Shown one piece after another: positions 1 through 64,000 of a stretch of 64,000 nucleotides of DNA; the first letter of the stretch is position 1; each line of letters begins with the position of its first letter. The notes below the pieces were generated by a model. That model was given only the letters and a program-made list of their open reading frames with translations. It was not told the DNA's origin and made no database searches. A program made the position numbers and the translations under genes. The stretch covers positions 806,001 to 870,000 of the forward strand of contig NZ_JAMQVC010000002.1 in NCBI RefSeq assembly GCF_023721415.1, written 5' to 3'. The stretch is from Galbibacter mesophilus (GTDB lineage: Bacteria > Bacteroidota > Bacteroidia > Flavobacteriales > Flavobacteriaceae).

Positions 1-1
1 T

Positions 2-133
2 GAAACCATTCATTTTAATGAACTGCTTCGTGAAAACAAAAAAGAAAGTCCGATTATGACACACGATTTTAGCCGCTTACTCATGCAAACCATGGACAAA
101 GTAAAAGAACAAATTGGATTACAATATTCTTAA
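2..133 (+). CDS. C-terminal end of an unrecognised protein (truncated by window edge)
   Basis: An open frame enters from the left edge and stops with TAA at 131-133, giving 43 residues that end in KEQIGLQYS. The tail is hydrophilic and helix-like, with no motif I recognise. It ends 21 bases before the GNAT gene on the same strand, so the two may be co-transcribed. The family cannot be named from this fragment. Confidence 0.55.
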   Translation, partial: ETIHFNELLRENKKESPIMTHDFSRLLMQTMDKVKEQIGLQYS

Positions 134-154
134 TTTTTAAGTGAAATTTTAAAG

Positions 155-658
155 ATGACAATCAATTTTACTCCGATAACTATTGAAGACAAAGCTACGG
201 TTTTAAGACTTTTTAAAGAAGCTGCTGAAAAGATTGATAAAAAAGGGGTTGACCATTGGCAATATTGGAAAAATCCGCCAGCAGAAAAAGTAAAATGGGT
301 TGAAGAAGGCTTAAAAAACGATGAGTTTTTCTTCATTCACGATGTTCAAAATAATGACACAATCGGAATGGTTAGGATTCTAAAGGAAGATTTGTTGTAT
401 TGGGGTAAGCAAGTTAAAAAAGCGAAATACGTACATTCGTTAGTAATAAAAGAAAACTACAACGGAAAAGGAATAGGCACCAAGGTACTAAAAGAAATAG
501 CCCAGCAGGCAAAAAACGACTCCTGCGAATATCTTCGCCTAGACGCAGACGCCAAAAACCCAAAGCTCTGCAATTACTACGAAAAACAAGGCTTTAAAAA
601 AGTTGGAACCAAGCAACTACCGCTATCCACCTACAATTTGTATGAAATGGAGTTGTGA
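155..658 (+). CDS. GNAT-family N-acetyltransferase
   Basis: This 167-residue protein is a single GNAT domain that would transfer an acetyl group from acetyl-CoA to an amine. The acetyl-CoA pyrophosphate loop (motif A) is visible as N-G-K-G-I-G at about residues 103-108, after a beta-strand VHSLVIKE. The C-terminal YYEKQGFKKVG segment is the usual motif B region. It has no signal peptide and is probably cytoplasmic. The substrate cannot be read from sequence; this subgroup is close to uncharacterised acetyltransferases of about 165 residues. It is followed 14 bases later by a lipoprotein gene on the same strand. Confidence 0.85.
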   Translation: MTINFTPITIEDKATVLRLFKEAAEKIDKKGVDHWQYWKNPPAEKVKWVEEGLKNDEFFFIHDVQNNDTIGMVRILKEDLLYWGKQVKKAKYVHSLVIKENYNGKGIGTKVLKEIAQQAKNDSCEYLRLDADAKNPKLCNYYEKQGFKKVGTKQLPLSTYNLYEMEL

Positions 659-672
659 TAATGTAACTTACT

Positions 673-1251
673 ATGAAAACGATTTCAAATAAGAAATATT
701 TAGTTCTTTTCCTTTTATATATAATTGTTGGCTGCACCCAGGAAAGTAAATCATCCAACCAAGTAACCGATTATTACCAAGGTTTTAAAAATTCAAATTA
801 TGATTTAATCCGAAGCACAATAGCTGACTCTTTGGTTATAATTGAGGGTAGTCAAGAATTGAAATTTAGTCGGGAAAGTTATTATAGCCATTTTAAATGG
901 GATTCCGTTTTTCAACCTGAGTATACAATAAAGAACATAACGCGAAATAATGAAAAAATTCTTGCTACAGTATCACTAAGGTCATCAAGGTTGGAATTTT
1001 TGGAAAACAATCCACTAACTTGTACGTATGAGTTTCATTTTAAATCAAATAAAATAAACAAAATAGTAATAGTAAACTGTGATGCAGATTGGAAGATCTG
1101 GCAAAACCGAAGGGACTTATTAGTGAATTGGGTAAAAAACAATTACCCAAAATATGGTGGTTTTATAAATGACTTAAGTATGGATGGAGCTACTAATTAC
1201 CTGAAAGCTATTTCTTTATACAAAAAAGAAAATTTAAAAAATACCCCTTAA
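673..1251 (+). CDS. Hypothetical lipoprotein
   Basis: This 192-residue protein begins with a lysine-containing n-region, a hydrophobic stretch and a lipobox ending IIVGC, so it is probably a lipoprotein. The mature part starts with a short segment reminiscent of NTF2-like folds (DYYQGFKNSNYDLI) and is otherwise unrecognised. It lies between the GNAT gene and a membrane protein gene with short gaps on both sides (14 bases each), suggesting one transcript. No function is assigned. Confidence 0.65.
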   Translation: MKTISNKKYLVLFLLYIIVGCTQESKSSNQVTDYYQGFKNSNYDLIRSTIADSLVIIEGSQELKFSRESYYSHFKWDSVFQPEYTIKNITRNNEKILATVSLRSSRLEFLENNPLTCTYEFHFKSNKINKIVIVNCDADWKIWQNRRDLLVNWVKNNYPKYGGFINDLSMDGATNYLKAISLYKKENLKNTP

Positions 1252-1265
1252 AACTTTTTAAGATT

Positions 1266-1973
1266 GTGAATGTAATTATCAATAGAATATTATTTTGGAT
1301 TGCACCTTTTATCATTATCTTATTCTTAATAATATATTTAAACGACGTTACTTTAAAAAATTTTTATACAGAAATTGGATTTTTAGGTTGGTTATCAGCT
1401 TTCACATTAATTATTACATGTTATGATCTCATAAGGCGTTTAAAAAAACTTCAAATTAGAAAAGTAATCCTTGAAAATCCTGATTTAAAAGAAATTCCAC
1501 TTGGTTTAAATAAGCCAAAACGGTTAAATTTCATGGATAGCAGGGTAAGTATAAATGATAACAGCATTGATGTTTTCTTTAATAACAGTGTAGTGTTTCA
1601 CGCTAACAAAAAAAATGAAGAAATAGAAGTAAAAAAATTCTTTGGAAGAAAAATTATAAGTTTTAACGATATTGATTTTCTATTTATTGATTACAATAAA
1701 TTTAGAAAAGACACTTTGATTGATGCTTTGTTCTCTAATGGTAGTCTAGATAAAAAAGTTTGGAGTAATACAGTCTCAGCGATACTTAAAAGTGGTGAAA
1801 AGGTCAAGCTATTCGCTGCCCAACTAGAAATAACGAATCATGATGAACTATTCGATGAAATTACTTCAGGAAAAACCACAACCAATGATTATTTGAAGAA
1901 TGGTGAAGCTTTAATTCAATTATTCAGTCAATTTATGAACAAAAAATATCTTATTATAGATAACCGTTTGTAA
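1266..1973 (+). CDS. Hypothetical two-helix membrane protein
   Basis: This 235-residue protein uses a GTG start, since no ATG fits the N-terminal hydrophobic region. It has two predicted membrane helices at about residues 7-26 and 37-56, followed by a mostly hydrophilic cytoplasmic or periplasmic domain of some 170 residues. No known domain is recognised. It is the last gene of the short plus-strand run and converges on phoH. Confidence 0.6.
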   Translation: MNVIINRILFWIAPFIIILFLIIYLNDVTLKNFYTEIGFLGWLSAFTLIITCYDLIRRLKKLQIRKVILENPDLKEIPLGLNKPKRLNFMDSRVSINDNSIDVFFNNSVVFHANKKNEEIEVKKFFGRKIISFNDIDFLFIDYNKFRKDTLIDALFSNGSLDKKVWSNTVSAILKSGEKVKLFAAQLEITNHDELFDEITSGKTTTNDYLKNGEALIQLFSQFMNKKYLIIDNRL

Positions 1974-2008
1974 AAATAAATGGCATGTTACTATACTTCG
2001 GAAGCATC

Positions 2009-2039
2009 GACCTGCAAAGTTTTTGAAACCATGTAGGTC
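2009..2039. repeat. Imperfect palindrome between convergent genes
   Basis: The arms GACCTGCA and TGTAGGTC surround an inner GTTT/AAAC pairing, so the whole segment folds as a hairpin. A related half, ACCTACAAGGCTTT, lies at about 2064-2077. It sits between the convergent ends of the membrane protein gene and phoH. It resembles dispersed palindromes I have seen between flavobacterial genes and could act as a bidirectional terminator, although no strong T-run follows. Confidence 0.5.
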
Positions 2040-2096
2040 TTAAGAACGGACTTTCTTTAGAATACCTACAAGGCTTTACCCAAATTTTCTCTAAAA

Positions 2097-3053
2097 TCAA
2101 GAATTCGTATGCTCTATCTTTTTATACGAAGCAATAATATCTTTCACCAATCGGTGACGGATTACGTCCTTATCATCCAAATATAGAATCCCAATACCAT
2201 GAACATCTTTTAAAACCAAAATAGCCTCTTTGAGTCCGGAAGTAATCCTACGTGGCAAATCTATTTGTCCGGGATCTCCAGTGATGATAAACTTGGCATT
2301 CTTACCCATTCGTGTTAAAAACATTTTCATTTGGGCATGACTGGTATTCTGTGCTTCATCCAAAATAACAAAGGCATTATCCAGCGTACGTCCACGCATA
2401 AAAGCCATGGGCGCAATTTGAATCACCCCGGTTTCAATATAATTGGCCAATTTTTCAGCAGGAATCATATCACGCAACGCGTCGTACAATGGTTGCATAT
2501 AGGGATCTAATTTTTCTTTAAGGTCACCAGGTAAAAAACCGAGGCTCTCCCCCGCCTCCACTGCAGGTCGGGTTAAGATAATCCTGCGCACTTGTTTTTC
2601 TTTCAAAGCTTTTACCGCTAGTGCTACGCCAGTATAGGTTTTCCCTGTTCCAGCAGGACCAATGGCAAAAACCATATCATTCTTTTTCATTAACTCCACC
2701 AACCGTTGTTGATTAGCAGTTTGGGCTTTAATTAAGCGTCCGTTGGCACCATGCAGCAATACTTCCCCGTGAATTTTAGCATCTATTTCCTCTTGACCGG
2801 TTTCACTGGTAAGAATACGCTCTATAGTATTTTCATCTAGTTTGTTATATTTTCCGAAATGCGAGACAAGCATATCCAACCGTTTATCGAATTCTTCTAA
2901 CATTTCTTCATCTCCAAATGCCTTAATTTTGTTGCCCCTGGCAACCAATTTAAGCTTGGGAAAATACTTTTTCAATAAATCAATATTGATGTTGGCTGGT
3001 CCAAAAAAATCTTTTGGATTGATTTCCGTTAGTTCGATAATGAGTTCGTTCAA
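2097..3053 (-). CDS. phoH: PhoH family ATPase/RNase-linked protein
   Basis: This 318-residue protein is a PhoH-like P-loop ATPase. The Walker A motif GPAGTGKT is at residues 132-139 and the Walker B-like DEAQ at 232-235. An N-terminal KH-like region precedes the ATPase core, as is usual for the family. PhoH proteins are cytoplasmic and linked to RNA metabolism and stress, with no firmly fixed substrate. The start is TTG: an in-frame TAG lies two codons upstream, so no earlier start is possible, and MNELIIELTEINPKDFFG matches the family N terminus. The gene is divergent from the SAM hydrolase gene. Confidence 0.93.
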   Translation of the reverse strand: MNELIIELTEINPKDFFGPANINIDLLKKYFPKLKLVARGNKIKAFGDEEMLEEFDKRLDMLVSHFGKYNKLDENTIERILTSETGQEEIDAKIHGEVLLHGANGRLIKAQTANQQRLVELMKKNDMVFAIGPAGTGKTYTGVALAVKALKEKQVRRIILTRPAVEAGESLGFLPGDLKEKLDPYMQPLYDALRDMIPAEKLANYIETGVIQIAPMAFMRGRTLDNAFVILDEAQNTSHAQMKMFLTRMGKNAKFIITGDPGQIDLPRRITSGLKEAILVLKDVHGIGILYLDDKDVIRHRLVKDIIASYKKIEHTNS

Positions 3054-3189
3054 AAGCTACAATTTAAATGAATATTCCTGTCAATTTGTTGGTATAAAAA
3101 GTACACATAAAAATGGAAAATCTATTACTTTTTAGTAGGTTTGTGCTAAACATTTTTACATACCTGTTTTCGTACCGTTTCTAACAAAC

Positions 3190-3213
3190 TTAAGGAAAAA
3201 AACATTTCCTTAA
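3190..3213. promoter_or_regulatory. Perfect 9-bp stem upstream of the SAM hydrolase gene
   Basis: TTAAGGAAA and TTTCCTTAA are exact inverted complements separated by six A-rich bases. The stem ends 27 bases before the start of the plus-strand gene at 3241. It may be a 5' leader hairpin or a protein-binding dyad. No function is demonstrated. Confidence 0.35.
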
Positions 3214-3240
3214 ATTAAAAAAATATCAACATTTTACTAA

Positions 3241-4068
3241 ATGGCAATTATAACTTTAACTACAGATTTTGGTGTGCGGGATCATTTTGTAGGTGCCATT
3301 AAAGGATTTATTCTTAGTGAAATTGAAAATGCTACCATTGTTGATATCTCACATCGCATCAGTCCTTTTAACATAGTTGAAGCTGCGTATATTTTAAAAA
3401 ATGCTTACAAAACCTTTCCAAAAGGCACCATCCATATTATTGGAGTGGATTCTGAATTAACTCCGCTTAACAAGCACATTGCCGTTAAAATTGATGGACA
3501 TTATTTTATAGGCGCTGATAACGGAATTCTTTCTTTTTTAGCCAGTGAAATTAATCCAGAGAAAATGGTGGAGATAAACATTCACGATAGAATTGAAAGT
3601 GTATTTCCCGTGTTGGATGTATTTGTAAAAGTAGCGGGGCATATTTCTCGTGGTGGGACTTTGGAAGTGATTGGAAAGAGTATTAACGGACTAAAAATGT
3701 TGAAAGGTTTATCGCCCATTATTAACAATGACGAAAATCAAATTACGGGCAGTGTTATTTATGTTGATAACTATGGTAACGTAGTTACTAACATTTCCAA
3801 ACAAATCTTTGAAAGATACAAAAGAGGACGAAATTTTGAATTATGGGCGCGCAATCATAAATTTACCAACATATTTTTTAAATATAGTGATGCCGTAAAT
3901 TTTGAAGATGATAAGTACGTCAATAAGGACGGTGAAAAGCTAGCTATTTTCAACTCGGCGTCGCTCATAGAAATTGCTATTTACAGAAGTAATCTCGATA
4001 CTGTTGGGGGAGCTTCTACGCTACTCGGCTTAAAATATCGAGACACTATCACTTTAAATTTCATTTAA
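3241..4068 (+). CDS. SAM hydroxide adenosyltransferase (SAM hydrolase family)
   Basis: This 275-residue protein matches the DUF62/SAM_adeno_trans family. Characterised members hydrolyse S-adenosylmethionine to adenosine and methionine. The N terminus ITLTTDFGVRDHFVGAIKG carries the conserved DFG-x2-D and G-x2-KG elements. The central DNYGNVVTN motif is the second family signature. It has no signal peptide. It is the first gene of a plus-strand group with gldF and gldG, which is a common flavobacterial neighbourhood, but no role in gliding is implied. Confidence 0.9.
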   Translation: MAIITLTTDFGVRDHFVGAIKGFILSEIENATIVDISHRISPFNIVEAAYILKNAYKTFPKGTIHIIGVDSELTPLNKHIAVKIDGHYFIGADNGILSFLASEINPEKMVEINIHDRIESVFPVLDVFVKVAGHISRGGTLEVIGKSINGLKMLKGLSPIINNDENQITGSVIYVDNYGNVVTNISKQIFERYKRGRNFELWARNHKFTNIFFKYSDAVNFEDDKYVNKDGEKLAIFNSASLIEIAIYRSNLDTVGGASTLLGLKYRDTITLNFI

Positions 4069-4107
4069 GTGTTAACAAATTACAAATCAAATAATTAACA
4101 AAATTAA

Positions 4108-4815
4108 GTGGTCGCAATCATAAAAAGGGAAATAAGCAGTTTTTTTTCAACACCCATTGCCTACTTGGTTATTGGCTTATTTTTAATACTGAACGGTTTA
4201 TTCCTGTGGGTTTTTCAAGGGGATTTCAATATTTTTGAAAGCGGATTTGCAGATATGAATGCTTTTTTTCAACTGACGCCTTGGATTCTCATCTTTCTAA
4301 TTCCCGCAGTTACCATGAAAAGTTTTTCAGAAGAAAAAAAGAGCGGTACACTGGAATTATTACTTACCCGCCCCATTAGCAAGAGCGAAATAGTATTCGG
4401 GAAATTTTTTGGAAGCTATATTCTAATTTTAATAGCTGTACTACCTACTATTCTTTACGTACTTACCATCAATACACTTGCAAATCCAACAGGGAGCATT
4501 GATTATGGACCAATTGTTGGTGGTTATTTCGGACTCTTATTTTTGATGGGAGTCTATACCTCCGTCGGGGTTTTTATCTCTTCACTCACGGATAATCAAA
4601 TAATCGCTTTTGTTGCGGCTGCGCTGGTTTGTTTCCTACTTTATTTTGGATTCTCTGGTTTTTCTGAAATACTTCCGTTTTCTTTTATCGAAAAACTAAG
4701 TCTTAAATATCATTTTGATAGTATTGGCCGTGGAGTAATCGACATACGGGATATCATCTATTTTAAAAGTGTTTCGCTATTTTTCATCGTTTTAACCATT
4801 TTTAAACTAAAGTAA
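4108..4815 (+). CDS. gldF: Gliding motility ABC transporter permease GldF
   Basis: This 235-residue ABC-2 type permease has six predicted membrane helices. The hallmark region is around SFSEEKKSGTLELLLTRPISKSEIVFGKF, the cytoplasmic loop that docks the ATPase. It starts with GTG directly followed by GTC, and the N terminus VAIIKREISSFFSTPIAYL aligns with known GldF starts. GldF, GldG and the ATPase GldA form an ABC transporter required for gliding in Flavobacterium johnsoniae; gldA is not in this window. gldG starts two bases after its stop. Confidence 0.93.
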   Translation: MVAIIKREISSFFSTPIAYLVIGLFLILNGLFLWVFQGDFNIFESGFADMNAFFQLTPWILIFLIPAVTMKSFSEEKKSGTLELLLTRPISKSEIVFGKFFGSYILILIAVLPTILYVLTINTLANPTGSIDYGPIVGGYFGLLFLMGVYTSVGVFISSLTDNQIIAFVAAALVCFLLYFGFSGFSEILPFSFIEKLSLKYHFDSIGRGVIDIRDIIYFKSVSLFFIVLTIFKLK

Positions 4816-4817
4816 TT

Positions 4818-6482
4818 TTGAATTTCAGTAAAAAAAATATCCAAAGAATTGCTTTTTTATTGGTCGCACTTGTTGCCATTAATTACTTGGCTTCCTTTTT
4901 GGTTGTTCGACTGGATCTTACCAAAAATAAACGATACACGCTGGCTGACGTATCCAAAGAAACTGTAAAAAATACCGATCAGGTTATTTTTGTCGATGTT
5001 TTACTGGCAGGCGAACTTCCTTCGGAATTTAAGAGGTTACATACGGAAACAAAACAATTGCTAGAGGAGTTTTCTACTGTTAATGACAAAATAAAGGTAA
5101 ACTTTATTGATCCGCTTGATAATAATAACTCCAAACAACAAAATATACAAAGTTTACAGGAACTGGGTTTAACCCCTGCCTCGGTTACGGTGGAGGAAGG
5201 AAACAGCATGTCTAGAGAAGTTGTTTTTCCGTGGGCTTTGGTAAACATGGGCGAGAAAACAGTTAAAGTTTCTCTTTTGCAAAATACTTTAGGAGCCAAT
5301 AGCGAGCAACGTGTTAATAACTCTATTCAGCAATTAGAATACGCTTTCGCAGATGCTTTTAAACAACTGACCATTACCGAGAAAAAGAAAATTGCAGTCG
5401 TTAGAGGTCATGGCGAGTTACCGGATAAATATTTGGCCGATTTTTTAATTAGCCTTCGAAATTATTATCAGTTGGGGGAATTCCATATGGATTCGCTTCA
5501 AAATAATCCAGAAAAAGTACTTGAAAACTTAAACCGTTTTGATGCGGCTATTATTGCGAAACCTACCGAGCGTTTTTCAGAAAATGAAAAATACATCCTC
5601 GATCAATTTATCGTTAACGGTGGTATAACACTTTGGATGATCGACCAAGTGGTGGCTGATTTGGACAGTCTTCAAAATGATCGCTTTACTTCTTTCGCTT
5701 ATCCGGCTGACTTAAACTTGGACGATTTGCTTTTTAAATACGGAGTACGAATTAAGAAATCATTAGTTCAGGATTTAATTTCAACACCCGTAACCGTTAC
5801 TGATGCCAATGGGGAAATCCCTATCAATTGGTTTTATTCCCCTATGGTAAGAACCGCTAACAATCACCCTATAAACAAAGGGATTAACGTTGTTAAACTC
5901 GAATTTGCCAATGCTATAGATACGCTACCCAATACTATTAAAAAAACAGTTTTACTTAAGAGTTCTCCGCAATCTAAAGAAGTGGGTGTTCCTAGGGAAT
6001 ACAGCTTGGACGAGTTTGATGCACAACAGAATATTAAAGAGTTTAACGATGGAAATAAACCTTTAGGGGTTTTGTTGGAAGGAAATTTTACATCCGCTTT
6101 TAAAAACAGAGTAAAACCCTTTTCGTTTAAGGAAAATAAGGAAATGAACTCTCAGGAAAATAAAATGATTGTTATTGCCGATGGCGATGTGGCGAACTAC
6201 AATTATGTTAATAAAAAGCCGCTTATAAACGGTGTCGATAAATGGACGCAGCAAGTTTATGGCAACAAAGATTTCTTGATTAATTGCGTAAATTACCTGT
6301 TGGATGACGACGGACTTATAAACATTCGTTCCAAAGAGATTGCTTTGTCTTTTTTAAACAAGGAAAAAGTATATCATCAAAAAATTAAGTGGCAGCTTGT
6401 AAACATCGGGCTTCCCATCGTTTTACTCCTTGCCTTCGGGGGTGCTTATCGCTTTTTCAGAAGGAAAAAATATACCATTTAA
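4818..6482 (+). CDS. gldG: Gliding motility-associated ABC transporter substrate-binding protein GldG
   Basis: This 554-residue protein is anchored by an N-terminal helix at about residues 11-30 and a C-terminal helix at about 526-546 followed by a basic tail (RFFRRKK). The large intervening domain matches the GldG/ABC_transp_aux family, with LTKNKRYTLADVSKETV near the N terminus. The start is TTG, immediately after the gldF stop, so the two are translationally linked. It is the auxiliary subunit of the GldFGA transporter. Confidence 0.93.
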   Translation: MNFSKKNIQRIAFLLVALVAINYLASFLVVRLDLTKNKRYTLADVSKETVKNTDQVIFVDVLLAGELPSEFKRLHTETKQLLEEFSTVNDKIKVNFIDPLDNNNSKQQNIQSLQELGLTPASVTVEEGNSMSREVVFPWALVNMGEKTVKVSLLQNTLGANSEQRVNNSIQQLEYAFADAFKQLTITEKKKIAVVRGHGELPDKYLADFLISLRNYYQLGEFHMDSLQNNPEKVLENLNRFDAAIIAKPTERFSENEKYILDQFIVNGGITLWMIDQVVADLDSLQNDRFTSFAYPADLNLDDLLFKYGVRIKKSLVQDLISTPVTVTDANGEIPINWFYSPMVRTANNHPINKGINVVKLEFANAIDTLPNTIKKTVLLKSSPQSKEVGVPREYSLDEFDAQQNIKEFNDGNKPLGVLLEGNFTSAFKNRVKPFSFKENKEMNSQENKMIVIADGDVANYNYVNKKPLINGVDKWTQQVYGNKDFLINCVNYLLDDDGLINIRSKEIALSFLNKEKVYHQKIKWQLVNIGLPIVLLLAFGGAYRFFRRKKYTI

Positions 6483-6521
6483 ATGTTGATAAGTTATTTT
6501 CCGTAAAAAAATCAATTAAAA

Positions 6522-6529
6522 TATCTTTG
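6522..6529 (+). promoter_or_regulatory. -7 element of the dnaN promoter
   Basis: TATCTTTG matches the Bacteroidota -7 consensus TAnnTTTG and lies 25 bases before the dnaN ATG. A well-spaced -33 TTG is not evident, so only the -7 box is called. Confidence 0.5.
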
Positions 6530-6554
6530 TAAGTGTTAGAAAACTGAGCATTCC

Positions 6555-7673
6555 ATGAAATTTATAGTATCTAGTTCTTATTTATTAAAACAACTACAAG
6601 TTTTAGGTGGTGTTATTAATAACAGTAATACATTACCTATTCTCGATAATTTTTTATTTGAATTAAACCAAAACCAACTTACGGTATCGGCTTCTGATTT
6701 GGAAACGACCATGAGTGCTATTTTGGAAGTAGATTCAGATTCTGAAGGAAGTATCGCCGTGCCAGCTAAACTTTTGTTGGATACGCTTAAAACCTTCCCA
6801 GAGCAGCCACTTACATTTGTAGTGGAAAATAACAACACTATTGAAATAAGCTCTAACCACGGTAAATATGCTCTGGCATACGCCGATGGTGCTGAATTCC
6901 CTAACTCAGTAGAATTGGCTGATGCTAGCTCTACCACCATTTTAGGAGATATATTGGCTACGGCAATTAGTAAAACCATTTTTGCTTCTGGAAACGACGA
7001 TTTGCGCCCGGTGATGAGTGGTGTATTTTTCCAGTTTTCTCCTGAAAACTTGACGTTTGTAGCTACTGACGCTCACAAACTGGTAAAATATCAAAGACAT
7101 GACGTTACCGCTTCTCAAGTTGCGGAGTTCATTATGCCGAAAAAACCTTTAAATCTGTTGAAGGGAATTTTAGCAGGTAGCGAAAGTGACGTTACTATTG
7201 ATTACAACGAAAGTAACGCGAAATTTACATTTGATAACATTGAGTTGGTTTGCCGATTGATTGATGGAAAATACCCCAATTATGAGGCGGTAATCCCAAA
7301 AGAAAATCCAAATAAACTAACTATCGACCGTTCTCAATTCTTTGGTTCGGTAAGAAGGGTTTCTATCTTCTCTAATAAAACAACACACCAAATACGTTTA
7401 AAAATTGCTGGAGCTGAGCTAAATATTTCTGCTGAAGATGTAGATTATAGCAACAAAGCCGAAGAGCGCTTAACGTGTGATTACCAAGGTGATGATATGG
7501 AGATTGGATTTAATTCACGTTTTTTAAATGAAATGTTGAACAACCTAAGTTCCGACACTGTTTCATTGGAAATGAGCTTACCTAACAGAGCCGGAATTCT
7601 AACCCCAATTGATGGATTGGATGAAGGAGAACACGTTACTATGTTAGTAATGCCCGTAATGCTAAACAACTAA
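6555..7673 (+). CDS. dnaN: DNA polymerase III beta sliding clamp
   Basis: This 372-residue protein has the normal length and the three-fold repeated clamp architecture. The N terminus MKFIVSSSYLLKQLQVLGG is typical of bacteroidete DnaN, and the C terminus ends MLVMPVMLNN, matching the conserved MPM-like tail. It forms the dimeric ring that tethers replicative polymerase to DNA. A -7 promoter element lies 25 bases upstream and a clear intrinsic terminator follows, so it is probably transcribed mainly on its own. Confidence 0.97.
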   Translation: MKFIVSSSYLLKQLQVLGGVINNSNTLPILDNFLFELNQNQLTVSASDLETTMSAILEVDSDSEGSIAVPAKLLLDTLKTFPEQPLTFVVENNNTIEISSNHGKYALAYADGAEFPNSVELADASSTTILGDILATAISKTIFASGNDDLRPVMSGVFFQFSPENLTFVATDAHKLVKYQRHDVTASQVAEFIMPKKPLNLLKGILAGSESDVTIDYNESNAKFTFDNIELVCRLIDGKYPNYEAVIPKENPNKLTIDRSQFFGSVRRVSIFSNKTTHQIRLKIAGAELNISAEDVDYSNKAEERLTCDYQGDDMEIGFNSRFLNEMLNNLSSDTVSLEMSLPNRAGILTPIDGLDEGEHVTMLVMPVMLNN

Positions 7674-7734
7674 AAATTTTATTCCTCAAATTACCTTGTC
7701 GAGTAAACTATAGCTAACTAATTATATATAGGTA

Positions 7735-7777
7735 AAACCCCGTCTAAATTGTGTGTTAATTTAGCACGGGGTTTTTT
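7735..7777 (+). terminator. Intrinsic terminator of dnaN
   Basis: AAACCCCGTCTAAATT pairs with AATTTAGCACGGGGTTT (one bulged base) around a short loop, followed by a run of T. It lies about 60 bases after the dnaN stop. Confidence 0.9.
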
Positions 7778-7893
7778 ATATTCTATGTCTGATAGACATC
7801 ACTTTTTTCTGTTATCCATTATTCATCCTGTTTAATAAAATAACGTTCCAATTAATTATAGCATGTAATGCACTTTTAGAAGAACAATGCGTC

Positions 7894-7935
7894 TAAAAAA
7901 CAAGGTCGGGCTACTCAATTAATGTAGCCCGACCT
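7894..7935 (-). terminator. Intrinsic terminator of cmk
   Basis: The 12-bp perfect stem AGGTCGGGCTAC / GTAGCCCGACCT (7903-7914 and 7924-7935) is followed on the minus strand by TTGTTTTTT. It lies about 70 bases downstream of the cmk stop. Together with the dnaN terminator it occupies the 329-base gap between the two convergent genes; nothing else is evident there. Confidence 0.9.
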
Positions 7936-8002
7936 CGTAATATCGAAAACCGCACAAAGCGGATAGATTTATTAATGACGAAGATTTAAGTATAGGATGC
8001 CG

Positions 8003-8695
8003 TTACGCTTTTTCAATCACACGAAGGGAATAATTATGAATACGTTCAAACTGCTCGTCAATACCCATATCGCTGTTGTCAAACTCAATAGCATCCTCTG
8101 CTTTAACCAATGGAGAGTCTTCACGGGTAGTATCGATATGGTCTCTTTCCTGAACGTTTTTCAGTACATCTTCATACGCCACATCCTCTCCTTTATCGAG
8201 CAGTTCTTTATAACGGCGAATAGCCCTTTTATCTGCGGAAGCGGTCATGAATAACTTTAATTCAGCATCGGGAAAAACCACCGTACCTATGTCCCTGCCA
8301 TCCATTACCACGCCTTTTTCAATACCCATTTTTTGCTGTTGCTCCACTAGTTTTTGGCGCACTTCCGAAATAGCAGCTACCGTACTTACTACATTGGAAA
8401 CGCGAAGGGTCCTAATTTCGTTCTCTACATTTTCACCGTTCAAAAACATATCTGCATTGCCCGTCTCTTCATTCTTTTGAAATTTTAATGAAATGGATGG
8501 GAGATCCGCAATTAAACCATCACTGTTTTCTCCATTTTCCCCAACATATCCCTTTCGAAGGGCGTACAACGCTACTGCGCGGTACATGGCACCTGTGTCC
8601 ACATACACATAATTGAGTGCTTTTGCCAATTGTTTTGCAATGGTACTCTTTCCAGTAGAGGAAAACCCGTCTATAGCGATGGTTATTTTTTTCAT
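8003..8695 (-). CDS. cmk: Cytidylate kinase
   Basis: This 230-residue kinase phosphorylates CMP and dCMP using ATP. The Walker A loop GFSSTGKST is at residues 10-18 and the CMP-binding DTGAMYRAVALYALRKG segment follows. VMDGRDIGTVVFPDAELKLF is the family signature around the D-G-R-D-I-G motif. Length is normal for bacterial Cmk. It follows lon on the same strand after a 254-base gap that holds repeats, so separate transcription is likely. Confidence 0.96.
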   Translation of the reverse strand: MKKITIAIDGFSSTGKSTIAKQLAKALNYVYVDTGAMYRAVALYALRKGYVGENGENSDGLIADLPSISLKFQKNEETGNADMFLNGENVENEIRTLRVSNVVSTVAAISEVRQKLVEQQQKMGIEKGVVMDGRDIGTVVFPDAELKLFMTASADKRAIRRYKELLDKGEDVAYEDVLKNVQERDHIDTTREDSPLVKAEDAIEFDNSDMGIDEQFERIHNYSLRVIEKA

Positions 8696-8728
8696 TATTT
8701 GATTTTATGTTATCTATCCTATCGCAAT

Positions 8729-8831
8729 GTCCCCTCGAGCGGAGTCGAGAGGTCATTTTACAATTCAACAACTTGTTAATAAAAGTAATATAAAGCTCCA
8801 AGATGGGCTTCGACAAGCTCAGCCTGACAAT
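8729..8831. repeat. REP-like inverted element between lon and cmk
   Basis: The left half TGTCCCCTCGAGCGGAGTCG contains an internal CCTCGA/TCGAGAGG dyad. The right half, read on the minus strand, is TGTCAGGCTGAGCTTGTCGA, a sequence type I know as a common dispersed bacterial intergenic repeat. The halves face each other across about 45 AT-rich bases. Confidence 0.6.
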
Positions 8832-8880
8832 AGCATATTTAGACCTAAACTAGAATTAATTGCACAAACTATAATTAAAG

Positions 8881-8943
8881 CATCAAGCTTCTGTCGTCAA
8901 GCTTCTAGCATCCAACTTCCGTCTTCTGTCTTCTGTCTCCCGT
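8881..8943. repeat. Heptameric CTTCNNN tract after lon
   Basis: Nine consecutive 7-base units can be read on the plus strand (CATCAAG, CTTCTGT, CGTCAAG, CTTCTAG, CATCCAA, CTTCCGT, CTTCTGT twice, CTCCCGT). On the lon transcript this is a GAAG-rich tail beginning six bases after the lon stop codon. Three more tracts with the same period occur at 47715, 48278 and 48883. Confidence 0.65.
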
Positions 8944-8949
8944 CTATAC

Positions 8950-11400
8950 CTACAACTCCTTTGCGTTTTTAACCTTTTGGTTGGTAATCGCGATATCGAT
9001 CACTTCGCTCATTTCGTTTACATAGTGGAATTTAAGTCCTTTTAAATACTCTTCCTTAATTTCCAATACATCACGACGGTTTTCATTACACAAAATCAAC
9101 TCTTTTATATGCGCTCTTTTGGCCGCTAATATTTTTTCCTTGATACCGCCCACAGGAAGCACTTTTCCACGAAGGGTAATCTCTCCCGTCATCGCAATGT
9201 GCTTTTTCACTTTCTTTTGCGTGTATAGAGAAACCAAAGAGGTTAACATGGTAATACCTGCACTTGGTCCGTCTTTTGGCGTAGCACCTTCCGGTACGTG
9301 AATATGTACATTGTATTTTTCAAAAATACTTGGATCTATCCCAAGGCTTTCTGCATTCGATTTAATGTATTCCATAGCAATGGTAGCAGATTCTTTCATC
9401 ACCTTACCAAGGTTTCCGGTAATACTTAAATTTCCTTTCCCTTTAGAAAGAATGGATTCAATAAATAGAATATCACCACCGACGCTCGTCCAAGCGAGTC
9501 CGGTTACTACTCCAGCCACATCATTGTTTTCATATTTATCGCGCTCCAATCTCGGTGCTCCTAATATTTCCTCAACGTCTTTTACCGAAACTTTTACGTT
9601 ATACTCATCTTCCATGGCGATGGATTTTGCAGCATAACGTACCATTTTGGCGATTTGTTTTTCCAAACTACGCACACCAGATTCACGGGTGTAACCTTCC
9701 ACTATTTTTTCTAGCTCCTTCTTCCCTATTTTGAGATCGTTTTTGGTCAATCCATGTTCTTCCAATTGCTTCGGAAGTAAATGGCGTTTTGCAATTTCCA
9801 CTTTCTCTTCAATAGTATAACCGTTTACATTGATGATTTCCATACGGTCGCGCAACGCAGGTTGTATAGGACCTAAATTGTTGGCTGTAGCAATAAACAT
9901 CACTTTGGAAAGGTCGTAGCCCATTTCCAAGAAATTATCGTAAAACTCTTTATTTTGTTCAGGGTCTAATACCTCCAACATCGCTGAAGATGGATCGCCG
10001 CTGTGACTTACAGAAAGTTTATCTATTTCATCTAGAATAAATACGGGATTAGACGTTCCTGCCTTTTTCAACGATTGGATGATACGCCCTGGCATAGCTC
10101 CAATATAGGTTTTTCTATGTCCTCGAATTTCCGCTTCGTCACGAAGTCCACCCAACGAAATTCTAACATATTCCCTACCTAAAGCCTCTGCAACCGATTT
10201 CCCAAGAGAGGTTTTACCAACCCCCGGAGGTCCGTATAAACAAAGAATAGGCGACTTCATATCGTTTCTTAACTTCAGTACAGCCAAGTATTCAATAATA
10301 CGCTTTTTAACATCTTCCAATCCGTAATGATCGCGGTCCAATACCTTTTGAGCACGCTTTAAATCGAATTTATCTTTTGAAAATTTATTCCAAGGAAGAT
10401 CTAAAAACAGATCCAAATAGTTACGCTGAATGGAATACTCCGCCACTTGCGGATTCATACGCTGCAATTTCGCCAATTCCTTTTCAAAGTGTTCTTTTAC
10501 CTTAGTATCCCACTTTTTCTTTTTGGCTTTTAAGCGCATCTGCTCAATCTCTTCCTCATAAGAACCGCCACCCAATTCTTCTTGAATGGTTTTCATCTGT
10601 TGATGCAAGAAATACTCGCGTTGTTGCTGGTTTAAATCAGATTGAACCTTAGACTGAATATCGTTTCGTAAGTTTAACTTCTGAAATTCAACATTCATAT
10701 ACTTCAAGGTTGCCAAAGCACGCTCTTGAAGGTTTTTCGTTTCCAGTAATTTTTGCTTATCCTTCACTTCCAAATTCATATTGGAAGAAATAAAATTGAT
10801 AAGGAACGAGTTACTTTCAATATTTTTTATAGCAAAAGAAGCTTCCGAAGGAATATTCGGACTTTCCTTTATAATTCGCAATGCCAAGTCTTTAATAGAC
10901 TCTATAATAGTGGAGAATTCCTCATTTCCTTCCGCTGGTTTTTCTTCCGGCAGGTCTTTAATACGTGCTGTAAAATAAGGTTCTGCGGAAGTAATTTCTT
11001 CAATCTCGAAACGTTTTTTCCCTTGAATGATAACAGTTGTGTTTCCGTCAGGCATTTTTAATACTCGAAGGATTCTTGCTACCGTCCCTGTGGTATTTAA
11101 ATCTTTTACCTCTGGGTCTTCAACGTTTTCATCTTTTTGGGAAACCACTCCAATAACTTTATTCCCGTTGGAAGCATCCTTAATCAATTTTATTGATTTG
11201 TCGCGACCTGCAGTGATGGGAATTACCACCCCTGGAAAAAGCACGGTATTCCTTAAAGGAAGTATAGGCAAGGTTTCCGGTAATACCTCATTGTTTATTT
11301 CCTCCTCATCTTCGGGAGTCATTAATGGGATTAATTCGGCGTCGTCGTCAATGTTATGCAATGACAAACTGTCCATATTTAAAAATTTGTTGTTACTCAT
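8950..11400 (-). CDS. lon: Endopeptidase La (ATP-dependent Lon protease)
   Basis: This 816-residue protein has the complete Lon layout: an N-terminal substrate-recognition domain (about 45-250), a coiled middle, an AAA+ module with Walker A GPPGVGKT at 390-397 and Walker B-like FILDEID at 454-460, and a C-terminal protease domain. The catalytic dyad is Ser713 (in KDGPSAG) and Lys756 (in GGIKEK). It degrades misfolded and regulatory proteins in the cytoplasm. A 7-bp hairpin (CATTCTG/CAGAATG at 11415-11433) lies just before the start. The 21-bp repeat array lies further upstream. Confidence 0.97.
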
Positions 11401-11675
11401 AGTTCTTTATAAGTCATTCTGTCATTCAGAATGGATTGTATTATTCTTCTTTTTCAGTAGGATAAAGCGCTCATAGCTTACATTTTACATAGAAATGAAA
11501 GTTTGTAGGCATTTTATCATCCTATTAAGACAATACTTGTGCCAATTATGGGTCACCATCCGTTTTTTATTACTATACTTTGTTATCTCAGCACAACCAA
11601 CTATCCTGCAAGAACTTTGTATTTAGGTTTCAGAACCCACTTTTCTCCCTTTTTAAAGAATTTTTTACGTGCTAC
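11401..11675. other. Gene-free region upstream of lon
   Basis: Apart from the short hairpin at 11415-11433, no gene, clear promoter box or terminator is evident. A plus-strand frame opens at 11539 and runs into the repeat array, but its N-terminal part resembles no known protein and lacks a ribosome-binding site. I treat the stretch as non-coding; it must contain the lon promoter. Confidence 0.45.
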
Positions 11676-11960
11676 CACCATCTTTTTAGGTCTTTTCACG
11701 AAGTTTTTAGGTTACATCGTTAAATTTTTAGGTCTTGTACCTAAACGTTTAGGAAGACCAGCTAAACTTTTAGGTGTTTTACCTAAAGTTTTAGGCTTAG
11801 AACCTAAAGTTTTAGGTTCGGGACCTAAAGTTTTAGCCTCGAGACCTAAAATTTTGGCTTCGGGACCTAAAAATAGCTTGTTCGATGTTAAAAACTTCGT
11901 CATCGAGCCTAAATGATAGGTATTTTGAGCTAAACAGAAGTTATTTTTACCTAAATAGTC
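11676..11960. repeat. Array A of 21-bp palindrome-centred tandem repeats
   Basis: About 14 units repeat every 21 bases. The best units carry the dyad CCTAAA-NN-TTTAGG (for example CCTAAAGTTTTAGG) separated by variable 7-base linkers. The central units (about 11781-11870) are the most regular and both ends decay. On the right only the CCTAAA half persists. The array starts near ACCATCTTTTTAGGT, as array B at 48363 does, and both contain the identical stretch ACCTAAAGTTTTAGCCTCGA and the 13 bases after it. Both strands stay open in one frame because the unit length is a multiple of three. Confidence 0.85.
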
Positions 11961-11962
11961 GG

Positions 11963-12553
11963 TTATTTTAACCCTGTGAGCTTGTTGGTGAGTCCGAAAA
12001 ATATTAGCAAAGTGATAATGACACCAAATAAAAATAGTAAATAGGCTTGTTTTTTAGGGGTTATGGAAAGAACATTCCGTTTCATTTTGCGTGCATGGGC
12101 TCCAGATATGTGACCAAAAAAAGACAGCATTGCCAAGCCGTAATAGGGAATAAAGAATACGTTAGAGGGATACTTATTTATTCCTGTAGCGCCATAGTAA
12201 AAATTGGTGTCTAAATTCAGTTCATACCTTCCTTTGTAAACAGCCGCCAAATGCACCAGTAAAAATAGAGCCAAATACACTCCAGAAATCATTTGTATTT
12301 TTTCAAAAGAATCTGTTTTGCCTTTTCGCTTTTTAAAAACCAACCATAAACCACTCGCTATTTGGAATAAAAAAGCAGCAATGATAATGGGCTCGATAAA
12401 AACATTGCGGTAGAATTTCCGCAAAGAATCCATCACTGCTATGTGTGTTTCTATACTGAAAACACTCGTTAAATGATTAAAAAAATGTAGCACAATAAAA
12501 ACGGTAACCGCGATGCCCGATATAAAATGGAGCCTTTTTAGGGATGGATTCAT
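11963..12553 (-). CDS. Small histidine-rich membrane protein, cytochrome b-like
   Basis: This 196-residue protein has five predicted membrane helices (about 10-28, 52-74, 88-106, 133-152, 170-189). Histidines lie within or at the ends of several helices: H9, H23, H27, H101, H148 and H153. The pattern HFISG...VLHFFNH...LLVHLAAVY...FFGHISGAH resembles small succinate-dehydrogenase-like or DUF4405-like b-type cytochromes, but no family is certain. It lies 95 bases downstream of a sulfatase gene on the same strand and may be the last gene of the cytochrome/sulfatase run. Heme binding is an inference. Confidence 0.6.
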   Translation of the reverse strand: MNPSLKRLHFISGIAVTVFIVLHFFNHLTSVFSIETHIAVMDSLRKFYRNVFIEPIIIAAFLFQIASGLWLVFKKRKGKTDSFEKIQMISGVYLALFLLVHLAAVYKGRYELNLDTNFYYGATGINKYPSNVFFIPYYGLAMLSFFGHISGAHARKMKRNVLSITPKKQAYLLFLFGVIITLLIFFGLTNKLTGLK

Positions 12554-12648
12554 AGCCGATGTAGAAATAACAAAATGGAACTAACAACTCATATTTTCGA
12601 TTTTGAGAAGAAAAGATTGAATTACCTTTCAAATACTGGCATTAATTT

Positions 12649-14361
12649 TTATTCCTCTACTACGAACTCACTCGGTTTAAAACCAATACGATGTGCGCGT
12701 ACTACCAATTGTTTATCTTCTTTATTCTGAATAGGTCCTTGGTAAATTTGCCATCTATCGCCAGGTTTTTCATCCTTCCCAATCCATTGAAAACCGATGG
12801 AAGCTCCCTCCGTTTCACAATCTAAGACCCAATTTCCTTCTGAATTTGTTGCCTTCGGAGTCGCCGTTTGCGGTTCTTCAAAATAACTTTTTCTTTGGGC
12901 TAGATATTCTTTCTCTGGAATCATTCCCAAATCATTCGTTTGTACAATCCACTTATCCATGGCTTCAGATAGTTCTTGTACCTTCTCCTTGTATTTTGGG
13001 TCTGAAGCCAAATTATGTAGCTCATTTGGATCCTTAAAAGTATCAAACAATTCGATGGAATCTTTCGTTTTTCTAAACCACTGTGCTTGGTATTCGTTAA
13101 GTTGCCCCAAGGAGTCCAACCGAAGTAATTCTTGCATAATCGGCATTTGCTCGCGGTAACTTACCGGTAAATAATACGGTTGATTGGGAAGGTAATTTCT
13201 TATAAGCTTAAATCGTTTATCCTTTACTGCTCTCAATCGGTCGTGCTTAAGATCAAAACGGTCTGCTGCGGCAAAAATATAGTCTCTTTTTTCAGCATTC
13301 GCATGTTTACCCATCCAAGCCCTTCCATCTACATAATCTGGAATTGGAATACCAGCTAAGGATAGTAAAGTGGGTTTAAAATCCACAAAGCTGATTAGCT
13401 GATCATCAACTTGTTCTGCCAACTGTTTATTTGGAAACCTGATGATCATAGGGACTTGTAATCCAGAATCGTACAACGTTCTCTTTTCCCTAGGTAATGG
13501 TCCGCCATGATCGGAATACCAAAATATCACCGTATTTTCCAAAAGGTTTTCGTCTTCCAACTCCTTCAGAATCTCTCCAACCTTTTGATCTAATAATTTA
13601 ACATTGGAATACATTCTACGCACATCGTTTTTAGCAACTTCCGTAGTAGGCAAATAAGGCTTTATGGGTACATCTAAATCTTCAGGAACCAATAACGAAT
13701 CTTTCGCATGGGCCCATATTTTGGATTCATGGGTAAGATTAAAATTAAAAATAGCAAAAAAGGGTTCATCACCATCCCTGTTTTTCCAATGCGCATTCTT
13801 ACTGCTTTCATCCCAGGCAGTCATCTCGCATCTAAACTGATAATCTTCTTTATCATTATTGGTGCAATAATAGCCGGCTCTTCTTAAATATTCACTGTGC
13901 ATATGAACTCCCGGCGGTACGTTGGCTTCATAAGTGGTTACTTCATAATTTTTAAGCTGTTCATCGCTTACATGAAAACTAAACCATGGCCCGGTACGCA
14001 TATGCATTGTTCCAGATTTGGTTGGATACATTCCCAATGCAAGGGCTGCCCGGCTCGGTGCACAAACCCCCGATGGGGAATATACATTTGTATAAGTAAC
14101 TCCCTCCTTAGCTAAGCGACTTATATTGGGGGTTGTAATGGTAGAATCTCCGAAAGTTGGTAAATACGGACTTAAATCTTCTGCGACAATCCATACGATA
14201 TTTGGTTTATCTGGAAGGTTCAGGCCGCTGTAATCAACTACTGCAGATTTATCTAATACCGACCCCGAAGGATTGCTGTTTTTCGGTTCTTCTTTACACG
14301 AAAACAAGAATATTGTCAGAATTGAGACAATACTTATTTGAAGAATCTTTTTAATTTGCAT
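12649..14361 (-). CDS. Sulfatase (formylglycine type) lipoprotein with C-terminal extra domain
   Basis: This 570-residue sulfatase carries a lipobox (FLFSC, Cys22) and the maturation motif C-A-P-S-R at Cys100. That cysteine is normally converted to formylglycine. The usual C-x-P-S-R-x3-L-T-G signature here reads ...AALALG, and the metal-site pair is ED rather than DD (61-62). A C-terminal segment from about residue 505 (NWVLDCETEGASIGFQW) looks like a small beta-sandwich add-on. The protein probably acts in the periplasm or on the cell surface on sulfated glycan fragments. It lies 78 bases after the next sulfatase gene in the same operon. The exact substrate is unknown. Confidence 0.88.
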   Translation of the reverse strand: MQIKKILQISIVSILTIFLFSCKEEPKNSNPSGSVLDKSAVVDYSGLNLPDKPNIVWIVAEDLSPYLPTFGDSTITTPNISRLAKEGVTYTNVYSPSGVCAPSRAALALGMYPTKSGTMHMRTGPWFSFHVSDEQLKNYEVTTYEANVPPGVHMHSEYLRRAGYYCTNNDKEDYQFRCEMTAWDESSKNAHWKNRDGDEPFFAIFNFNLTHESKIWAHAKDSLLVPEDLDVPIKPYLPTTEVAKNDVRRMYSNVKLLDQKVGEILKELEDENLLENTVIFWYSDHGGPLPREKRTLYDSGLQVPMIIRFPNKQLAEQVDDQLISFVDFKPTLLSLAGIPIPDYVDGRAWMGKHANAEKRDYIFAAADRFDLKHDRLRAVKDKRFKLIRNYLPNQPYYLPVSYREQMPIMQELLRLDSLGQLNEYQAQWFRKTKDSIELFDTFKDPNELHNLASDPKYKEKVQELSEAMDKWIVQTNDLGMIPEKEYLAQRKSYFEEPQTATPKATNSEGNWVLDCETEGASIGFQWIGKDEKPGDRWQIYQGPIQNKEDKQLVVRAHRIGFKPSEFVVEE

Positions 14362-14439
14362 AAACTATATGTTTTTTCAGTTTAAAATTTTTAAATTCTT
14401 TCAGAAATTAAAAGCACATTTTTTGGTGGCGAAAATGGC

Positions 14440-16362
14440 TTATCTTGTTAAATCGACTTCCTCTCCGCAATTATGCAAAGCATATTTCACAGACCAACTG
14501 ATAAATGCCGAAAACATAAAATCTTTGTAGGGCACTTTTTCTGATACATTTCCGCTTTTCTCCTTTAAAACATCTTTAAGTATGGGAACTAAAGGTTTGG
14601 CCCGCTCTCCTACAAGTTCAATGCTTCTTGCTGCCTGCAATGCCAACCACCCCCGTTCATCCTGAACCCATTTCGCTAAGACCTCTATCGCTTTTGCATT
14701 ATCTTTTTCCATTAAAATATATTCCGCTGCCGTAATCTGCACTGCTGGTGATGGATCGTTTAAAAGTCTTTCCCATAAAGACATAAACTCTTCTGAAGGT
14801 AGTTCTGATGCCTTTGAAGCTATCAGTCCCCAATAGCGCACACCGCTATCCTCGTTTTCCATAGCGGTTTTAATTGCACTAATATCTTTATAACCAACCA
14901 GTTCCGCTGCCTTTAGAATTTCCTTCAATGGGTATTCTTTAGGATCATGCGCCATTTCATACGGAGTTGATTCCTTAGACCTTAACATATATTCAGCTTC
15001 GGGTAAGAATCCCGTATCCCTATATTCAAGAATCCATTTATGAAGTGTATTTCGATATTGTTCGACTTTCTCCTTAAATTCTGGTAAGTTGGCTAAGTTT
15101 TCCAACTCATAAGGATCGTTCCTTAAATCATATAACTCCTCTGGTGGCTTGGCTTCGTACATTCTTTCCGCTTGGGCAGGTAAAGCTCCCGCATGATAGC
15201 GACGGTGCAAGTCTGCAAAACTTTCTTTCTTATCGGAAAAAATAAACCCGGTCTGTATATAAGGAAGTTCAGGTCTATAATTGCGAACATAGATATAGCG
15301 ATCATCAATTACGGCCCTTGCCATGTCATACATATTATCGGCTCTGCTACGAGCCCCAAAAACGTACTCTCTTGGTACATAGTTGTCATCAAAAATTGCA
15401 TTTCCCTCGATGGTCTCTGGAATGGGCGCATCCACCAAATCCAAAACTGTTGGCACGAAGTCCACAAAACTTACCAATTCATTATTTACAGTACCTGCCG
15501 AAACCCCTTTAGATTTTCTATACTTTTCTGGGATGTACATTAAAAAGGGTACATGCAAACCAGAACTGTACAACCATCTTTTATAGCGGGGCAAACCTGG
15601 CCCGTGATCTGAAAAGAAAAATACTATGGTATTTTCTTTAAGTCCGTCGGCTTCCAGACCTTCCAATATTTTCCCTACAAACTGATCGAGATTGGAAATA
15701 TTGTCATAATAATGTGCCCAAAGATTTTTAAACACATCCGACTTGGGATGATACGGAGGAATTGGTGCTTTCGCTGGATCATGAAAAAAAGAGGTATCCA
15801 AATCTTTTGTATTCTTCTTCCAGTTTTCAGTGTGGTTCACACTACCTTCGTGTGTATTACCATATACAAAATAACTAAAAAAAGGCTGATCACCTTTACG
15901 GTTTCTCCACGGAAACGTATCCTGTGCCCAGTAATCGTAAAGTCCATCATGATCAAAATTGTAATCGGATTTACTATAGTTACTGGTAAAGTAGCCTTCT
16001 TTTTTTAATATCTCCGGAAGGGTTTTTATAAATTCAGGTCGCTCTATATCACTTCTAAGGTGCTGTGTTCCGAGGGAGGTTGCATATCTACCCGTTATAA
16101 GTGCAGAACGGGAAGGAGAACATATTGGTGCCGTTGCGTAAGCTCTGTTGAAGACAATACCTTCTTTGGCCAAGGCGTCCAGGTTTGGGGTTATAGCGAA
16201 ATCGTCACCATAGGCGCCCAAGTGTGGCCCAATGTCTTCACAATTAATCCAAATAATATTTGGCTTTTCATTTTGCATTGTGTTTGGTGTTGCCCACAGA
16301 TAAGAAATCTGGCAGGTCACCAACAAGAAAATTATCCCCTTAAAGCTACGCTTCACATCCAT
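14440..16362 (-). CDS. Sulfatase with C-terminal HEAT-like repeats
   Basis: This 640-residue protein has an N-terminal signal peptide (cleavage near residue 25) and a sulfatase domain with the classical motif C-S-P-S-R-S-A-L-I-T-G at Cys81. The ED pair at 42-43 is the metal site. After the sulfatase fold (to about residue 480), the C terminus has repeated helical units such as AAELVGYKDISAIKTAM and LQAARSIELVGERAKPLVPI, consistent with HEAT repeats. N-terminal motifs resemble the neighbouring sulfatase at 12649, suggesting duplication. Only three bases separate it from the preceding sulfatase gene, so the two are co-expressed. Confidence 0.9.
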   Translation of the reverse strand: MDVKRSFKGIIFLLVTCQISYLWATPNTMQNEKPNIIWINCEDIGPHLGAYGDDFAITPNLDALAKEGIVFNRAYATAPICSPSRSALITGRYATSLGTQHLRSDIERPEFIKTLPEILKKEGYFTSNYSKSDYNFDHDGLYDYWAQDTFPWRNRKGDQPFFSYFVYGNTHEGSVNHTENWKKNTKDLDTSFFHDPAKAPIPPYHPKSDVFKNLWAHYYDNISNLDQFVGKILEGLEADGLKENTIVFFFSDHGPGLPRYKRWLYSSGLHVPFLMYIPEKYRKSKGVSAGTVNNELVSFVDFVPTVLDLVDAPIPETIEGNAIFDDNYVPREYVFGARSRADNMYDMARAVIDDRYIYVRNYRPELPYIQTGFIFSDKKESFADLHRRYHAGALPAQAERMYEAKPPEELYDLRNDPYELENLANLPEFKEKVEQYRNTLHKWILEYRDTGFLPEAEYMLRSKESTPYEMAHDPKEYPLKEILKAAELVGYKDISAIKTAMENEDSGVRYWGLIASKASELPSEEFMSLWERLLNDPSPAVQITAAEYILMEKDNAKAIEVLAKWVQDERGWLALQAARSIELVGERAKPLVPILKDVLKEKSGNVSEKVPYKDFMFSAFISWSVKYALHNCGEEVDLTR

Positions 16363-16365
16363 TCA

Positions 16366-17820
16366 TCATTCATTTGCTTGATTATTCTTCGGCATAGGAA
16401 ACTCTTTTGAAGGTGTTCGGGCATCCCGTAATAGTATTTCCATTTCTTCAACCAATTCCGGGTGCTCTGAGGCCACATTGTTGGTCTCCCCTGAATCTTC
16501 TTTCAAATTATAAAGTTCCAACGCGGCATCTGGGTTTTCTTCCATATTCCTTCGCACTGCCTTCCATTTTCCTTTTCTCAGGGCTACACTGTACCCTTTT
16601 TCTGGAAATTCCCAGTACAAATATTGGTGCTTTGGTTGTTCTTTGCCCAATAAAGCTGGGAGATAGGAAATACCATCGATGTTCTCAGGAGGTTCAACGC
16701 CTGCCAGCTCACTTGCGGTTGGGAGAAAATCCCAAAAGGCACTAATATGTTCACTTTGGGTATTGGGATTTATTTTTCCAGGCCATCGAGCAATAAACGG
16801 AATACGAATTCCACCTTCGTACAAGTCCCTTTTACCTCCTTTGAAAGGGCCATTACTATTAAAAAATTCAGTGAATTCCATGTTAGGCATAGGGCCGTTA
16901 TCACTGGTAAAGATGACCAAAGTGTTTTCATCCAACCCTTTTTCTTTCAACTTATTAAGTATTTTTCCTACATCACTGTCCAGCCGAGTAATCATTGCAG
17001 CATACGCTTTGGTCTCCCTGGGCCAATCTTTATCCGCGTAAATACCTAAATCGGGAATTTCCTGTCGATACCCTTCCGGGGCTTCCCCATTATCGTGCGG
17101 AATGGTAAAAGGCAAGTATAAAAAAAAAGGCTTATCCTCCTGCTTATCCAAAAAATCCATGGTTTCTTCCATGAACAAATCTTGGGAATACTCCACCTTT
17201 TCTTCCGTATGGCTTCCCAGTCCGCGATGCCAAGCGGTACTGTCTTGGTAGACTACTTTATTTTCTAAAAATTCTTTTTTACCGTTTCTAAGAAGGTATT
17301 CAGGGTAATAATTATGGGCTAAGACCTGATCCAAGTATCCGTAGTAACTATCAAAACCTTGTTTTAAAGGGTCTCCTGTAGAGTTTTCAATACCCAAACC
17401 CCATTTTCCGATTAAGGCTGTTCGGTAGCCGGCGTTTTTTAGGACTTCCGCCACGGTAACGGCTTCATCGGACAAAGGTATTTGTCCGATTGGGTCGGCC
17501 TGCTTATTTCCACGAATCTCAGCGTGGCCCATACTCATTCCGGTCATCAAAGCGCAGCGTGAAGGTGCACAGACCGTATTTCCCGCATAATGTTGCGTAA
17601 AACGGATGCCTTCTTTGGCCATTTTGGATAATGCAGGAGTTTCAATAATTTCTTGACCGAATGGCTCAATATCGCCATAACCCAAATCGTCTGCCATAAT
17701 AAAAACGATGTTCGGCTTTTCTGTATGCTTCTCTACAACATCTTTTGAGGAATGTTCGTTCTTCTTGCATCCGAAGAATACTGCTATTATCAAAAGAAAA
17801 GCCGTGATATTTTGTTTCAT
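16366..17820 (-). CDS. Arylsulfatase lipoprotein
   Basis: This 484-residue S1-type sulfatase has a lipobox (VFFGC, Cys18), the metal-binding DD at residues 44-45 and the maturation motif C-A-P-S-R-C-A-L-M-T-G at Cys84. The sequence GHAEIRGN following the signature is typical of arylsulfatase-like S1 subfamilies, several of which act on galactose- or GalNAc-sulfates. The second-half GPFKGGKRDLYEGGIRIPFIARWPG is the usual conserved block. It lies 32 bases downstream of the DUF2231-cytochrome gene. Activation needs a formylglycine-generating enzyme that is not in this window. Confidence 0.92.
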   Translation of the reverse strand: MKQNITAFLLIIAVFFGCKKNEHSSKDVVEKHTEKPNIVFIMADDLGYGDIEPFGQEIIETPALSKMAKEGIRFTQHYAGNTVCAPSRCALMTGMSMGHAEIRGNKQADPIGQIPLSDEAVTVAEVLKNAGYRTALIGKWGLGIENSTGDPLKQGFDSYYGYLDQVLAHNYYPEYLLRNGKKEFLENKVVYQDSTAWHRGLGSHTEEKVEYSQDLFMEETMDFLDKQEDKPFFLYLPFTIPHDNGEAPEGYRQEIPDLGIYADKDWPRETKAYAAMITRLDSDVGKILNKLKEKGLDENTLVIFTSDNGPMPNMEFTEFFNSNGPFKGGKRDLYEGGIRIPFIARWPGKINPNTQSEHISAFWDFLPTASELAGVEPPENIDGISYLPALLGKEQPKHQYLYWEFPEKGYSVALRKGKWKAVRRNMEENPDAALELYNLKEDSGETNNVASEHPELVEEMEILLRDARTPSKEFPMPKNNQANE

Positions 17821-17852
17821 CGTTTACTGTTCTGATGGTTAAAATCCAAAAT

Positions 17853-19223
17853 CTATAATTGCTTCTGTGGCATAAAAACTTTTAAATTTTCGTTTGCCTG
17901 TTTCAATTTCTGAACCCCTGCTTCTGTGACTTCCGTATTGCCTAAATAAACTCTTTTCAATTCTGTAAGATTCCCTATTGATGACAAACAATCATCCTGA
18001 ACGGAGGTTCCATAAAGGTTCAACGCCTCCAAATGCTCCAAAGAACTAAAATGGGTGACTTCACTACAGCTAACATTTGTATCATTCAATTCCAGGCGGG
18101 TAAGATTTTTAAACCTGGAGATTAATCCTAGTCCTCCACTTTCAATTTCCGTACCGCTCAAAGACAGCCAGGTTATGTATTCAGAGACTTTTTCCAGTTC
18201 GGAAAATTGTTGTTCAGACAATATTTTTTCCGTAAAGGTGATGTCCAATAGATTGTTATCCTCCCCTAGTTTTCTAACCAAAAAGCCTTTCTTCTCCAAA
18301 CTGTTTAGGGTAACGGTGTCCAATGCCGGCAGGTTTACTTTTGTGTACCAAGGTCTGGGTTTGGTATTGATAAGGTAATCTTTCAGTAAAATATCCTGAA
18401 TATCCTTATCCACCTCCAACCCCACTAAAGTATCTTTAAATGAAGCGCCCTGCTCAATCCACCATTCTACCAATTTCACTTCATTGTACGTTAAAACATC
18501 CTTGGTGGGCGGCATGTATTTTATTTTTTTGGGGGACATGCTGATTCTTTTGAAGAGTTCACTGGCCTTGGGGTTTCCTGCCACCAATGTATTTCCACTA
18601 AGTCCGCCTTTCTTTAAAGAATCGATTACCTCCATGTTCAATCCGCCTTTGGCTACCTCGGTATTATGGCAAGCAACACATTTTTCTTGAAATATGGGTG
18701 CGATAAGATCTTGATAAACCAATACTGAATCTGGTGACCTTTCGATGGAATTTCCAGACGATTTCTTTTCTTTTTTTCCTGAAGAAACAAATCCAGGTGC
18801 GTATGCGGTTAAATAATCTTCTCCGTGGGTCAGGTTCCCTCCCTGATGCCCTTCAACGGACAATAATATTATTACAAGTACATTGAAAACCGTTTGGACA
18901 GGTTTACCAAATTTCTGCGGGTTCCTTTTTAAATAAAAACCAACGAACCCAATTAAAATAAAGGCAACGCCCAACCATCTGTGTACAAAAAGTTCTTCTT
19001 CCACATATAGTCCGGTCGAAGCCAAAAACCACCCGAAAAGAGCCGCAAAAATACAACTGATGCTACCCAAAAGCCAAGCAAAGGATACCGGACCTGTGAA
19101 CTCTTTTTTGGTGAAATAACCGTACCACTCCAATAAAATGGCCAATAATAAAAACCCTATAGGAAGGTGGACAATTAAAGGGTGCAACCTACCCAAAAAG
19201 GTAGTTGTATCTAATAGAATCAT
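17853..19223 (-). CDS. DUF2231-type membrane domain, cytochrome c and LRR fusion
   Basis: This 456-residue protein combines three parts. Four membrane helices (about 17-34, 48-70, 84-99, 111-124) form a DUF2231-like domain with conserved histidines (H14, H19, H81). A planctomycete-type cytochrome segment follows with one heme c motif C-V-A-C-H at 182-186 and the downstream MPP methionine region. Leucine-rich repeats occupy about residues 345-455 (LTRLELNDTNVS, LEALNLYGTSVQ). The heme would face the periplasm. It could pass electrons between periplasmic partners and the membrane, an inference from architecture and from the neighbouring DUF1553 cytochrome. It lies between the propeller gene and three sulfatase genes. 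Confidence 0.85.
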   Translation of the reverse strand: MILLDTTTFLGRLHPLIVHLPIGFLLLAILLEWYGYFTKKEFTGPVSFAWLLGSISCIFAALFGWFLASTGLYVEEELFVHRWLGVAFILIGFVGFYLKRNPQKFGKPVQTVFNVLVIILLSVEGHQGGNLTHGEDYLTAYAPGFVSSGKKEKKSSGNSIERSPDSVLVYQDLIAPIFQEKCVACHNTEVAKGGLNMEVIDSLKKGGLSGNTLVAGNPKASELFKRISMSPKKIKYMPPTKDVLTYNEVKLVEWWIEQGASFKDTLVGLEVDKDIQDILLKDYLINTKPRPWYTKVNLPALDTVTLNSLEKKGFLVRKLGEDNNLLDITFTEKILSEQQFSELEKVSEYITWLSLSGTEIESGGLGLISRFKNLTRLELNDTNVSCSEVTHFSSLEHLEALNLYGTSVQDDCLSSIGNLTELKRVYLGNTEVTEAGVQKLKQANENLKVFMPQKQL

Positions 19224-19320
19224 GTAGTATGTACTTAAAGTTTAGTTTGGTTTGACGGAAATTTATTTAGCGTTAAAGGTTCCTTAGGTATTTAAAAACA
19301 GGCTCCCAATTATTCAGCGT

Positions 19321-20382
19321 TTAAACCCTATGTAGTTTAACCGGATATGTTTTACCAGAGAACCATTGCGGTACATATATATTTTCATCATTGTCGATAC
19401 AGACATCATGTGGATTCAAAAAGGTATGGCCATCGTATTCCGGTTTTTGAAACTCCCCGTTGACATATTTCGGGGCACTTCCCCCTGGTAGGGAAACCAC
19501 TTCATTTTTTTCATTAAGAACAGCCACCATACCATCGTAAATCCACCAATTATCAGTTACAATCACAGCAAAATAAAGGTTTTTTCCATGGATCACAGGC
19601 CTACAAATGGAAGCTCCCGGAAGTTTAATAGTCTCGAGATATTGCCCATCCATAGTAAACCTTTTGAATTCCTGTTTACTTCTAGAGGTAATGAGCAAGC
19701 AAGGATTATTGGGATCCCTGAGGTCCACCGTAATCCCGTGGCAACAATCAAACGTAGTATCCGTATCCCCTTTCCCGCCGAAATACCTTATAAATTCGCC
19801 TTTGGAATTGTATTGGGTTATATAATTTTCCCCATAACCATCAGCAATATAAATATCCCCATTGGGTGCAACCGCCGTTTCCGTTGGCTTGAACAGATCA
19901 TTGGTTTTATAACCGTCATATTCTTTTGGGGCATTAAATGTGTGGATAATCTTTCCGTCAAGGGTAGTTTTAAAAACCTTATGGATTTCAGGGTCAGTAA
20001 TCAAGAGGAATTGATCGCTTCCTTCCCCAGCAAGGGTAAGTCCATGGGCACCAGGGAAATTATCGCCCCAGGCATCCAACACTTTACCCGATTTATCGTA
20101 AATAAGTATGTTTTTATTGTTCTTTCCAGAGACGGTTAAAAAAAGCCTTCCATCCGTGCCCATTACCATTTCATGGCAATCGTTAATAGGTACTATTGCG
20201 GGGTCCTGCACACCCCATTCTTTATCCACTTTATAGGTGAAATCACCATGACCTATAATCTCGCCCTGCTTAAAAGTTGATTTTCTTTGTGCCTGGCCTA
20301 AGCCAATAGTAGGTAAAACCATGCCTGCCGAAGCGGCCAGCATGGTTTTTTTCATAAAATCTCTTCTTGGTTGGTTTTTCAT
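19321..20382 (-). CDS. Tat-exported six-bladed beta-propeller (NHL-like) protein
   Basis: This 353-residue protein begins with a Tat-type signal containing RRDFMKK (Arg6-Arg7) and an Ala-rich hydrophobic stretch. The body consists of NHL-like blades: IYDKSGKVLDAWG, PNGDIYIADGYGENYITQY, and LNPHDVCIDNDENIYVPQW. The family resembles peptidyl-alpha-hydroxyglycine lyase-like propellers, but no catalytic residues can be named with confidence. Tat export suggests folding with a cofactor or metal in the cytoplasm before export. It lies 46 bases after the DUF1501 gene and shares its export type. Confidence 0.85.
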   Translation of the reverse strand: MKNQPRRDFMKKTMLAASAGMVLPTIGLGQAQRKSTFKQGEIIGHGDFTYKVDKEWGVQDPAIVPINDCHEMVMGTDGRLFLTVSGKNNKNILIYDKSGKVLDAWGDNFPGAHGLTLAGEGSDQFLLITDPEIHKVFKTTLDGKIIHTFNAPKEYDGYKTNDLFKPTETAVAPNGDIYIADGYGENYITQYNSKGEFIRYFGGKGDTDTTFDCCHGITVDLRDPNNPCLLITSRSKQEFKRFTMDGQYLETIKLPGASICRPVIHGKNLYFAVIVTDNWWIYDGMVAVLNEKNEVVSLPGGSAPKYVNGEFQKPEYDGHTFLNPHDVCIDNDENIYVPQWFSGKTYPVKLHRV

Positions 20383-20428
20383 TTATACTGAAAAAATTAT
20401 AATGTTAGTAATTAGCTGATTTCTTAGT

Positions 20429-21892
20429 TTAAGAGAGGATTTCATTGACCACTTTTCCATGAACGTCCGTAAGTCTAAACCTTCTTCCTTGATATTTATA
20501 GGTTAAGCGCTCGTGATCTACGCCCAACAAATGCATCAATGTAGCTTGGAAGTCGTGCACATGAACCGGTCTATCTGCAATATTATATCCAAAATCGTCC
20601 GTTGCACCTAATGTCATACCTCCTTTAATTCCGGCACCTGCCATGAAAACGGTAAAACATTTTGGATGGTGGTCCCTTCCATAATTTTTAGGTGTCAGCT
20701 GTCCCTGCGAATAACTGGTTCGTCCAAATTCGCCACCCCAAATTACGAGGGTATCTTCCAGCATTCCCCTTTGTTTTAAATCGGTAATTAATGCTGCTGT
20801 AGCCTGATCGGTATCCAAGCACTGTTGTTTAATGGCATTTGGTAAGTCGCCATGCTGGTCCCATCCTTGATGGTACAGCTGTATGAACTTAACATCCTTT
20901 TCTGCCAACCTTCTTGCCAACAGACAGTTGGCGGCAAAAGTTCCCGGTTTCTTACTGTCTTCACCGTAAAGGTCGTAAATATAATCTGGCTCATTTTCAG
21001 TACTCATGATTTCCGGAACGGACGTCTGCATTCTATATGCCATTTCATATTGGGACATTCTCGCCAAAATTTCAGGATCCCCAATATCCTCATGCTGCAT
21101 TTTTTCCAGTCGGTGAAGGTAATCAAGTTGTTCTCTTCTAACTTCTCCTGTAACCCCCGGCGGATTGGTAAGATACAGTACGGGATCTTTTCCCGCCCTG
21201 AACTGAACCCCTTGGTGTTGGGAAGGTAAAAAACCGTTCCCCCAAAGCCGCGAATACAAAGGCTGTCCCATTTTATCTTTGGTAACCAAGACCACAAATT
21301 CGGGTAGGTTTTTATTATCGGAGCCAAGACCGTAGCTCACCCAAGAACCGATGGAAGGCCTTCCGGGCTGTTGCGATCCAGTTTGCAAAAAGGTAATCGC
21401 TGGATCATGGTTAATGGCTTCCGTATACATGGACTTTATAAAGCAAATATCATCAACTACTTTAGAAGTGTAAGGCATCAGGTCGCTCATCCAGGCACCG
21501 CTCTCCCCGTGCTGCTTAAAATTGAATATACTTCCTGCCATAGGCAAAGCTGCTTGTCCCGCAGACATTCCAGTAAGACGCTGACCACCCAACACACTGT
21601 CCGGTAAATTCTCTCCGTTCATTTTTTGGAGCATCGGCTTGTAATCGAAAAGGTCCAACTGTGAGGGTGCCCCACTTTGGAAAAGATAAATTACTCTTTT
21701 GACTTTCGGCGGAAAATGAGTTCCTGCTGCGCCTCCTAAATTCAATAAAGGTGCTTTTGTCGGCTCGTTTGCCAACATACTCATAGGACTTAGCAATGAA
21801 CCAAAACTTAAGGCTCCTAGTCCTAAGGAAGTCTTCATGAGAAAATCCCTCCTTGAAAATTTTGTATTATGATGATGATCGTTACAGTTCAT
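20429..21892 (-). CDS. DUF1501 domain protein (Tat-exported, sulfatase-like fold)
   Basis: This 487-residue protein has a Tat motif SRRDFLMK (Arg14-Arg15) and the DUF1501 domain throughout (for example VKRVIYLFQSGAPSQLDLFDYKP and LVIWGGEFGRTSYSQG...NYGRDHHP). DUF1501 belongs to the alkaline-phosphatase/sulfatase superfamily. It is abundant in Planctomycetes, usually next to a DUF1553 cytochrome as here. Its reaction is not established. It is separated by 15 bases from the DUF1553 gene, so the two are co-transcribed. Confidence 0.93.
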   Translation of the reverse strand: MNCNDHHHNTKFSRRDFLMKTSLGLGALSFGSLLSPMSMLANEPTKAPLLNLGGAAGTHFPPKVKRVIYLFQSGAPSQLDLFDYKPMLQKMNGENLPDSVLGGQRLTGMSAGQAALPMAGSIFNFKQHGESGAWMSDLMPYTSKVVDDICFIKSMYTEAINHDPAITFLQTGSQQPGRPSIGSWVSYGLGSDNKNLPEFVVLVTKDKMGQPLYSRLWGNGFLPSQHQGVQFRAGKDPVLYLTNPPGVTGEVRREQLDYLHRLEKMQHEDIGDPEILARMSQYEMAYRMQTSVPEIMSTENEPDYIYDLYGEDSKKPGTFAANCLLARRLAEKDVKFIQLYHQGWDQHGDLPNAIKQQCLDTDQATAALITDLKQRGMLEDTLVIWGGEFGRTSYSQGQLTPKNYGRDHHPKCFTVFMAGAGIKGGMTLGATDDFGYNIADRPVHVHDFQATLMHLLGVDHERLTYKYQGRRFRLTDVHGKVVNEILS

Positions 21893-21907
21893 TTTTTTAG
21901 GTTTTCA

Positions 21908-24900
21908 TTATCGTCTCATAAAAGCTTCATCGTGGTTCAAAATAGTACTGGAAACCATAGTTAGCGCAGCGGTTTTTTCTTTGTTCAATGCTGTATTGAA
22001 ATCTTTGGCACCGACTCTCAGAATTTCGTTTGTAGCACTTGGTGTTTTTTCGAAGTATGCTAATTGTCTGCTGTAAAGTTCCTTTAACAATTCCACTTCC
22101 CCTTCCGAAGGAGTAATACTTGTTGCCAACCTAAATGCCAAGGTTATCTGCCTGTCTATGGAGTCTCCGCCTTCCATTTGCACACGCTCTGCCAACACAC
22201 GTGATGCTTCTACGAATTCTTCATCATTAAGCAGCACTAAAGCCTGTAATGGCGTATTGGTATTTTCCCTTTCCACGGTACATACATCCCTTGTAGGCGC
22301 ATCAAATGCAGACATTGCTGGATGCGGTGATGTTCTTCTGATAAACGTGTACATACTTCTTCTGTAAAGACTATCGCCTTTAGAAGCCTTGTAATTAAGG
22401 AGCATGTGGGAAAAAGAGGATTTTTCTGCCCAGAGATCGGCAGGCATATAAGGCTTTACGCTTTCCCCGCCAACGGTTCTCACTAAAAGTCCGCTTGCCG
22501 CCAATGCGTTGTCCCTAATAAATTCCGCAGGCAATCGGTAGCTGTTGGCCCGCGACAGGTAAACATTTTCTGGATCTACCGAAGCCATTTCGGCCGTAGG
22601 GGTGGAAATTTGCTTATAGGTATGGGACATTACCATTTTTTTCAGCAATGCTTTTACGTCCCAATTATTTTCGCGGAAATAAATGGCCAGCCAATCTAAT
22701 AGTTCGGGGTGTGTAGGTAAATTTCCCTGTACACCAAAGTCTTGTGGCGTATCGACAATACCCTTCCCAAAGACCATTTGCCAGTAACGGTTTACTGCTA
22801 CCCTTGCTGTGAGTGGATTTTCATCCATAAAAAGCCATTTGGACAGTCCCAATCTGTTTTTAGGAAAGTCTTCCGGGAACGGTGGCAATGTACTTAATGT
22901 ATTTGCATATACGGTATCCGAAGGCTGGTTGTATTCCCCTCGTTCGTAAATGAAAGAAGTACGTTTATGAGGCATTTCTTTCATCACCATAATTTCGCTA
23001 ACTGGGTTCATCACTTCCAACCAATCAGAACGGAGCGCTTTCAATTTTTTCTTTTGCTTTACTACGGCTGGATCTTTTGCTACCCAATATTCCTTTACGA
23101 GAGTTTCATCAGCCAAGGCCGGTTCGTCGTTTTGTAAACTATCGGCCTCCTTCATCAATAGTTTAACCTCTCCAAGCGAAAGCGTCCTTTCATATAAATA
23201 TATCTCATCCACTCGTCCTTTAAACAAGCCGTTTTCACCTGAAAAGTTTCTACCGCTTTTTCCAATTTTCACGGGACGGTACACAATTTTATCAGGTTTT
23301 ACACCAGCAATCGTTTTAATGGATTTGTATAGGTGATTGGTAAGGACCTTCGTTTTTACTTTTTCACCATTGATAAATATTTCCACATCATTGGCATCAG
23401 CCGTTCCGCTGTAGTTAAAAGCAACATGGTTCCAATTATTAGTTTTTATGGAATCCAATGACTGTACGTGAATAATATTAGATGGCAATGCGTGAATAAG
23501 ACGAACATTCAACCTATTTTTATTATCGAGGTAAAATTCCCAACCGCGCCAATCATTATTTTTATCACCAGTAGTACCCAAAAGCGTTTGCGTTTTCTTT
23601 TCGTCCCTTTTGGTTGTATTTACCCAAAGCGCCGCGGAAAAAGCGTCTGTTAATTCAAAATTTGGTGTGTCGTTTATTTCAATAAAATCGAAATCCCCAT
23701 CTATTTTTACCGATTTTCCAGCAGCCCCATCAAGCGACTCCAAATCTTTTTGCGCATACGTATTCTTATTGTTATCAAAAACATAGTAATTATTGTTTTT
23801 ACCTTTGTTGACAGATTTTTCCAAAGGTAAATGTGCTACCAAACCTTCAGTCTTATGAGTCTTTGGAATTTGGTTCATAAAAGTTTCCAGATCCATCAAC
23901 TCCTTTTTGGTAAGTGCTAAATCTTTGGAACCTTTCTTTATCGCCTCATTAAGACTATCTATTTTATGTTGTTCTTCATCGGTTGTTAATTGAAGAAGCG
24001 GACCGAAATTACCATCGTCTCCAGTCATTCCCAGTTCTTTTACGTTATTGAAAAAAGCAGACATTTCGTAATAGTCCTTTTGGGAAATGGGATCGAACTT
24101 ATGGTCGTGGCATTTCGCGCAGGCCACAGTGAGTCCTAAAAAAGCTGTACTTGTGGTTTCTGCCCTATCAAAAACATAACTCAACCGATATTCTTCATCG
24201 ATTACGCCACCTTCTCCCGTCATGGGGGTATTCCTGTTGAAGGCCGTGGCTAGAATTTTTTCCCTGTCGGGATTCGGTAGCAGATCGCCCGCCAATTGCC
24301 ATGTTACGAACTCGTCGTAAGGCATGTTATTTTTAAAAGCCTTGATTACCCAATCGCGCCATGGCCACATATTACGCCAACCATCTGCATGGATCCCGTG
24401 TGAGTCGGCATAACGGGAAAGGTCTAACCAATCCAGTGTTAACCGTTCTGCGTTAGCATCAGAGGACAGGTATTTATCCACCATTTTTTCATACGCCTGC
24501 GGACTGTCATCATTTAAGAACTGATCTAATTCCTCCAACGTAGGAGGCAATCCAGTAAGGTCGATTGCCAACCGGCGCAGTAACTGCTCCTTGTCAGCTT
24601 CAGGGGAAAACTTAAAGCCTTTCGATTTTAATTTATCATAAACAAAATTGTCGATTTCGTTTTCTATGTTCGGACTTTCACTGCTGAAATCCGGAATCTT
24701 TGTCTTTTCAGGAGGAATATATGCCCAGTGCTTTTTCCACTCGGCGCCTTGTTCCACCCACTTTAAAATAAGTGCCTTTTCCCTAGCGGAAAGCTTTAAG
24801 TGTGAAGACTCCGGTGGCATCATCATTTCCTTGTCTTCCGTTAAAATCCTCGATATCACTTCGCTATTTCCAGGATTACCTGAAACAAAGGCACGGTTGC

Positions 24901-25159
24901 CACTTTCCAGTTTTTTGAACATTTCGTCTTTTAAGTCCAATCGCAAACCTGCCTTACGCGTATTGGCATCCGGACCATGGCAATTGAAACAACGATCGGA
25001 AAGGATTGGTTTTATATGAAAATTGAAATCCACCTCTTCCGGTAGATCATCATAAGCTACGGAAACCTCTTTGGGCACGTCATACCCACAGGACGCAAAA
25101 AATAGCATTCCTGCAACAGCACTCAGCTTATAAATTGTTTTTATATCTGGAATTCTCAT
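21908..25159 (-). CDS. PSCyt1 / DUF1549 / LamG / DUF1553 lipoprotein cytochrome
   Basis: This 1083-residue protein is a planctomycete-type surface cytochrome. It has a lipobox (FFASC, Cys24), then a PSCyt1 domain with heme motif C-F-N-C-H at 57-61 and the MMMPPE methionine region near 112-117. DUF1549 (PSCyt2) spans about 165-375, with a second C-A-K-C-H at 347-351. A LamG-like carbohydrate-binding domain is at about 440-645 and DUF1553 (PSD1) fills the C terminus (about 760-1040). It is the first gene of the minus-strand run down to at least 12649. The LamG insert suggests glycan contact. Its biochemical activity is unknown; an oxidative step on a glycan or sugar is a plausible guess. Confidence 0.93.
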   Translation of the reverse strand: MRIPDIKTIYKLSAVAGMLFFASCGYDVPKEVSVAYDDLPEEVDFNFHIKPILSDRCFNCHGPDANTRKAGLRLDLKDEMFKKLESGNRAFVSGNPGNSEVISRILTEDKEMMMPPESSHLKLSAREKALILKWVEQGAEWKKHWAYIPPEKTKIPDFSSESPNIENEIDNFVYDKLKSKGFKFSPEADKEQLLRRLAIDLTGLPPTLEELDQFLNDDSPQAYEKMVDKYLSSDANAERLTLDWLDLSRYADSHGIHADGWRNMWPWRDWVIKAFKNNMPYDEFVTWQLAGDLLPNPDREKILATAFNRNTPMTGEGGVIDEEYRLSYVFDRAETTSTAFLGLTVACAKCHDHKFDPISQKDYYEMSAFFNNVKELGMTGDDGNFGPLLQLTTDEEQHKIDSLNEAIKKGSKDLALTKKELMDLETFMNQIPKTHKTEGLVAHLPLEKSVNKGKNNNYYVFDNNKNTYAQKDLESLDGAAGKSVKIDGDFDFIEINDTPNFELTDAFSAALWVNTTKRDEKKTQTLLGTTGDKNNDWRGWEFYLDNKNRLNVRLIHALPSNIIHVQSLDSIKTNNWNHVAFNYSGTADANDVEIFINGEKVKTKVLTNHLYKSIKTIAGVKPDKIVYRPVKIGKSGRNFSGENGLFKGRVDEIYLYERTLSLGEVKLLMKEADSLQNDEPALADETLVKEYWVAKDPAVVKQKKKLKALRSDWLEVMNPVSEIMVMKEMPHKRTSFIYERGEYNQPSDTVYANTLSTLPPFPEDFPKNRLGLSKWLFMDENPLTARVAVNRYWQMVFGKGIVDTPQDFGVQGNLPTHPELLDWLAIYFRENNWDVKALLKKMVMSHTYKQISTPTAEMASVDPENVYLSRANSYRLPAEFIRDNALAASGLLVRTVGGESVKPYMPADLWAEKSSFSHMLLNYKASKGDSLYRRSMYTFIRRTSPHPAMSAFDAPTRDVCTVERENTNTPLQALVLLNDEEFVEASRVLAERVQMEGGDSIDRQITLAFRLATSITPSEGEVELLKELYSRQLAYFEKTPSATNEILRVGAKDFNTALNKEKTAALTMVSSTILNHDEAFMRR

Positions 25160-25516
25160 TATTTCTATAAGTTTAGAATTCGTTTAATAGTTTTCTTAAT
25201 TCAAACTAATATAAAGTCATACAGACTATAAGATAAGTTTTGAAAAAAATTATACCTAAAAAATCTGAGATCCTGCAAATCTTTCGATATAAAGTATAAT
25301 TTCTTATTCCGCCATTAAATAAATCAACACACAACTATTAAATTTTATATTCATAATTATTGATTTAAAAAAATACGGAATGTGCAATATAACAACATCT
25401 TAATTAAGATACACATTATATTTTATCAATTTATTAACTTTTTTTACAATTCTCAAATTGATCTTCTTTTAAAGAAAAACCGAAATTCTTTAAATTTAAA
25501 AGACATTTTTGATTCG
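25160..25516. other. AT-rich intergenic region, presumed promoter of the cytochrome/sulfatase operon
   Basis: There is no coding potential in this 357-base gap between two minus-strand genes. It must hold the promoter for the seven-gene run starting at 25159, but no box matching TAnnTTTG exactly with a -33 TTG was found. The closest is TTAGTTTG on the minus strand near 25201-25208. No strong palindrome is visible. Confidence 0.4.
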
Positions 25517-26968
25517 TTAATTGTTCTCGGGTAAGTTTAACTTCTTTTGTAAGTTACTTTTTATAGAATTATAGACGGTGTCCTGGCTAAGGTTTATATA
25601 TTCTTTAGGATCTTCAATCTTGTTATAAAGCTCTGTTCCATCCTCACCCTTATTCCACTCCGTATAACGCCAAGAGGGCGTTCGAATACTCTTTCCGCTC
25701 AAAAGTTTTCCTTTTGCCGTACTTTTTTTATTTGAACGGGCGACAGCGGTTATGGCCTCTCCTTCTGTCTCTTTCTCTTTTCCTTGCAGCAGTGGCAATA
25801 AACTCTGGCCTTGAAGATAGGACGGCCCTTTAAATCCGTTGGCCTCTGCAAGCGTAGGGTAAAGATCTATAAGCTCTGCAAATGAAAGCTCTTTTGGTTG
25901 CGTTGCATTCGGTAAGTAGACAATCAAAGGAACTCTTGTTGCTTCTTCAAATAAATTCATTTTTTCCCATAGGTTGTGTTCCCCCAAATTATATCCGTGA
26001 TCACTCGTAAATACAATAATAGTATTGTCTTTTAATCCATTTTCTTCAAGTGCCGATAATAGTTTTCCTACTTGTGCATCGATAAAAGAAACACAGGCGT
26101 AGTAAGCTCTTTTTATTTCTTTTTGCTGAAGCGAGTTTAAATTCTGTCCCCCATATTTCTTAATACATTCCTCTATTGCTATGTTTGGCACATCCTCCAA
26201 ATCGTTTTCAGGCACGTTTGCTACCTCTATGTCATTCAAGTCGTATAAATCAAAAAATTCTTTTGGAGCGATGTATGGAGTATGTGGCCGAAAAAAACCT
26301 ACAGCCAAGAAAAAAGGATCGTTCTTAAACTTTTTCATTAATTCAATGGCTTCGTCCACAACCAATTCGTCTGTGTGCTTTTCTTTATGGGAACCATCAG
26401 CGTGATAAGCAAGTGCCAAACCCAACCCATGATTTGGTGTATAATTTATAACACTATCTTCCAGTTTTTTCTCATAACCTTTCGGATTCACTCTTTCCGT
26501 CCAAGAAATCGAATCATCCAAACCATTGGTTCCTATTTGACTGGGTACTCCGTAGTGAAAAATTTTTCCCACGCGCGCACTTTTATATCCTCTATTTTTA
26601 AAATACTGCGGAAGCGTCTCTACGGAAGGAATGGTAGTTCTAAAATCTTTTGTATTTACCCAAACTTTGGTAGTATCGGGACGTAAACCTGTCATAATGG
26701 ACACTCTGCTTGGTCCGCATAACGGAAACTGGCAATGCGCCTGAGTAAATTTAGTTCCTTTTGAAGCCAATGAATCCAAATGGGGAGTTTCAGCCATTGC
26801 TTCCCCATAACAGCTAAGCGATGCATTTAAATCGTCTGCCATGATAAAAAGTACATTGTATTGTTTATCCTCCTTTTTATCAGCTTTTGAACACGAATAC
26901 CCTAAAATAATCATCAATAAAAGATGAACTCTTATCAATTTAGGCAACCAAGATTTTTTCCGATGCAT
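25517..26968 (-). CDS. Sulfatase, iduronate-2-sulfatase-like lipoprotein
   Basis: This 483-residue sulfatase has a lipobox-like GYSC (Cys26), metal-binding DD at 45-46 and the maturation motif C-G-P-S-R-V-S-I-M-T-G at Cys84. The sequence LRPDTTKVW after the motif and the DHGYNLGEHNLWEK block are typical of iduronate-2-sulfatase-like S1 proteins, a family whose members act on sulfated uronates and on other 2-sulfated sugars. It is separated from the downstream cytochrome operon by 357 bases, and it diverges from the DeoR regulator gene, suggesting its own promoter and possibly local control. Confidence 0.9.
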   Translation of the reverse strand: MHRKKSWLPKLIRVHLLLMIILGYSCSKADKKEDKQYNVLFIMADDLNASLSCYGEAMAETPHLDSLASKGTKFTQAHCQFPLCGPSRVSIMTGLRPDTTKVWVNTKDFRTTIPSVETLPQYFKNRGYKSARVGKIFHYGVPSQIGTNGLDDSISWTERVNPKGYEKKLEDSVINYTPNHGLGLALAYHADGSHKEKHTDELVVDEAIELMKKFKNDPFFLAVGFFRPHTPYIAPKEFFDLYDLNDIEVANVPENDLEDVPNIAIEECIKKYGGQNLNSLQQKEIKRAYYACVSFIDAQVGKLLSALEENGLKDNTIIVFTSDHGYNLGEHNLWEKMNLFEEATRVPLIVYLPNATQPKELSFAELIDLYPTLAEANGFKGPSYLQGQSLLPLLQGKEKETEGEAITAVARSNKKSTAKGKLLSGKSIRTPSWRYTEWNKGEDGTELYNKIEDPKEYINLSQDTVYNSIKSNLQKKLNLPENN

Positions 26969-27168
26969 ACTCTTTATTATTCTTTATCATTCAAAATTTG
27001 AAAGTGTCAGTTATAAAATATAACTTTCTAATAAAAAGCAATTTACAATTTAAATAAACCGTTCTGATTCAATAGTTATGTTTTAAACAAAAAAGATGTA
27101 ATTTGGTAGACCGTCATAAATTTAATGGTGTGAATGGAGCAGATTCATTAACAAATAGCTTAAAAGGG

Positions 27169-27198
27169 TTTGTTATGCACCAAGCTAATGTATATTTG
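27169..27198 (+). promoter_or_regulatory. Promoter of the DeoR regulator gene
   Basis: TTTG at 27169-27172 and TATATTTG at 27191-27198 are 18 bases apart, an excellent match to the Bacteroidota pattern TTTG-N17-23-TAnnTTTG. The start codon follows 21 bases later. The region also separates the regulator from the divergent sulfatase gene, so an operator for the regulator may lie here. Confidence 0.7.
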
Positions 27199-27219
27199 CT
27201 AAAAATGCGCGTTTAAAAT

Positions 27220-27993
27220 ATGGACCGACATCAACGACTTCAAAAAATACTTCACGAGCTTTCAGAAAAAGAAAAATTAGATGTAGATGAAATTGGCGAT
27301 ATGCTATCTATCTCTCCGGCAACCGTAAGAAGAGATTTTAATTATTTAGCCAAACATTATAAGGTAAAAAAAACGTGGGGCGGGATAGCCATTGGTGATT
27401 CCAACAAAACTATGGACTCTATGTTGCCTTTGCAGGAAAGACAAACCATTAATATTGGGGCTAAAAAGAGCATTGCCGAAAAAGCGGCCAGCTTAGTAAG
27501 TGATGGGGACATCATATTTATAGATGGAGGTACCACCACTTTGGAAATGGTTCCGTTTCTGGTTGATAAAAAAGTTACCATCATTACCAATTCCATTTTA
27601 ATTGCTCAAAAGGTTGAAACGATGAACAATCGTTTTACTTCGGAAGTTTTTCTTACTGGTGGAATGCTTTATCCCAATTCTGGTTTAATTGTTGGTCCGC
27701 AAGCATTGGACGGTATAAAGAATTTCAATGCGCAATGGACGTTCCTATCTATCGGCGGTATCTCAACTGATGGACCTACAAATTCCAATGTTCTTGTGGT
27801 TGAGACAGAAAAAGCGATGATTGCCCAAAGTGAAAAGACGGTTATTTTAGCAGATTCAAGTAAAATATGCAAGAAGGACCTTGTTAAAGTATGTGATTTT
27901 CAAGACATTGAAATTATTATTTCTGAAAAGAGTGATAAAGACAAAGAACTTCAAGAAATGGTAAACACCAATACGGAAATCCTATTCGTTTAA
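27220..27993 (+). CDS. DeoR/GlpR-family transcriptional regulator
   Basis: This 257-residue protein has the DeoR layout. The N-terminal winged helix-turn-helix (about 6-57) contains the signature LSISPATVRRDFNYLAK. A C-terminal sugar-phosphate-sensing domain includes IFIDGGTTTLEMVPFL and a GPQALDGIKNFNAQWTFLSIGGIS block. Such proteins usually repress sugar catabolic genes until a phosphorylated sugar binds. Its position between the fourth sulfatase and the symporter/mutarotase pair makes those genes likely targets. It has its own strong promoter and a terminator downstream. Confidence 0.92.
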   Translation: MDRHQRLQKILHELSEKEKLDVDEIGDMLSISPATVRRDFNYLAKHYKVKKTWGGIAIGDSNKTMDSMLPLQERQTINIGAKKSIAEKAASLVSDGDIIFIDGGTTTLEMVPFLVDKKVTIITNSILIAQKVETMNNRFTSEVFLTGGMLYPNSGLIVGPQALDGIKNFNAQWTFLSIGGISTDGPTNSNVLVVETEKAMIAQSEKTVILADSSKICKKDLVKVCDFQDIEIIISEKSDKDKELQEMVNTNTEILFV

Positions 27994-28024
27994 TTTTGAC
28001 GAAAAATCAAGTTAAACATTGAAC

Positions 28025-28063
28025 AAAATGGGATGAATCTTAGTTCACCCCATTTTAATTTTT
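28025..28063. terminator. Bidirectional terminator between deoR-type regulator and symporter gene
   Basis: AAAATGGG-A-TGAA pairs with TTCA-C-CCCATTTT around a six-base loop, with one internal mismatch. A T-rich run (AATTTTTCT) follows on the plus strand and AT-rich sequence lies on the minus side. It separates two convergent genes. Confidence 0.75.
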
Positions 28064-28086
28064 CTATAATCATTGAAGTCAGTCAT

Positions 28087-29706
28087 TTAGTTGCCATCAA
28101 AAAAGAGCATAATACCTGCTACAATGGCTAAAATTACAATGGAAATTACCACATCTACCCAATTGTAACTGTTTTTATTATTTCTTTTCTCTTCTTCGGA
28201 AATGGTTCCAAAGGTTAGGTTTTCAATTTTTTCTTCGGAAGGTGCCGGTGACAGAAGGCTCACCGCTACAATAAGAAGCACGCAGAAAAGGAAGAACCAT
28301 GATGAAAAGTTTAAAAAGTTCATACTTCCCAAATAATATAAAAACCCTTCTGGGTTTAGCGAACTTTTTACCAGTTCCAGAACTATTCTAAAAGCAGCCA
28401 CTGCCAAACCGGTTACCAAGGTTACAAAAGCTCCCTTCGCATTGATTCTTTTGGAAAAAATACCCAACAGAAAAACAGCGGTAATTGGCGGTGCAATGTA
28501 CGCCTGGACACTTTGAAGGTATTCATACAGAACCCCGGAAATATTCGACATGATTGGAATCCAAATAATTCCGATAATAACAATAATCACCGTGGCTATT
28601 TGTCCTGTCCTTACCAATTTCTTTTCAGGAGTGTTGGGTTTCAATTTCTTGTATATGTCAACCGTAAACAATGTTGAACAAGAATTGAACACCGAAGCCA
28701 ACGAACTCATAAGTGCGGCCAACAATCCCGCTGCTACAAGTCCGCGCAGACCCGATGGCAGTAAATTACTCATAAGAACGGGAAAAGCTTCATCTGGGTT
28801 GTCCCAATTTAATTCGCCCCTCATTTTTAAAGTAAGAGCTATAATTCCAGGAACCAAAAACAGGAATACAGGTAGGAGTTTTAGCAAAGCACCAAAAATG
28901 GTCCCCCTTCTCCCCTCTTTAATGTTCTTGGCAGTTAGCGCTCGTTGCACAATGTACTGATCCGTACACCAATACCAAACCCCGGTAATGGAACTAGCTA
29001 TAAGCAAAGGCAGCCAAGGAAAGTTTGGATCGTTCATGGGACGCCACATATCCAAATATTCGGGTCCCACGGTTTCCGTCATACTTTCCCAGCCCCCAAC
29101 TTTATCCAGACCGATAAATGTTAGAGCGGCGGCTCCGATAACTAGAATTATTGCTTGAAGGGTTTCCGTGTAGACCACGGCCCGCATTCCGCCCAGGACC
29201 GTGTAAAGGCCGGTTAGTACAACTGTTCCCAGAGCACCCGTCCAGAAATCGATTCCCAGCAAAGCAGCCACTACAACACCTCCCGCATAAATGGTAACCG
29301 AAATTTTGGTAAGCACATAAGCCACAATTGAAAACACCGACAATACCCATCGGGAACGGGCATCGAAACGTTTTTCTAAAAACTCCGGCATGGTAAAAAC
29401 TCCGCTACGCGCATAAAAAGGTAAGAATACCCAGCCCAAAAGGAGCACAACCCAAGCATGGATTTCATAGATAAGCATAGGAAGTTTATCGCCTGCTCCT
29501 GCACCGGCCAAACCAACCACATGTTCCGACCCAATGTTGGAAGCGAAAATGGAAGCACCAACTACAAACCAGCCAACATTCCGACCGGCAAGAAAGTAAT
29601 CTTCTGTATTGTTCTGTTTTTTACGGATTACCCAAATGGCAATCCCTATAAGCACGGCAAAATAAATGGATATGGTAATCCAGTCTAAAGTATCTAATAA
29701 TTGCAT
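28087..29706 (-). CDS. Sodium/solute symporter (SSS family), probable sugar transporter
   Basis: This 539-residue protein has about 14 membrane helices and the SSS/SGLT-type pattern. Visible elements are EDYFLAGRNVGWFVVGASIFASNIGSEHVVGLAG near the N terminus and WYWCTDQYIVQRALTAKN in the middle. The best-known relatives with this signature carry sugars such as galactose or glucose with sodium. It starts two bases after the mutarotase stop, so the two are co-transcribed. It provides inner-membrane uptake for the island, which lacks other transporters. The substrate is inferred. Confidence 0.92.
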   Translation of the reverse strand: MQLLDTLDWITISIYFAVLIGIAIWVIRKKQNNTEDYFLAGRNVGWFVVGASIFASNIGSEHVVGLAGAGAGDKLPMLIYEIHAWVVLLLGWVFLPFYARSGVFTMPEFLEKRFDARSRWVLSVFSIVAYVLTKISVTIYAGGVVVAALLGIDFWTGALGTVVLTGLYTVLGGMRAVVYTETLQAIILVIGAAALTFIGLDKVGGWESMTETVGPEYLDMWRPMNDPNFPWLPLLIASSITGVWYWCTDQYIVQRALTAKNIKEGRRGTIFGALLKLLPVFLFLVPGIIALTLKMRGELNWDNPDEAFPVLMSNLLPSGLRGLVAAGLLAALMSSLASVFNSCSTLFTVDIYKKLKPNTPEKKLVRTGQIATVIIVIIGIIWIPIMSNISGVLYEYLQSVQAYIAPPITAVFLLGIFSKRINAKGAFVTLVTGLAVAAFRIVLELVKSSLNPEGFLYYLGSMNFLNFSSWFFLFCVLLIVAVSLLSPAPSEEKIENLTFGTISEEEKRNNKNSYNWVDVVISIVILAIVAGIMLFFDGN

Positions 29707-29708
29707 GG

Positions 29709-30902
29709 TTATTTGGTTGTAAATTTAAAGGTTGTTTTGGTTGAATATTTTTCTCCCGGCTGAAGAATTACCGATGGAAAGTCAGCTTGGTTAGGTGAAT
29801 CTGGATAATGTTGCGTTTCTAAAGCGAAACCAGTTCGTTTGGCATATTTTCCACCACCTTTTGCAGGAAGGGTGCTATCTAAAAAATTTCCTGAATAAAA
29901 TTGAAGTCCGGGTTGGTCACTATAAATTTCCAAAAGCCTTCCACTGTTAGGTTCAAAAGCGGTGGCTACCAAACGCTGCCCTTGGTTCTGGTCATTAAGA
30001 ATCCAACAATGGTCGTAACCCAATCCTCGTTTTAATTGTTCATTCACGGCATCAATTTCCTTGCCTATTGCTTTGGGTTGTTTAAAATCAAACGGTGTGT
30101 TTTTTACCTTTTTAATTTCACCAGTAGGAATTAAAGTTTCATCAATGGGCAAGAAAGCATCTGCGTCTATCATGATTTCATGATTTAAAATACTTTCGGA
30201 AAAATTACCCGTCAAATTAAAGTAGGAATGTTGCGTTAGATTGATTATTGTTTTTTTATCAGTAGTAGCTTCGTAATTTACATGCAGAGCATTTGTATTG
30301 TCTAAAGTATAAGTCACCCTAACATCGAGGTTTCCAGGGTAACCTTCCTCCATATCAGCACTTTTGTAAGACAATTGCAGGGAAACGCTGGAATCTTTTT
30401 TAATGGGTTTTACATCCCAAATCACCTTGTCGAAACCCTTATTCCCTCCATGTAAGTGGTTTTTATCATCATTTTTAGCCAACGTGTACAAATGGCCATC
30501 CAATGTGAATTTTCCATCTTTTATTCTATTTCCATAACGACCAATAATAGCTCCAAAATAAGGTGCTGGTGTTAAGTAATCTTCTAAGTTGGAAAATCCC
30601 AAAACCACATCCTCGAGCTTTCCATCTCTATCAGGTACTTTTAAATGGGTAATGATGCCGCCGTAATCAATAACATCCACTTGCATCCCATTTCCATTTG
30701 TTAGCTGGTATTTAGTTACCTCTTCCCCCGTAGGAAGCGTGCCAAACTTAGCTGTGCTAATCTGAAAATTAGAAGATGAAATTATAGAAGAATCTTCTGA
30801 GTTTTCATTAGAAGATTTTTTAGCTTTTGTATTACATTGAAGCAAGGTAAAGATAGCGCAGATAGCCAATAGATACGCTCCGCTTCGCTTAAAGAGGTTC
30901 AT
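29709..30902 (-). CDS. Galactose mutarotase (aldose 1-epimerase), probably exported
   Basis: This 397-residue aldose 1-epimerase interconverts alpha and beta anomers of free sugars. Family motifs are GRYGNRIKDGKFTLDG, NLTQHSYFNLTG (catalytic His region) and GYDHCWILN. The catalytic glutamate lies in GFALETQHYPDSPNQ near the C terminus. The N terminus has a signal-type hydrophobic segment ending TLLQC at Cys23, an imperfect lipobox, so it is probably periplasmic. That placement would supply the right anomer to the co-transcribed symporter. Confidence 0.93.
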   Translation of the reverse strand: MNLFKRSGAYLLAICAIFTLLQCNTKAKKSSNENSEDSSIISSSNFQISTAKFGTLPTGEEVTKYQLTNGNGMQVDVIDYGGIITHLKVPDRDGKLEDVVLGFSNLEDYLTPAPYFGAIIGRYGNRIKDGKFTLDGHLYTLAKNDDKNHLHGGNKGFDKVIWDVKPIKKDSSVSLQLSYKSADMEEGYPGNLDVRVTYTLDNTNALHVNYEATTDKKTIINLTQHSYFNLTGNFSESILNHEIMIDADAFLPIDETLIPTGEIKKVKNTPFDFKQPKAIGKEIDAVNEQLKRGLGYDHCWILNDQNQGQRLVATAFEPNSGRLLEIYSDQPGLQFYSGNFLDSTLPAKGGGKYAKRTGFALETQHYPDSPNQADFPSVILQPGEKYSTKTTFKFTTK

Positions 30903-31105
30903 AACTTAGTTAGGTGTTAGTGGTTAATTAGTTATATTACAAACCCATATTTATTCTGGAATCGCAAGCAATGCATTCTTAGAATTGAAAGGCTGAAATA
31001 TGTAAACCTTAATCGTATTCGCAATATCTAAAAAAATTTGCATAAAAAACATATTAATCGCAAAACTGAGTAACAAAATTTAAATTATCCATAGATGTTA
31101 TTATT
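30903..31105. other. Intergenic region upstream of the mutarotase gene
   Basis: This AT-rich stretch holds the presumed promoter of the mutarotase/symporter pair. I find no exact TAnnTTTG box with a correctly spaced TTG and no strong dyad. It ends at the remnant gene that begins at 31106. Confidence 0.35.
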
Positions 31106-31291
31106 TTATGCGTTCTTTAAAATATCTTCAATATCTATTTCATAGACTTGTCTTTTAAAACCATTATGTGTAGAATCAAAATACACTTTGGTGCCTTGTT
31201 GGTTACATCTAGGATATAAATCGCAGCGAAATTCCCCTTTAAATTCCGGCGGCTCATAAAAACGACCCAACATCGATATTCCCGTGGGTCT
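31106..31291 (-). pseudogene. C-terminal remnant of a PD40/WD40-like beta-propeller protein
   Basis: Reading the minus strand, 61 codons end in a TAA at 31106-31108 and contain PTGISMLGRFYEPPEF, FRCDLYPRCNQQGTKVYFDS and RQVYEIDI. This matches the last blade of TolB/oligogalacturonate-lyase-like propellers, which end in an R-C-D-L-H-P-R-W-N..G-T-K-V..D-S-x-H-x-G-x-R-Q-x-Y pattern. An in-frame TGA lies immediately upstream (31292-31294), and no start or remaining domain is present before the beta-galactosidase stop. The rest of the gene has been lost. Confidence 0.72.
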
Positions 31292-31346
31292 TCAGCACTT
31301 CCCTTCTAGTTGAAGTTCATTGCCTTGTTTAATTGTTTTTTCTGAA

Positions 31347-34184
31347 TTATTTAAAGTTAAAATCAAACCAGAGCGTTATCGGGTTCAATTGATCTCCTTC
31401 ATGATACTTTAAAACTCCTTTTTGCGAGCCAGGCCCCAATTGCTCCGGACCTTTAAATTTGGTGCCTATGGCAGGAATTTCATATGAAAAAGAGATGTCG
31501 CCAGAAGGAAAATCCGGCGCCATATGTTTGGGGGTGTCCTCAGGAAATTCCGGGGTGTACAATCTAAAAAACAGTCCGGGTGTTTCGGTATAAATTCTAA
31601 AAGGACTTTCCTTGGTATCTAGTTCCAACCAGTACATTTCAGCATGATATCCTTTAAATTCTGGATATTCGATATTTTCATAATCCGAGCCTGTAATAGT
31701 ATTATTGTACTCTTTTTCCCAAACACCAAATTCAGCTCCATCCAATCTGTTTTTCCATACTCGATAGGGACCATTTCCCATCCATCGAACACCATTTACT
31801 TTATCTTCCGGATAATTAAATGTGATCCCCAAATAATCAATCGAATCTTTATGTAATAATGGAGGTGAACATACCAATTTTAGCTGCCCGTTTTTATGAA
31901 CCGTCCATACTACCTTTTTCGGATAGTTGCTATAACTAATCTCAAGTTGAAAGTTATCCAAGCTATCTTTTTTCCATACTACATTTTCAACTTTATTTTC
32001 AATCCCAACAGGAAGGGGACCTCCGCTAAAGGATATTTCATTATTATTTCCCTTCACCACGTTTTTCAACACTCCATTTTTCTTGTCAAAAGAAAAAAGA
32101 AGGTTCTTTACGGTAACCATTACTTCTGATGTATTCTCTTTTACCTTTACTTCGGAAGCTTCCTCATTACCTTTAAGAAAGGAAGCTGCCACGTCCTTGG
32201 GTTTCTCAATGGGCCATGACCATGTGTATAATTCTTCTTTAGACGGACCGTAAGCGGTAACGCGTAAAAACGTTGATTCTGCAAAATCGTCTGGGAGTGA
32301 AAGGTTAACGCCTACTTTTTCATTAGGCTCCGCTTCAGACCCCTTTAATGTTCCTTTGTGCAAGACTTCCACTGAAGACTTACTGTTGAGTTTGCACAGC
32401 TCCCAACCAAAAGTACATTCATTCAAATTGGTGTAAATATATTTATTGGTGACCATTAACTTCCCATTGAAATATTCATTTAATACAACAGGATCTATTT
32501 GAACGGGGGACCATATTTTTTTAATGGTATAAAAACTTCCTTCTTTTTGGTGATACGGTCCAAAAATTCCATCAGGAGCTTGGTTTCCTGCTCCATCCAG
32601 TCTTCCATCTTTATCGGTTCTTTCGACAGCCTCGTCTGCAAAACTCCAAAGAAATCCTCCTGTAAATCTGGGGTTTTTACTGTAATTTGACCAATAATCT
32701 GCCAAACCAGCTCCATGGCCGCCATCATACAATCCATGTAGAAATTCCGTTGGGAAAAATACATCCTTCCCTCGCTGCAATCTTCCAACACCAAAATTGA
32801 ATGTCGGGTAATGCCTTGTATCTATACCGTTCCTAACGCCCCATGGATAAATTACGGGCCTTTTCTGATAGTCATACTTATGGAACCATTTTTCATTTTG
32901 AAGATTCCAGCCACCCTCATTGCCATGATCCCAAACTATTACACTAGGGTGATTTTCATCTTTAAGAATCATCTCTTTGATTAATTTCGGCCCAACTATG
33001 GTATCGTAAGCATCTTGCCATCCTGTCAACTCATCCAAAACAAACAATCCTAAAGAATCACATACATCCAAAAAGGCTTCATCCGGCGGGTAATGTGACA
33101 TCCGAACTGCATTCATATTCATTTCTTTCATCAAGCGCACGTCTTCCAGATGGTTCTTCTTACTTAGCGCCCTTCCCGTTGTAGGCCGAAAGGAATGTCT
33201 GTTTACGCCTTTCATCACTATTTTCTTGCCATTTACATAAATACCGTCTTTTTCTACGAGCTCCACGGTTCTAAAACCAATTTTTTCTTCTTTTGAATAA
33301 AGCGTTTGTCCGTTATTAACTAAAGAGAACTTAGCTGTATAACGTACCGGTTTTTCTGGGTTCCAAGAATTAACTTTATTGAATTTTCCTCCTAACGTTA
33401 TTAGCGTATCGTTTTTGGATATAGTTTCTATGTTTCCACTGATTTTCTTTCCCTCTTCTGAAAAAAGTTCGACTATCGCATTAGCATTTGGATACGGATT
33501 GTTTAAATATAATCTTGCTTTAAAAGTTGCGTCATGTTTTGCATCAATGGCAATTCTTTCAAAATGATGCTCAGGTAATACTTCCAAGTAAACCGGACGA
33601 AAAATTCCGCCAAATATCCAAAAATCAGCTTCCCTTTCTGCCCTATTTACCGATTCATTCGAAGAATGCTTTGAAACTTCCACTTCCAATAAATTCTTCT
33701 TGCCATACTCCAATAAGTTTGAAATAGGATACTTAAATCGATAGAAAGCACCTTGATGGATTTCGCCAGCCGACTTGCCATTTACGGTAACCTTGGTATC
33801 GGTCATGGATCCTTCAAAAACAAGGTTTATCCATTTGCTTTTCCATTCTTTAGGAACTTCAAATTTGTGTTTGTACTCCCCTTTTTCTTTGCTTATTTTT
33901 TTTCCCTCATCTTTGTGATCATTGCCATAATTGTAATTACCAAATCCTTCCTGCTCCCAATTGGATGGAACGTTAATCTTAGTCCATTTTCCACTTCGCC
34001 GCCCTTCACTAACTTTAAAACTCCATATTTTTGGACTATCTGCCCCTTTCCCGGAAAGATAAACACGCTGGTAGGATGTCTTTTCCTGACCATACAAATT
34101 AGATGTAATCAGCAATAAAAAGCACCCTATCCATAATTTAGCTTTTGAATAATTTCGATTTGTAAAATTGGTTATTCGTTTCAT
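31347..34184 (-). CDS. Glycoside hydrolase family 2 beta-galactosidase
   Basis: This 945-residue GH2 enzyme has a signal peptide (cleavage after about residue 32, LYGQ). The order is jelly-roll sugar-binding domain, immunoglobulin-like domain, TIM barrel, then C-terminal beta-gal small-chain-like domain. The acid/base glutamate is Glu423 in WDHGNEGGWN. The nucleophile is probably Glu480 in FFPTEFLHG. MKGVNRHSFRPTTGRAL is the GH2 signature. It would act in the periplasm on beta-galactosides or related sugars from the sulfated glycan. Its promoter overlaps the shared operator at 34312. GH2 also covers glucuronidases and mannosidases, so the sugar is not certain. Confidence 0.9.
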   Translation of the reverse strand: MKRITNFTNRNYSKAKLWIGCFLLLITSNLYGQEKTSYQRVYLSGKGADSPKIWSFKVSEGRRSGKWTKINVPSNWEQEGFGNYNYGNDHKDEGKKISKEKGEYKHKFEVPKEWKSKWINLVFEGSMTDTKVTVNGKSAGEIHQGAFYRFKYPISNLLEYGKKNLLEVEVSKHSSNESVNRAEREADFWIFGGIFRPVYLEVLPEHHFERIAIDAKHDATFKARLYLNNPYPNANAIVELFSEEGKKISGNIETISKNDTLITLGGKFNKVNSWNPEKPVRYTAKFSLVNNGQTLYSKEEKIGFRTVELVEKDGIYVNGKKIVMKGVNRHSFRPTTGRALSKKNHLEDVRLMKEMNMNAVRMSHYPPDEAFLDVCDSLGLFVLDELTGWQDAYDTIVGPKLIKEMILKDENHPSVIVWDHGNEGGWNLQNEKWFHKYDYQKRPVIYPWGVRNGIDTRHYPTFNFGVGRLQRGKDVFFPTEFLHGLYDGGHGAGLADYWSNYSKNPRFTGGFLWSFADEAVERTDKDGRLDGAGNQAPDGIFGPYHQKEGSFYTIKKIWSPVQIDPVVLNEYFNGKLMVTNKYIYTNLNECTFGWELCKLNSKSSVEVLHKGTLKGSEAEPNEKVGVNLSLPDDFAESTFLRVTAYGPSKEELYTWSWPIEKPKDVAASFLKGNEEASEVKVKENTSEVMVTVKNLLFSFDKKNGVLKNVVKGNNNEISFSGGPLPVGIENKVENVVWKKDSLDNFQLEISYSNYPKKVVWTVHKNGQLKLVCSPPLLHKDSIDYLGITFNYPEDKVNGVRWMGNGPYRVWKNRLDGAEFGVWEKEYNNTITGSDYENIEYPEFKGYHAEMYWLELDTKESPFRIYTETPGLFFRLYTPEFPEDTPKHMAPDFPSGDISFSYEIPAIGTKFKGPEQLGPGSQKGVLKYHEGDQLNPITLWFDFNFK

Positions 34185-34281
34185 TTATTTAAGTAGTTCA
34201 GCTGTTTAATGTTTATACCCCGAAGAAGGCAATGTTTCTTTAGTTCAAGTTTGAATTCTAAAGGGTATTTAGTCCAAAAAT

Positions 34282-34311
34282 TTGTTCATTGAAAAAAATA
34301 CAATACTTTTG
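34282..34311 (+). promoter_or_regulatory. Promoter of uxaB-uxaA
   Basis: TTG at 34282-34284 and TACTTTTG at 34304-34311 are separated by 19 bases, a full match to the Bacteroidota consensus. The palindromic operator begins at the next base (34312), so a bound repressor would cover the transcription start. Confidence 0.75.
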
Positions 34312-34325
34312 TGTAATCGATTACA
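34312..34325. promoter_or_regulatory. LacI-type operator palindrome
   Basis: TGTAATCGATTACA is a perfect 14-base palindrome with a central CG, the form typical of LacI-family operators. It lies between the -7 boxes of the divergent uxaB and beta-galactosidase promoters. The LacI gene at 37525-38547 in the same cluster is the obvious candidate binder. Confidence 0.75.
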
Positions 34326-34351
34326 AATATATGTATTTTTCTATTTATCAA
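34324..34351 (-). promoter_or_regulatory. Promoter of the beta-galactosidase gene
   Basis: Read on the minus strand, TTG (34351-34349) and TATATTTG (34331-34324) are 17 bases apart. The last two bases of the -7 box overlap the operator palindrome. The leader to the start codon would be about 130 bases. Confidence 0.65.
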
Positions 34352-34371
34352 TACTTTAATTTTAATTTTAG

Positions 34372-35820
34372 ATGAATCCCTTAAATAGACAATGGTTGAA
34401 AATGAAAACGGACTTGCCCATAAAAATAGTCCAATTTGGAGAAGGAAATTTCTTGAGGGCTTTTGTTGATTATGCTGTTCAAAAATTGAATGAAGAAGCA
34501 GGCTTCAATGCTGGAATTGCTGTGGTACAGCCTATCGAAAAAGGTTTGGTTGATATCCTTAAAAAGCAAGAAGGCTTGTATACGCTTTTCATGAAAGGGG
34601 TTGTTAATGAAAAAGAAATACAGGAAAAAAAACTTATATCGAGTATTGTAAATAGCTTAAATCCCTATACGGACTTTGAGGCGTATTTAAGCCTAGCGAA
34701 AGAAGCATCGCTTGAATTTGTTGTTTCCAATACCACGGAGGCAGGGATTGCATACGTGGCATCAGACAAACCCACGATGGAACCTCCAAGTTCTTTTCCA
34801 GCAAAACTTACGCTTTTCCTTTATGAAAGATATAGACACTTTGAAGGAGATCCTAACAAAGGTCTTACCATCATTCCATGTGAACTGATTAATTATAATG
34901 CGGATACCTTATTAAAAATTATCCTTCAGTATTGTGATGACTGGCAACTGGAAAACACGTTTAAAAACTGGTTATTACAGCACAACAGTTTTCACAACAC
35001 TTTGGTGGACAGAATCGTGCCAGGATATCCTAAAGATGATATTGAAACGTACCAAACAGAGCTTGACTACCAGGATAATCTGATAGTAACTGCCGAAAAG
35101 TTTTTTCTTTGGGTAATTGAAGGTGGTGAATCATTGAAAAAGAAGCTTCCGTTCCACAAAACGGATTTAAACGTTTTAATCGTTCCGAATATGCAACCTT
35201 ACCGTACCCGTAAGGTGAGGATATTGAACGGTGCGCATACGACCATGGTGCCCTTTGGGATTCTGTACGGAAATGAAACGGTAAAACAAACCGTTGATAA
35301 TGGATTCACCGGAAAATTTGTTCGGGATACTGTTTTTAATGAAATCATTCCAACACTGGAACTGGAAAAAAATGAACTGACAAAATTTGCCAACGAAGTG
35401 TTCGACAGGTTTAGAAATCCGTTTATAAAGCATCAGTTATCCAGCATTGCCCTAAATTCCGTTTCAAAATTTAAAGTACGTGTCCTGCCCAGTCTATTGA
35501 CTTACCATAATCAATTTGGAAACCTCCCTCCTAACCTTACCTACGCATTTGCTTGTTTAATCCTGTTCTATAAAGGAAATTGGAATGGAAAAACCCTTCC
35601 TGTCCAAGACGATGCTGTGGTTATCACCCAATTCAAAAAATACTGGGAACTCGACACTATTTCAGAAACTGTAACCGCTGTCCTATCCGATAAAGAGTTA
35701 TGGAATCAGGACTTAACTGAAATAAAGAATCTTACGCCTTCCTTGGTTAGGGCTTTGGAAATTATCGAAAATGAAGGTCTTGAGAACGGATTTCATTCCT
35801 TTACTGAAAAGACACATTGA
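34372..35820 (+). CDS. uxaB: Tagaturonate reductase (altronate oxidoreductase)
   Basis: This 482-residue member of the mannitol dehydrogenase family reduces D-tagaturonate to D-altronate with NADH. The N terminus VQFGEGNFLRAFVDYAVQKLNE is the characteristic nucleotide-binding and signature region, and the middle NTLVDRIVPGYP block contains the family D-R-I-x-P motif. PYRTRKVRILNGAHT carries the catalytic lysine region. It starts 46 bases after the operator. uxaA follows 35 bases downstream, so the two steps are coupled. UxaC, which would supply tagaturonate from galacturonate, is absent. Confidence 0.93.
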   Translation: MNPLNRQWLKMKTDLPIKIVQFGEGNFLRAFVDYAVQKLNEEAGFNAGIAVVQPIEKGLVDILKKQEGLYTLFMKGVVNEKEIQEKKLISSIVNSLNPYTDFEAYLSLAKEASLEFVVSNTTEAGIAYVASDKPTMEPPSSFPAKLTLFLYERYRHFEGDPNKGLTIIPCELINYNADTLLKIILQYCDDWQLENTFKNWLLQHNSFHNTLVDRIVPGYPKDDIETYQTELDYQDNLIVTAEKFFLWVIEGGESLKKKLPFHKTDLNVLIVPNMQPYRTRKVRILNGAHTTMVPFGILYGNETVKQTVDNGFTGKFVRDTVFNEIIPTLELEKNELTKFANEVFDRFRNPFIKHQLSSIALNSVSKFKVRVLPSLLTYHNQFGNLPPNLTYAFACLILFYKGNWNGKTLPVQDDAVVITQFKKYWELDTISETVTAVLSDKELWNQDLTEIKNLTPSLVRALEIIENEGLENGFHSFTEKTH

Positions 35821-35855
35821 AAAGTAGATTTGGAGGATTTTTTACCAAAAATTGA

Positions 35856-37475
35856 TTGAAAATGACAACAAAACTGATAAAAATACACCCAACCGATAAT
35901 GTTGCCGTGGCTTTGGAGAATCTTCAGAAAGGAGAAGAAATAGTATTTCAGGGGGTAAAGATTACCATGCAGGACGATGTAAAAGCCAAACACAAAATTG
36001 CTTTGGAAACACTCGAAGCCAAAAGCAAAATTTTTATGTACGGCGTTCTTGTGGGCAGCACAAACAAAAAGATTGATAAGGGGGCATTGCTGACAACTGA
36101 AAACATTGTACACCAAACATCCAGCGTTACTAAAAAAACTAAAGATATTTCATGGACCGCACCCGATATTAGTCAATGGAAGAACCGAACGTTTAACGGA
36201 TATCATCGAAGTGACGGACAGGTAGGAACGAGAAATGTCTGGTTGTTCTTTCCTTTGGTTTTTTGTGAAAACAGAAATATTGAGGTTTTAAAGGAAGTTT
36301 TTGAAAAGGAACTTTTAAATGAAGAAGTTAATAAACACCGTTTGTTTCTACGGTCTCTCATCCATGGAAAAAAAACTCCTTCCACAGAAAACGATAGAAC
36401 GGAAACGGTTCCTGTTTTCAATAATGTGGAAGTAAAATTCATAACCCACCAAGGTGGTTGTGGCGGCATCCGCCAGGATTCGGAAATGTTGGCCCGTCTG
36501 TTGGCGGGTTATGTAAACAATCCTAATGTTGCCGGTGCTACGGTGTTAAGTTTAGGCTGTCAAAACCTTCAGGTAAAGACATTTCAAGAAGCTTTAAAAA
36601 CCATTGCCCCGAATAGCGACAAACCCATTTTGATGTATGAGCAACAGCAAATGGGAACCGTGGAAGATATGCTGAACACCATCATCACGGATTCTTTCGC
36701 TGGGATAAAAAAAGCGAATGACATACAACGAAAACCAGCTCCATTGTCCAAATTAAAAATTGGGCTGGAATGCGGCGGTTCCGATGGCTTTTCGGGAATT
36801 TCAGCAAACCCAACGCTGGGCTACGTATCGGATATGATTTCCGCCCTAAAAGGAACGGCCATACTTTCTGAATTTCCGGAACTTTGCGGCGTGGAACAGG
36901 AATTGGTAAACCGCTGCGCTGATGAACAACAAAGTAAAAAATTTCTTAAACTGATGAAGGATTTTGAACGGTCTGCAGTTAATGCCGGCTCAGGATTTGA
37001 TATGAATCCATCGCCAGGAAATATCAAGGACGGACTCATAACGGATGCGATGAAATCGGCAGGAGCGGCCAAAAAAGGAGGCTCCTCTCCTATCACCGCA
37101 GTATTGGACTATACGGAATATTCAACCAAACCAGGCCTTAATTTATTGTGTACCCCTGGAAACGATGTGGAAAGCACTACCGCCATGGCAGGTTCTGGCG
37201 CTAACATCATTCTTTTCACAACCGGGTTGGGAACTCCTACTGGAAATCCGATCACGCCCGTAATCAAAGTGGCATCCAACAGCGAACTCGCCAAAAAAAT
37301 GCCTGATATTATTGATGTGGATACCGGTCCCATTATCCGAGGGGAAAAGAGTATCGAGGAAATGGGCGAGCAACTATTGGAATATATTATTGAAGTGGCC
37401 AGTGGCAAAAAATCCAAAGCGATGAAATTAAATCAAGATGATTTTATTCCCTGGAAACGAGGGGTATCGCTATAA
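35856..37475 (+). CDS. uxaA: Altronate dehydratase
   Basis: This 539-residue enzyme dehydrates D-altronate to 2-keto-3-deoxy-D-gluconate. An SAF domain occupies about residues 5-90. The catalytic GD_AH domain follows with HQGGCGGIRQDSEMLARLLA, the iron-associated cysteine motif, and ECGGSDGFSGISANP. Length is slightly above the usual 495-540 range but normal for bacteroidetes. It is translated from the uxaB transcript. The product would go to KDG kinase and aldolase, which are encoded elsewhere. Confidence 0.94.
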   Translation: MKMTTKLIKIHPTDNVAVALENLQKGEEIVFQGVKITMQDDVKAKHKIALETLEAKSKIFMYGVLVGSTNKKIDKGALLTTENIVHQTSSVTKKTKDISWTAPDISQWKNRTFNGYHRSDGQVGTRNVWLFFPLVFCENRNIEVLKEVFEKELLNEEVNKHRLFLRSLIHGKKTPSTENDRTETVPVFNNVEVKFITHQGGCGGIRQDSEMLARLLAGYVNNPNVAGATVLSLGCQNLQVKTFQEALKTIAPNSDKPILMYEQQQMGTVEDMLNTIITDSFAGIKKANDIQRKPAPLSKLKIGLECGGSDGFSGISANPTLGYVSDMISALKGTAILSEFPELCGVEQELVNRCADEQQSKKFLKLMKDFERSAVNAGSGFDMNPSPGNIKDGLITDAMKSAGAAKKGGSSPITAVLDYTEYSTKPGLNLLCTPGNDVESTTAMAGSGANIILFTTGLGTPTGNPITPVIKVASNSELAKKMPDIIDVDTGPIIRGEKSIEEMGEQLLEYIIEVASGKKSKAMKLNQDDFIPWKRGVSL

Positions 37476-37524
37476 AAATCAGTAGCACTAATTATATTTA
37501 AAGTAAAAATGCCTAATTCTTAAG

Positions 37525-38547
37525 TTACTGAAGCTTCCGGCTGGAAGATTTCCTTTTCTCTAAAGTAGCCTTAAGTGCCACTTTCTTTTCTATTTTTCCT
37601 TGTTCATTTTCTAATTGTTCGAGGAAAACTTTGGCCGCCGTTTTACCCATTTGACGCGGTACTTGGTCGATTGAGCTTATGGACAGTTCCAGAAATTGGG
37701 TAAAAGGTTCGTTACTAAAACCAACGACACAAAAATCGCTGGGGACGTCCACATTCAATTCTTTTAATTTTTGAAGGGCTCCCAAAGCTATATAATCACT
37801 TGAACAGAATACAGCGTCTGGAATTTCCTTCAGCTTAAATAGCTTTTCAATAGCATTTTGACCATCGCCTATTTCACTTTTGGCCTTGATCAAATAATCA
37901 GAATTATAAGAAATCCCATAGTCCTCCAACGCCTTTTTATATCCTTTGAACCGGTGCTTATAAATAGCTAACTTCCAATCACCGGAAATATGGGCAATTC
38001 GTTTACATCCTTGTTCGATGAGGTGTTCTGTAGCCTCGTAAGCGACTTCATAATCATCTATGGTAACAGTGCTTACCCCCTTCATTTCCTTCACTCTATC
38101 AAAAAAAACCAGAGGAATGTCTTTGTTTAAAACAGACTGAAAATGGACTGTTTTCTGTGTAGTTTTAGAAACCGACATCAGTACACCATCAACTTGGGCA
38201 TTCAACAAATTAGAAATTGTTTCTATCTCTTTTTCTTCATTTTCATGGGTTTGGCAAATGATAACATGGTAGCCCAAGGGATATAATTCCTCTTCTATTC
38301 CGCGAATCACAGTAGAAAAAAAATTCCTATCAATATAAGGTACAACAACGCCCACATTTTTACTTTTCCCACTTTTTAAAGCCAAGGCCAGCCTGTTCTG
38401 CTCATAATTCATTTCCGCGGCCTTCTTTACAACTAAATCCCTCGTAGCCTTGCTTATCCTTGAATTATTATTAAGCGCCCGTGAAACGGTTGCTGCCGTA
38501 ATATTCAGTGCTTTGGCAATGTCGTAAATCGTTGTTTTTTCGCTCAT
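37525..38547 (-). CDS. LacI-family transcriptional regulator
   Basis: This 340-residue protein starts with a helix-turn-helix (TIYDIAKALNITAATVSRALN, about 5-25) and continues with the LacI hinge and a periplasmic-binding-protein-like sensor domain (VGVVVPYIDRNFFSTVIRGIEE). It converges on uxaA. The perfect palindrome at 34312 is the natural candidate operator, although binding is inferred. The ligand is probably an intermediate of the galactose or uronate pathway. Confidence 0.93.
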   Translation of the reverse strand: MSEKTTIYDIAKALNITAATVSRALNNNSRISKATRDLVVKKAAEMNYEQNRLALALKSGKSKNVGVVVPYIDRNFFSTVIRGIEEELYPLGYHVIICQTHENEEKEIETISNLLNAQVDGVLMSVSKTTQKTVHFQSVLNKDIPLVFFDRVKEMKGVSTVTIDDYEVAYEATEHLIEQGCKRIAHISGDWKLAIYKHRFKGYKKALEDYGISYNSDYLIKAKSEIGDGQNAIEKLFKLKEIPDAVFCSSDYIALGALQKLKELNVDVPSDFCVVGFSNEPFTQFLELSISSIDQVPRQMGKTAAKVFLEQLENEQGKIEKKVALKATLEKRKSSSRKLQ

Positions 38548-38637
38548 GAAATGAAAAAAGAATTTTGTCCAAACAATTGGAAGTTTTTCAAATGATAAAT
38601 GTAGATATATTGCACTGTAATCTTAGAAATTGCCGCT

Positions 38638-39594
38638 TTAATTCTCGGCAGACTTTTCCTGTTTTTTATCAATAAAGGTAACGGGCAACTCAGTTTCCTT
38701 TCCATAAAGTTTAATTTCATGAATATCCGCAGGCATGTAATATCCGGCATCTTCCAAGGCTTCTTTAACTCTACGCACCACATTTCCTTTCGTTAAAAGC
38801 GCATTCATTCCAAATTCCTTGGTATCTACCCAAAAGAACACTTTTAGGTTTACCGTGCTGGTATCTAACTTATCTTCAGTAACAAAATTTACGTGTTCTG
38901 CATCCGTAATTACATCTGGTTCTTCGCTGAGTGCCTGTAAAACCACTTTTTTAGCACCGTCAATATTGTCTTCATAAGCAATCCCAATAACAAAATCATA
39001 CCGAAAAAAACCATCTTCTGTGTAATTGGTTACAGGGTGTGTGATTACATCGCTGTTCGGAATATAAACATCTTTACCATCAAAAGTTTTTAGTTTGGTA
39101 TAACGGAATTCCAGCGTTTTTACTTTCCCAAAAATATCGCCGATTTCCACCGTATCATTTACATTGAAAGGTCGGTTAAAACTCAATATTATTCCAGCAA
39201 TAAAATTTTGACCCACGTCTTTAAATGCAAATCCCAATACCACGGCACTAGCTCCTGCTGCTGCCAAAATTCCTGCGGAAACATTCCCTAGCCCGGCAGC
39301 ATCTAACGCCAATAAGATGAAAATAATTATTAGTATAAACCGAATGGCATTACCCAAAAATTTACTCATCAATGGGTCTTGGGTACGTTTTTGAATTCTA
39401 GCTTTGGAAAACTGCCCAATCCAAGTAGCTATTAAAACCCCTAAAACCAAAATTAGAATTCCCAAGGCATATAAAGGCAACGCTTCCAAGAAGTTCGTCC
39501 AATATTCTACCGTTGAGGTTTTCACGTTTTCGTAAACATCTAATTCTTGGATTAAAAGTAAAAATTGCATAAAAGATTGATTAAAAAGGATCAT
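38638..39594 (-). CDS. MscS-family small-conductance mechanosensitive channel
   Basis: This 318-residue protein has three membrane helices and the pore-lining TM3 sequence rich in Gly and Ala (VSAGILAAAGASAVVLGFAF, then DVGQNFIAGIILSFNRPF). The soluble vestibule domain follows. It releases solutes on hypo-osmotic shock. A second ATG eight codons in (39570) gives the more usual start MQFLLLIQ and may be the true one. It lies upstream of the lacI gene on the same strand. Confidence 0.92.
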   Translation of the reverse strand: MILFNQSFMQFLLLIQELDVYENVKTSTVEYWTNFLEALPLYALGILILVLGVLIATWIGQFSKARIQKRTQDPLMSKFLGNAIRFILIIIFILLALDAAGLGNVSAGILAAAGASAVVLGFAFKDVGQNFIAGIILSFNRPFNVNDTVEIGDIFGKVKTLEFRYTKLKTFDGKDVYIPNSDVITHPVTNYTEDGFFRYDFVIGIAYEDNIDGAKKVVLQALSEEPDVITDAEHVNFVTEDKLDTSTVNLKVFFWVDTKEFGMNALLTKGNVVRRVKEALEDAGYYMPADIHEIKLYGKETELPVTFIDKKQEKSAEN

Positions 39595-39679
39595 GTTTTT
39601 AAAATTACTAATTTTAATTGAATGAGAGGTTTCTTCTTTTGGGGAATAACACTAAATTCATACACCAAAACTTGCGTTT

Positions 39680-40717
39680 ATGAGAATTGAAAATGAAATA
39701 AAACTAGGATTTAAAGATGTAATGATACGCCCGAAGCGTTCTACCTTAAAATCCCGAAGCGAAGTTTCCCTACAAAGGGAGTTTAAGTTTAAGCATAGCA
39801 ATCATCTTTGGAAAGGGATTCCCATAATTGCTGCTAATATGGATACTGTTGGTACTTTTGAAATGGCCACCGTACTGGCAGAACATCAATTAATTACTGC
39901 TATCCATAAACATTATTCCATTGAAAATTGGCGAAACTTTTTAGCTGACAAACCCGATTCTTTTTATAATTATATCGCAGTTAGTACCGGAACCAGTAAA
40001 CAAGATGCGGAAAAACTAAAAGAGATTACCGATAGTTTTCCTAAAATTAAGTTTATCTGTATTGATGTGGCGAATGGTTATTCAGAACACTTTGTTGACT
40101 TTGTGAAATATGCCCGCGATAATTTCAACGATAAAATAATAATGGCCGGAAACGTTGTAACTGGGGAAATGGTAGAAGAATTATTAATTGCTGGCGCCGA
40201 TATTGTAAAAGTTGGCATTGGTCCTGGAAGTGTTTGTACTACAAGGATTAAAACTGGCGTTGGCTATCCACAACTTTCCGCTATTATAGAATGTGCAGAT
40301 GCTGCGCACGGTTTAAGCGGTCAAATTATTTCTGATGGTGGCTGTAAAATTCCTGGCGATATAGCCAAAGCATTTGGAGGCGGCGCCGATTTTGTCATGC
40401 TCGGCGGTATGCTTGCTGGACATACCGAAAGCGGCGGCGAGATTGTAACAAGAAATGGAGAAAAATTTAAGGCTTTCTACGGAATGAGTTCTGAAACAGC
40501 CATGAAAAAACATGCCGGAGGCGTAGCCGACTACCGTGCCAGTGAAGGGAAAACTGTTGAAATTCCGTACCGCGGGGATGTGGTATACACTGTACAGGAT
40601 ATGCTTGGGGGTTTACGATCTACTTGCACCTATGTGGGCGCTGCTAGGCTTAAAGAATTGACCAAAAGAACTACTTTTATTAGGGTCCAAGAACAACATA
40701 ACGAGATTTTTTCCTAA
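39680..40717 (+). CDS. guaC: GMP reductase
   Basis: This 345-residue IMPDH/GMP reductase family enzyme converts GMP to IMP with NADPH. The catalytic cysteine is Cys186 in [15 protein letters not shown], and the length matches the classical GuaC (about 345-347 residues) without CBS domains. [26 protein letters not shown] is the phosphate-binding block. It is followed 15 bases later by a serine hydrolase gene, but a functional link is unlikely. Confidence 0.95.
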
Positions 40718-40732
40718 ACTGAATTTGAATAC

Positions 40733-41839
40733 ATGAAAACAACCTTTTTAAAATATATATTTCCAATTTCTATATTACTAGTTTCCTGCAGCGGCAAACA
40801 AGAACTTCCAGAAATGACATTTCCTACTGAAAGTTGGGAAGAAAAATCACCCAAGGAACTGGGGGTTGACAAATCGGCAATGCTTGATGCGCTTGATTAT
40901 CTTAAATCGGAAAGCGGTAAAGATGGTTTGGAAGAAGTTATGATTATTAGAAATGGATATTTAATCCACAGTGGGGATAGCGTTCACAAAAAGCACAACA
41001 TATATTCTTCCACTAAATCATTTACAAGCACAGTTTTTGGATTACTAGCGGAAGAAAATATCCTTTCTGAAGAGACGCTGGCGGCCACCATTGATAGTAA
41101 TTTAATGGAACTGTATCCAAGAGTTCAGCTGAATCACTTTGCCAGTATGACGTCGGGTTATTCTGCGGTAGGCGATAGCCGTTGGAACGAGCCGAGTAAA
41201 GATTGGTCGATTACCCCGTACAAAATAGATACGCCTTTATTTGAACCTGGTACAGCTTACGCTTACTGGGACGAAGCTCAAATGATGTTTGGTAGGTTAC
41301 TCACCATGAAAGCTGAAAAATCACTAAAAGAAATTTTTGATGAAAAGATAGCCAGCCAAATTGGTTTTGGTGAATACGAATGGTGGGCGGAAGGAAATTA
41401 CAACAATATCCCGATTAATAACGGATGTACTGGAATCTCGATTGATGCCAGTCAGTTAGCTCGCTTCGGACACTTATTCTTGAATGAAGGAAATTGGAAT
41501 GGCAAACAATTGATTAATCGAAATTGGGTAAAGAAGGCTACGAAAAATCAAGTTTTGGCAAATAAAATAGCAGAAACAGACCGAAATAACGTGGACGGAA
41601 GGGGCTGTTATGGATACAATTGGTGGGTAAATGGCAAAATGCCTTCAGGTACTTACCACATGCCAGATGCGCCCAAAAGTTTGTATTACGCAAGCGGATT
41701 TAATAATAATATGTGTTTCATAATCCCAGAATGGAATATGGTTATTATTAGGCGCGGTGAAGACGGAAATCCGGAAAAAGGCAAGAAAGAGGTTTACAAT
41801 GAATTCTTCAAGCGACTATCCAAAGCTATCCAAATATAA
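40733..41839 (+). CDS. Serine hydrolase (beta-lactamase family) lipoprotein
   Basis: This 368-residue class C beta-lactamase-like hydrolase has a lipobox (LLVSC, Cys19) and the active-site S-x-x-K within YSSTKSFTS (Ser92-Lys95). It probably acts in the periplasm as an esterase or peptidase; no substrate can be named. Its end overlaps the end of the convergent holA gene by 14 bases. Confidence 0.88.
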   Translation: MKTTFLKYIFPISILLVSCSGKQELPEMTFPTESWEEKSPKELGVDKSAMLDALDYLKSESGKDGLEEVMIIRNGYLIHSGDSVHKKHNIYSSTKSFTSTVFGLLAEENILSEETLAATIDSNLMELYPRVQLNHFASMTSGYSAVGDSRWNEPSKDWSITPYKIDTPLFEPGTAYAYWDEAQMMFGRLLTMKAEKSLKEIFDEKIASQIGFGEYEWWAEGNYNNIPINNGCTGISIDASQLARFGHLFLNEGNWNGKQLINRNWVKKATKNQVLANKIAETDRNNVDGRGCYGYNWWVNGKMPSGTYHMPDAPKSLYYASGFNNNMCFIIPEWNMVIIRRGEDGNPEKGKKEVYNEFFKRLSKAIQI

Positions 41840-42830
41840 CCACCAAAAGCTCCTTTAATAAATCAGCTTGGGAAACATTTACGGAGCCAACACCCTTGCT
41901 TTTTACGTCGATTTCTCTAAGGTGCGCTACAATTCTACTACTCTGTTTCATTGGGTAATTGCGTGCAGCTGTTTGATATTCCCCTACAAAATATGGGTTG
42001 ATTTTTAAAGCGGAAGCAACACTACCTTTGGAGTGGTCTTTTAATCCGTGGTATTGCAGCAATTGCGAGAAAAAACTGTAAATCAGCGATACGGTAACTA
42101 CTAACGGGTTATCCTTTGGATTTTGGGCAAAATAATTAACTATACGGGTAGCTTTTACAATATCCCGCTCCCCGATGGCCTTTCGAAGTTCAAAATTGTT
42201 GAAATCTTTACTAATCCCAATATTTTCTTCAATATGCGTAGGAGTAATTTCCTGTTCCTTCGGAATAATCAATTGCAACTTTTCGAGTTCGTTATTGATT
42301 TTTCCTAGGTCAGTTCCTAAAAACTCTACCAGCATTTGCGCGGCTTTTGGGGAAATACGGTAGTTTTTACCAGCTAATACACGTCGAATCCAATCGCCTA
42401 CCTGATTTTCATACAACTTTTTACTCTCGTAAATATAACCTGTTTTGGCAATAGCTTTATAAGCTTTTTTACGCTTATCCAGCTTCTTGTATTTGTAGCA
42501 AATAACCAAAACCGTGGTAGGTTGTGGGTTGAGTCCATATGCCTCCAATTGATCAATGGTACGCGACAAATGCTGCGCTTCTTTTACAATTATAACCTGT
42601 CTTTCTGCCATCATTGGAAAACGCTTCGCACTGGACACGATTTCATCAATGCTAACATCTTTTCCGTAGAGGACCATTTGGTTAAATCCTTTTTCTTCTT
42701 CAGATAAAATAGATTGTTCCATGTATTGCGAAATCTTATCAACATAGTATGGCTCCTCCCCCATCAAAAAATAAATAGGCTTTATGTTTCCCGCTTTTAC
42801 ATCGTTTACAATCTTCTTTATTTCATCCAT
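41826..42830 (-). CDS. holA: DNA polymerase III delta subunit
   Basis: This 334-residue protein matches HolA of the clamp-loader complex. MDEIKKIVNDVKAGNIKPIYFLMGEEPYYVDKISQYME is the typical bacteroidete N terminus. The AAA+-like domain and C-terminal collar (NPLVVTVSLIYSFFSQLLQYH) follow in normal order. It opens the beta clamp (the dnaN product) for loading on DNA. It diverges from the HsdR-N-like gene. Confidence 0.93.
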   Translation of the reverse strand: MDEIKKIVNDVKAGNIKPIYFLMGEEPYYVDKISQYMEQSILSEEEKGFNQMVLYGKDVSIDEIVSSAKRFPMMAERQVIIVKEAQHLSRTIDQLEAYGLNPQPTTVLVICYKYKKLDKRKKAYKAIAKTGYIYESKKLYENQVGDWIRRVLAGKNYRISPKAAQMLVEFLGTDLGKINNELEKLQLIIPKEQEITPTHIEENIGISKDFNNFELRKAIGERDIVKATRIVNYFAQNPKDNPLVVTVSLIYSFFSQLLQYHGLKDHSKGSVASALKINPYFVGEYQTAARNYPMKQSSRIVAHLREIDVKSKGVGSVNVSQADLLKELLVVIFG

Positions 42831-42927
42831 AAAAAGAATAGTGTTTTTTAAAATCCAAGCTCGTCATTTTTATAATTCAATAAAAAATCAAGACGAGTTC
42901 TAAATGATATTTCTGATATTTGCCGAC

Positions 42928-43374
42928 ATGCAACCATTAAATTTTCCAGCATATCAATTCCGTTTCAAAAGTAGCGAAAATAAAGTCCAAATTTTTGATC
43001 CCATACGGAAAAAATTTATCCAATTACAACCCGAGGAGTGGGTACGTCAGCACGTGGTTTCTTTTTTAATTACTGAAAAAAACTATCCCAAATCCCTTAT
43101 CAATGTGGAAAAAGAGTTATTGGTAAACAACTTAAAAAGAAGGTACGATGTGCTGGGATATTACCCCGACGGAAGAATCCATCTGGTTGTAGAATGCAAA
43201 GCACCTTCCATAAAAATAACCCAAGAAACATTCGACCAAATTGCCCGATACAACTTGTCGTTGAAAGCGGATTATTTAATGGTTACCAACGGACTGCAAC
43301 ACTACTTTTGCAAAATGGATTACGAACAGGAAAAATATGTTTTTCTAAAGGATATTCCATCATATATGCTTTAA
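42928..43374 (+). CDS. Stand-alone type I restriction HsdR N-terminal domain protein
   Basis: This 148-residue protein consists only of a PD-(D/E)XK nuclease-like fold (HSDR_N_2 type). The core has Asp74 in RRYDVLGY and Glu89-Cys90-Lys91 in VVECKAP, with the conserved EEWVRQHVVSFLI helix before it. I use the ATG at 42928 because MQPLNFPAYQFRF matches the family start; an earlier ATG at 42904 adds eight residues. No HsdM, HsdS or helicase domain is nearby, so it is not a restriction system. Its role is unknown. It commonly sits beside holA in flavobacteria. Confidence 0.85.
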   Translation: MQPLNFPAYQFRFKSSENKVQIFDPIRKKFIQLQPEEWVRQHVVSFLITEKNYPKSLINVEKELLVNNLKRRYDVLGYYPDGRIHLVVECKAPSIKITQETFDQIARYNLSLKADYLMVTNGLQHYFCKMDYEQEKYVFLKDIPSYML

Positions 43375-43414
43375 TTTGCAATCGGTTAAAAAAAGACGAA
43401 TTTTATAAACACGA

Positions 43415-44437
43415 ATGAAGATAGCTGTTGTTATACTGAATTGGAACGGTAAAGCCCTTTTGGAAAAATTTTTACCTTCAGTAATCAACCAATCTCCGCA
43501 AGCAACCATTTATGTAGCCGATAATGCCTCTACGGATGATTCCGTAATCTTTTTAAAGGATAACTTTCCGCAAGTAAAAATCATTCAGAATAAAGAAAAT
43601 GGAGGCTTCGCAAAAGGTTACAACGAAGCTTTACAATATGTTGAAGAAGATATTTTTTGTCTTTTAAATTCGGATGTGGAAGTTACCGAAAACTGGTTGC
43701 TACCCATTGAAGAAACGTTTAAGAAATATTCCAATGTAGCTATTCTTCAGCCAAAAATATTGGACTACAAAAACAAAAATCATTTTGAATACGCCGGTGC
43801 CGCGGGCGGGTTTATCGACAGGTTGGGATATCCTTTTTGTCGCGGACGAATTTTTCAAACTTTAGAAGAGGATAAAGGTCAGTATAACGACATCATTGAT
43901 ATCTTTTGGGCCACGGGTGCCTGTATGTTTGTAAAAAAAGAGGTGTTTAGAATGCTTCAAGGTTTTGATGAAGACTATTTTGCACATCAAGAAGAAATTG
44001 ACCTTTGCTGGCGCGCTCACAACAGAAACTTGAAAATATTATATGTAGGCACTTCAAAAGTGTATCATGTTGGCGGTGCTACTTTAGGAAATATGAATCC
44101 GAAAAAGACGTTTCTAAACTTCAGAAACTCCCTTTTCTCCATCACCAAAAACCTTCCGAAGCGAAAAGTAATCCCACTTATCGTAGCCCGATTATTTTTA
44201 GATGGAATTGCTGCCGCGCGGTTTTTATTTCAATTTAAATTTTTACATTTACTAGCAATATTAAGAGCCCATCTTAGTTATTACTATTATTTCGTTAGAA
44301 TATTCAAAAAACGTGGGGTTATTAATAAGGATATAAAGTATTTTGAATGTACGTCTATTGTATTGAGTTATTTCTTGGCGCAGAAAAGGTATTTTTATGA
44401 AATTGTAAATCAGCGCTCTTCACCGAATAACAAGTGA
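43415..44437 (+). CDS. Family 2 glycosyltransferase
   Basis: This 340-residue GT2 has the GT-A fold start VVILNWNGKALLEKFLPSVINQ and the metal-binding region CLLNSDVEV (D-x-D-like, residues about 88-96). The C-terminal block LNFRNSLFSITKNLP is typical of rhamnosyltransferase-like GT2 enzymes. It ends in hydrophobic segments that may associate with the membrane. It is a lone glycosyltransferase, some 5 kb from the capsule cluster. Confidence 0.9.
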   Translation: MKIAVVILNWNGKALLEKFLPSVINQSPQATIYVADNASTDDSVIFLKDNFPQVKIIQNKENGGFAKGYNEALQYVEEDIFCLLNSDVEVTENWLLPIEETFKKYSNVAILQPKILDYKNKNHFEYAGAAGGFIDRLGYPFCRGRIFQTLEEDKGQYNDIIDIFWATGACMFVKKEVFRMLQGFDEDYFAHQEEIDLCWRAHNRNLKILYVGTSKVYHVGGATLGNMNPKKTFLNFRNSLFSITKNLPKRKVIPLIVARLFLDGIAAARFLFQFKFLHLLAILRAHLSYYYYFVRIFKKRGVINKDIKYFECTSIVLSYFLAQKRYFYEIVNQRSSPNNK

Positions 44438-44486
44438 TTTAAGAGAAAATTAACTAAAAACGATGTACATACAGTTGCTTTTTATA

Positions 44487-44494
44487 TAATTTTG
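44487..44494 (+). promoter_or_regulatory. -7 element upstream of the OmpA gene
   Basis: TAATTTTG matches TAnnTTTG and lies 40 bases before the OmpA-family start codon. A properly spaced -33 TTG is not seen. Confidence 0.4.
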
Positions 44495-44534
44495 TTTTAA
44501 AATGTTAAAACGTTAATTAAGTAAAATCATAATC

Positions 44535-45374
44535 ATGAAAAGAATTTTTTTATTAGGTGCCATGAGCGCTGTTTTTCTAACTTCTTGTGTTTCTTCTAAG
44601 AAATATGCTGAACTAGAGCAAAAGCATAAGGAAACCCAAGATTTGTTGAATTCCGCAACAGTGAAGTTAAACTCCTGTCTTGCTGAAAAAGAAAACTATA
44701 AAGAGCAAATAGACGTGCTTAAGGCAAACAACCAAGAGCTTATTAACAACATGGGGAACTTAACAACCCTAACGTCTAAAGGTGCCGATAACCTTGAAAA
44801 ATCTTTGGAAAGCTTACGTGAGAAAGATCTTACTATTAGAAAATTGCAGAATGCAGTTACACGTAGAGACTCTGTTAACTTAGCTTTAGTTCAAAGTTTG
44901 AAAGGAGTTTTGGGTAACTTAGACGATGAAGATATCAACATCAGTGTAGAAAAAGGTGTTGTTTACGTTAATATTTCTGATAAACTATTATTCTCTAGCG
45001 GAAGTACAACTGTTTCTTCAAGAGCTAAAGAAGTATTAGGTAAAGTAGCTACTGTTGTTAAAAACAAGCCAGATTTCGAATTTATGGTTGAAGGTCACAC
45101 CGATACAGTGCCAATCCGTACTGCAGCCATTAAAGATAACTGGGACTTAAGTGTTCTTAGAGCAACTTCTGTAGTTAGAATCTTACAAGATGAGTTTGGA
45201 GTAGCGCCAGCTAGAATGACTGCTGCCGGTAGAGGTCAGTATGTTCCTGTAGCATCTAACGATACTGCTGATGGAAAAGCTAAAAACCGTAGAACTAGAA
45301 TTGTTATCTTACCTAAGTTGGATCAATTCTACAGCATGATTGAAGAAGGAATGAAAGATCCTAAGATTAACTAA
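44535..45374 (+). CDS. OmpA-family outer membrane lipoprotein
   Basis: This 279-residue lipoprotein has a lipobox (FLTSC, Cys18), a coiled-coil stretch (about 24-115) and a C-terminal OmpA domain (about 145-275). The domain carries the peptidoglycan-binding signature VEGHTDTVPI ... NWDLSVLRA ... KNRRTRIVI. It would tether the outer membrane to peptidoglycan. A -7 promoter element lies upstream and a strong terminator follows. Confidence 0.93.
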   Translation: MKRIFLLGAMSAVFLTSCVSSKKYAELEQKHKETQDLLNSATVKLNSCLAEKENYKEQIDVLKANNQELINNMGNLTTLTSKGADNLEKSLESLREKDLTIRKLQNAVTRRDSVNLALVQSLKGVLGNLDDEDINISVEKGVVYVNISDKLLFSSGSTTVSSRAKEVLGKVATVVKNKPDFEFMVEGHTDTVPIRTAAIKDNWDLSVLRATSVVRILQDEFGVAPARMTAAGRGQYVPVASNDTADGKAKNRRTRIVILPKLDQFYSMIEEGMKDPKIN

Positions 45375-45401
45375 GGATTTAATTTTCTAAAATATATTTT
45401 T

Positions 45402-45431
45402 AAAAGCACCGCAATCGCGGTGCTTTTTCTT
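45402..45431 (+). terminator. Intrinsic terminator after the OmpA gene
   Basis: An 11-bp stem, AAAAGCACCGC with GCGGTGCTTTT, has a four-base loop and is followed by T-rich sequence. It starts 28 bases after the stop codon. Confidence 0.92.
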
Positions 45432-45524
45432 TTAATATCCTTTCCAAACGTTCATTGCAGCACTATAACATTTATTTATCAACTTATTCTTCCCCATTTG
45501 TTTTATTCCTCACTTTATTTTAAA

Positions 45525-45532
45525 TAATTTTG
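45525..45532 (+). promoter_or_regulatory. -7 element of the gcvT promoter
   Basis: TAATTTTG lies 25 bases before the ATG at 45557. It supports that ATG as the start of gcvT, because an upstream TTG codon at 45530 falls inside the box. The nearest TTTG upstream is 24 bases away, slightly long for a -33 box. Confidence 0.5.
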
Positions 45533-45556
45533 CAGCGCAATTTTAAAACAATCGGC

Positions 45557-46645
45557 ATGAAGAATACGGCTTTAACAGATACACATATAAAATTAGGCGC
45601 TAAAATGGTTCCCTTTGCAGGATATAACATGCCTGTACAATATGAAGGGGTAAATATCGAACATGAGACTGTAAGAAAGCACCTAGGTGTGTTTGACGTT
45701 AGCCACATGGGCGAGTTTTTGGTTAGCGGGCCAAATGCATTGACACTTATTCAAAAAGTGAGCAGCAACGATGCCGAAAAACTTTCCATTGGAAAAGCAC
45801 AATATTCTTGTTTACCGAATGAAGATGGCGGAATTGTAGATGATTTGATTATCTATAAAATAAAAGAAGAACAGTATTTGTTGGTGGTGAATGCTTCCAA
45901 TATTGAGAAAGATTGGAATTGGATTTCCAAATACAACGAAGCTATTGGCGCAGAGATGCGCAATATCTCAGACGACTATTCCTTATTGGCTATACAAGGC
46001 CCAAAAGCGGTGGAAGCTATGCAATCGCTTACCCCTGTTGACCTTTCAGCTATAAAATTTTATCACTTCGAAGTTGCCGAGTTTGCAGGTATCGAGCACG
46101 TTATTATTTCAGCAACTGGATATACAGGAAGTGGTGGTTTTGAAATCTATTGTAAAAACAGTGAAGTAGCGCAGGTTTGGGACAAAGTTCTTGAAGCTGG
46201 GAAGGATTTCGGTATCAAACCGATTGGTTTAGCTGCACGTGACACATTACGTTTGGAAATGGGTTATTGCCTTTACGGAAATGATATTGACGACTCTACC
46301 TCTCCTATTGAAGCCGGACTTGGATGGATTACAAAATTCACGAAGGATTTTGTGAATTCCGAAGCTTTAAAAAAGCAAAAAGAAGAAGGCGTTTCTAAAA
46401 AGCTTGTTGGTTTTGAAATTACTGAAAAAGGAATTCCAAGACATGGATATGAAATTTTGAATACGGAAGACGAAGTAATTGGAAATGTGACCAGTGGAAC
46501 CATGTCCCCTTCTTTAGGAAAAGGTATTGGATTAGGTTATGTTTCAACTGAAAATGCAACCGTAGGAACAACTATTTATCTTCAGATTAGAAAGAAAAAG
46601 GTAGCAGCTAAAGTTGTTAAACTTCCATTTTACCAAAATAAATAG
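45557..46645 (+). CDS. gcvT: Aminomethyltransferase (glycine cleavage system T protein)
   Basis: This 362-residue T protein releases ammonia and 5,10-methylene-THF from the aminomethyl group carried by the H protein. The N terminus [31 protein letters not shown] is the family start, with the catalytic Asp region FDVSHMGEF following. The folate-binding block [11 protein letters not shown] and the C-terminal barrel are complete. I place the start at the ATG at 45557, not at the in-frame TTG 27 bases earlier. No glycine riboswitch is evident in the short leader. The other gcv genes are not in the window. Confidence 0.95.
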
Positions 46646-46678
46646 AGAGCCTACGAGTTCTCTTAAAAAAGAGAGTTA

Positions 46679-47491
46679 TTGAAGAGGATTTTGATACTGG
46701 GGGCAAGCGGATTTATCGGCGGGACGCTCTACAAAGAACTTTGCACGTATTTCGACACGTATGGCACTTACCATACAGGAAAAATATACTCCAATAACAA
46801 GCACTTTTTTCATTTTGATATGGAGAATGATGATTTGTTTGATGTGCTTACCAAAGTTCGTCCAAATGTAATTATTTCAGCTCTTAGAGGAAATTTTGAA
46901 GCACAAATAGACACGCATTTGGATTTGGTAGATTACTGTAGGGCCAGCAACAGTAAGCTTATTTTTCTGTCTTCTGCCAATGTTTTTGATGCGTTTAGCA
47001 ATTATCCTTCATACGAGTACGACAAAACACTTTCTATAAGTACGTATGGTAAATTCCAGATAAAAATAGAAACCGCGGTGATGACATTGCCTGAAAAAAA
47101 TTATGTTATTGCCCGGGTTCCAATGGTTTTTGGAAGTGCTTCCCCCCGACTGAAAGAATTAAAATATTTCTTGGATAAAAACGACGCTTACGAAGTGTTT
47201 CCGGACTTGGTAATGAATGTCACTAATGCCGATAAACTTTCACAGCAAATCCATTATATTATCAATAGGAATCGAAAGGGGGTTTATCATTTAGGCAGTT
47301 CAGACCTTATTCACCACGATGAATTTATAAAAGAAATGATAGAAACGCTTGGGTACCAAAAGCCATTGCTTAAAAACGTATACACCTCTAATTTCGATCG
47401 GTTTTTAGCGGTACTTCCAAAAGACAATAAACTACCAAAGCATTTAATCTTCAGTCACTTTGACGTTATAAACGAATTAAAGAATAAATAG
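46679..47491 (+). CDS. RmlD-like NAD(P)-dependent sugar reductase/epimerase
   Basis: This 270-residue short-chain dehydrogenase-like protein has the Rossmann motif GASGFIGG at residues 7-14 and a Tyr-x3-Lys-type pair in STYGKFQIK. It resembles dTDP-4-dehydrorhamnose reductase-type proteins, with the PNVIISALRG segment typical of that group. It starts with TTG, preceded by AAAAAAGAGAG as a ribosome-binding site. It follows gcvT by 33 bases. Its substrate is unknown. Confidence 0.8.
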   Translation: MKRILILGASGFIGGTLYKELCTYFDTYGTYHTGKIYSNNKHFFHFDMENDDLFDVLTKVRPNVIISALRGNFEAQIDTHLDLVDYCRASNSKLIFLSSANVFDAFSNYPSYEYDKTLSISTYGKFQIKIETAVMTLPEKNYVIARVPMVFGSASPRLKELKYFLDKNDAYEVFPDLVMNVTNADKLSQQIHYIINRNRKGVYHLGSSDLIHHDEFIKEMIETLGYQKPLLKNVYTSNFDRFLAVLPKDNKLPKHLIFSHFDVINELKNK

Positions 47492-47714
47492 TTATTTGGA
47501 AGTGAAAAGTGTGGGTGTTGGGTAAAAAAGTACAAATTTAAAAGTGTAAAGTAAAAAGTTGGCTTTTGGTTGGTTAGACCTTATAATTGTTAGGTTTCTT
47601 AGTGGCAAAGGTTCAGAAGAGCAAAGTCACAGAAATTTTAGTTGGCAGCCTTTTATTGCCTACTTACTGAACACTCACCATTGGGTACTATTATGACGCT
47701 ATTTTATTTTCGGA

Positions 47715-47755
47715 CTTCCAGCTTCTGTCTTCCGTCTTCAGGCTTCCGACTCCAG
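47715..47755. repeat. Heptameric CTTCNNN tract after the DUF1456 gene
   Basis: Units CTTCCAG, CTTCTGT, CTTCCGT, CTTCAGG, CTTCCGA, CTCCAG run with a period of 7. The tract begins four bases downstream of the minus-strand DUF1456 stop codon, the same arrangement as at lon. Confidence 0.65.
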
Positions 47756-47758
47756 AAA

Positions 47759-47998
47759 CTACTTTTTCTTCTCTGGCATAGGACCACGAAGATGAATTAT
47801 TAGTCCGTTTAAGAAGTTACGCAGTATTTGATCTCCACATTCCATATATTTAGGATGATCTTCATTTCTGAAGAACGCCCCTAATTCACTTTTACTAATT
47901 CTGAAATCAACCAATTGAAGGATTTCAACGATTTGATCATCCCTTAATTTGTGAGCTACGCGTAGCTTTTTAAAAATATCGTTATTTGATAATGCCAT
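47759..47998 (-). CDS. DUF1456 (YehS-like) protein, single-repeat form
   Basis: This 79-residue protein matches one DUF1456 repeat: NNDIFKKLRVAHKLRDDQIVEILQL, then SKSELGAFFRNEDHPKYMECGDQILRNFLNGLIIHLRG. Classical YehS proteins are about 150 residues with two such repeats, so this is a half-length version. It is complete, with start and stop in place. Its function is unknown; DUF1456 proteins are predicted cytoplasmic. Confidence 0.85.
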   Translation of the reverse strand: MALSNNDIFKKLRVAHKLRDDQIVEILQLVDFRISKSELGAFFRNEDHPKYMECGDQILRNFLNGLIIHLRGPMPEKKK

Positions 47999-48139
47999 GC
48001 CGCAAAGATAAATAAAAGATGAACAATTACCGATAATCCTTCTTTAATTATGGAGCTGGAAGGTTTCGGGAATGTTGAATTTGAATTGTTAGGTCGTGGA
48101 GTTGTTAGGGTGCAAAGTTTTCTCGTTATTCGTTGTTAG

Positions 48140-48163
48140 TTGTTCGGGTAGAACTAGAAACTT
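48140..48163. repeat. 24-bp direct repeat, left copy
   Basis: The 24 bases from TTGTTCGGGTAG to TAGAAACTT recur identically at 48846-48869. The two copies flank array B and the inverted element. Confidence 0.75.
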
Positions 48164-48177
48164 TTCAATCTTCTAGG

Positions 48178-48267
48178 GTCATATCGACCATCGGGAGATA
48201 TCACATCCAGTTATTCAAAAGTATAATGTGATTTCTCTGTCTTCCCTTCGGTCAGCTTCGAAATGAC
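48178..48267. repeat. Imperfect inverted repeat (REP-like)
   Basis: GTCATATCGACCATCGGGAG with ATATCACAT on the left faces ATGTGATTTCTC ... GGTCAGCTTCGAAATGAC on the right. The arms match after small insertions. The GTCATTTCGACC...GAAATCACAT type is a dispersed element I recognise from Bacteroidota genomes. Confidence 0.65.
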
Positions 48268-48277
48268 TTGAAAAACT

Positions 48278-48326
48278 CTTTATACTTCCAGCATTCGTCA
48301 TAGAACCCCGGTCTTCCGACTCCCAT
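48278..48326. repeat. Heptameric CTTCNNN tract in the gene-free region
   Basis: The units CTTTATA, CTTCCAG, CATTCGT, CATAGAA, CCCCGGT, CTTCCGA and CTCCCAT keep the 7-base period of the other tracts but are more degenerate. Confidence 0.5.
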
Positions 48327-48362
48327 CTATTTGAGTTATTTAATGAAGTTTTTAGCATAAAT

Positions 48363-48675
48363 GACCATCTTTTTAGGTTAAATGATGAAGTTTTTAGGTG
48401 TTACACTCAAACGTTTAGATAGCATAGCTAAAGTTTTAGGTTATTTTTTAAAACTTTTAGGTGTCATACCTAAACTTTTAGATGTTTTACCTAAATTTTT
48501 AGGCTTACCACCTAAAGTTTTAGCCTCGAGACCTAAAATTTTAGGGTCAGGACCTAAAACTTTGGCTTAAAGACCTAAAAATTAGTCGATTCAGCCTAAA
48601 AACTCTGTTTTAAAGACTAATCGGAATGTAATTTCATCTAAAAAGTTGGATTATGATCCAAAATGAAAGGTTTTT
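48363..48675. repeat. Array B of 21-bp palindrome-centred tandem repeats
   Basis: About 15 units of 21 bases share the CCTAAA-NN-TTTAGG dyad with array A. Example cores are CCTAAAGTTTTAGC, CCTAAAATTTTAGG and CCTAAATTTTTAGG. Edge units have lost one arm. Array B shares its left edge (GACCATCTTTTTAGGT) and a 33-base identical block with array A, so the two are copies of one element, not independent expansions. A short open frame at 48382-48570 is a by-product of the repeat. Confidence 0.85.
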
Positions 48676-48845
48676 GAGCGGTTAAGTCACAGAAAAGCAA
48701 ATATTTATCGTAGCAATGTTCTTCGTTGTTCGATATTCGTTGGTCGATGAAAAACTAGCAATAAGCTATACGCCATATGCATTAAGCGGGGTCCGCAAAC
48801 TTTCCAAGCGTAGAGCTTAAGGCTTAGGGCAACTTTCGTGATTCG

Positions 48846-48869
48846 TTGTTCGGGTAGAACTAGAAACTT
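48846..48869. repeat. 24-bp direct repeat, right copy
   Basis: Identical to the copy at 48140-48163, 706 bases apart and in the same orientation. Confidence 0.75.
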
Positions 48870-48882
48870 TAAACCAGAAACT

Positions 48883-48917
48883 CTTCAAACCTCTAACATC
48901 TAACCTCCAGCTTCTAT
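48883..48917. repeat. Heptameric CTTCNNN tract near the capsule operon
   Basis: The units CTTCAAA, CCTCTAA, CATCTAA, CCTCCAG and CTTCTAT follow the same 7-base period and orientation as the tracts at 8881, 47715 and 48278. Confidence 0.5.
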
Positions 48918-49092
48918 TTTTGACATTGTTTAGTCGTTCAGTTGCAAAGTTGTTGGCAATGTGAATAGAACTGGAAATGTCAAACCAAAAACTCTTCAAA
49001 CTAAAAATGGGGAATTTTCCCTTATGCTGTTATTTCAACGTGAATTATGTACCGTTCACACAAAAAATAAAATAGTGTAGAAGCTTTTTTAC

Positions 49093-49100
49093 AATCTTTG
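49093..49100 (+). promoter_or_regulatory. Candidate -7 element of the capsule operon
   Basis: AATCTTTG differs from TAnnTTTG at the first two positions by one base and lies 23 bases before the first gene. No clear -33 box is seen, so the call is weak. Confidence 0.3.
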
Positions 49101-49123
49101 TTTCACAATCATAACCACACCAA

Positions 49124-50107
49124 ATGCTTAATAATAAAAACATTACGGTTACAGGGGGCGCCGGATTCATAGGGTCGAACCTATGCGAGGCTTTGCTGAG
49201 ACTGGGTAATTATGTAACCTGTCTAGACAATTTTTCAACAGGCCATAAAGAAAACATTGAAATCCTACTCAAATCCCCAAAGTTTAAATTAATAGAAGGT
49301 GACATACGTGACTTAGAAACTTGTCAAAAAGCCTGTGAAAATCAAGATTATGTTTTGCATCAAGCGGCCTTGGGTTCTGTTCCGAGATCCATTAACGACC
49401 CGATAACCACTAATTCGGTTAATATTGATGGTTTTCTTAATATGCTTTGTGCGGCTAGGGATCAAAAAGTGAAACGTTTTGTATATGCCGCCAGTTCTTC
49501 AACCTATGGAGATTCAAAAGAACTCCCAAAGCGGGAAGATAACATTGGTAAACCGCTTTCTCCCTATGCTGTTACTAAATATGTAAACGAACTTTATGCA
49601 GATGTTTTTCATAAAGTATATGGTATGGATACCATCGGGTTGCGCTATTTTAATGTCTTCGGAAGAAAACAAGATCCCAATGGAGCGTATGCAGCGGTCA
49701 TTCCGAAGTTTGTAATGGAATTTATGAAGCATAGCTCCCCTACCATCAACGGTGATGGATCATACTCGAGGGATTTCACCTATATCGACAATATTGTTCA
49801 AATAAACATATTAGCGCTTACGGTAAAAAACCAAGCCGCACTTAACCAAATTTACAATGCAGCCTGTGGAGAACGCACCAATCTTTTGGAGCTGGCTAGT
49901 CTTTTAAAAAAGAATCTCATTCAGTTTGATTCAAAAATTGAAGAGATTTCAGTAAGCCATGGGGCATGCCGAACAGGTGATATTCCTCACTCTTTAGCCG
50001 CTATTGATAAAGCAAAAGAATTATTGAATTACGAACCAGAATACAATGTTACCAAGGGTTTAAAAGAAGCTGTTGAGTGGTATTGGTATAACTTGAAATA
50101 TATGTAA
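49124..50107 (+). CDS. UDP-N-acetylhexosamine(uronate) 4-epimerase, WbpP/TviC-like
   Basis: This 327-residue extended SDR enzyme has the Rossmann motif TGGAGFIGS (10-18) and the catalytic Tyr148-x3-Lys152 in SPYAVTKY. The HQAALGSVPRSINDP block and overall pattern match WbpP/TviC, which epimerise UDP-GlcNAc(A) to UDP-GalNAc(A). It heads the capsule cluster and is followed by the WbpO/TviB-type dehydrogenase. The pair is known from the Vi antigen and P. aeruginosa O6 pathways, so a HexNAc-uronic acid is likely in the polymer. Confidence 0.9.
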   Translation: MLNNKNITVTGGAGFIGSNLCEALLRLGNYVTCLDNFSTGHKENIEILLKSPKFKLIEGDIRDLETCQKACENQDYVLHQAALGSVPRSINDPITTNSVNIDGFLNMLCAARDQKVKRFVYAASSSTYGDSKELPKREDNIGKPLSPYAVTKYVNELYADVFHKVYGMDTIGLRYFNVFGRKQDPNGAYAAVIPKFVMEFMKHSSPTINGDGSYSRDFTYIDNIVQINILALTVKNQAALNQIYNAACGERTNLLELASLLKKNLIQFDSKIEEISVSHGACRTGDIPHSLAAIDKAKELLNYEPEYNVTKGLKEAVEWYWYNLKYM

Positions 50108-50177
50108 AAGCATCCATCAGAAATAGGTCCATTGATTAATAGCAGAATCAAAAGTATAACTGTCTAAAAAAACAAAA

Positions 50178-51461
50178 ATGATAGACAAAAAAATTGCAGT
50201 TATCGGACTAGGATATGTAGGACTCCCCCTCGCTTCTATTTTCGCCACCAAATATTCAGTGGTTGGGTTTGATATAAATAAAAATAGAGTAACTGAACTC
50301 TCCGAAGGTATGGACAGTACCTTAGAGGTGTGCCCTACTGAATTAAAACAACGCATTAAAAAAACACCATCCCAAGAGAATGGGCTATTCTGTTCCCATG
50401 ACGTAAAATATATCGCTGATTGTAATTATTACATTATTACGGTCCCCACGCCTGTTGATAAAAATCACCGGCCTAACTTAAAACCGCTGTGTGAAGCAAG
50501 TAAAACCGTAGGAAAGGTTTTGAAAAAAGGCGATGTGGTAATTTATGAATCAACCGTTTACCCCGGAGCTACTGAAGAAGAGTGCGCTCCCGTACTGGAA
50601 AAGATAAGCGGATTTAAATGCAACGAGGATTTTTTCTTGGGCTATTCCCCAGAACGTATTAATCCCGGCGATAAAGAACATACCGTTGAAAAAATACTGA
50701 AAGTCACCGCTGGGTCTACTCCTGAAATTGCAGAGGAAATAGACCAATTGTACAAATCGGTGATAAAAGCGGGAACGCATTTGGCGCCGAGCATAAAGGT
50801 TGCAGAAGCTGCGAAGGTGATTGAAAATTCGCAAAGAGACATCAATATTGCTTTTGTAAATGAATTGGCCATGATATTTAATCTGCTGAATATCGACACA
50901 CAAGCGGTTCTGAAAGCGGCAGGTACCAAATGGAATTTCCTTCCTTTTAAACCCGGACTTGTAGGCGGCCACTGCATAGGTGTAGATCCGTATTATTTGG
51001 CACAAAAAGCACAGGAAGTCGGTTATCACCCTGAAATTATTTTGGCAGGAAGGCGCATCAATGACAGTATGGGAAATTACGTTGCCAGCGAAGTGATAAA
51101 ACTTATGCTTAAGAATGATGCCAAAGTAAAAGGCGGCGACGTATTGGTATTGGGAATAACTTTTAAAGAAAACTGCCCAGACGTAAGAAATACAAAAGTA
51201 GTGGATGTTATAAACAATCTAGCCTCCTACCAAATAAATGTTACCACCTACGACCCATGGGCAAAACCGGAAGAGGTAGCCAAAGAATATGGTTTTACTA
51301 CCTTTAAAACCTTACCAGACCGAAAATTCGATGCCGTTGTTTTGGCCGTATCACATCGCGAATTTGCATCAATAAACCTTAATTCCCTTTTGAAGAAAAA
51401 TGGTGTAATCTATGATGTTAAGGGAACTTTAGAACCATCATTGTGTTATAAAAGATTATAA
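50178..51461 (+). CDS. UDP-HexNAc 6-dehydrogenase, WbpO/TviB-like
   Basis: This 427-residue nucleotide sugar dehydrogenase oxidises C6 of a UDP-sugar to the uronate using two NAD+. The NAD motif IGLGYVGLPLAS starts at residue 9 and the catalytic cysteine is Cys266 in GGHCIGVDPYYL. The central domain and the C-terminal UDP-binding domain (LGITFKENCPDVRNTKV) are complete. The WbpO/TviB group acts on UDP-GlcNAc or UDP-GalNAc. With the epimerase it would supply UDP-GalNAcA. Confidence 0.92.
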   Translation: MIDKKIAVIGLGYVGLPLASIFATKYSVVGFDINKNRVTELSEGMDSTLEVCPTELKQRIKKTPSQENGLFCSHDVKYIADCNYYIITVPTPVDKNHRPNLKPLCEASKTVGKVLKKGDVVIYESTVYPGATEEECAPVLEKISGFKCNEDFFLGYSPERINPGDKEHTVEKILKVTAGSTPEIAEEIDQLYKSVIKAGTHLAPSIKVAEAAKVIENSQRDINIAFVNELAMIFNLLNIDTQAVLKAAGTKWNFLPFKPGLVGGHCIGVDPYYLAQKAQEVGYHPEIILAGRRINDSMGNYVASEVIKLMLKNDAKVKGGDVLVLGITFKENCPDVRNTKVVDVINNLASYQINVTTYDPWAKPEEVAKEYGFTTFKTLPDRKFDAVVLAVSHREFASINLNSLLKKNGVIYDVKGTLEPSLCYKRL

Positions 51462-51472
51462 AACCAATACCT

Positions 51473-52972
51473 GTGAATCAGTTAAAAAAAGGAGCCATAT
51501 TAAACTATGTTACCATTTTCCTTACCAATGCGGTGGGACTGTTGTTAACACCGTTTATTATAAGACATTTGGGTGATGCGGAATACGGACTTTACACGCT
51601 CATTGGTGCTTTTGTGGGTTACATTTCGGTGCTGGATTTCGGGTTAAACAATACCATTGTACGCTTTGTAGCAAAATACAGAGCCGAAAAGAACCGATTA
51701 AAAGAAGAAAACTTTTTAGGCACCACCATGCTTATTTACGCATTTATTTCATTTTTGATTGTTGTAATTGGTGGGATTTGCTACTTGAACTTAGAAAGTA
51801 TTTTTTCTGAATCGCTTTCGTTGGAACAATTGGACAAAGCCAAAATAATGTTCCTAATTTTAATATTCAATCTCGCCATCACCCTCCCCGGTGGAGCATT
51901 TACAGGAATCTGTTCAGGTTACGAAGCATTTGTTTTCCCAAAAGCGGTTAATATCATAAGGTATGTTATTCGGTCTATTACCATTGTTGCAGTCCTACTT
52001 TTCGGTGGAGATGCCATCGCTATGGTAATTGTTGATACGGCAATGAACTTATTGGTTATCGGTATACAAGCATTCTATGTGTTCAAAAAATTAAAAGTAC
52101 GTTTCAGGATTCACCAATTCGAACTTCCTATCATAAAAGAAATTTTAGGCTATTCCATTTGGATTTTCGTATTTGCTATCGTCGGTCAATTTCAATGGCG
52201 TTCTGGACAGTTAGTATTGGGAATGGTTACCAACACCACTACGGTGGCTATTTTTGCTGTTGGCGTTATGCTGGGGACGTACTACGGAGCTTTTTCAACA
52301 GCTATTTCCAGTGTTTTTCTCCCACGAGCCACACAAATGACTGTTGCCAAGGCCTCTTCAGAAGAACTTACTTCTATGATGGTGAAAATTGGAAGACTTT
52401 CTTTAATGGTTCTCTTATTTATTTTGGGCGCTTTTATTTTATACGGAAAACAATTTGTGTTTTTATGGGTGGGGCCGTCGTATCAAGAGTCTTATAACAT
52501 AGCGCTGCTCATTATGCTTGCGTATACCTTACCACTCGTGCAGGCGTTTGCAAATTCTATTTTGGAAGCACGCCATAAAATGGCTTTTAAAGCACTCGTT
52601 TACCTATTATTTACTTTAATGGGAACAGGTGTAGGATATCTTTTAGCGCACACGCATGGCGCAACAGGTATGATTCTAGGTTCTATTTTAGGGTGGATTG
52701 TAGGACAAATTATTATGAACTACTATTATTACACCATTATTGAACTCAACATTTTTCGGTTTTTTAAAGAACTGTTTTACAAAATATTACCTTTTTTCCT
52801 CCTGATGTTAATCCTAGGATATGCTATTAACTATTTACCCGGAAAAGGGTGGCTCAATTTTATTGGTAAAGCGGCCCTCTATTCAGCAATTTATGTGCTA
52901 TTGGCGTATCAAATAGGAATGGTTCCTTCTGAAAAAAAATTATTTCAAAAAGCAATTCCTTTTTTAAAATGA
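51473..52972 (+). CDS. Polysaccharide flippase (Wzx/RfbX family)
   Basis: This 499-residue protein has about 12-14 membrane helices of the MATE/MVF flippase superfamily. The N terminus LKKGAILNYVTIFLTNAVGLLLTPFIIRHLGDAEYGLYTLI is typical of Wzx-like oligosaccharide translocases. It starts with GTG. It would flip lipid-linked repeat units across the inner membrane. Its stop overlaps the start of the next gene (ATGA). Confidence 0.92.
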   Translation: MNQLKKGAILNYVTIFLTNAVGLLLTPFIIRHLGDAEYGLYTLIGAFVGYISVLDFGLNNTIVRFVAKYRAEKNRLKEENFLGTTMLIYAFISFLIVVIGGICYLNLESIFSESLSLEQLDKAKIMFLILIFNLAITLPGGAFTGICSGYEAFVFPKAVNIIRYVIRSITIVAVLLFGGDAIAMVIVDTAMNLLVIGIQAFYVFKKLKVRFRIHQFELPIIKEILGYSIWIFVFAIVGQFQWRSGQLVLGMVTNTTTVAIFAVGVMLGTYYGAFSTAISSVFLPRATQMTVAKASSEELTSMMVKIGRLSLMVLLFILGAFILYGKQFVFLWVGPSYQESYNIALLIMLAYTLPLVQAFANSILEARHKMAFKALVYLLFTLMGTGVGYLLAHTHGATGMILGSILGWIVGQIIMNYYYYTIIELNIFRFFKELFYKILPFFLLMLILGYAINYLPGKGWLNFIGKAALYSAIYVLLAYQIGMVPSEKKLFQKAIPFLK

Positions 52973-54255
52973 AGAACATATTTAAAATAACTGGATTGAA
53001 TTATGATAACGACGGAAAAACCATTCGGTACGGATATTCCTATTCCGCTTCCGTAGGGAAATATTTTCATTCTAAAAATATATTTTACGCTACTTATGAA
53101 ATAGACGTCCGCCAAGTTCCTGAAAGCATAGCCATTATTCCGCTTTTAGCAAATATTGCTCCCATTGCTTGGTTTGCAGGTTTTGAAATAGAAGTCGATG
53201 AAATAGATTCCGATTTTTACCACAGTCTGGAATTGATAAAAAAGGAATTTGCTAAAACATATCCTGATATAAATAATAACCCTTCTATTTACGCAAATAA
53301 GATTGTAGTCAACCAAAAAACAGGACAGAGAAAAGCGCTACTTTTTAGCGGTGGCGTTGATGCCTACGCCTCATATTTTAGACATGAGAAAGATAATCCG
53401 TCGCTTATAACCATTCATGGGGCGGATATTCCCATTAAGGACCATGAGCAGTGGAATAACGCCAAGCGTTTAACCAACAACGAAACTATTTTAAAAGATA
53501 ATACCAAACACTACATCACCACCAATGTTAGGGATTTCTACACCTATCAGGTTTCCATGCTTTTAAAAGATTTAGCATGGTGGGGACGCATACAGCACGG
53601 ACTTTCGTTAACGGGTGTAACTGCTCCCCTAGCCTATATTTTCGGCTACGAAACACTTTATATAGCTTCTACGCACACCAAAAAAATTCAAATTCCATGG
53701 GGTTCTTCGCCTTTTACAGACAATTTAATTTCATGGAGCGGACTACAAGTGGTGCATGACGCCTATGAATTGGAGCGTTTGGATAAAATTGAATTGATTA
53801 TTTCCCAACTTCAGCAAAATCATAAAAAAGCGATTCTGCGGGTGTGCTATTCTGAATTGAACAACGGAGACAATTGCAGTAAATGTGAGAAATGTTTGCG
53901 GACCATGTTTGCCATTATTTTATTTAATGGGAACCCAAATGATTACGGTTTTAAGGCAGATTCAACGATTTACGAATCCATTTTAAAGATTATCTCAAAA
54001 GACTTTACCACCAAAGGGATTTACCATCATTGGCAACAACTCATAAGCCAAATAGATTTGAGTAAACCGTTTTATGTTTTTGAAGATGTTGAAAAGGAAA
54101 AACAATACCTCAAACAGATACAGAATACTTCCCTATCATCGGCTATTCAAGAAAAAAGAGAACTATCAAAATTAGAAAAACTAAAATTTCTACTGAGAAA
54201 TAAGTTTGCCCCCCAGTATAGATTATACCTGAATTTAAGACAACAAGGATTATAA
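52969..54255 (+). CDS. QueC-like ATP pyrophosphatase of unknown substrate
   Basis: This 428-residue protein carries a PP-loop motif S-G-G-V-D-A at 127-132 (ALLFSGGVDAYAS), the signature of N-type ATP pyrophosphatases. Near the end of that domain are Cys293, Cys303, Cys306 and Cys309 (CSKCEKC), the same spacing type as the zinc site of QueC. QueC adenylates a carboxylate and replaces it by ammonia to make an amide and then a nitrile. The N-terminal 120 residues and the C-terminal tail are unrecognised. It overlaps the flippase stop by four bases and lies two genes after the uronate-forming dehydrogenase. Amidation of a uronic acid is a reasonable guess. Confidence 0.7.
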   Translation: MKNIFKITGLNYDNDGKTIRYGYSYSASVGKYFHSKNIFYATYEIDVRQVPESIAIIPLLANIAPIAWFAGFEIEVDEIDSDFYHSLELIKKEFAKTYPDINNNPSIYANKIVVNQKTGQRKALLFSGGVDAYASYFRHEKDNPSLITIHGADIPIKDHEQWNNAKRLTNNETILKDNTKHYITTNVRDFYTYQVSMLLKDLAWWGRIQHGLSLTGVTAPLAYIFGYETLYIASTHTKKIQIPWGSSPFTDNLISWSGLQVVHDAYELERLDKIELIISQLQQNHKKAILRVCYSELNNGDNCSKCEKCLRTMFAIILFNGNPNDYGFKADSTIYESILKIISKDFTTKGIYHHWQQLISQIDLSKPFYVFEDVEKEKQYLKQIQNTSLSSAIQEKRELSKLEKLKFLLRNKFAPQYRLYLNLRQQGL

Positions 54256-54338
54256 AATGGAACACAAAATTACATTGAAAGTAGAATTATCAATCAACCT
54301 TAAACAATGCATTTAAATTGTTTGTAAAAATTTAGAAA

Positions 54339-55319
54339 ATGAAATACGCACTTTTAACATATGCTGAAAACAATAAATTTTTCAATGTGGGCGACAACAT
54401 CCAAAGTTTGGCGGCCAAACAATTTTTACCGAAAGTAGATTTTTACCTCAACAGGGAAAAATTGGGGGAATACCAAGGAGAAAAAGCCAAATTGATAATG
54501 AACGGATGGTTTACGCACAATGTTCATGATTGGGTACCTTCTGAAAACATTAATCCCGTTTTTGTTTCATTTCATATGAATAATACAGCGGCTCCCTACA
54601 TGCTAAGTGAGAAAGGGATTGCATACCTGAAAAAGCACGAACCGATTGGTTGTAGGGATCAGTTTACGGCAGATATTTTAAATGATAAAGGAATCGAGGC
54701 TTATTTTACAGGCTGTTTAACACTCACGCTAGATTCTTACAAAGTAGATGACTCCAAACGGACAGATGCCGTTTACATCGTTGACCCGCTTTACAGCTAC
54801 CCAAGACCCGAAAAAGTCTTTTACAATACAAAAGCGACTGTAAAAAACGTCCTTAACGGAAAAGCTTTTCAATTAAATAAAAAGCAAAAACACCTTGAAA
54901 AATTTGTTGATAATGAGCTATTGGAAAGCGCTATTTATATAAATCAGGAGCCGCCGGCAAATACTTACACGGATGCTGAAAAATTTGCGATGGCGGAAGA
55001 TTTATTACAGAAATATGCAACCGCAAAACTGGTGATTACGTCTAGAATTCACTGTGCCCTACCCTGCTTAGCACTTGGAACTCCCGTAATTTTTGTGAAC
55101 GGTTTTGACAAGTTTGTAGATTCCTGCCGTTTTGATGGTATCATTAATCTCTTCAATCGTATTGATGTTAACAGCAAAACGGGAGAATTCACCGCTAACT
55201 TTCCGCTTGACGGAAAAATCGGTAAAAACCTTACCATTAAAAATCTTGAAAAACATCACGAACTCTCCAACCGTTTAAAAGAATTAGTGAATGCAAATCT
55301 ATTTGAAACTGCAGTATGA
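54339..55319 (+). CDS. Polysaccharide pyruvyl transferase family protein
   Basis: This 326-residue protein matches the family of pyruvyl transferases that add a ketal-linked pyruvate from PEP to a sugar. The N terminus KYALLTYAENNKFFNVGDNIQSLAA contains the conserved N-x-GD element. The C-terminal VITSRIHCALPCLALGTPVIFV block is the family signature. It suggests the polymer is acidic. It overlaps the next glycosyltransferase gene by four bases. Confidence 0.88.
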   Translation: MKYALLTYAENNKFFNVGDNIQSLAAKQFLPKVDFYLNREKLGEYQGEKAKLIMNGWFTHNVHDWVPSENINPVFVSFHMNNTAAPYMLSEKGIAYLKKHEPIGCRDQFTADILNDKGIEAYFTGCLTLTLDSYKVDDSKRTDAVYIVDPLYSYPRPEKVFYNTKATVKNVLNGKAFQLNKKQKHLEKFVDNELLESAIYINQEPPANTYTDAEKFAMAEDLLQKYATAKLVITSRIHCALPCLALGTPVIFVNGFDKFVDSCRFDGIINLFNRIDVNSKTGEFTANFPLDGKIGKNLTIKNLEKHHELSNRLKELVNANLFETAV

Positions 55320-56473
55320 TGCGTTTAGTGTACATAACCAACCAAATTTGTGGCCCTGGCGGACTCGAACGTGTCCTGTCCGTTAAAACCGCTTATTTGA
55401 TAAACACCTACGGTTACGAGATTCATATAATTACATTAAATCAGAAAACAAAAACAACTTTTTACGATTTTCATCCTGAAATAAAATACCACAATATAGA
55501 AGCGAAAGGAAATTCTTTGCAGTATGCAAAAAGCTATATCAGCGGGTTACGCGAATATGTTAAAGCCATTAAACCATCCTTTATTTCGGTTTGTGATGAC
55601 GGATTAAAAGGATTTTTTGTGCCCATTTTCCTAAAAAAACCGTGCCCGATGATTTATGAAAGACATGTCTCCAAAAACATTGAAAATAAGTCTCAAAGCA
55701 AATCATTTCTTAAAAAGCTTCAATTGAATGCCAAATTTAGAATGATGAATTTTGGAGCACGATTTTACGATTCGTTTGTTGTTTTAACCGACGGGAACAA
55801 AAAAGAATGGCCCACGAAAAATATGGTTGTAATTCCTAATCCGCTTCCTTTTTATCCCGAAACTGCTTCCGAAGTAACTTCAAAAAAAATTATTTCCGTA
55901 GGAAAATTGGCACCGCAAAAAGGTTACGACTTACTGATTGAAGCTTGGGCGAAAATAGCTCCGATGTTCCCCGAATGGAAGGTTTCCATTTTTGGCAAGG
56001 GAAATGAAGAGACCAAATTAAAAACACTCATTAAAGAGTATTCATTGGAAAATTCGTTTTCTATTTATCCTCCAACTCAAGAAATTCAAGAAAAATACTT
56101 AGGAGCTTCACTCTACGTAATGTCTTCTCGATTCGAGGGCTTCGGAATGGTACTGATAGAAGCTATGGCCTGCGGACTACCCTGTGTTTCATTTGATTGT
56201 CCGTTTGGTCCCTCTGATATTATTTCACATAATGACGACGGACTTATAGCCAAAAACGGAAATGTTGATGATTTGGCTGAAAAAATGACCTTTTTAATTG
56301 AAAACAGCGAACAAAGAAAAAAAATGGGAACAAAAGCCAAGGAAAATGTACGAAAATACCTTCCTGAAAATATTGTTAGGCAATGGCATGAATTATTTAA
56401 TTCGCTTACTAAAGAAGCCAATTTACAACGAGTCAATTTCTCCAATTTAGAAAAAGCAAACAACAACCAATGA
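55316..56473 (+). CDS. Family 4 glycosyltransferase
   Basis: This 385-residue GT-B enzyme has a retaining GT4 pattern: N-terminal GPGGLERVLSVKT, a SVGKLAPQKGYDLLIEAW acceptor/donor hinge and the donor-binding E-x7-E motif in SRFEGFGMVLIEAMACGLP. It would add a sugar to the lipid-linked repeat unit. It overlaps genes on both sides by four bases, so it is within the operon. Confidence 0.92.
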   Translation: MMRLVYITNQICGPGGLERVLSVKTAYLINTYGYEIHIITLNQKTKTTFYDFHPEIKYHNIEAKGNSLQYAKSYISGLREYVKAIKPSFISVCDDGLKGFFVPIFLKKPCPMIYERHVSKNIENKSQSKSFLKKLQLNAKFRMMNFGARFYDSFVVLTDGNKKEWPTKNMVVIPNPLPFYPETASEVTSKKIISVGKLAPQKGYDLLIEAWAKIAPMFPEWKVSIFGKGNEETKLKTLIKEYSLENSFSIYPPTQEIQEKYLGASLYVMSSRFEGFGMVLIEAMACGLPCVSFDCPFGPSDIISHNDDGLIAKNGNVDDLAEKMTFLIENSEQRKKMGTKAKENVRKYLPENIVRQWHELFNSLTKEANLQRVNFSNLEKANNNQ

Positions 56474-57681
56474 AACGTATTTTACTTATAGTGCCTTATG
56501 GAAGTGTTGGTGGAATGGAACGCTTGGCATTCTCTTTTTACACTTTTCTAAAAGCTAAAGGTCATTACGTAAAGGCATTGAAGTTAATGAAATTGGACAA
56601 CGATATTATTCATTTTGGTGGGGACGAACTATTTCTTTCTAAAAAGGATTTTCATGAAATGACGAAATCTCAACGCGCTTCTTTTTATATTAATAGTATA
56701 TTTAAGCTTCGTAGTTTAATTAAAAAACATAAAATAACCCATTCCATTTCTTTTGGTGCTCTTCCCAATATTTTTAGTTCGCTAACATTTACAAAAGATT
56801 GTAAAATTGCTAGTATTCATGCTCTGAAAAGCGTTGAACTTAGCAACCCATCTACATTGAGTAAACTTACCAAACTCGCCTATACCTCCAGTTATAAAAA
56901 TTTGGACAAAGTGGTTTGCATCAGCAATGCTATTAAAAAAGACTTAATTGAAAACTGCAATTTTAAATTTGAAGACAAACTGGAAGTTATTTACAATCCT
57001 CATAATTTTATTGAAATTGAAACCAAGGCAGAACTTCCAATTACCTCAGTTGATGAGTTAGCCCTGTTTAACTCCCCTACTATTTTATTCGTAGGCCGAC
57101 TTTCTGCCCAGAAATCTCCTTGGCACATTATAAATGCTTTCAACTTTGTTGTAAAAGAAAATCCTGAAACTAAATTAATTTTTATTGGCGATGGCGATAT
57201 GCGCATTCAGGAATATCTAGAAAAATTAATAAAAGATTACGGATTGGAACAAAATATTTTCTTTCTGGGCAGAAAGAGCAATCCGTACCAATACCTGAGC
57301 AAAGCAGACGTGTTAATATTGGCGTCCCACTACGAAGGAACCCCAAACGTAATTGTTGAAGCTATTTGTTTGGAAACTCCAGTGGTGTCTTCCTGTTGCA
57401 CCGATGGAATCATTGAGCTGATGAGTTTAAAAAACATAAATGCGCCTACCAAAAGTTTTACAGAGGTTGAAGGAGGTATCATCACACCAAACCTTTTTAG
57501 AGGAAAATTGGGAATTCCTACTACCAACGATGCACAATATGAAGAAAAAATATTAGCCAATGCTTTGTTACATGCTTTAAAATCTGATAACATAAAAGAA
57601 CGTATACGAAAAAACAAAAGCAGATTATTAGAGAAATTTGATATTGAGAAAGTCGTAGATAGTTATTTAAAGGAAGTATAG
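56470..57681 (+). CDS. Family 4 glycosyltransferase
   Basis: This 403-residue GT-B enzyme starts with PYGSVGGMERLAFSFY. The donor-binding region is LASHYEGTPNVIVEAICLETP, with the E-x7-E pattern of GT4 enzymes. It is an independent paralogue of the preceding GT4, not a fragment. Its start overlaps the previous stop, and the acetyltransferase gene begins one base after its own stop. Confidence 0.92.
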   Translation: MKRILLIVPYGSVGGMERLAFSFYTFLKAKGHYVKALKLMKLDNDIIHFGGDELFLSKKDFHEMTKSQRASFYINSIFKLRSLIKKHKITHSISFGALPNIFSSLTFTKDCKIASIHALKSVELSNPSTLSKLTKLAYTSSYKNLDKVVCISNAIKKDLIENCNFKFEDKLEVIYNPHNFIEIETKAELPITSVDELALFNSPTILFVGRLSAQKSPWHIINAFNFVVKENPETKLIFIGDGDMRIQEYLEKLIKDYGLEQNIFFLGRKSNPYQYLSKADVLILASHYEGTPNVIVEAICLETPVVSSCCTDGIIELMSLKNINAPTKSFTEVEGGIITPNLFRGKLGIPTTNDAQYEEKILANALLHALKSDNIKERIRKNKSRLLEKFDIEKVVDSYLKEV

Positions 57682-57682
57682 T

Positions 57683-58249
57683 ATGAGACGCATTTTAATC
57701 AATCTATTTAAGATAACTTTATTGCCACATTTGGTTTTATATACTTTCAGTAAAGAAAAGAAACTAATTCAGCAAGATATCGAAAGGTGGAATCGTGCAA
57801 AAGGAAATACAGGTAGTTTTGCTACCATGCTTCTTCATTATTTGGCAGTTTCTAAAGATTTTAGAAATATTTTTTACTTCAGAAACCGTAGCTTTTTAGT
57901 TCATTTTTTAAATCTTTACTGCCCAAAAGAAAAATACTTCACCATTGAAGTAAACACGAAAATAAAAGGAGGATTTTTAACGGGTCACCCCTACGGCACT
58001 ATTATTAATGCGAAGGAGATTGGTGAGAATTTTTACATTAATCACTTGGTAACAATAGGTGAAAAAAACGGTAAAAAACCATTAATTGGAAATAATGTTT
58101 CCATTTACACCGGCGCTATTGTTATTGGGGATATTAAAATTGGAGACAATTGTATAGTGGGTGCGGGAAGCGTAGTTACAAAAGACGTTCCGGCAAATAG
58201 TACGGTGGTTGGAAATCCAGCTAAAGTAATCAAAAAATCCACCCCATAA
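57683..58249 (+). CDS. Left-handed beta-helix acetyltransferase (serine O-acetyltransferase-like)
   Basis: This 188-residue protein ends in hexapeptide repeats (about 118-185: IGNNVSIYTGAIVIGDIKIGDNCIVGAGSVVTKDV). These form the left-handed helix of trimeric acyltransferases. Residues GNPAKVIKK are the usual C-terminal signature. It resembles CysE-like enzymes but lies in a polysaccharide cluster, so it probably acetylates a sugar. A terminator overlaps its stop codon. Confidence 0.85.
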   Translation: MRRILINLFKITLLPHLVLYTFSKEKKLIQQDIERWNRAKGNTGSFATMLLHYLAVSKDFRNIFYFRNRSFLVHFLNLYCPKEKYFTIEVNTKIKGGFLTGHPYGTIINAKEIGENFYINHLVTIGEKNGKKPLIGNNVSIYTGAIVIGDIKIGDNCIVGAGSVVTKDVPANSTVVGNPAKVIKKSTP

Positions 58250-58262
58250 AGGAGTGGATTTT
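58234..58262. terminator. Bidirectional terminator of the acetyltransferase and beta-helix genes
   Basis: AAAATCCAC-C-CC pairs with GG-A-GTGGATTTT around ATAAA. On the minus strand the stem is followed by TTTTTTG, and on the plus strand by TTTT. It lies between two convergent genes and overlaps the acetyltransferase stop codon. Confidence 0.75.
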
Positions 58263-58294
58263 AAGTAATTCTCTTCGCTATTTATTCGAAAAAT

Positions 58295-60013
58295 CTATTC
58301 TTCTACATTGATTCCTCTTGAATTATGTACCCGTGTTGTTTGATTAGACGCAAATGTATTATCACGTACTAAAACTTCATTATTAGCTGCAGAGGCATCT
58401 AAGTTTACGTTTACAAAATTCATCCCGTAACTATCAGTATCAAAGTCGTTTTCGTAAATTGTCACATTATCCGCGGAAGCGATGTGAACAAAAATACCAT
58501 GACTACCAGATACATTACTGGTAAATGTGTTATTGTAAATTTCGGCTTCTTCCACCTCATCTGGGATTAAAATACCGTTTCTAGTATTTACAAGGTTATT
58601 ATCGAATACCTTCACTTGCTTGTTGTACAACGTAATTCCAGTTCCATACCCTTCAATCGTATTACCGGAAATTTCATTGTTATAAGTCGTTTCTGTTCCT
58701 GGCTTTCCGGCGGTAATACCGTTTTCGCTCATATCCCCATTTCCAATGATTCTGTTATTAATAATTTTAACTCCGGTAGCAAGCGTAAAACCAATACCAT
58801 TTTCGACTGTGTTATTTTCAAGAGTAACATCATCGCCAATGGCTACCAAGAAACCTCCAGCTGCGCTGCCCTTTTCAGTATTGTTTCTTATAATAATATC
58901 GGTAGCTTTTTCATAAAAAATCAATTCTCCGTCATCTCCCCTAGTTCTGTAAGCTTCCACATCAATTCCAAACTTAGGTGCAGTACCCTCAGAGTTTGGA
59001 GTATCGATTCCAGCATTCAAAAAGGTACAGTTTTCAACAATTATAGTATTTCCATCGGTAATGGAAAGGTTATTTCTTCGGTTAGCATCGAAAGTACAAT
59101 TGCTCACTACAATGTTTTGTGAAGGAATATAATTCGGTTGAAAGTTGTGGTTTAAACTATGTATTTTCATTCCGTCTCCAGACCCCATGCTCATGACAAC
59201 ATCTTTAATTTCAACATCCTGTGCGCCGTGCAATTCCAAAAGATGTCCCCATTCATGTGTTCCGCCAGAGCTATAATCGTGCTCGTCCCTATCACCATGC
59301 AAGTTTCCTCCAGTAATAGTAACATTAGAATCGTCTCGAATCGCCAGAAGAGCATATTTCTTTTTGTCATTTGGAAACACTCGTAAATGGGTATTGCTAG
59401 ACATTTTTAGATTGAAATCAGAAGGGACATTGACCGCTTCTTTTGATGGATAATAATTCTGATTCGTAGTAGTACTGGTTACCTTGGAAACTTCGAAATA
59501 GGCATCAAATTCATCAATTTCGAAAGTAGTTCCTCCCAATCGCTTAATCTCGTAAATCAATCCTTCCAATTTTTGATTATTATCCAAGGCAACTTCCGAA
59601 GAAGTTTCCCCTTGAACAATATCCCAACGTTCGGGATCAAAGAAAAAAGTAGGTTCTTTAAGTTGTGCATCTCCAGTAATAGTCAATTGATAATTCAATA
59701 ATTTACCATCTATTACACCTCCTGAAAAATCTAGGGTTCCGTTTATGATTTCTCCTCCTTTAAATTCAAAATTTACATTGGAAGGCAATACAACAGTTTT
59801 TCCTTCCAAATCAAGCTTACAATCAATCTCAACGGTGGAGTTAGCGGATACATTATCTAATGTAAAATCGCAGGGAGTGGATATAATTTCACCATTTCCA
59901 TCTGGAGTATCGGTATTGTCGGTGAGTGCATCGTTTAATAAGTCCTCATTATTACAAGAGAATAAAAATAGGAAACTTAAAAGCACTATCATAGGTTTAA
60001 GGCTTCGGTACAT
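58295..60013 (-). CDS. Right-handed parallel beta-helix lipoprotein
   Basis: This roughly 572-residue protein has a lipobox (LFLFSC) and a long beta-helix built from repeated short strands such as NVTITGGNLHGD, NTIIVENCTFLN, NNTVENGIGF and NEISGNTIEG. I choose the ATG at 60013 (MYRSLKPMIVLLSF) because it gives a normal lipoprotein signal; an upstream ATG at 60064 adds 17 residues. Such folds occur in polysaccharide lyases, hydrolases and C5-epimerases, but no catalytic set can be assigned here. It is encoded against the direction of the surrounding capsule genes. Confidence 0.85.
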   Translation of the reverse strand: MYRSLKPMIVLLSFLFLFSCNNEDLLNDALTDNTDTPDGNGEIISTPCDFTLDNVSANSTVEIDCKLDLEGKTVVLPSNVNFEFKGGEIINGTLDFSGGVIDGKLLNYQLTITGDAQLKEPTFFFDPERWDIVQGETSSEVALDNNQKLEGLIYEIKRLGGTTFEIDEFDAYFEVSKVTSTTTNQNYYPSKEAVNVPSDFNLKMSSNTHLRVFPNDKKKYALLAIRDDSNVTITGGNLHGDRDEHDYSSGGTHEWGHLLELHGAQDVEIKDVVMSMGSGDGMKIHSLNHNFQPNYIPSQNIVVSNCTFDANRRNNLSITDGNTIIVENCTFLNAGIDTPNSEGTAPKFGIDVEAYRTRGDDGELIFYEKATDIIIRNNTEKGSAAGGFLVAIGDDVTLENNTVENGIGFTLATGVKIINNRIIGNGDMSENGITAGKPGTETTYNNEISGNTIEGYGTGITLYNKQVKVFDNNLVNTRNGILIPDEVEEAEIYNNTFTSNVSGSHGIFVHIASADNVTIYENDFDTDSYGMNFVNVNLDASAANNEVLVRDNTFASNQTTRVHNSRGINVEE

Positions 60014-60332
60014 AAGTAAGTTATTAGTTTTAAGGCTCTTACAATTAAAATCAAAAATCTTCATGTTGCTACTAATTACGTTTAATGGTTTATTTCTTCG
60101 ATGAAATACACTATACTTACGTGAGGCTCAATAGGTTTGGATTACACAATTTAAATTTTAACGAAATTATTTCAACATGGTCGATAACTGCTCCCCATCT
60201 GCCATGATGAAACTATCTTTGAGTTAACTAGAATTCTGATTTTCAGAAAGATTACAAACCAATTAATTCAATTAGTGATTAAACCAAAAACTGATTGAAT
60301 ATAAAAAAACCAACCAACACTAGATTGCACCA

Positions 60333-61418
60333 ATGGAACCAGCTATTTTCTATCCAATTTTTATCAATACGTGCCTTTTAATAATGGTATTTATGGTGCT
60401 TCATGCGTTGATATTGGATATCAATAGCAATAAGAATATAGTGTTTATAAATATTAGTGGTTATTTTCTTCTACTATTCTCTATTCTATTTATTGGTTTG
60501 AGGCCCGTTAGCGGAAAGTATTTTGGAGATATGATTACATATGCCAGGTATTTTGATTATTACCAAAGTGGCGGAGCAATTGCAATGGATAAAGACTGGG
60601 TTTTTCATTATTTTATGATGCTTAACGCTCAAGTTTTTCCTAAAGCCATTTTCTTTACAGTTTGCGCATTTCTTTACATTTTTCCAATGTACCGATTTTC
60701 AAAATCCATCTCAAAAAAATATTGGTTTTATTGTTTTTACCTTTTATTAGTTTCTTTTTCATTTTGGAGTTATGGCACCAACGGTATTAGAAATGGCGTG
60801 GCTACCTCCTTATTCCTTTTGGCACTGTCTTATCGCTCCAATATTTTAACGATGTACATCATCTTTTGTTTGGCATATTTAACCCACCAAACCATGTTGT
60901 TGCCCATCGTTGCTTTCAGCCTTACTTATTTTGTTAAAAAACCAAAATTGTATATCGCTGGTTGGTTAATAGCCATTCCGCTATCATTAGCTTTGGGCAG
61001 TTTTTGGGAAAATCTGTTTGCCAGTTTGGGTTTTGCGGATGAACGGCTCAGCGGATATCTAACCGGGGAAGCGGACCCAAATTCGTTTAAAAGCACTGGT
61101 TTTCGATGGGATTTTTTAATTTACAGTGCTTCAGCAGTGTTTACCGGTTGGTATTTCATTTTTAAAAAGAAATTCAAAGACCCTTTTTACCTGCAGTTGT
61201 TCCATACCTATTTAATGGCTAATGCTTTTTGGATTTTAGTTATACGCGCTAATTTTTCCAATCGGTTTGCTTATTTATCGTGGTTTTTAATTGGGATAGT
61301 AATTATTTATCCTTTTCTGAAACAAACCTTTTTTAAGTTTCAGCACCTCACTATAGGCAAAGTCGCCCTGGCATACTTTGGATTTACCTTTTTTATGTTT
61401 TATGTCTATTACTCCTGA
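60333..61418 (+). CDS. EpsG-family polysaccharide polymerase-like membrane protein
   Basis: This 361-residue protein has about nine to ten membrane helices and EpsG/Wzy-like features, with RPVSGKYFGDMITYARYFDYYQ near the second helix and YGTNGIRNGVATSLFLLALSYRS in the middle. It probably polymerises repeat units at the periplasmic face. It is the first gene after the oppositely oriented beta-helix gene, so it probably has its own promoter in 60014-60332, where no exact consensus box was found. Confidence 0.85.
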   Translation: MEPAIFYPIFINTCLLIMVFMVLHALILDINSNKNIVFINISGYFLLLFSILFIGLRPVSGKYFGDMITYARYFDYYQSGGAIAMDKDWVFHYFMMLNAQVFPKAIFFTVCAFLYIFPMYRFSKSISKKYWFYCFYLLLVSFSFWSYGTNGIRNGVATSLFLLALSYRSNILTMYIIFCLAYLTHQTMLLPIVAFSLTYFVKKPKLYIAGWLIAIPLSLALGSFWENLFASLGFADERLSGYLTGEADPNSFKSTGFRWDFLIYSASAVFTGWYFIFKKKFKDPFYLQLFHTYLMANAFWILVIRANFSNRFAYLSWFLIGIVIIYPFLKQTFFKFQHLTIGKVALAYFGFTFFMFYVYYS

Positions 61419-61430
61419 AAAAATTCAATT

Positions 61431-61529
61431 ATGAAATGCCCATTAAAAAATATAAACACCAACGCTATTACTAATTGGGCATTCCACCTGCTTACCAACA
61501 AGGTAGGCTTGACCATTATAAACAAATGA
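61431..61529 (+). CDS. Possible 32-residue small protein upstream of a GT2 gene
   Basis: An ATG at 61431 opens a 32-codon frame ending with TGA at 61527-61529. That TGA overlaps the GT2 ATG (61526) as ATGA, the same four-base overlap seen between several capsule genes. The peptide is unremarkable, and the frame may be fortuitous. It matters mostly as a possible translational coupling element. Confidence 0.25.
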   Translation: MKCPLKNINTNAITNWAFHLLTNKVGLTIINK

Positions 61530-62431
61530 ATATGAAGCAAATGAAAAAGATAACCGTTTTCACACCAACTTATAATCGCGCATATTGTTTAAACAAATGC
61601 TATGAAAGTTTGCTGAAACAAACCAACAAGGATTTTGTGTGGCTGCTTATAGATGATGGCTCCAGCGATAATACCAAAGAATTGGTTGCCCAATGGCAAA
61701 AGGAAAACAAGATTTCCATACAATACCATTTTCAAGAAAACCAAGGTATGCATGGCGCGCACAATACAGCCTATTCTTTAATTGAAACCGAATTGAATGT
61801 TTGTATCGACTCTGATGATTACATGCCTGAAGATGCCATTGAAAATATTTTGAACTATTGGAATTCAATTGACAATAAAAATGAGCTTGCCGGTATTATA
61901 GGTCTCGATGCTTATGAGAACAACACAATTATTGGCACAAAATTTCCTGATAATATTACCAATGCTACTTTGGAGGATTTATATTTTAAATACCACTGCA
62001 AAGGAGACAAAAAACTAGTGTATCGAACGGAAATCATTAAAAAATTTCAACAGTACCCTATTTATAAAGGAGAACGATTTGTTCCTTTAGGCACATTGTA
62101 TTTGCTTGTGGATAAAAAATACAAACTGGCTTGCCTCAATGAAGTTTTATGCATTGTGGAATATATGGAAGACGGCTCGTCTAGAAATATTGTCAAACAA
62201 TATTTTAGACATCCAAAAGGATTTCAGTATGCGAGAATGCTAAATATGAAATATTCCAATTACCTAAAAGTACGGTTTAAAAATGCCGTGCACTATGTGT
62301 CGCATAGCTTACAACTTAAAGACAGCTCTTTCTTAACAAAAACACCAAACAAAATGCTTACCATAGCGGCTATTCCTTTTGGCTGCCTACTTTACGGATA
62401 TGTATTTTACTTTAACCGAATAAAGAAATGA
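61526..62431 (+). CDS. Family 2 glycosyltransferase
   Basis: This roughly 301-residue GT2 starts KKITVFTPTYNRAYCLNKCYESLLKQTNKDFVWLLIDDGSSDNT, the classical GT-A fold, with the metal-binding CIDSDDYM at about residues 91-98. I use the ATG at 61526; ATGs at 61532 and 61541 are also possible, while an upstream TTG at 61475 is unlikely because it lengthens the N terminus beyond family size. It overlaps the next gene by four bases. Confidence 0.9.
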   Translation: MNMKQMKKITVFTPTYNRAYCLNKCYESLLKQTNKDFVWLLIDDGSSDNTKELVAQWQKENKISIQYHFQENQGMHGAHNTAYSLIETELNVCIDSDDYMPEDAIENILNYWNSIDNKNELAGIIGLDAYENNTIIGTKFPDNITNATLEDLYFKYHCKGDKKLVYRTEIIKKFQQYPIYKGERFVPLGTLYLLVDKKYKLACLNEVLCIVEYMEDGSSRNIVKQYFRHPKGFQYARMLNMKYSNYLKVRFKNAVHYVSHSLQLKDSSFLTKTPNKMLTIAAIPFGCLLYGYVFYFNRIKK

Positions 62432-63549
62432 AATTATTACAAATAATAAATTCGTTATCACCGGGCGGAGCGGAAAAATTGGTGGTTGAAACCGCTTTGC
62501 AATACAGCAAACAAAACTTTGATGTAAGCATTTTGGTTTTAACAGCACCTGAATCTCCTCTTCTGGAAAAAATTAAATCATATTCAGAAATAAATTTTAT
62601 CAATCTGAATTGCAAGAACGTTTACAATCCGCTTAACAGCATAAAAATAAAAAAACACCTAAAGAATTACGACCTCATCCACGTACATCTATTTCCTTGC
62701 TTATATTGGGTTGCTTTGGCCTCCATCATCAGAAATTCTAAAGTTCCCATGATATTTACGGAACACAATTCTTTCAATAAACGCAGAAAAAATGCAATTT
62801 TAAAACAAGCAGATAAGTTTTTCTATCGGTATTACGATACCGTTGTGACCATATCCAATTCGGTTCATCAAAATCTAGAAAAACATTTAGGGGAAGGTTA
62901 TCACCTTCAAAAAATTTACAACGGCATTCATACCCAAACTTTTTTTAATGCCAAGCCTTACGAAAGGGAGGAATTAGGTCTTGTAAAATCTGATCGTATT
63001 CTTATTCAAGTAGCCAGTTTTACCCCTCAAAAGGATCAGGCCACACTTGTAAAATCGCTTTTGAATTTACCAGACCGTGTTAAATTACTACTTGTAGGAA
63101 AAGGTCCCGAATTAGTAACGATGAAAAATTTGGTTTCAAGTCTTAATCTACAGCTCAGAGTCCAGTTTCTGGGTGTCCGCAATGACGTTCCAAGATTATT
63201 GAAAACTGCAGATATCGTAGTTCTATCAACCCATTATGAAGGTTTATCGCTTTCTTGTATTGAAGCTATGGCTTGCGGAAAACCTTTTGTGGCAAGTGAT
63301 GTGTCCGGTGTTACCGAAGTTGTTGAAAATGCTGGAATATTAGTAGAAGAAAACAATCCATTAGAATTGAGTAATTCCATCTGTAGATTAATGGAAGACA
63401 GTAACTATTCAGAAAAAATCACGCAAAACTGCCTTAAGAAAGTGCAACAATTCACTATTGATAAAATGGTTGAGAATTACATTAATCTATATAATGAAGT
63501 CTTCCAAAAAAGTCAAAAGCAACTCGTAGCCCAGGCCTCACAATCATAG
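62428..63549 (+). CDS. Family 4 glycosyltransferase
   Basis: This 373-residue GT-B enzyme begins KLLQIINSLSPGGAEKLVVETAL. The donor-site pattern is LSTHYEGLSLSCIEAMACGKPFVASDVSG. It is a standard capsule GT4, co-translated with the preceding GT2 through a four-base overlap. The acceptor sugar cannot be inferred. Confidence 0.92.
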   Translation: MKLLQIINSLSPGGAEKLVVETALQYSKQNFDVSILVLTAPESPLLEKIKSYSEINFINLNCKNVYNPLNSIKIKKHLKNYDLIHVHLFPCLYWVALASIIRNSKVPMIFTEHNSFNKRRKNAILKQADKFFYRYYDTVVTISNSVHQNLEKHLGEGYHLQKIYNGIHTQTFFNAKPYEREELGLVKSDRILIQVASFTPQKDQATLVKSLLNLPDRVKLLLVGKGPELVTMKNLVSSLNLQLRVQFLGVRNDVPRLLKTADIVVLSTHYEGLSLSCIEAMACGKPFVASDVSGVTEVVENAGILVEENNPLELSNSICRLMEDSNYSEKITQNCLKKVQQFTIDKMVENYINLYNEVFQKSQKQLVAQASQS

Positions 63550-63577
63550 TGCTCCAACCTTTTCAAAAACAATTGAA

Positions 63578-64000
63578 ATGAAAACCATTATTCGCGTTAC
63601 CACTGTTCCACAATCATTTTCCGGATTATTAAAAGGACAACTGAAATTTATGAGCAATCATTATCGCATGGTAGCCATTTCCAGTGAAGGTAGCGGAAAT
63701 AAAAGTCTAAAAGAAATAGCAAAACAGGAAGATGCCGATTATCACATTGTAAAAATGACTCGGAAAATCACTCCTTGGTCCGATCTCCAAGCCGTATATA
63801 AACTTTATCAAATTTTTAAAAAAGAAAAACCTTTTGTAGTTCATACGCATACCCCAAAAGCTGGAACCTTGGGTATGCTTGCCGCGAAACTCGCTGGTGT
63901 AAAAAACAGATTGCACACGGTGGCAGGTTTGCCGCTTGTGGAAGCAGAAGGTTCTAAAAGACAACTATTAAATTCCGTGGAGAGATTTACCTACCATTGC
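63578..64000 (+). CDS. Glycosyltransferase family 4, N-terminal part (cut by window edge)
   Basis: An open frame starts at ATG 63578 and runs to the last base, giving 141 residues of an N-terminal GT-B domain (TIIRVTTVPQSFSGLLKGQL, then KPFVVHTHTPKAGTLGMLAAKLAGVKNRLHTVAGLP). This pattern is common in bacteroidete enzymes that add the second sugar to lipid-linked intermediates. The C-terminal donor-binding domain lies outside the window. It continues the capsule operon. Confidence 0.85.
   Translation, partial: MKTIIRVTTVPQSFSGLLKGQLKFMSNHYRMVAISSEGSGNKSLKEIAKQEDADYHIVKMTRKITPWSDLQAVYKLYQIFKKEKPFVVHTHTPKAGTLGMLAAKLAGVKNRLHTVAGLPLVEAEGSKRQLLNSVERFTYHC

Follow-up and report, generated by a model that had tools for sequence, protein, structure and literature searches.

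Copy A, an array of palindromic CCTAAA-NN-TTTAGG sites at a 21-bp step, belongs to a family of repeats dispersed through the genome of Galbibacter mesophilus. We tentatively read these repeats as a non-coding, dispersed intergenic element that would carry a helically phased platform of half-sites for a DNA-binding protein, and we give this reading slightly less than an even chance on the sequence comparisons below. The element is best described as MITE/BOX-like, and it measured 311-353 bp in one subfamily. The window, meaning the whole stretch of 64,000 nucleotides that was analysed, corresponds to C2:806001-870000 of the 3.77-Mb genome, which is assembled in 8 contigs.

Layout of copy A

The features of the window are collected in Table 1. 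Copy A extends over approximately 11614-11963, slightly beyond the 11676-11960 of the first-pass annotation, whose coordinates were right. That annotation had described about 14 tandem units at 21 bp. The 21-bp register was real, but the array consists of 7 full dyads and about 7 half-sites. The central seven units matched 10-12 of the 12 fixed bases of CCTAAANNTTTAGG.

Table 1. Positions of copy A, copy B and their neighbours in the window.
Feature	Position	Strand	Description
lon protease gene	8950..11400	-	Pfam Lon domains; downstream neighbour of copy A, outside the element
Copy A, left arm	11614..11718	.	TTTAGG half-sites in the 21-bp register at 11614, 11677 and 11698; TTTACG at 11656; none at 11635
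Copy A, centre	11719..11858	.	Seven consecutive CCTAAA-NN-TTTAGG dyads, spacing exactly 21 bp
Copy A, right arm	11866..11963	.	CCTAAA-type half-sites in the 21-bp register at 11866, 11887, 11908, 11929 and 11950
ORF, 196 aa	11963..12553	-	No Pfam match; upstream neighbour of copy A, outside the element; its stop codon abuts the right arm
Copy B, whole subfamily-1 element	48335..48687	+	353 bp, from GTTATTTA to the right end motif
Copy B, parts	left arm 48343-48398; dyads ~48406-48566; right arm 48574-48671	+	Extents of the arms and the dyad row
R tract adjoining copy B	48758..48882 (C2:854758-854882)	+	Dispersed repeat, 118-bp probe

The dyad was matched 19 times in the window (at most 2 mismatches) versus 6.9 expected, and 19 or more matches occurred in 0/100 shuffles. 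At period 21, the best 10-unit score of copy A was 102/120, compared to a maximum of 60 in Markov-1 simulations (n = 100). The best 10-unit scores at the other periods from 15 to 30 were at most 65. The promoter and terminator scan gave no site within the copy A array. One terminator-like stem-loop (vs 0.5 expected) was located at 11414-11434, just upstream of the lon start (11400) and about 180 bp from the array.

Copies within the genome

A 27-base pattern (at most 3 mismatches) gave 102 forward matches across the whole genome versus 5 for the reversed control. Using two patterns, at least 14 element places were found among the matches listed, 13 of them well preserved and one degenerate (C2_322); all counts over 13 arrays exclude the degenerate place. 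The 13 arrays included subfamilies of 7, 3 and 2 copies, and copy A is a more distant relative of the first. Copies of one subfamily have their linkers in common and in the same order. Therefore, the copies of a subfamily are homologous, and the element behaves as an interspersed repeat rather than a lone site. The distances between the end motifs of the seven subfamily-1 copies were 311 bp once, 332 bp three times and 353 bp three times.

The places are intergenic by a mechanical ORF layout, except that short ORFs cross the repeat in 6/14. A Pfam scan of 29 neighbouring proteins left 10 without a match. The matched proteins included Lon, a class I tRNA synthetase of the Glu/Gln type (gltX), a quinolinate phosphoribosyl transferase of the NadC type, a thiamine-pyrophosphate enzyme beside a chorismate-binding enzyme (menD), an inositol monophosphatase, ParD, SLATT_5 and a sigma-54 activator. 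Operators of one regulon were considered and rejected, since no common function was seen among the Pfam-matched neighbours (29 scanned, 10 without a match). When subfamily 1 and copy A were taken together, 7/8 copies were antisense to co-directional neighbours. Since the element is quasi-palindromic, this orientation is not transferable to the remaining subfamilies.

Two sister arrays that differ by whole 21-bp units lie 6.7 kb apart in L032 (C1:719.7k and C1:726.4k). The same region holds genes for a ParD-like antitoxin and a SLATT_5 protein, possibly a defence or toxin-antitoxin island.

The R tract that adjoins copy B also flanks both sides of three other arrays (the menD copy, C4_139 and C2_937) in the same orientation. 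The array of the menD copy lies between 222-bp direct repeats of this kind, which are 81.5% identical. At the menD copy these tracts, about 220 bp long, lie at L036:3726-3944 and 4288-4506, and R tracts adjoin arrays in L034 and L040 as well. The 118-bp R probe was found at 9 places in the genome, 8/9 of them beside arrays.

Mirror plan of the arms

The array had been described as decaying toward its ends, and this description was not upheld. When the two halves of each unit were scored separately, all 13 own-genome arrays showed units with TTTAGG only on the left, units with both halves in the centre and units with CCTAAA only on the right, with few stray units. The five units preceding the first dyad in each of the 13 arrays were called by a half-site walk, which could move the register by 1 bp where this improved the fit and thus favours finding half-sites; it called TTTAGG only in 44/65 and CCTAAA only in 2/65. 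Right of the last dyad, it called CCTAAA only in 49/65 and TTTAGG only in 0/65. The background of this walk was 342 half-site calls in 8,400 positions (300 random places, seven loci). The units flanking the dyads hold opposite half-sites; therefore, the apparent decay is a mirror plan, which looks the same from both strands. Left-arm units of subfamily 1 often carried ATGAAG or ACCATC/ACCTTC as their other half.

Among the 12 congener places, the mirror plan was simple in 4, namely L098 (G005), L102 (G003) and L106 and L107 (G002), which belong to three congeners. The remaining places were compound (two dyad blocks with arms between them), one-sided or short, and the plan was not seen in the single G006 array. 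The compound arrays L097, L099, L101 and L104 (G005, G003, G002) have a one-sided arm between their dyad blocks, as if two elements had been fused or nested. Seven foreign arrays were drawn, and the mirror plan was present in two of them, from Flavobacterium geliluteum (L049, with GAAGTTTTTAGGT on the left) and from the unclassified Flavobacteriaceae contig CRH (L059, with ACCTAAAAACTTC on the right). The other foreign arrays drawn had dyad rows only or were mixed. At L049:3780-4300, past the CCTAAA array, approximately the same 21-bp step goes on with ACGTCAAATTTGACGT-like and ACCCCATTTTTGGGGT-like palindromes, as if the platform could swap its half-site and keep the step.

Dispersal and ends of the element

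About 920 bp of the genome at menD and about 730 bp at gltX were absent from the closest congener, G005. No array was found around the lon, menD and gltX genes in the stretches examined of six congeners (18 loci). These loci scored 32-43, compared to 30-38 for shuffles and 65-68 for the own genome, and the score of 43 came from a G005 stretch in which inspection revealed no array. The alignment upstream of lon stopped at window positions 11426-11552 in the six congeners, and the neighbour gene of C3_128 was found in 0/6 of them. When the menD copy was compared to three copies lacking full R tracts, the right boundary was nearly constant (4291, 4291 and 4292). Therefore, the array looks like a discrete dispersal unit.

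In common with MITEs, the element is multi-copy, intergenic and short, with no ORF of its own (at least 14 places among the matches listed), and it contains inner tandem units in variable number, visible as 21-bp length steps. We did not file it as a MITE because its terminal inverted repeats were inconsistent. With 70 nt taken per end in the 7 subfamily-1 copies, these repeats were above chance in C4_139 (5/300 shuffles) and C2_964 (8/300), both within the best 3% of the shuffles, and ordinary in the other 5. Inverted repeats of at least 14 nt within one copy lay solely inside the array.

These data bear on the reading of the element as a selfish MITE-like repeat, whose arms would be transposase or recombinase sites made of several half-sites at two-turn spacing and inverted between the arms. 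Tn7-type elements offer a comparable case, with multiple transposase sites at their ends. The dispersed, non-orthologous copies, the range within the genus from no match to at least 14 places among the matches listed, and the discrete ends of subfamily 1 agree with a selfish origin, as do the own-genome arms, which are inverted arrays of direct half-sites. However, besides the inconsistent terminal repeats, no target-site duplication was recognised at menD and gltX, the two loci compared in filled and empty form, where the junctions had diverged too far and were flanked by other repeats. Furthermore, no transposase family was present among the 29 flanking proteins scanned; one protein beside C2_1082 has a GIY-YIG nuclease domain. 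We consider this reading unlikely, though worth keeping in view.

Folding of the copies

A transcribed or single-stranded hairpin of the BOX/BIME kind, acting on a transcript as one long interrupted hairpin or as a string of small ones, appears distinctly unlikely. Five copies folded strongly on both strands (-94 to -120 kcal/mol for 350-360 nt, computed without a shuffle control), and the 7-copy consensus formed one long hairpin. However, the covariation term was unfavourable (+2.41), and a compensatory change was present in 4/80 pairs of the 7 copies. In the own genome, the flanks of the half-sites varied independently across both the centre and the linker, no Rfam match reached the gathering scores, and the two strands folded alike. 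The lack of pairing covariation in the own genome fits an element read as duplex DNA rather than as RNA.

Phase and conservation of the units

The phase of the array is protected, as judged from pairwise alignments of the copies. The 25 array alignments covered 7,805 bp at an identity of 0.823 and had 4.9 gaps per kb. Their net shift was zero or a multiple of 21 in 17/25, and the other eight left residues of 1, 1, 2, 2, 2, 3, 6 and 7 bp. After flank alignments shorter than 80 bp or below 62% identity were dropped, which kept 13/25 left and 11/25 right flanks and limits the figures to alignable pairs, the flanks had 24.6 gaps per kb on the left (identity 0.823) and 23.4 on the right (identity 0.79). 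Their net shift was zero or a multiple of 21 in 3/24. Thus, gaps were about five times fewer in the arrays than in alignable flanks of similar divergence.

Chained spacings were 21 bp in 117/123 steps of the own genome, of which four off-register duplicate chains supplied 18/117 (and 4/5 of the 22-bp steps). The same spacing was found in 63/69 steps of congeners and in 117/147 of other Bacteroidota. The remaining 30/147 steps of other Bacteroidota were 22 bp, and 19 of these 30 lay between ACGT-type half-sites. The proposed phasing at two turns of B-DNA was supported.

Conservation was compared by unit position. Over 407 homologous unit pairs, from which pairs with fewer than 10/21 identities had been dropped, the mismatch was 0.145 at TAAA/TTTA, 0.202 at CC/GG, 0.220 at NN and 0.273 in the linkers. 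Within arrays (364 unit pairs; 13 arrays, each represented by eight units), the mismatch was 0.00-0.11 at positions 4-6 and 9-11 (AAA and TTT), 0.22-0.63 at positions 1-3 and 12-14 (the outer dyad bases) and 0.44-0.75 at linker positions 15-21. Conserved palindrome arms with varying 7-base linkers had been proposed. The cores indeed vary less than the linkers, but AAA/TTT mismatch is low while the outer dyad bases vary, and therefore the conserved part is narrower than the CCTAAA arm.

A neutral minisatellite, in which slippage or unequal exchange multiplies functionless units, is in our judgement improbable. The copies do differ by whole units, and near-identical units occur in a Chitinophagales MAG. 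However, the linkers diverge strongly between units and the AAA/TTT core does not. The arrays have stayed in phase, in contrast to alignable flanks of comparable divergence with their many indels, and 13 own-genome copies repeat the mirror plan. The first-pass annotation had named two observations that would speak for slippage, a period that drifts in related genomes and dyads no more conserved than linkers. Both comparisons came out against slippage, the first on the congener steps and the second on the homologous unit pairs, where the dyad core (0.145) was set against the linker (0.273).

The arms contain T5 and A5 tracts, and the AA/TT periodicity at 10.5 bp exceeded all 200 base shuffles in 11/13 arrays. 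This periodicity is compatible with arms that may be curved and is in part a by-product of the 21-bp repeat. Both observations would suit a curved-DNA module of phased A/T tracts that acts solely by bending, such as an upstream element or a buffer of supercoiling. However, bending needs neither the conserved AGG/CCT bases nor a half-site mirror, and given the partial by-product we hold this reading very improbable.

A coding heptapeptide repeat (...PKVLGLE...) can practically be dismissed: copy A keeps its frame open and 6/14 arrays have their centre inside ORFs of 70-125 aa, but 12/13 arrays have 1-4 stops in the heptad frame over 13 units, 22-bp steps disrupt the frame in other lineages, and the open frame follows from the repeat's own codons, with no common start or end noticed. 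The earlier proposal that selection acts at the DNA level and not on the heptapeptides is supported.

Occurrence in other genomes

Matches with at most 3 mismatches were present in 4/6 congeners and in none of 53 more distant relatives, giving 5/60 genomes with the own genome included. A stricter three-core pattern, which missed the array-bearing congener G005, was run on 397 family genomes and matched the own genome plus two single chance-like matches; its control matched two further genomes. An exact pattern gave 13 stretches from 8 genomes in a collection of 84,980 species, all Bacteroidota by title: Flavobacterium, a Flavobacteriaceae bacterium, a Chitinophagales MAG and unclassified MAGs. 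Each of these 8 genomes had 4-126 forward matches, compared to 0-1 for the control. In a class-level sample, 5/395 genomes matched, the own genome included. On inspection, 3/4 of the others carried arrays (L109, L111 and L112), and L108 had two units only.

Viral contigs gave no match to two exact patterns. A plasmid or phage centromere or iteron array was considered as a candidate and rejected: one 241-bp query had no match in 72,556 plasmid and 50,697 phage records (BLAST with the low-complexity filter on).

Chitinophagales MAG-366 has long regular arrays (L048, L053 and L058). L048 and L053 mix 21- and 22-bp steps, and the 22-bp linkers mostly accompany ACGT-type half-sites. Two of these arrays, L053 and L058, are at the ends of contigs; therefore, assemblies may break at the arrays. 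One congener array (L104:3019, G002:C22:27218) lies about 2.3 kb past the lon end, a position that differs from that of copy A.

Comparison to known repeats

Plasmid iterons and centromere arrays (parC, tubC and the omega heptads) are phased repeats that load a protein filament, and they are single loci on replicons. The present arrays would resemble them in relying on regular phasing, whereas they occupy at least 14 places on one genome among the matches listed.

The nearest known kind, going by the available portions of the descriptions, is BrickBuilt of Porphyromonas gingivalis. The present element is likewise a dispersed repeat with a minisatellite inside, and helically phased dyads and the mirror plan set it apart. 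BrickBuilt is described in the part of the source available as a MITE with an internal 23-nt minisatellite and 19 intergenic copies per genome (PMC4596501). Both are intergenic elements of Bacteroidota with tandem units in variable number, a predicted long stem-loop and no Rfam match, as far as that portion goes. However, BrickBuilt has terminal inverted repeats, 4-bp target duplications and IS5-family-like ends, whereas the terminal inverted repeats found here were inconsistent. Its unit has a different sequence and is not described as palindromic in that portion, whereas the present units are dyads with mirror-oriented arms.

BOX of Streptococcus pneumoniae is likewise modular, intergenic and dispersed, with variable inner units between fixed ends, and is thought to be non-autonomous according to the excerpt consulted (PMC3049150). 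It differs, in the same excerpt, by terminal inverted repeats, target duplications and a predicted RNA fold, whereas the present element shows a 21-bp DNA phase and no RNA covariation. STAR of Staphylococcus aureus shares a conserved 14-bp motif repeated with spacers, intergenic placement and positions that vary between species (PMC3532100). Its repeats are, however, GC-rich direct repeats at least 40 bp apart, and the accessible part of that paper describes no dyads or helical phasing. The REP/BIME, GTAG and CGTC families are small multi-copy palindromes, sometimes clustered, and CGTC is reported in Bacteroidetes (PMC3733652). As described in the available sections, they are unlike the present element in being 20-40 bp hairpins that bear a tetranucleotide tag and are associated with RAYT transposases, and no strict 21-bp dyad array is described there.

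TIGR arrays, in the passages at hand, have two alternating repeats, 9-nt (up to 12-nt) spacers, 36-nt processed units and a Nop-domain Tas protein (PMC12045711). A TIGR- or CRISPR-like guide array was rejected here. PF01798 had 0 matches in the own genome (the control matched 4/14 named genomes, all archaea), and the arrays have a single 14-nt dyad, 7-nt linkers, a 21-bp step and linkers ordered alike between copies. A survey of prokaryotic satellites lists, in its available part, a 23-nt family in Flavobacterium psychrophilum, known here without its sequence (PMC6749651), and a Cardinium MITE has been described in a paper available in part (PMC9769881).

Consistent with the first-pass annotation, which did not recognise the array as a described element, no description of a phased dyad mirror element was found in the literature searched (titles and abstract openings, with subscription journals mostly outside the coverage and some result lists seen as best matches only).

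Putative mechanism and significance

For the protein-binding platform, the following steps would apply. The TTTAGG/CCTAAA half-sites, which recur at 21-bp intervals and lie on a single side of the helix, may be read by one putative DNA-binding protein; the first-pass annotation had suggested a nucleoid or partition factor as a possible example. A dimer or a chain of dimers would occupy the central dyads, and further subunits would be added outward along one face of the arms. The mirror plan suggests that the result could be a bidirectional nucleoprotein filament or a wrapped complex. The element would have spread by copying into intergenic sites and would be retained only while its platform stays in phase. 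Such retention would account for the rarity of out-of-phase indels in arrays whose linkers drift.

Several observations stand against the platform. The two halves of the dyads vary independently in the own genome, so recognition of each dyad by a dimer stays conjectural, and the outer dyad bases vary almost as much as the linkers within arrays. The residues of 1-7 bp kept in 8/25 array alignments and the foreign 22-bp steps (30/147) also count against it, and the mirror plan is not general. The absence of arrays at the orthologous positions tested, together with 2/6 congeners without a match, weakens the case for a host function.

A wider proposal covers a class of elements in Bacteroidota, in which a candidate protein would load on the central dyads and grow both ways on a single helix face via the half-sites of opposite polarity in the two arms, so that the element would be a mobile platform. 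No described counterpart of such a platform came up in the literature searched. We regard this wider proposal as rather doubtful.

If protein binding lies behind the phase lock, the family would point to a new chromosome-binding system of Bacteroidota, with the dyad array as a ready-made bait for the binder. Should the element prove selfish, it would be a small illustration of how helix geometry, and not coding or RNA structure, can constrain the copies of a repeat. In both cases, the family would offer a testable case of DNA-phasing selection in bacterial intergenic repeats.
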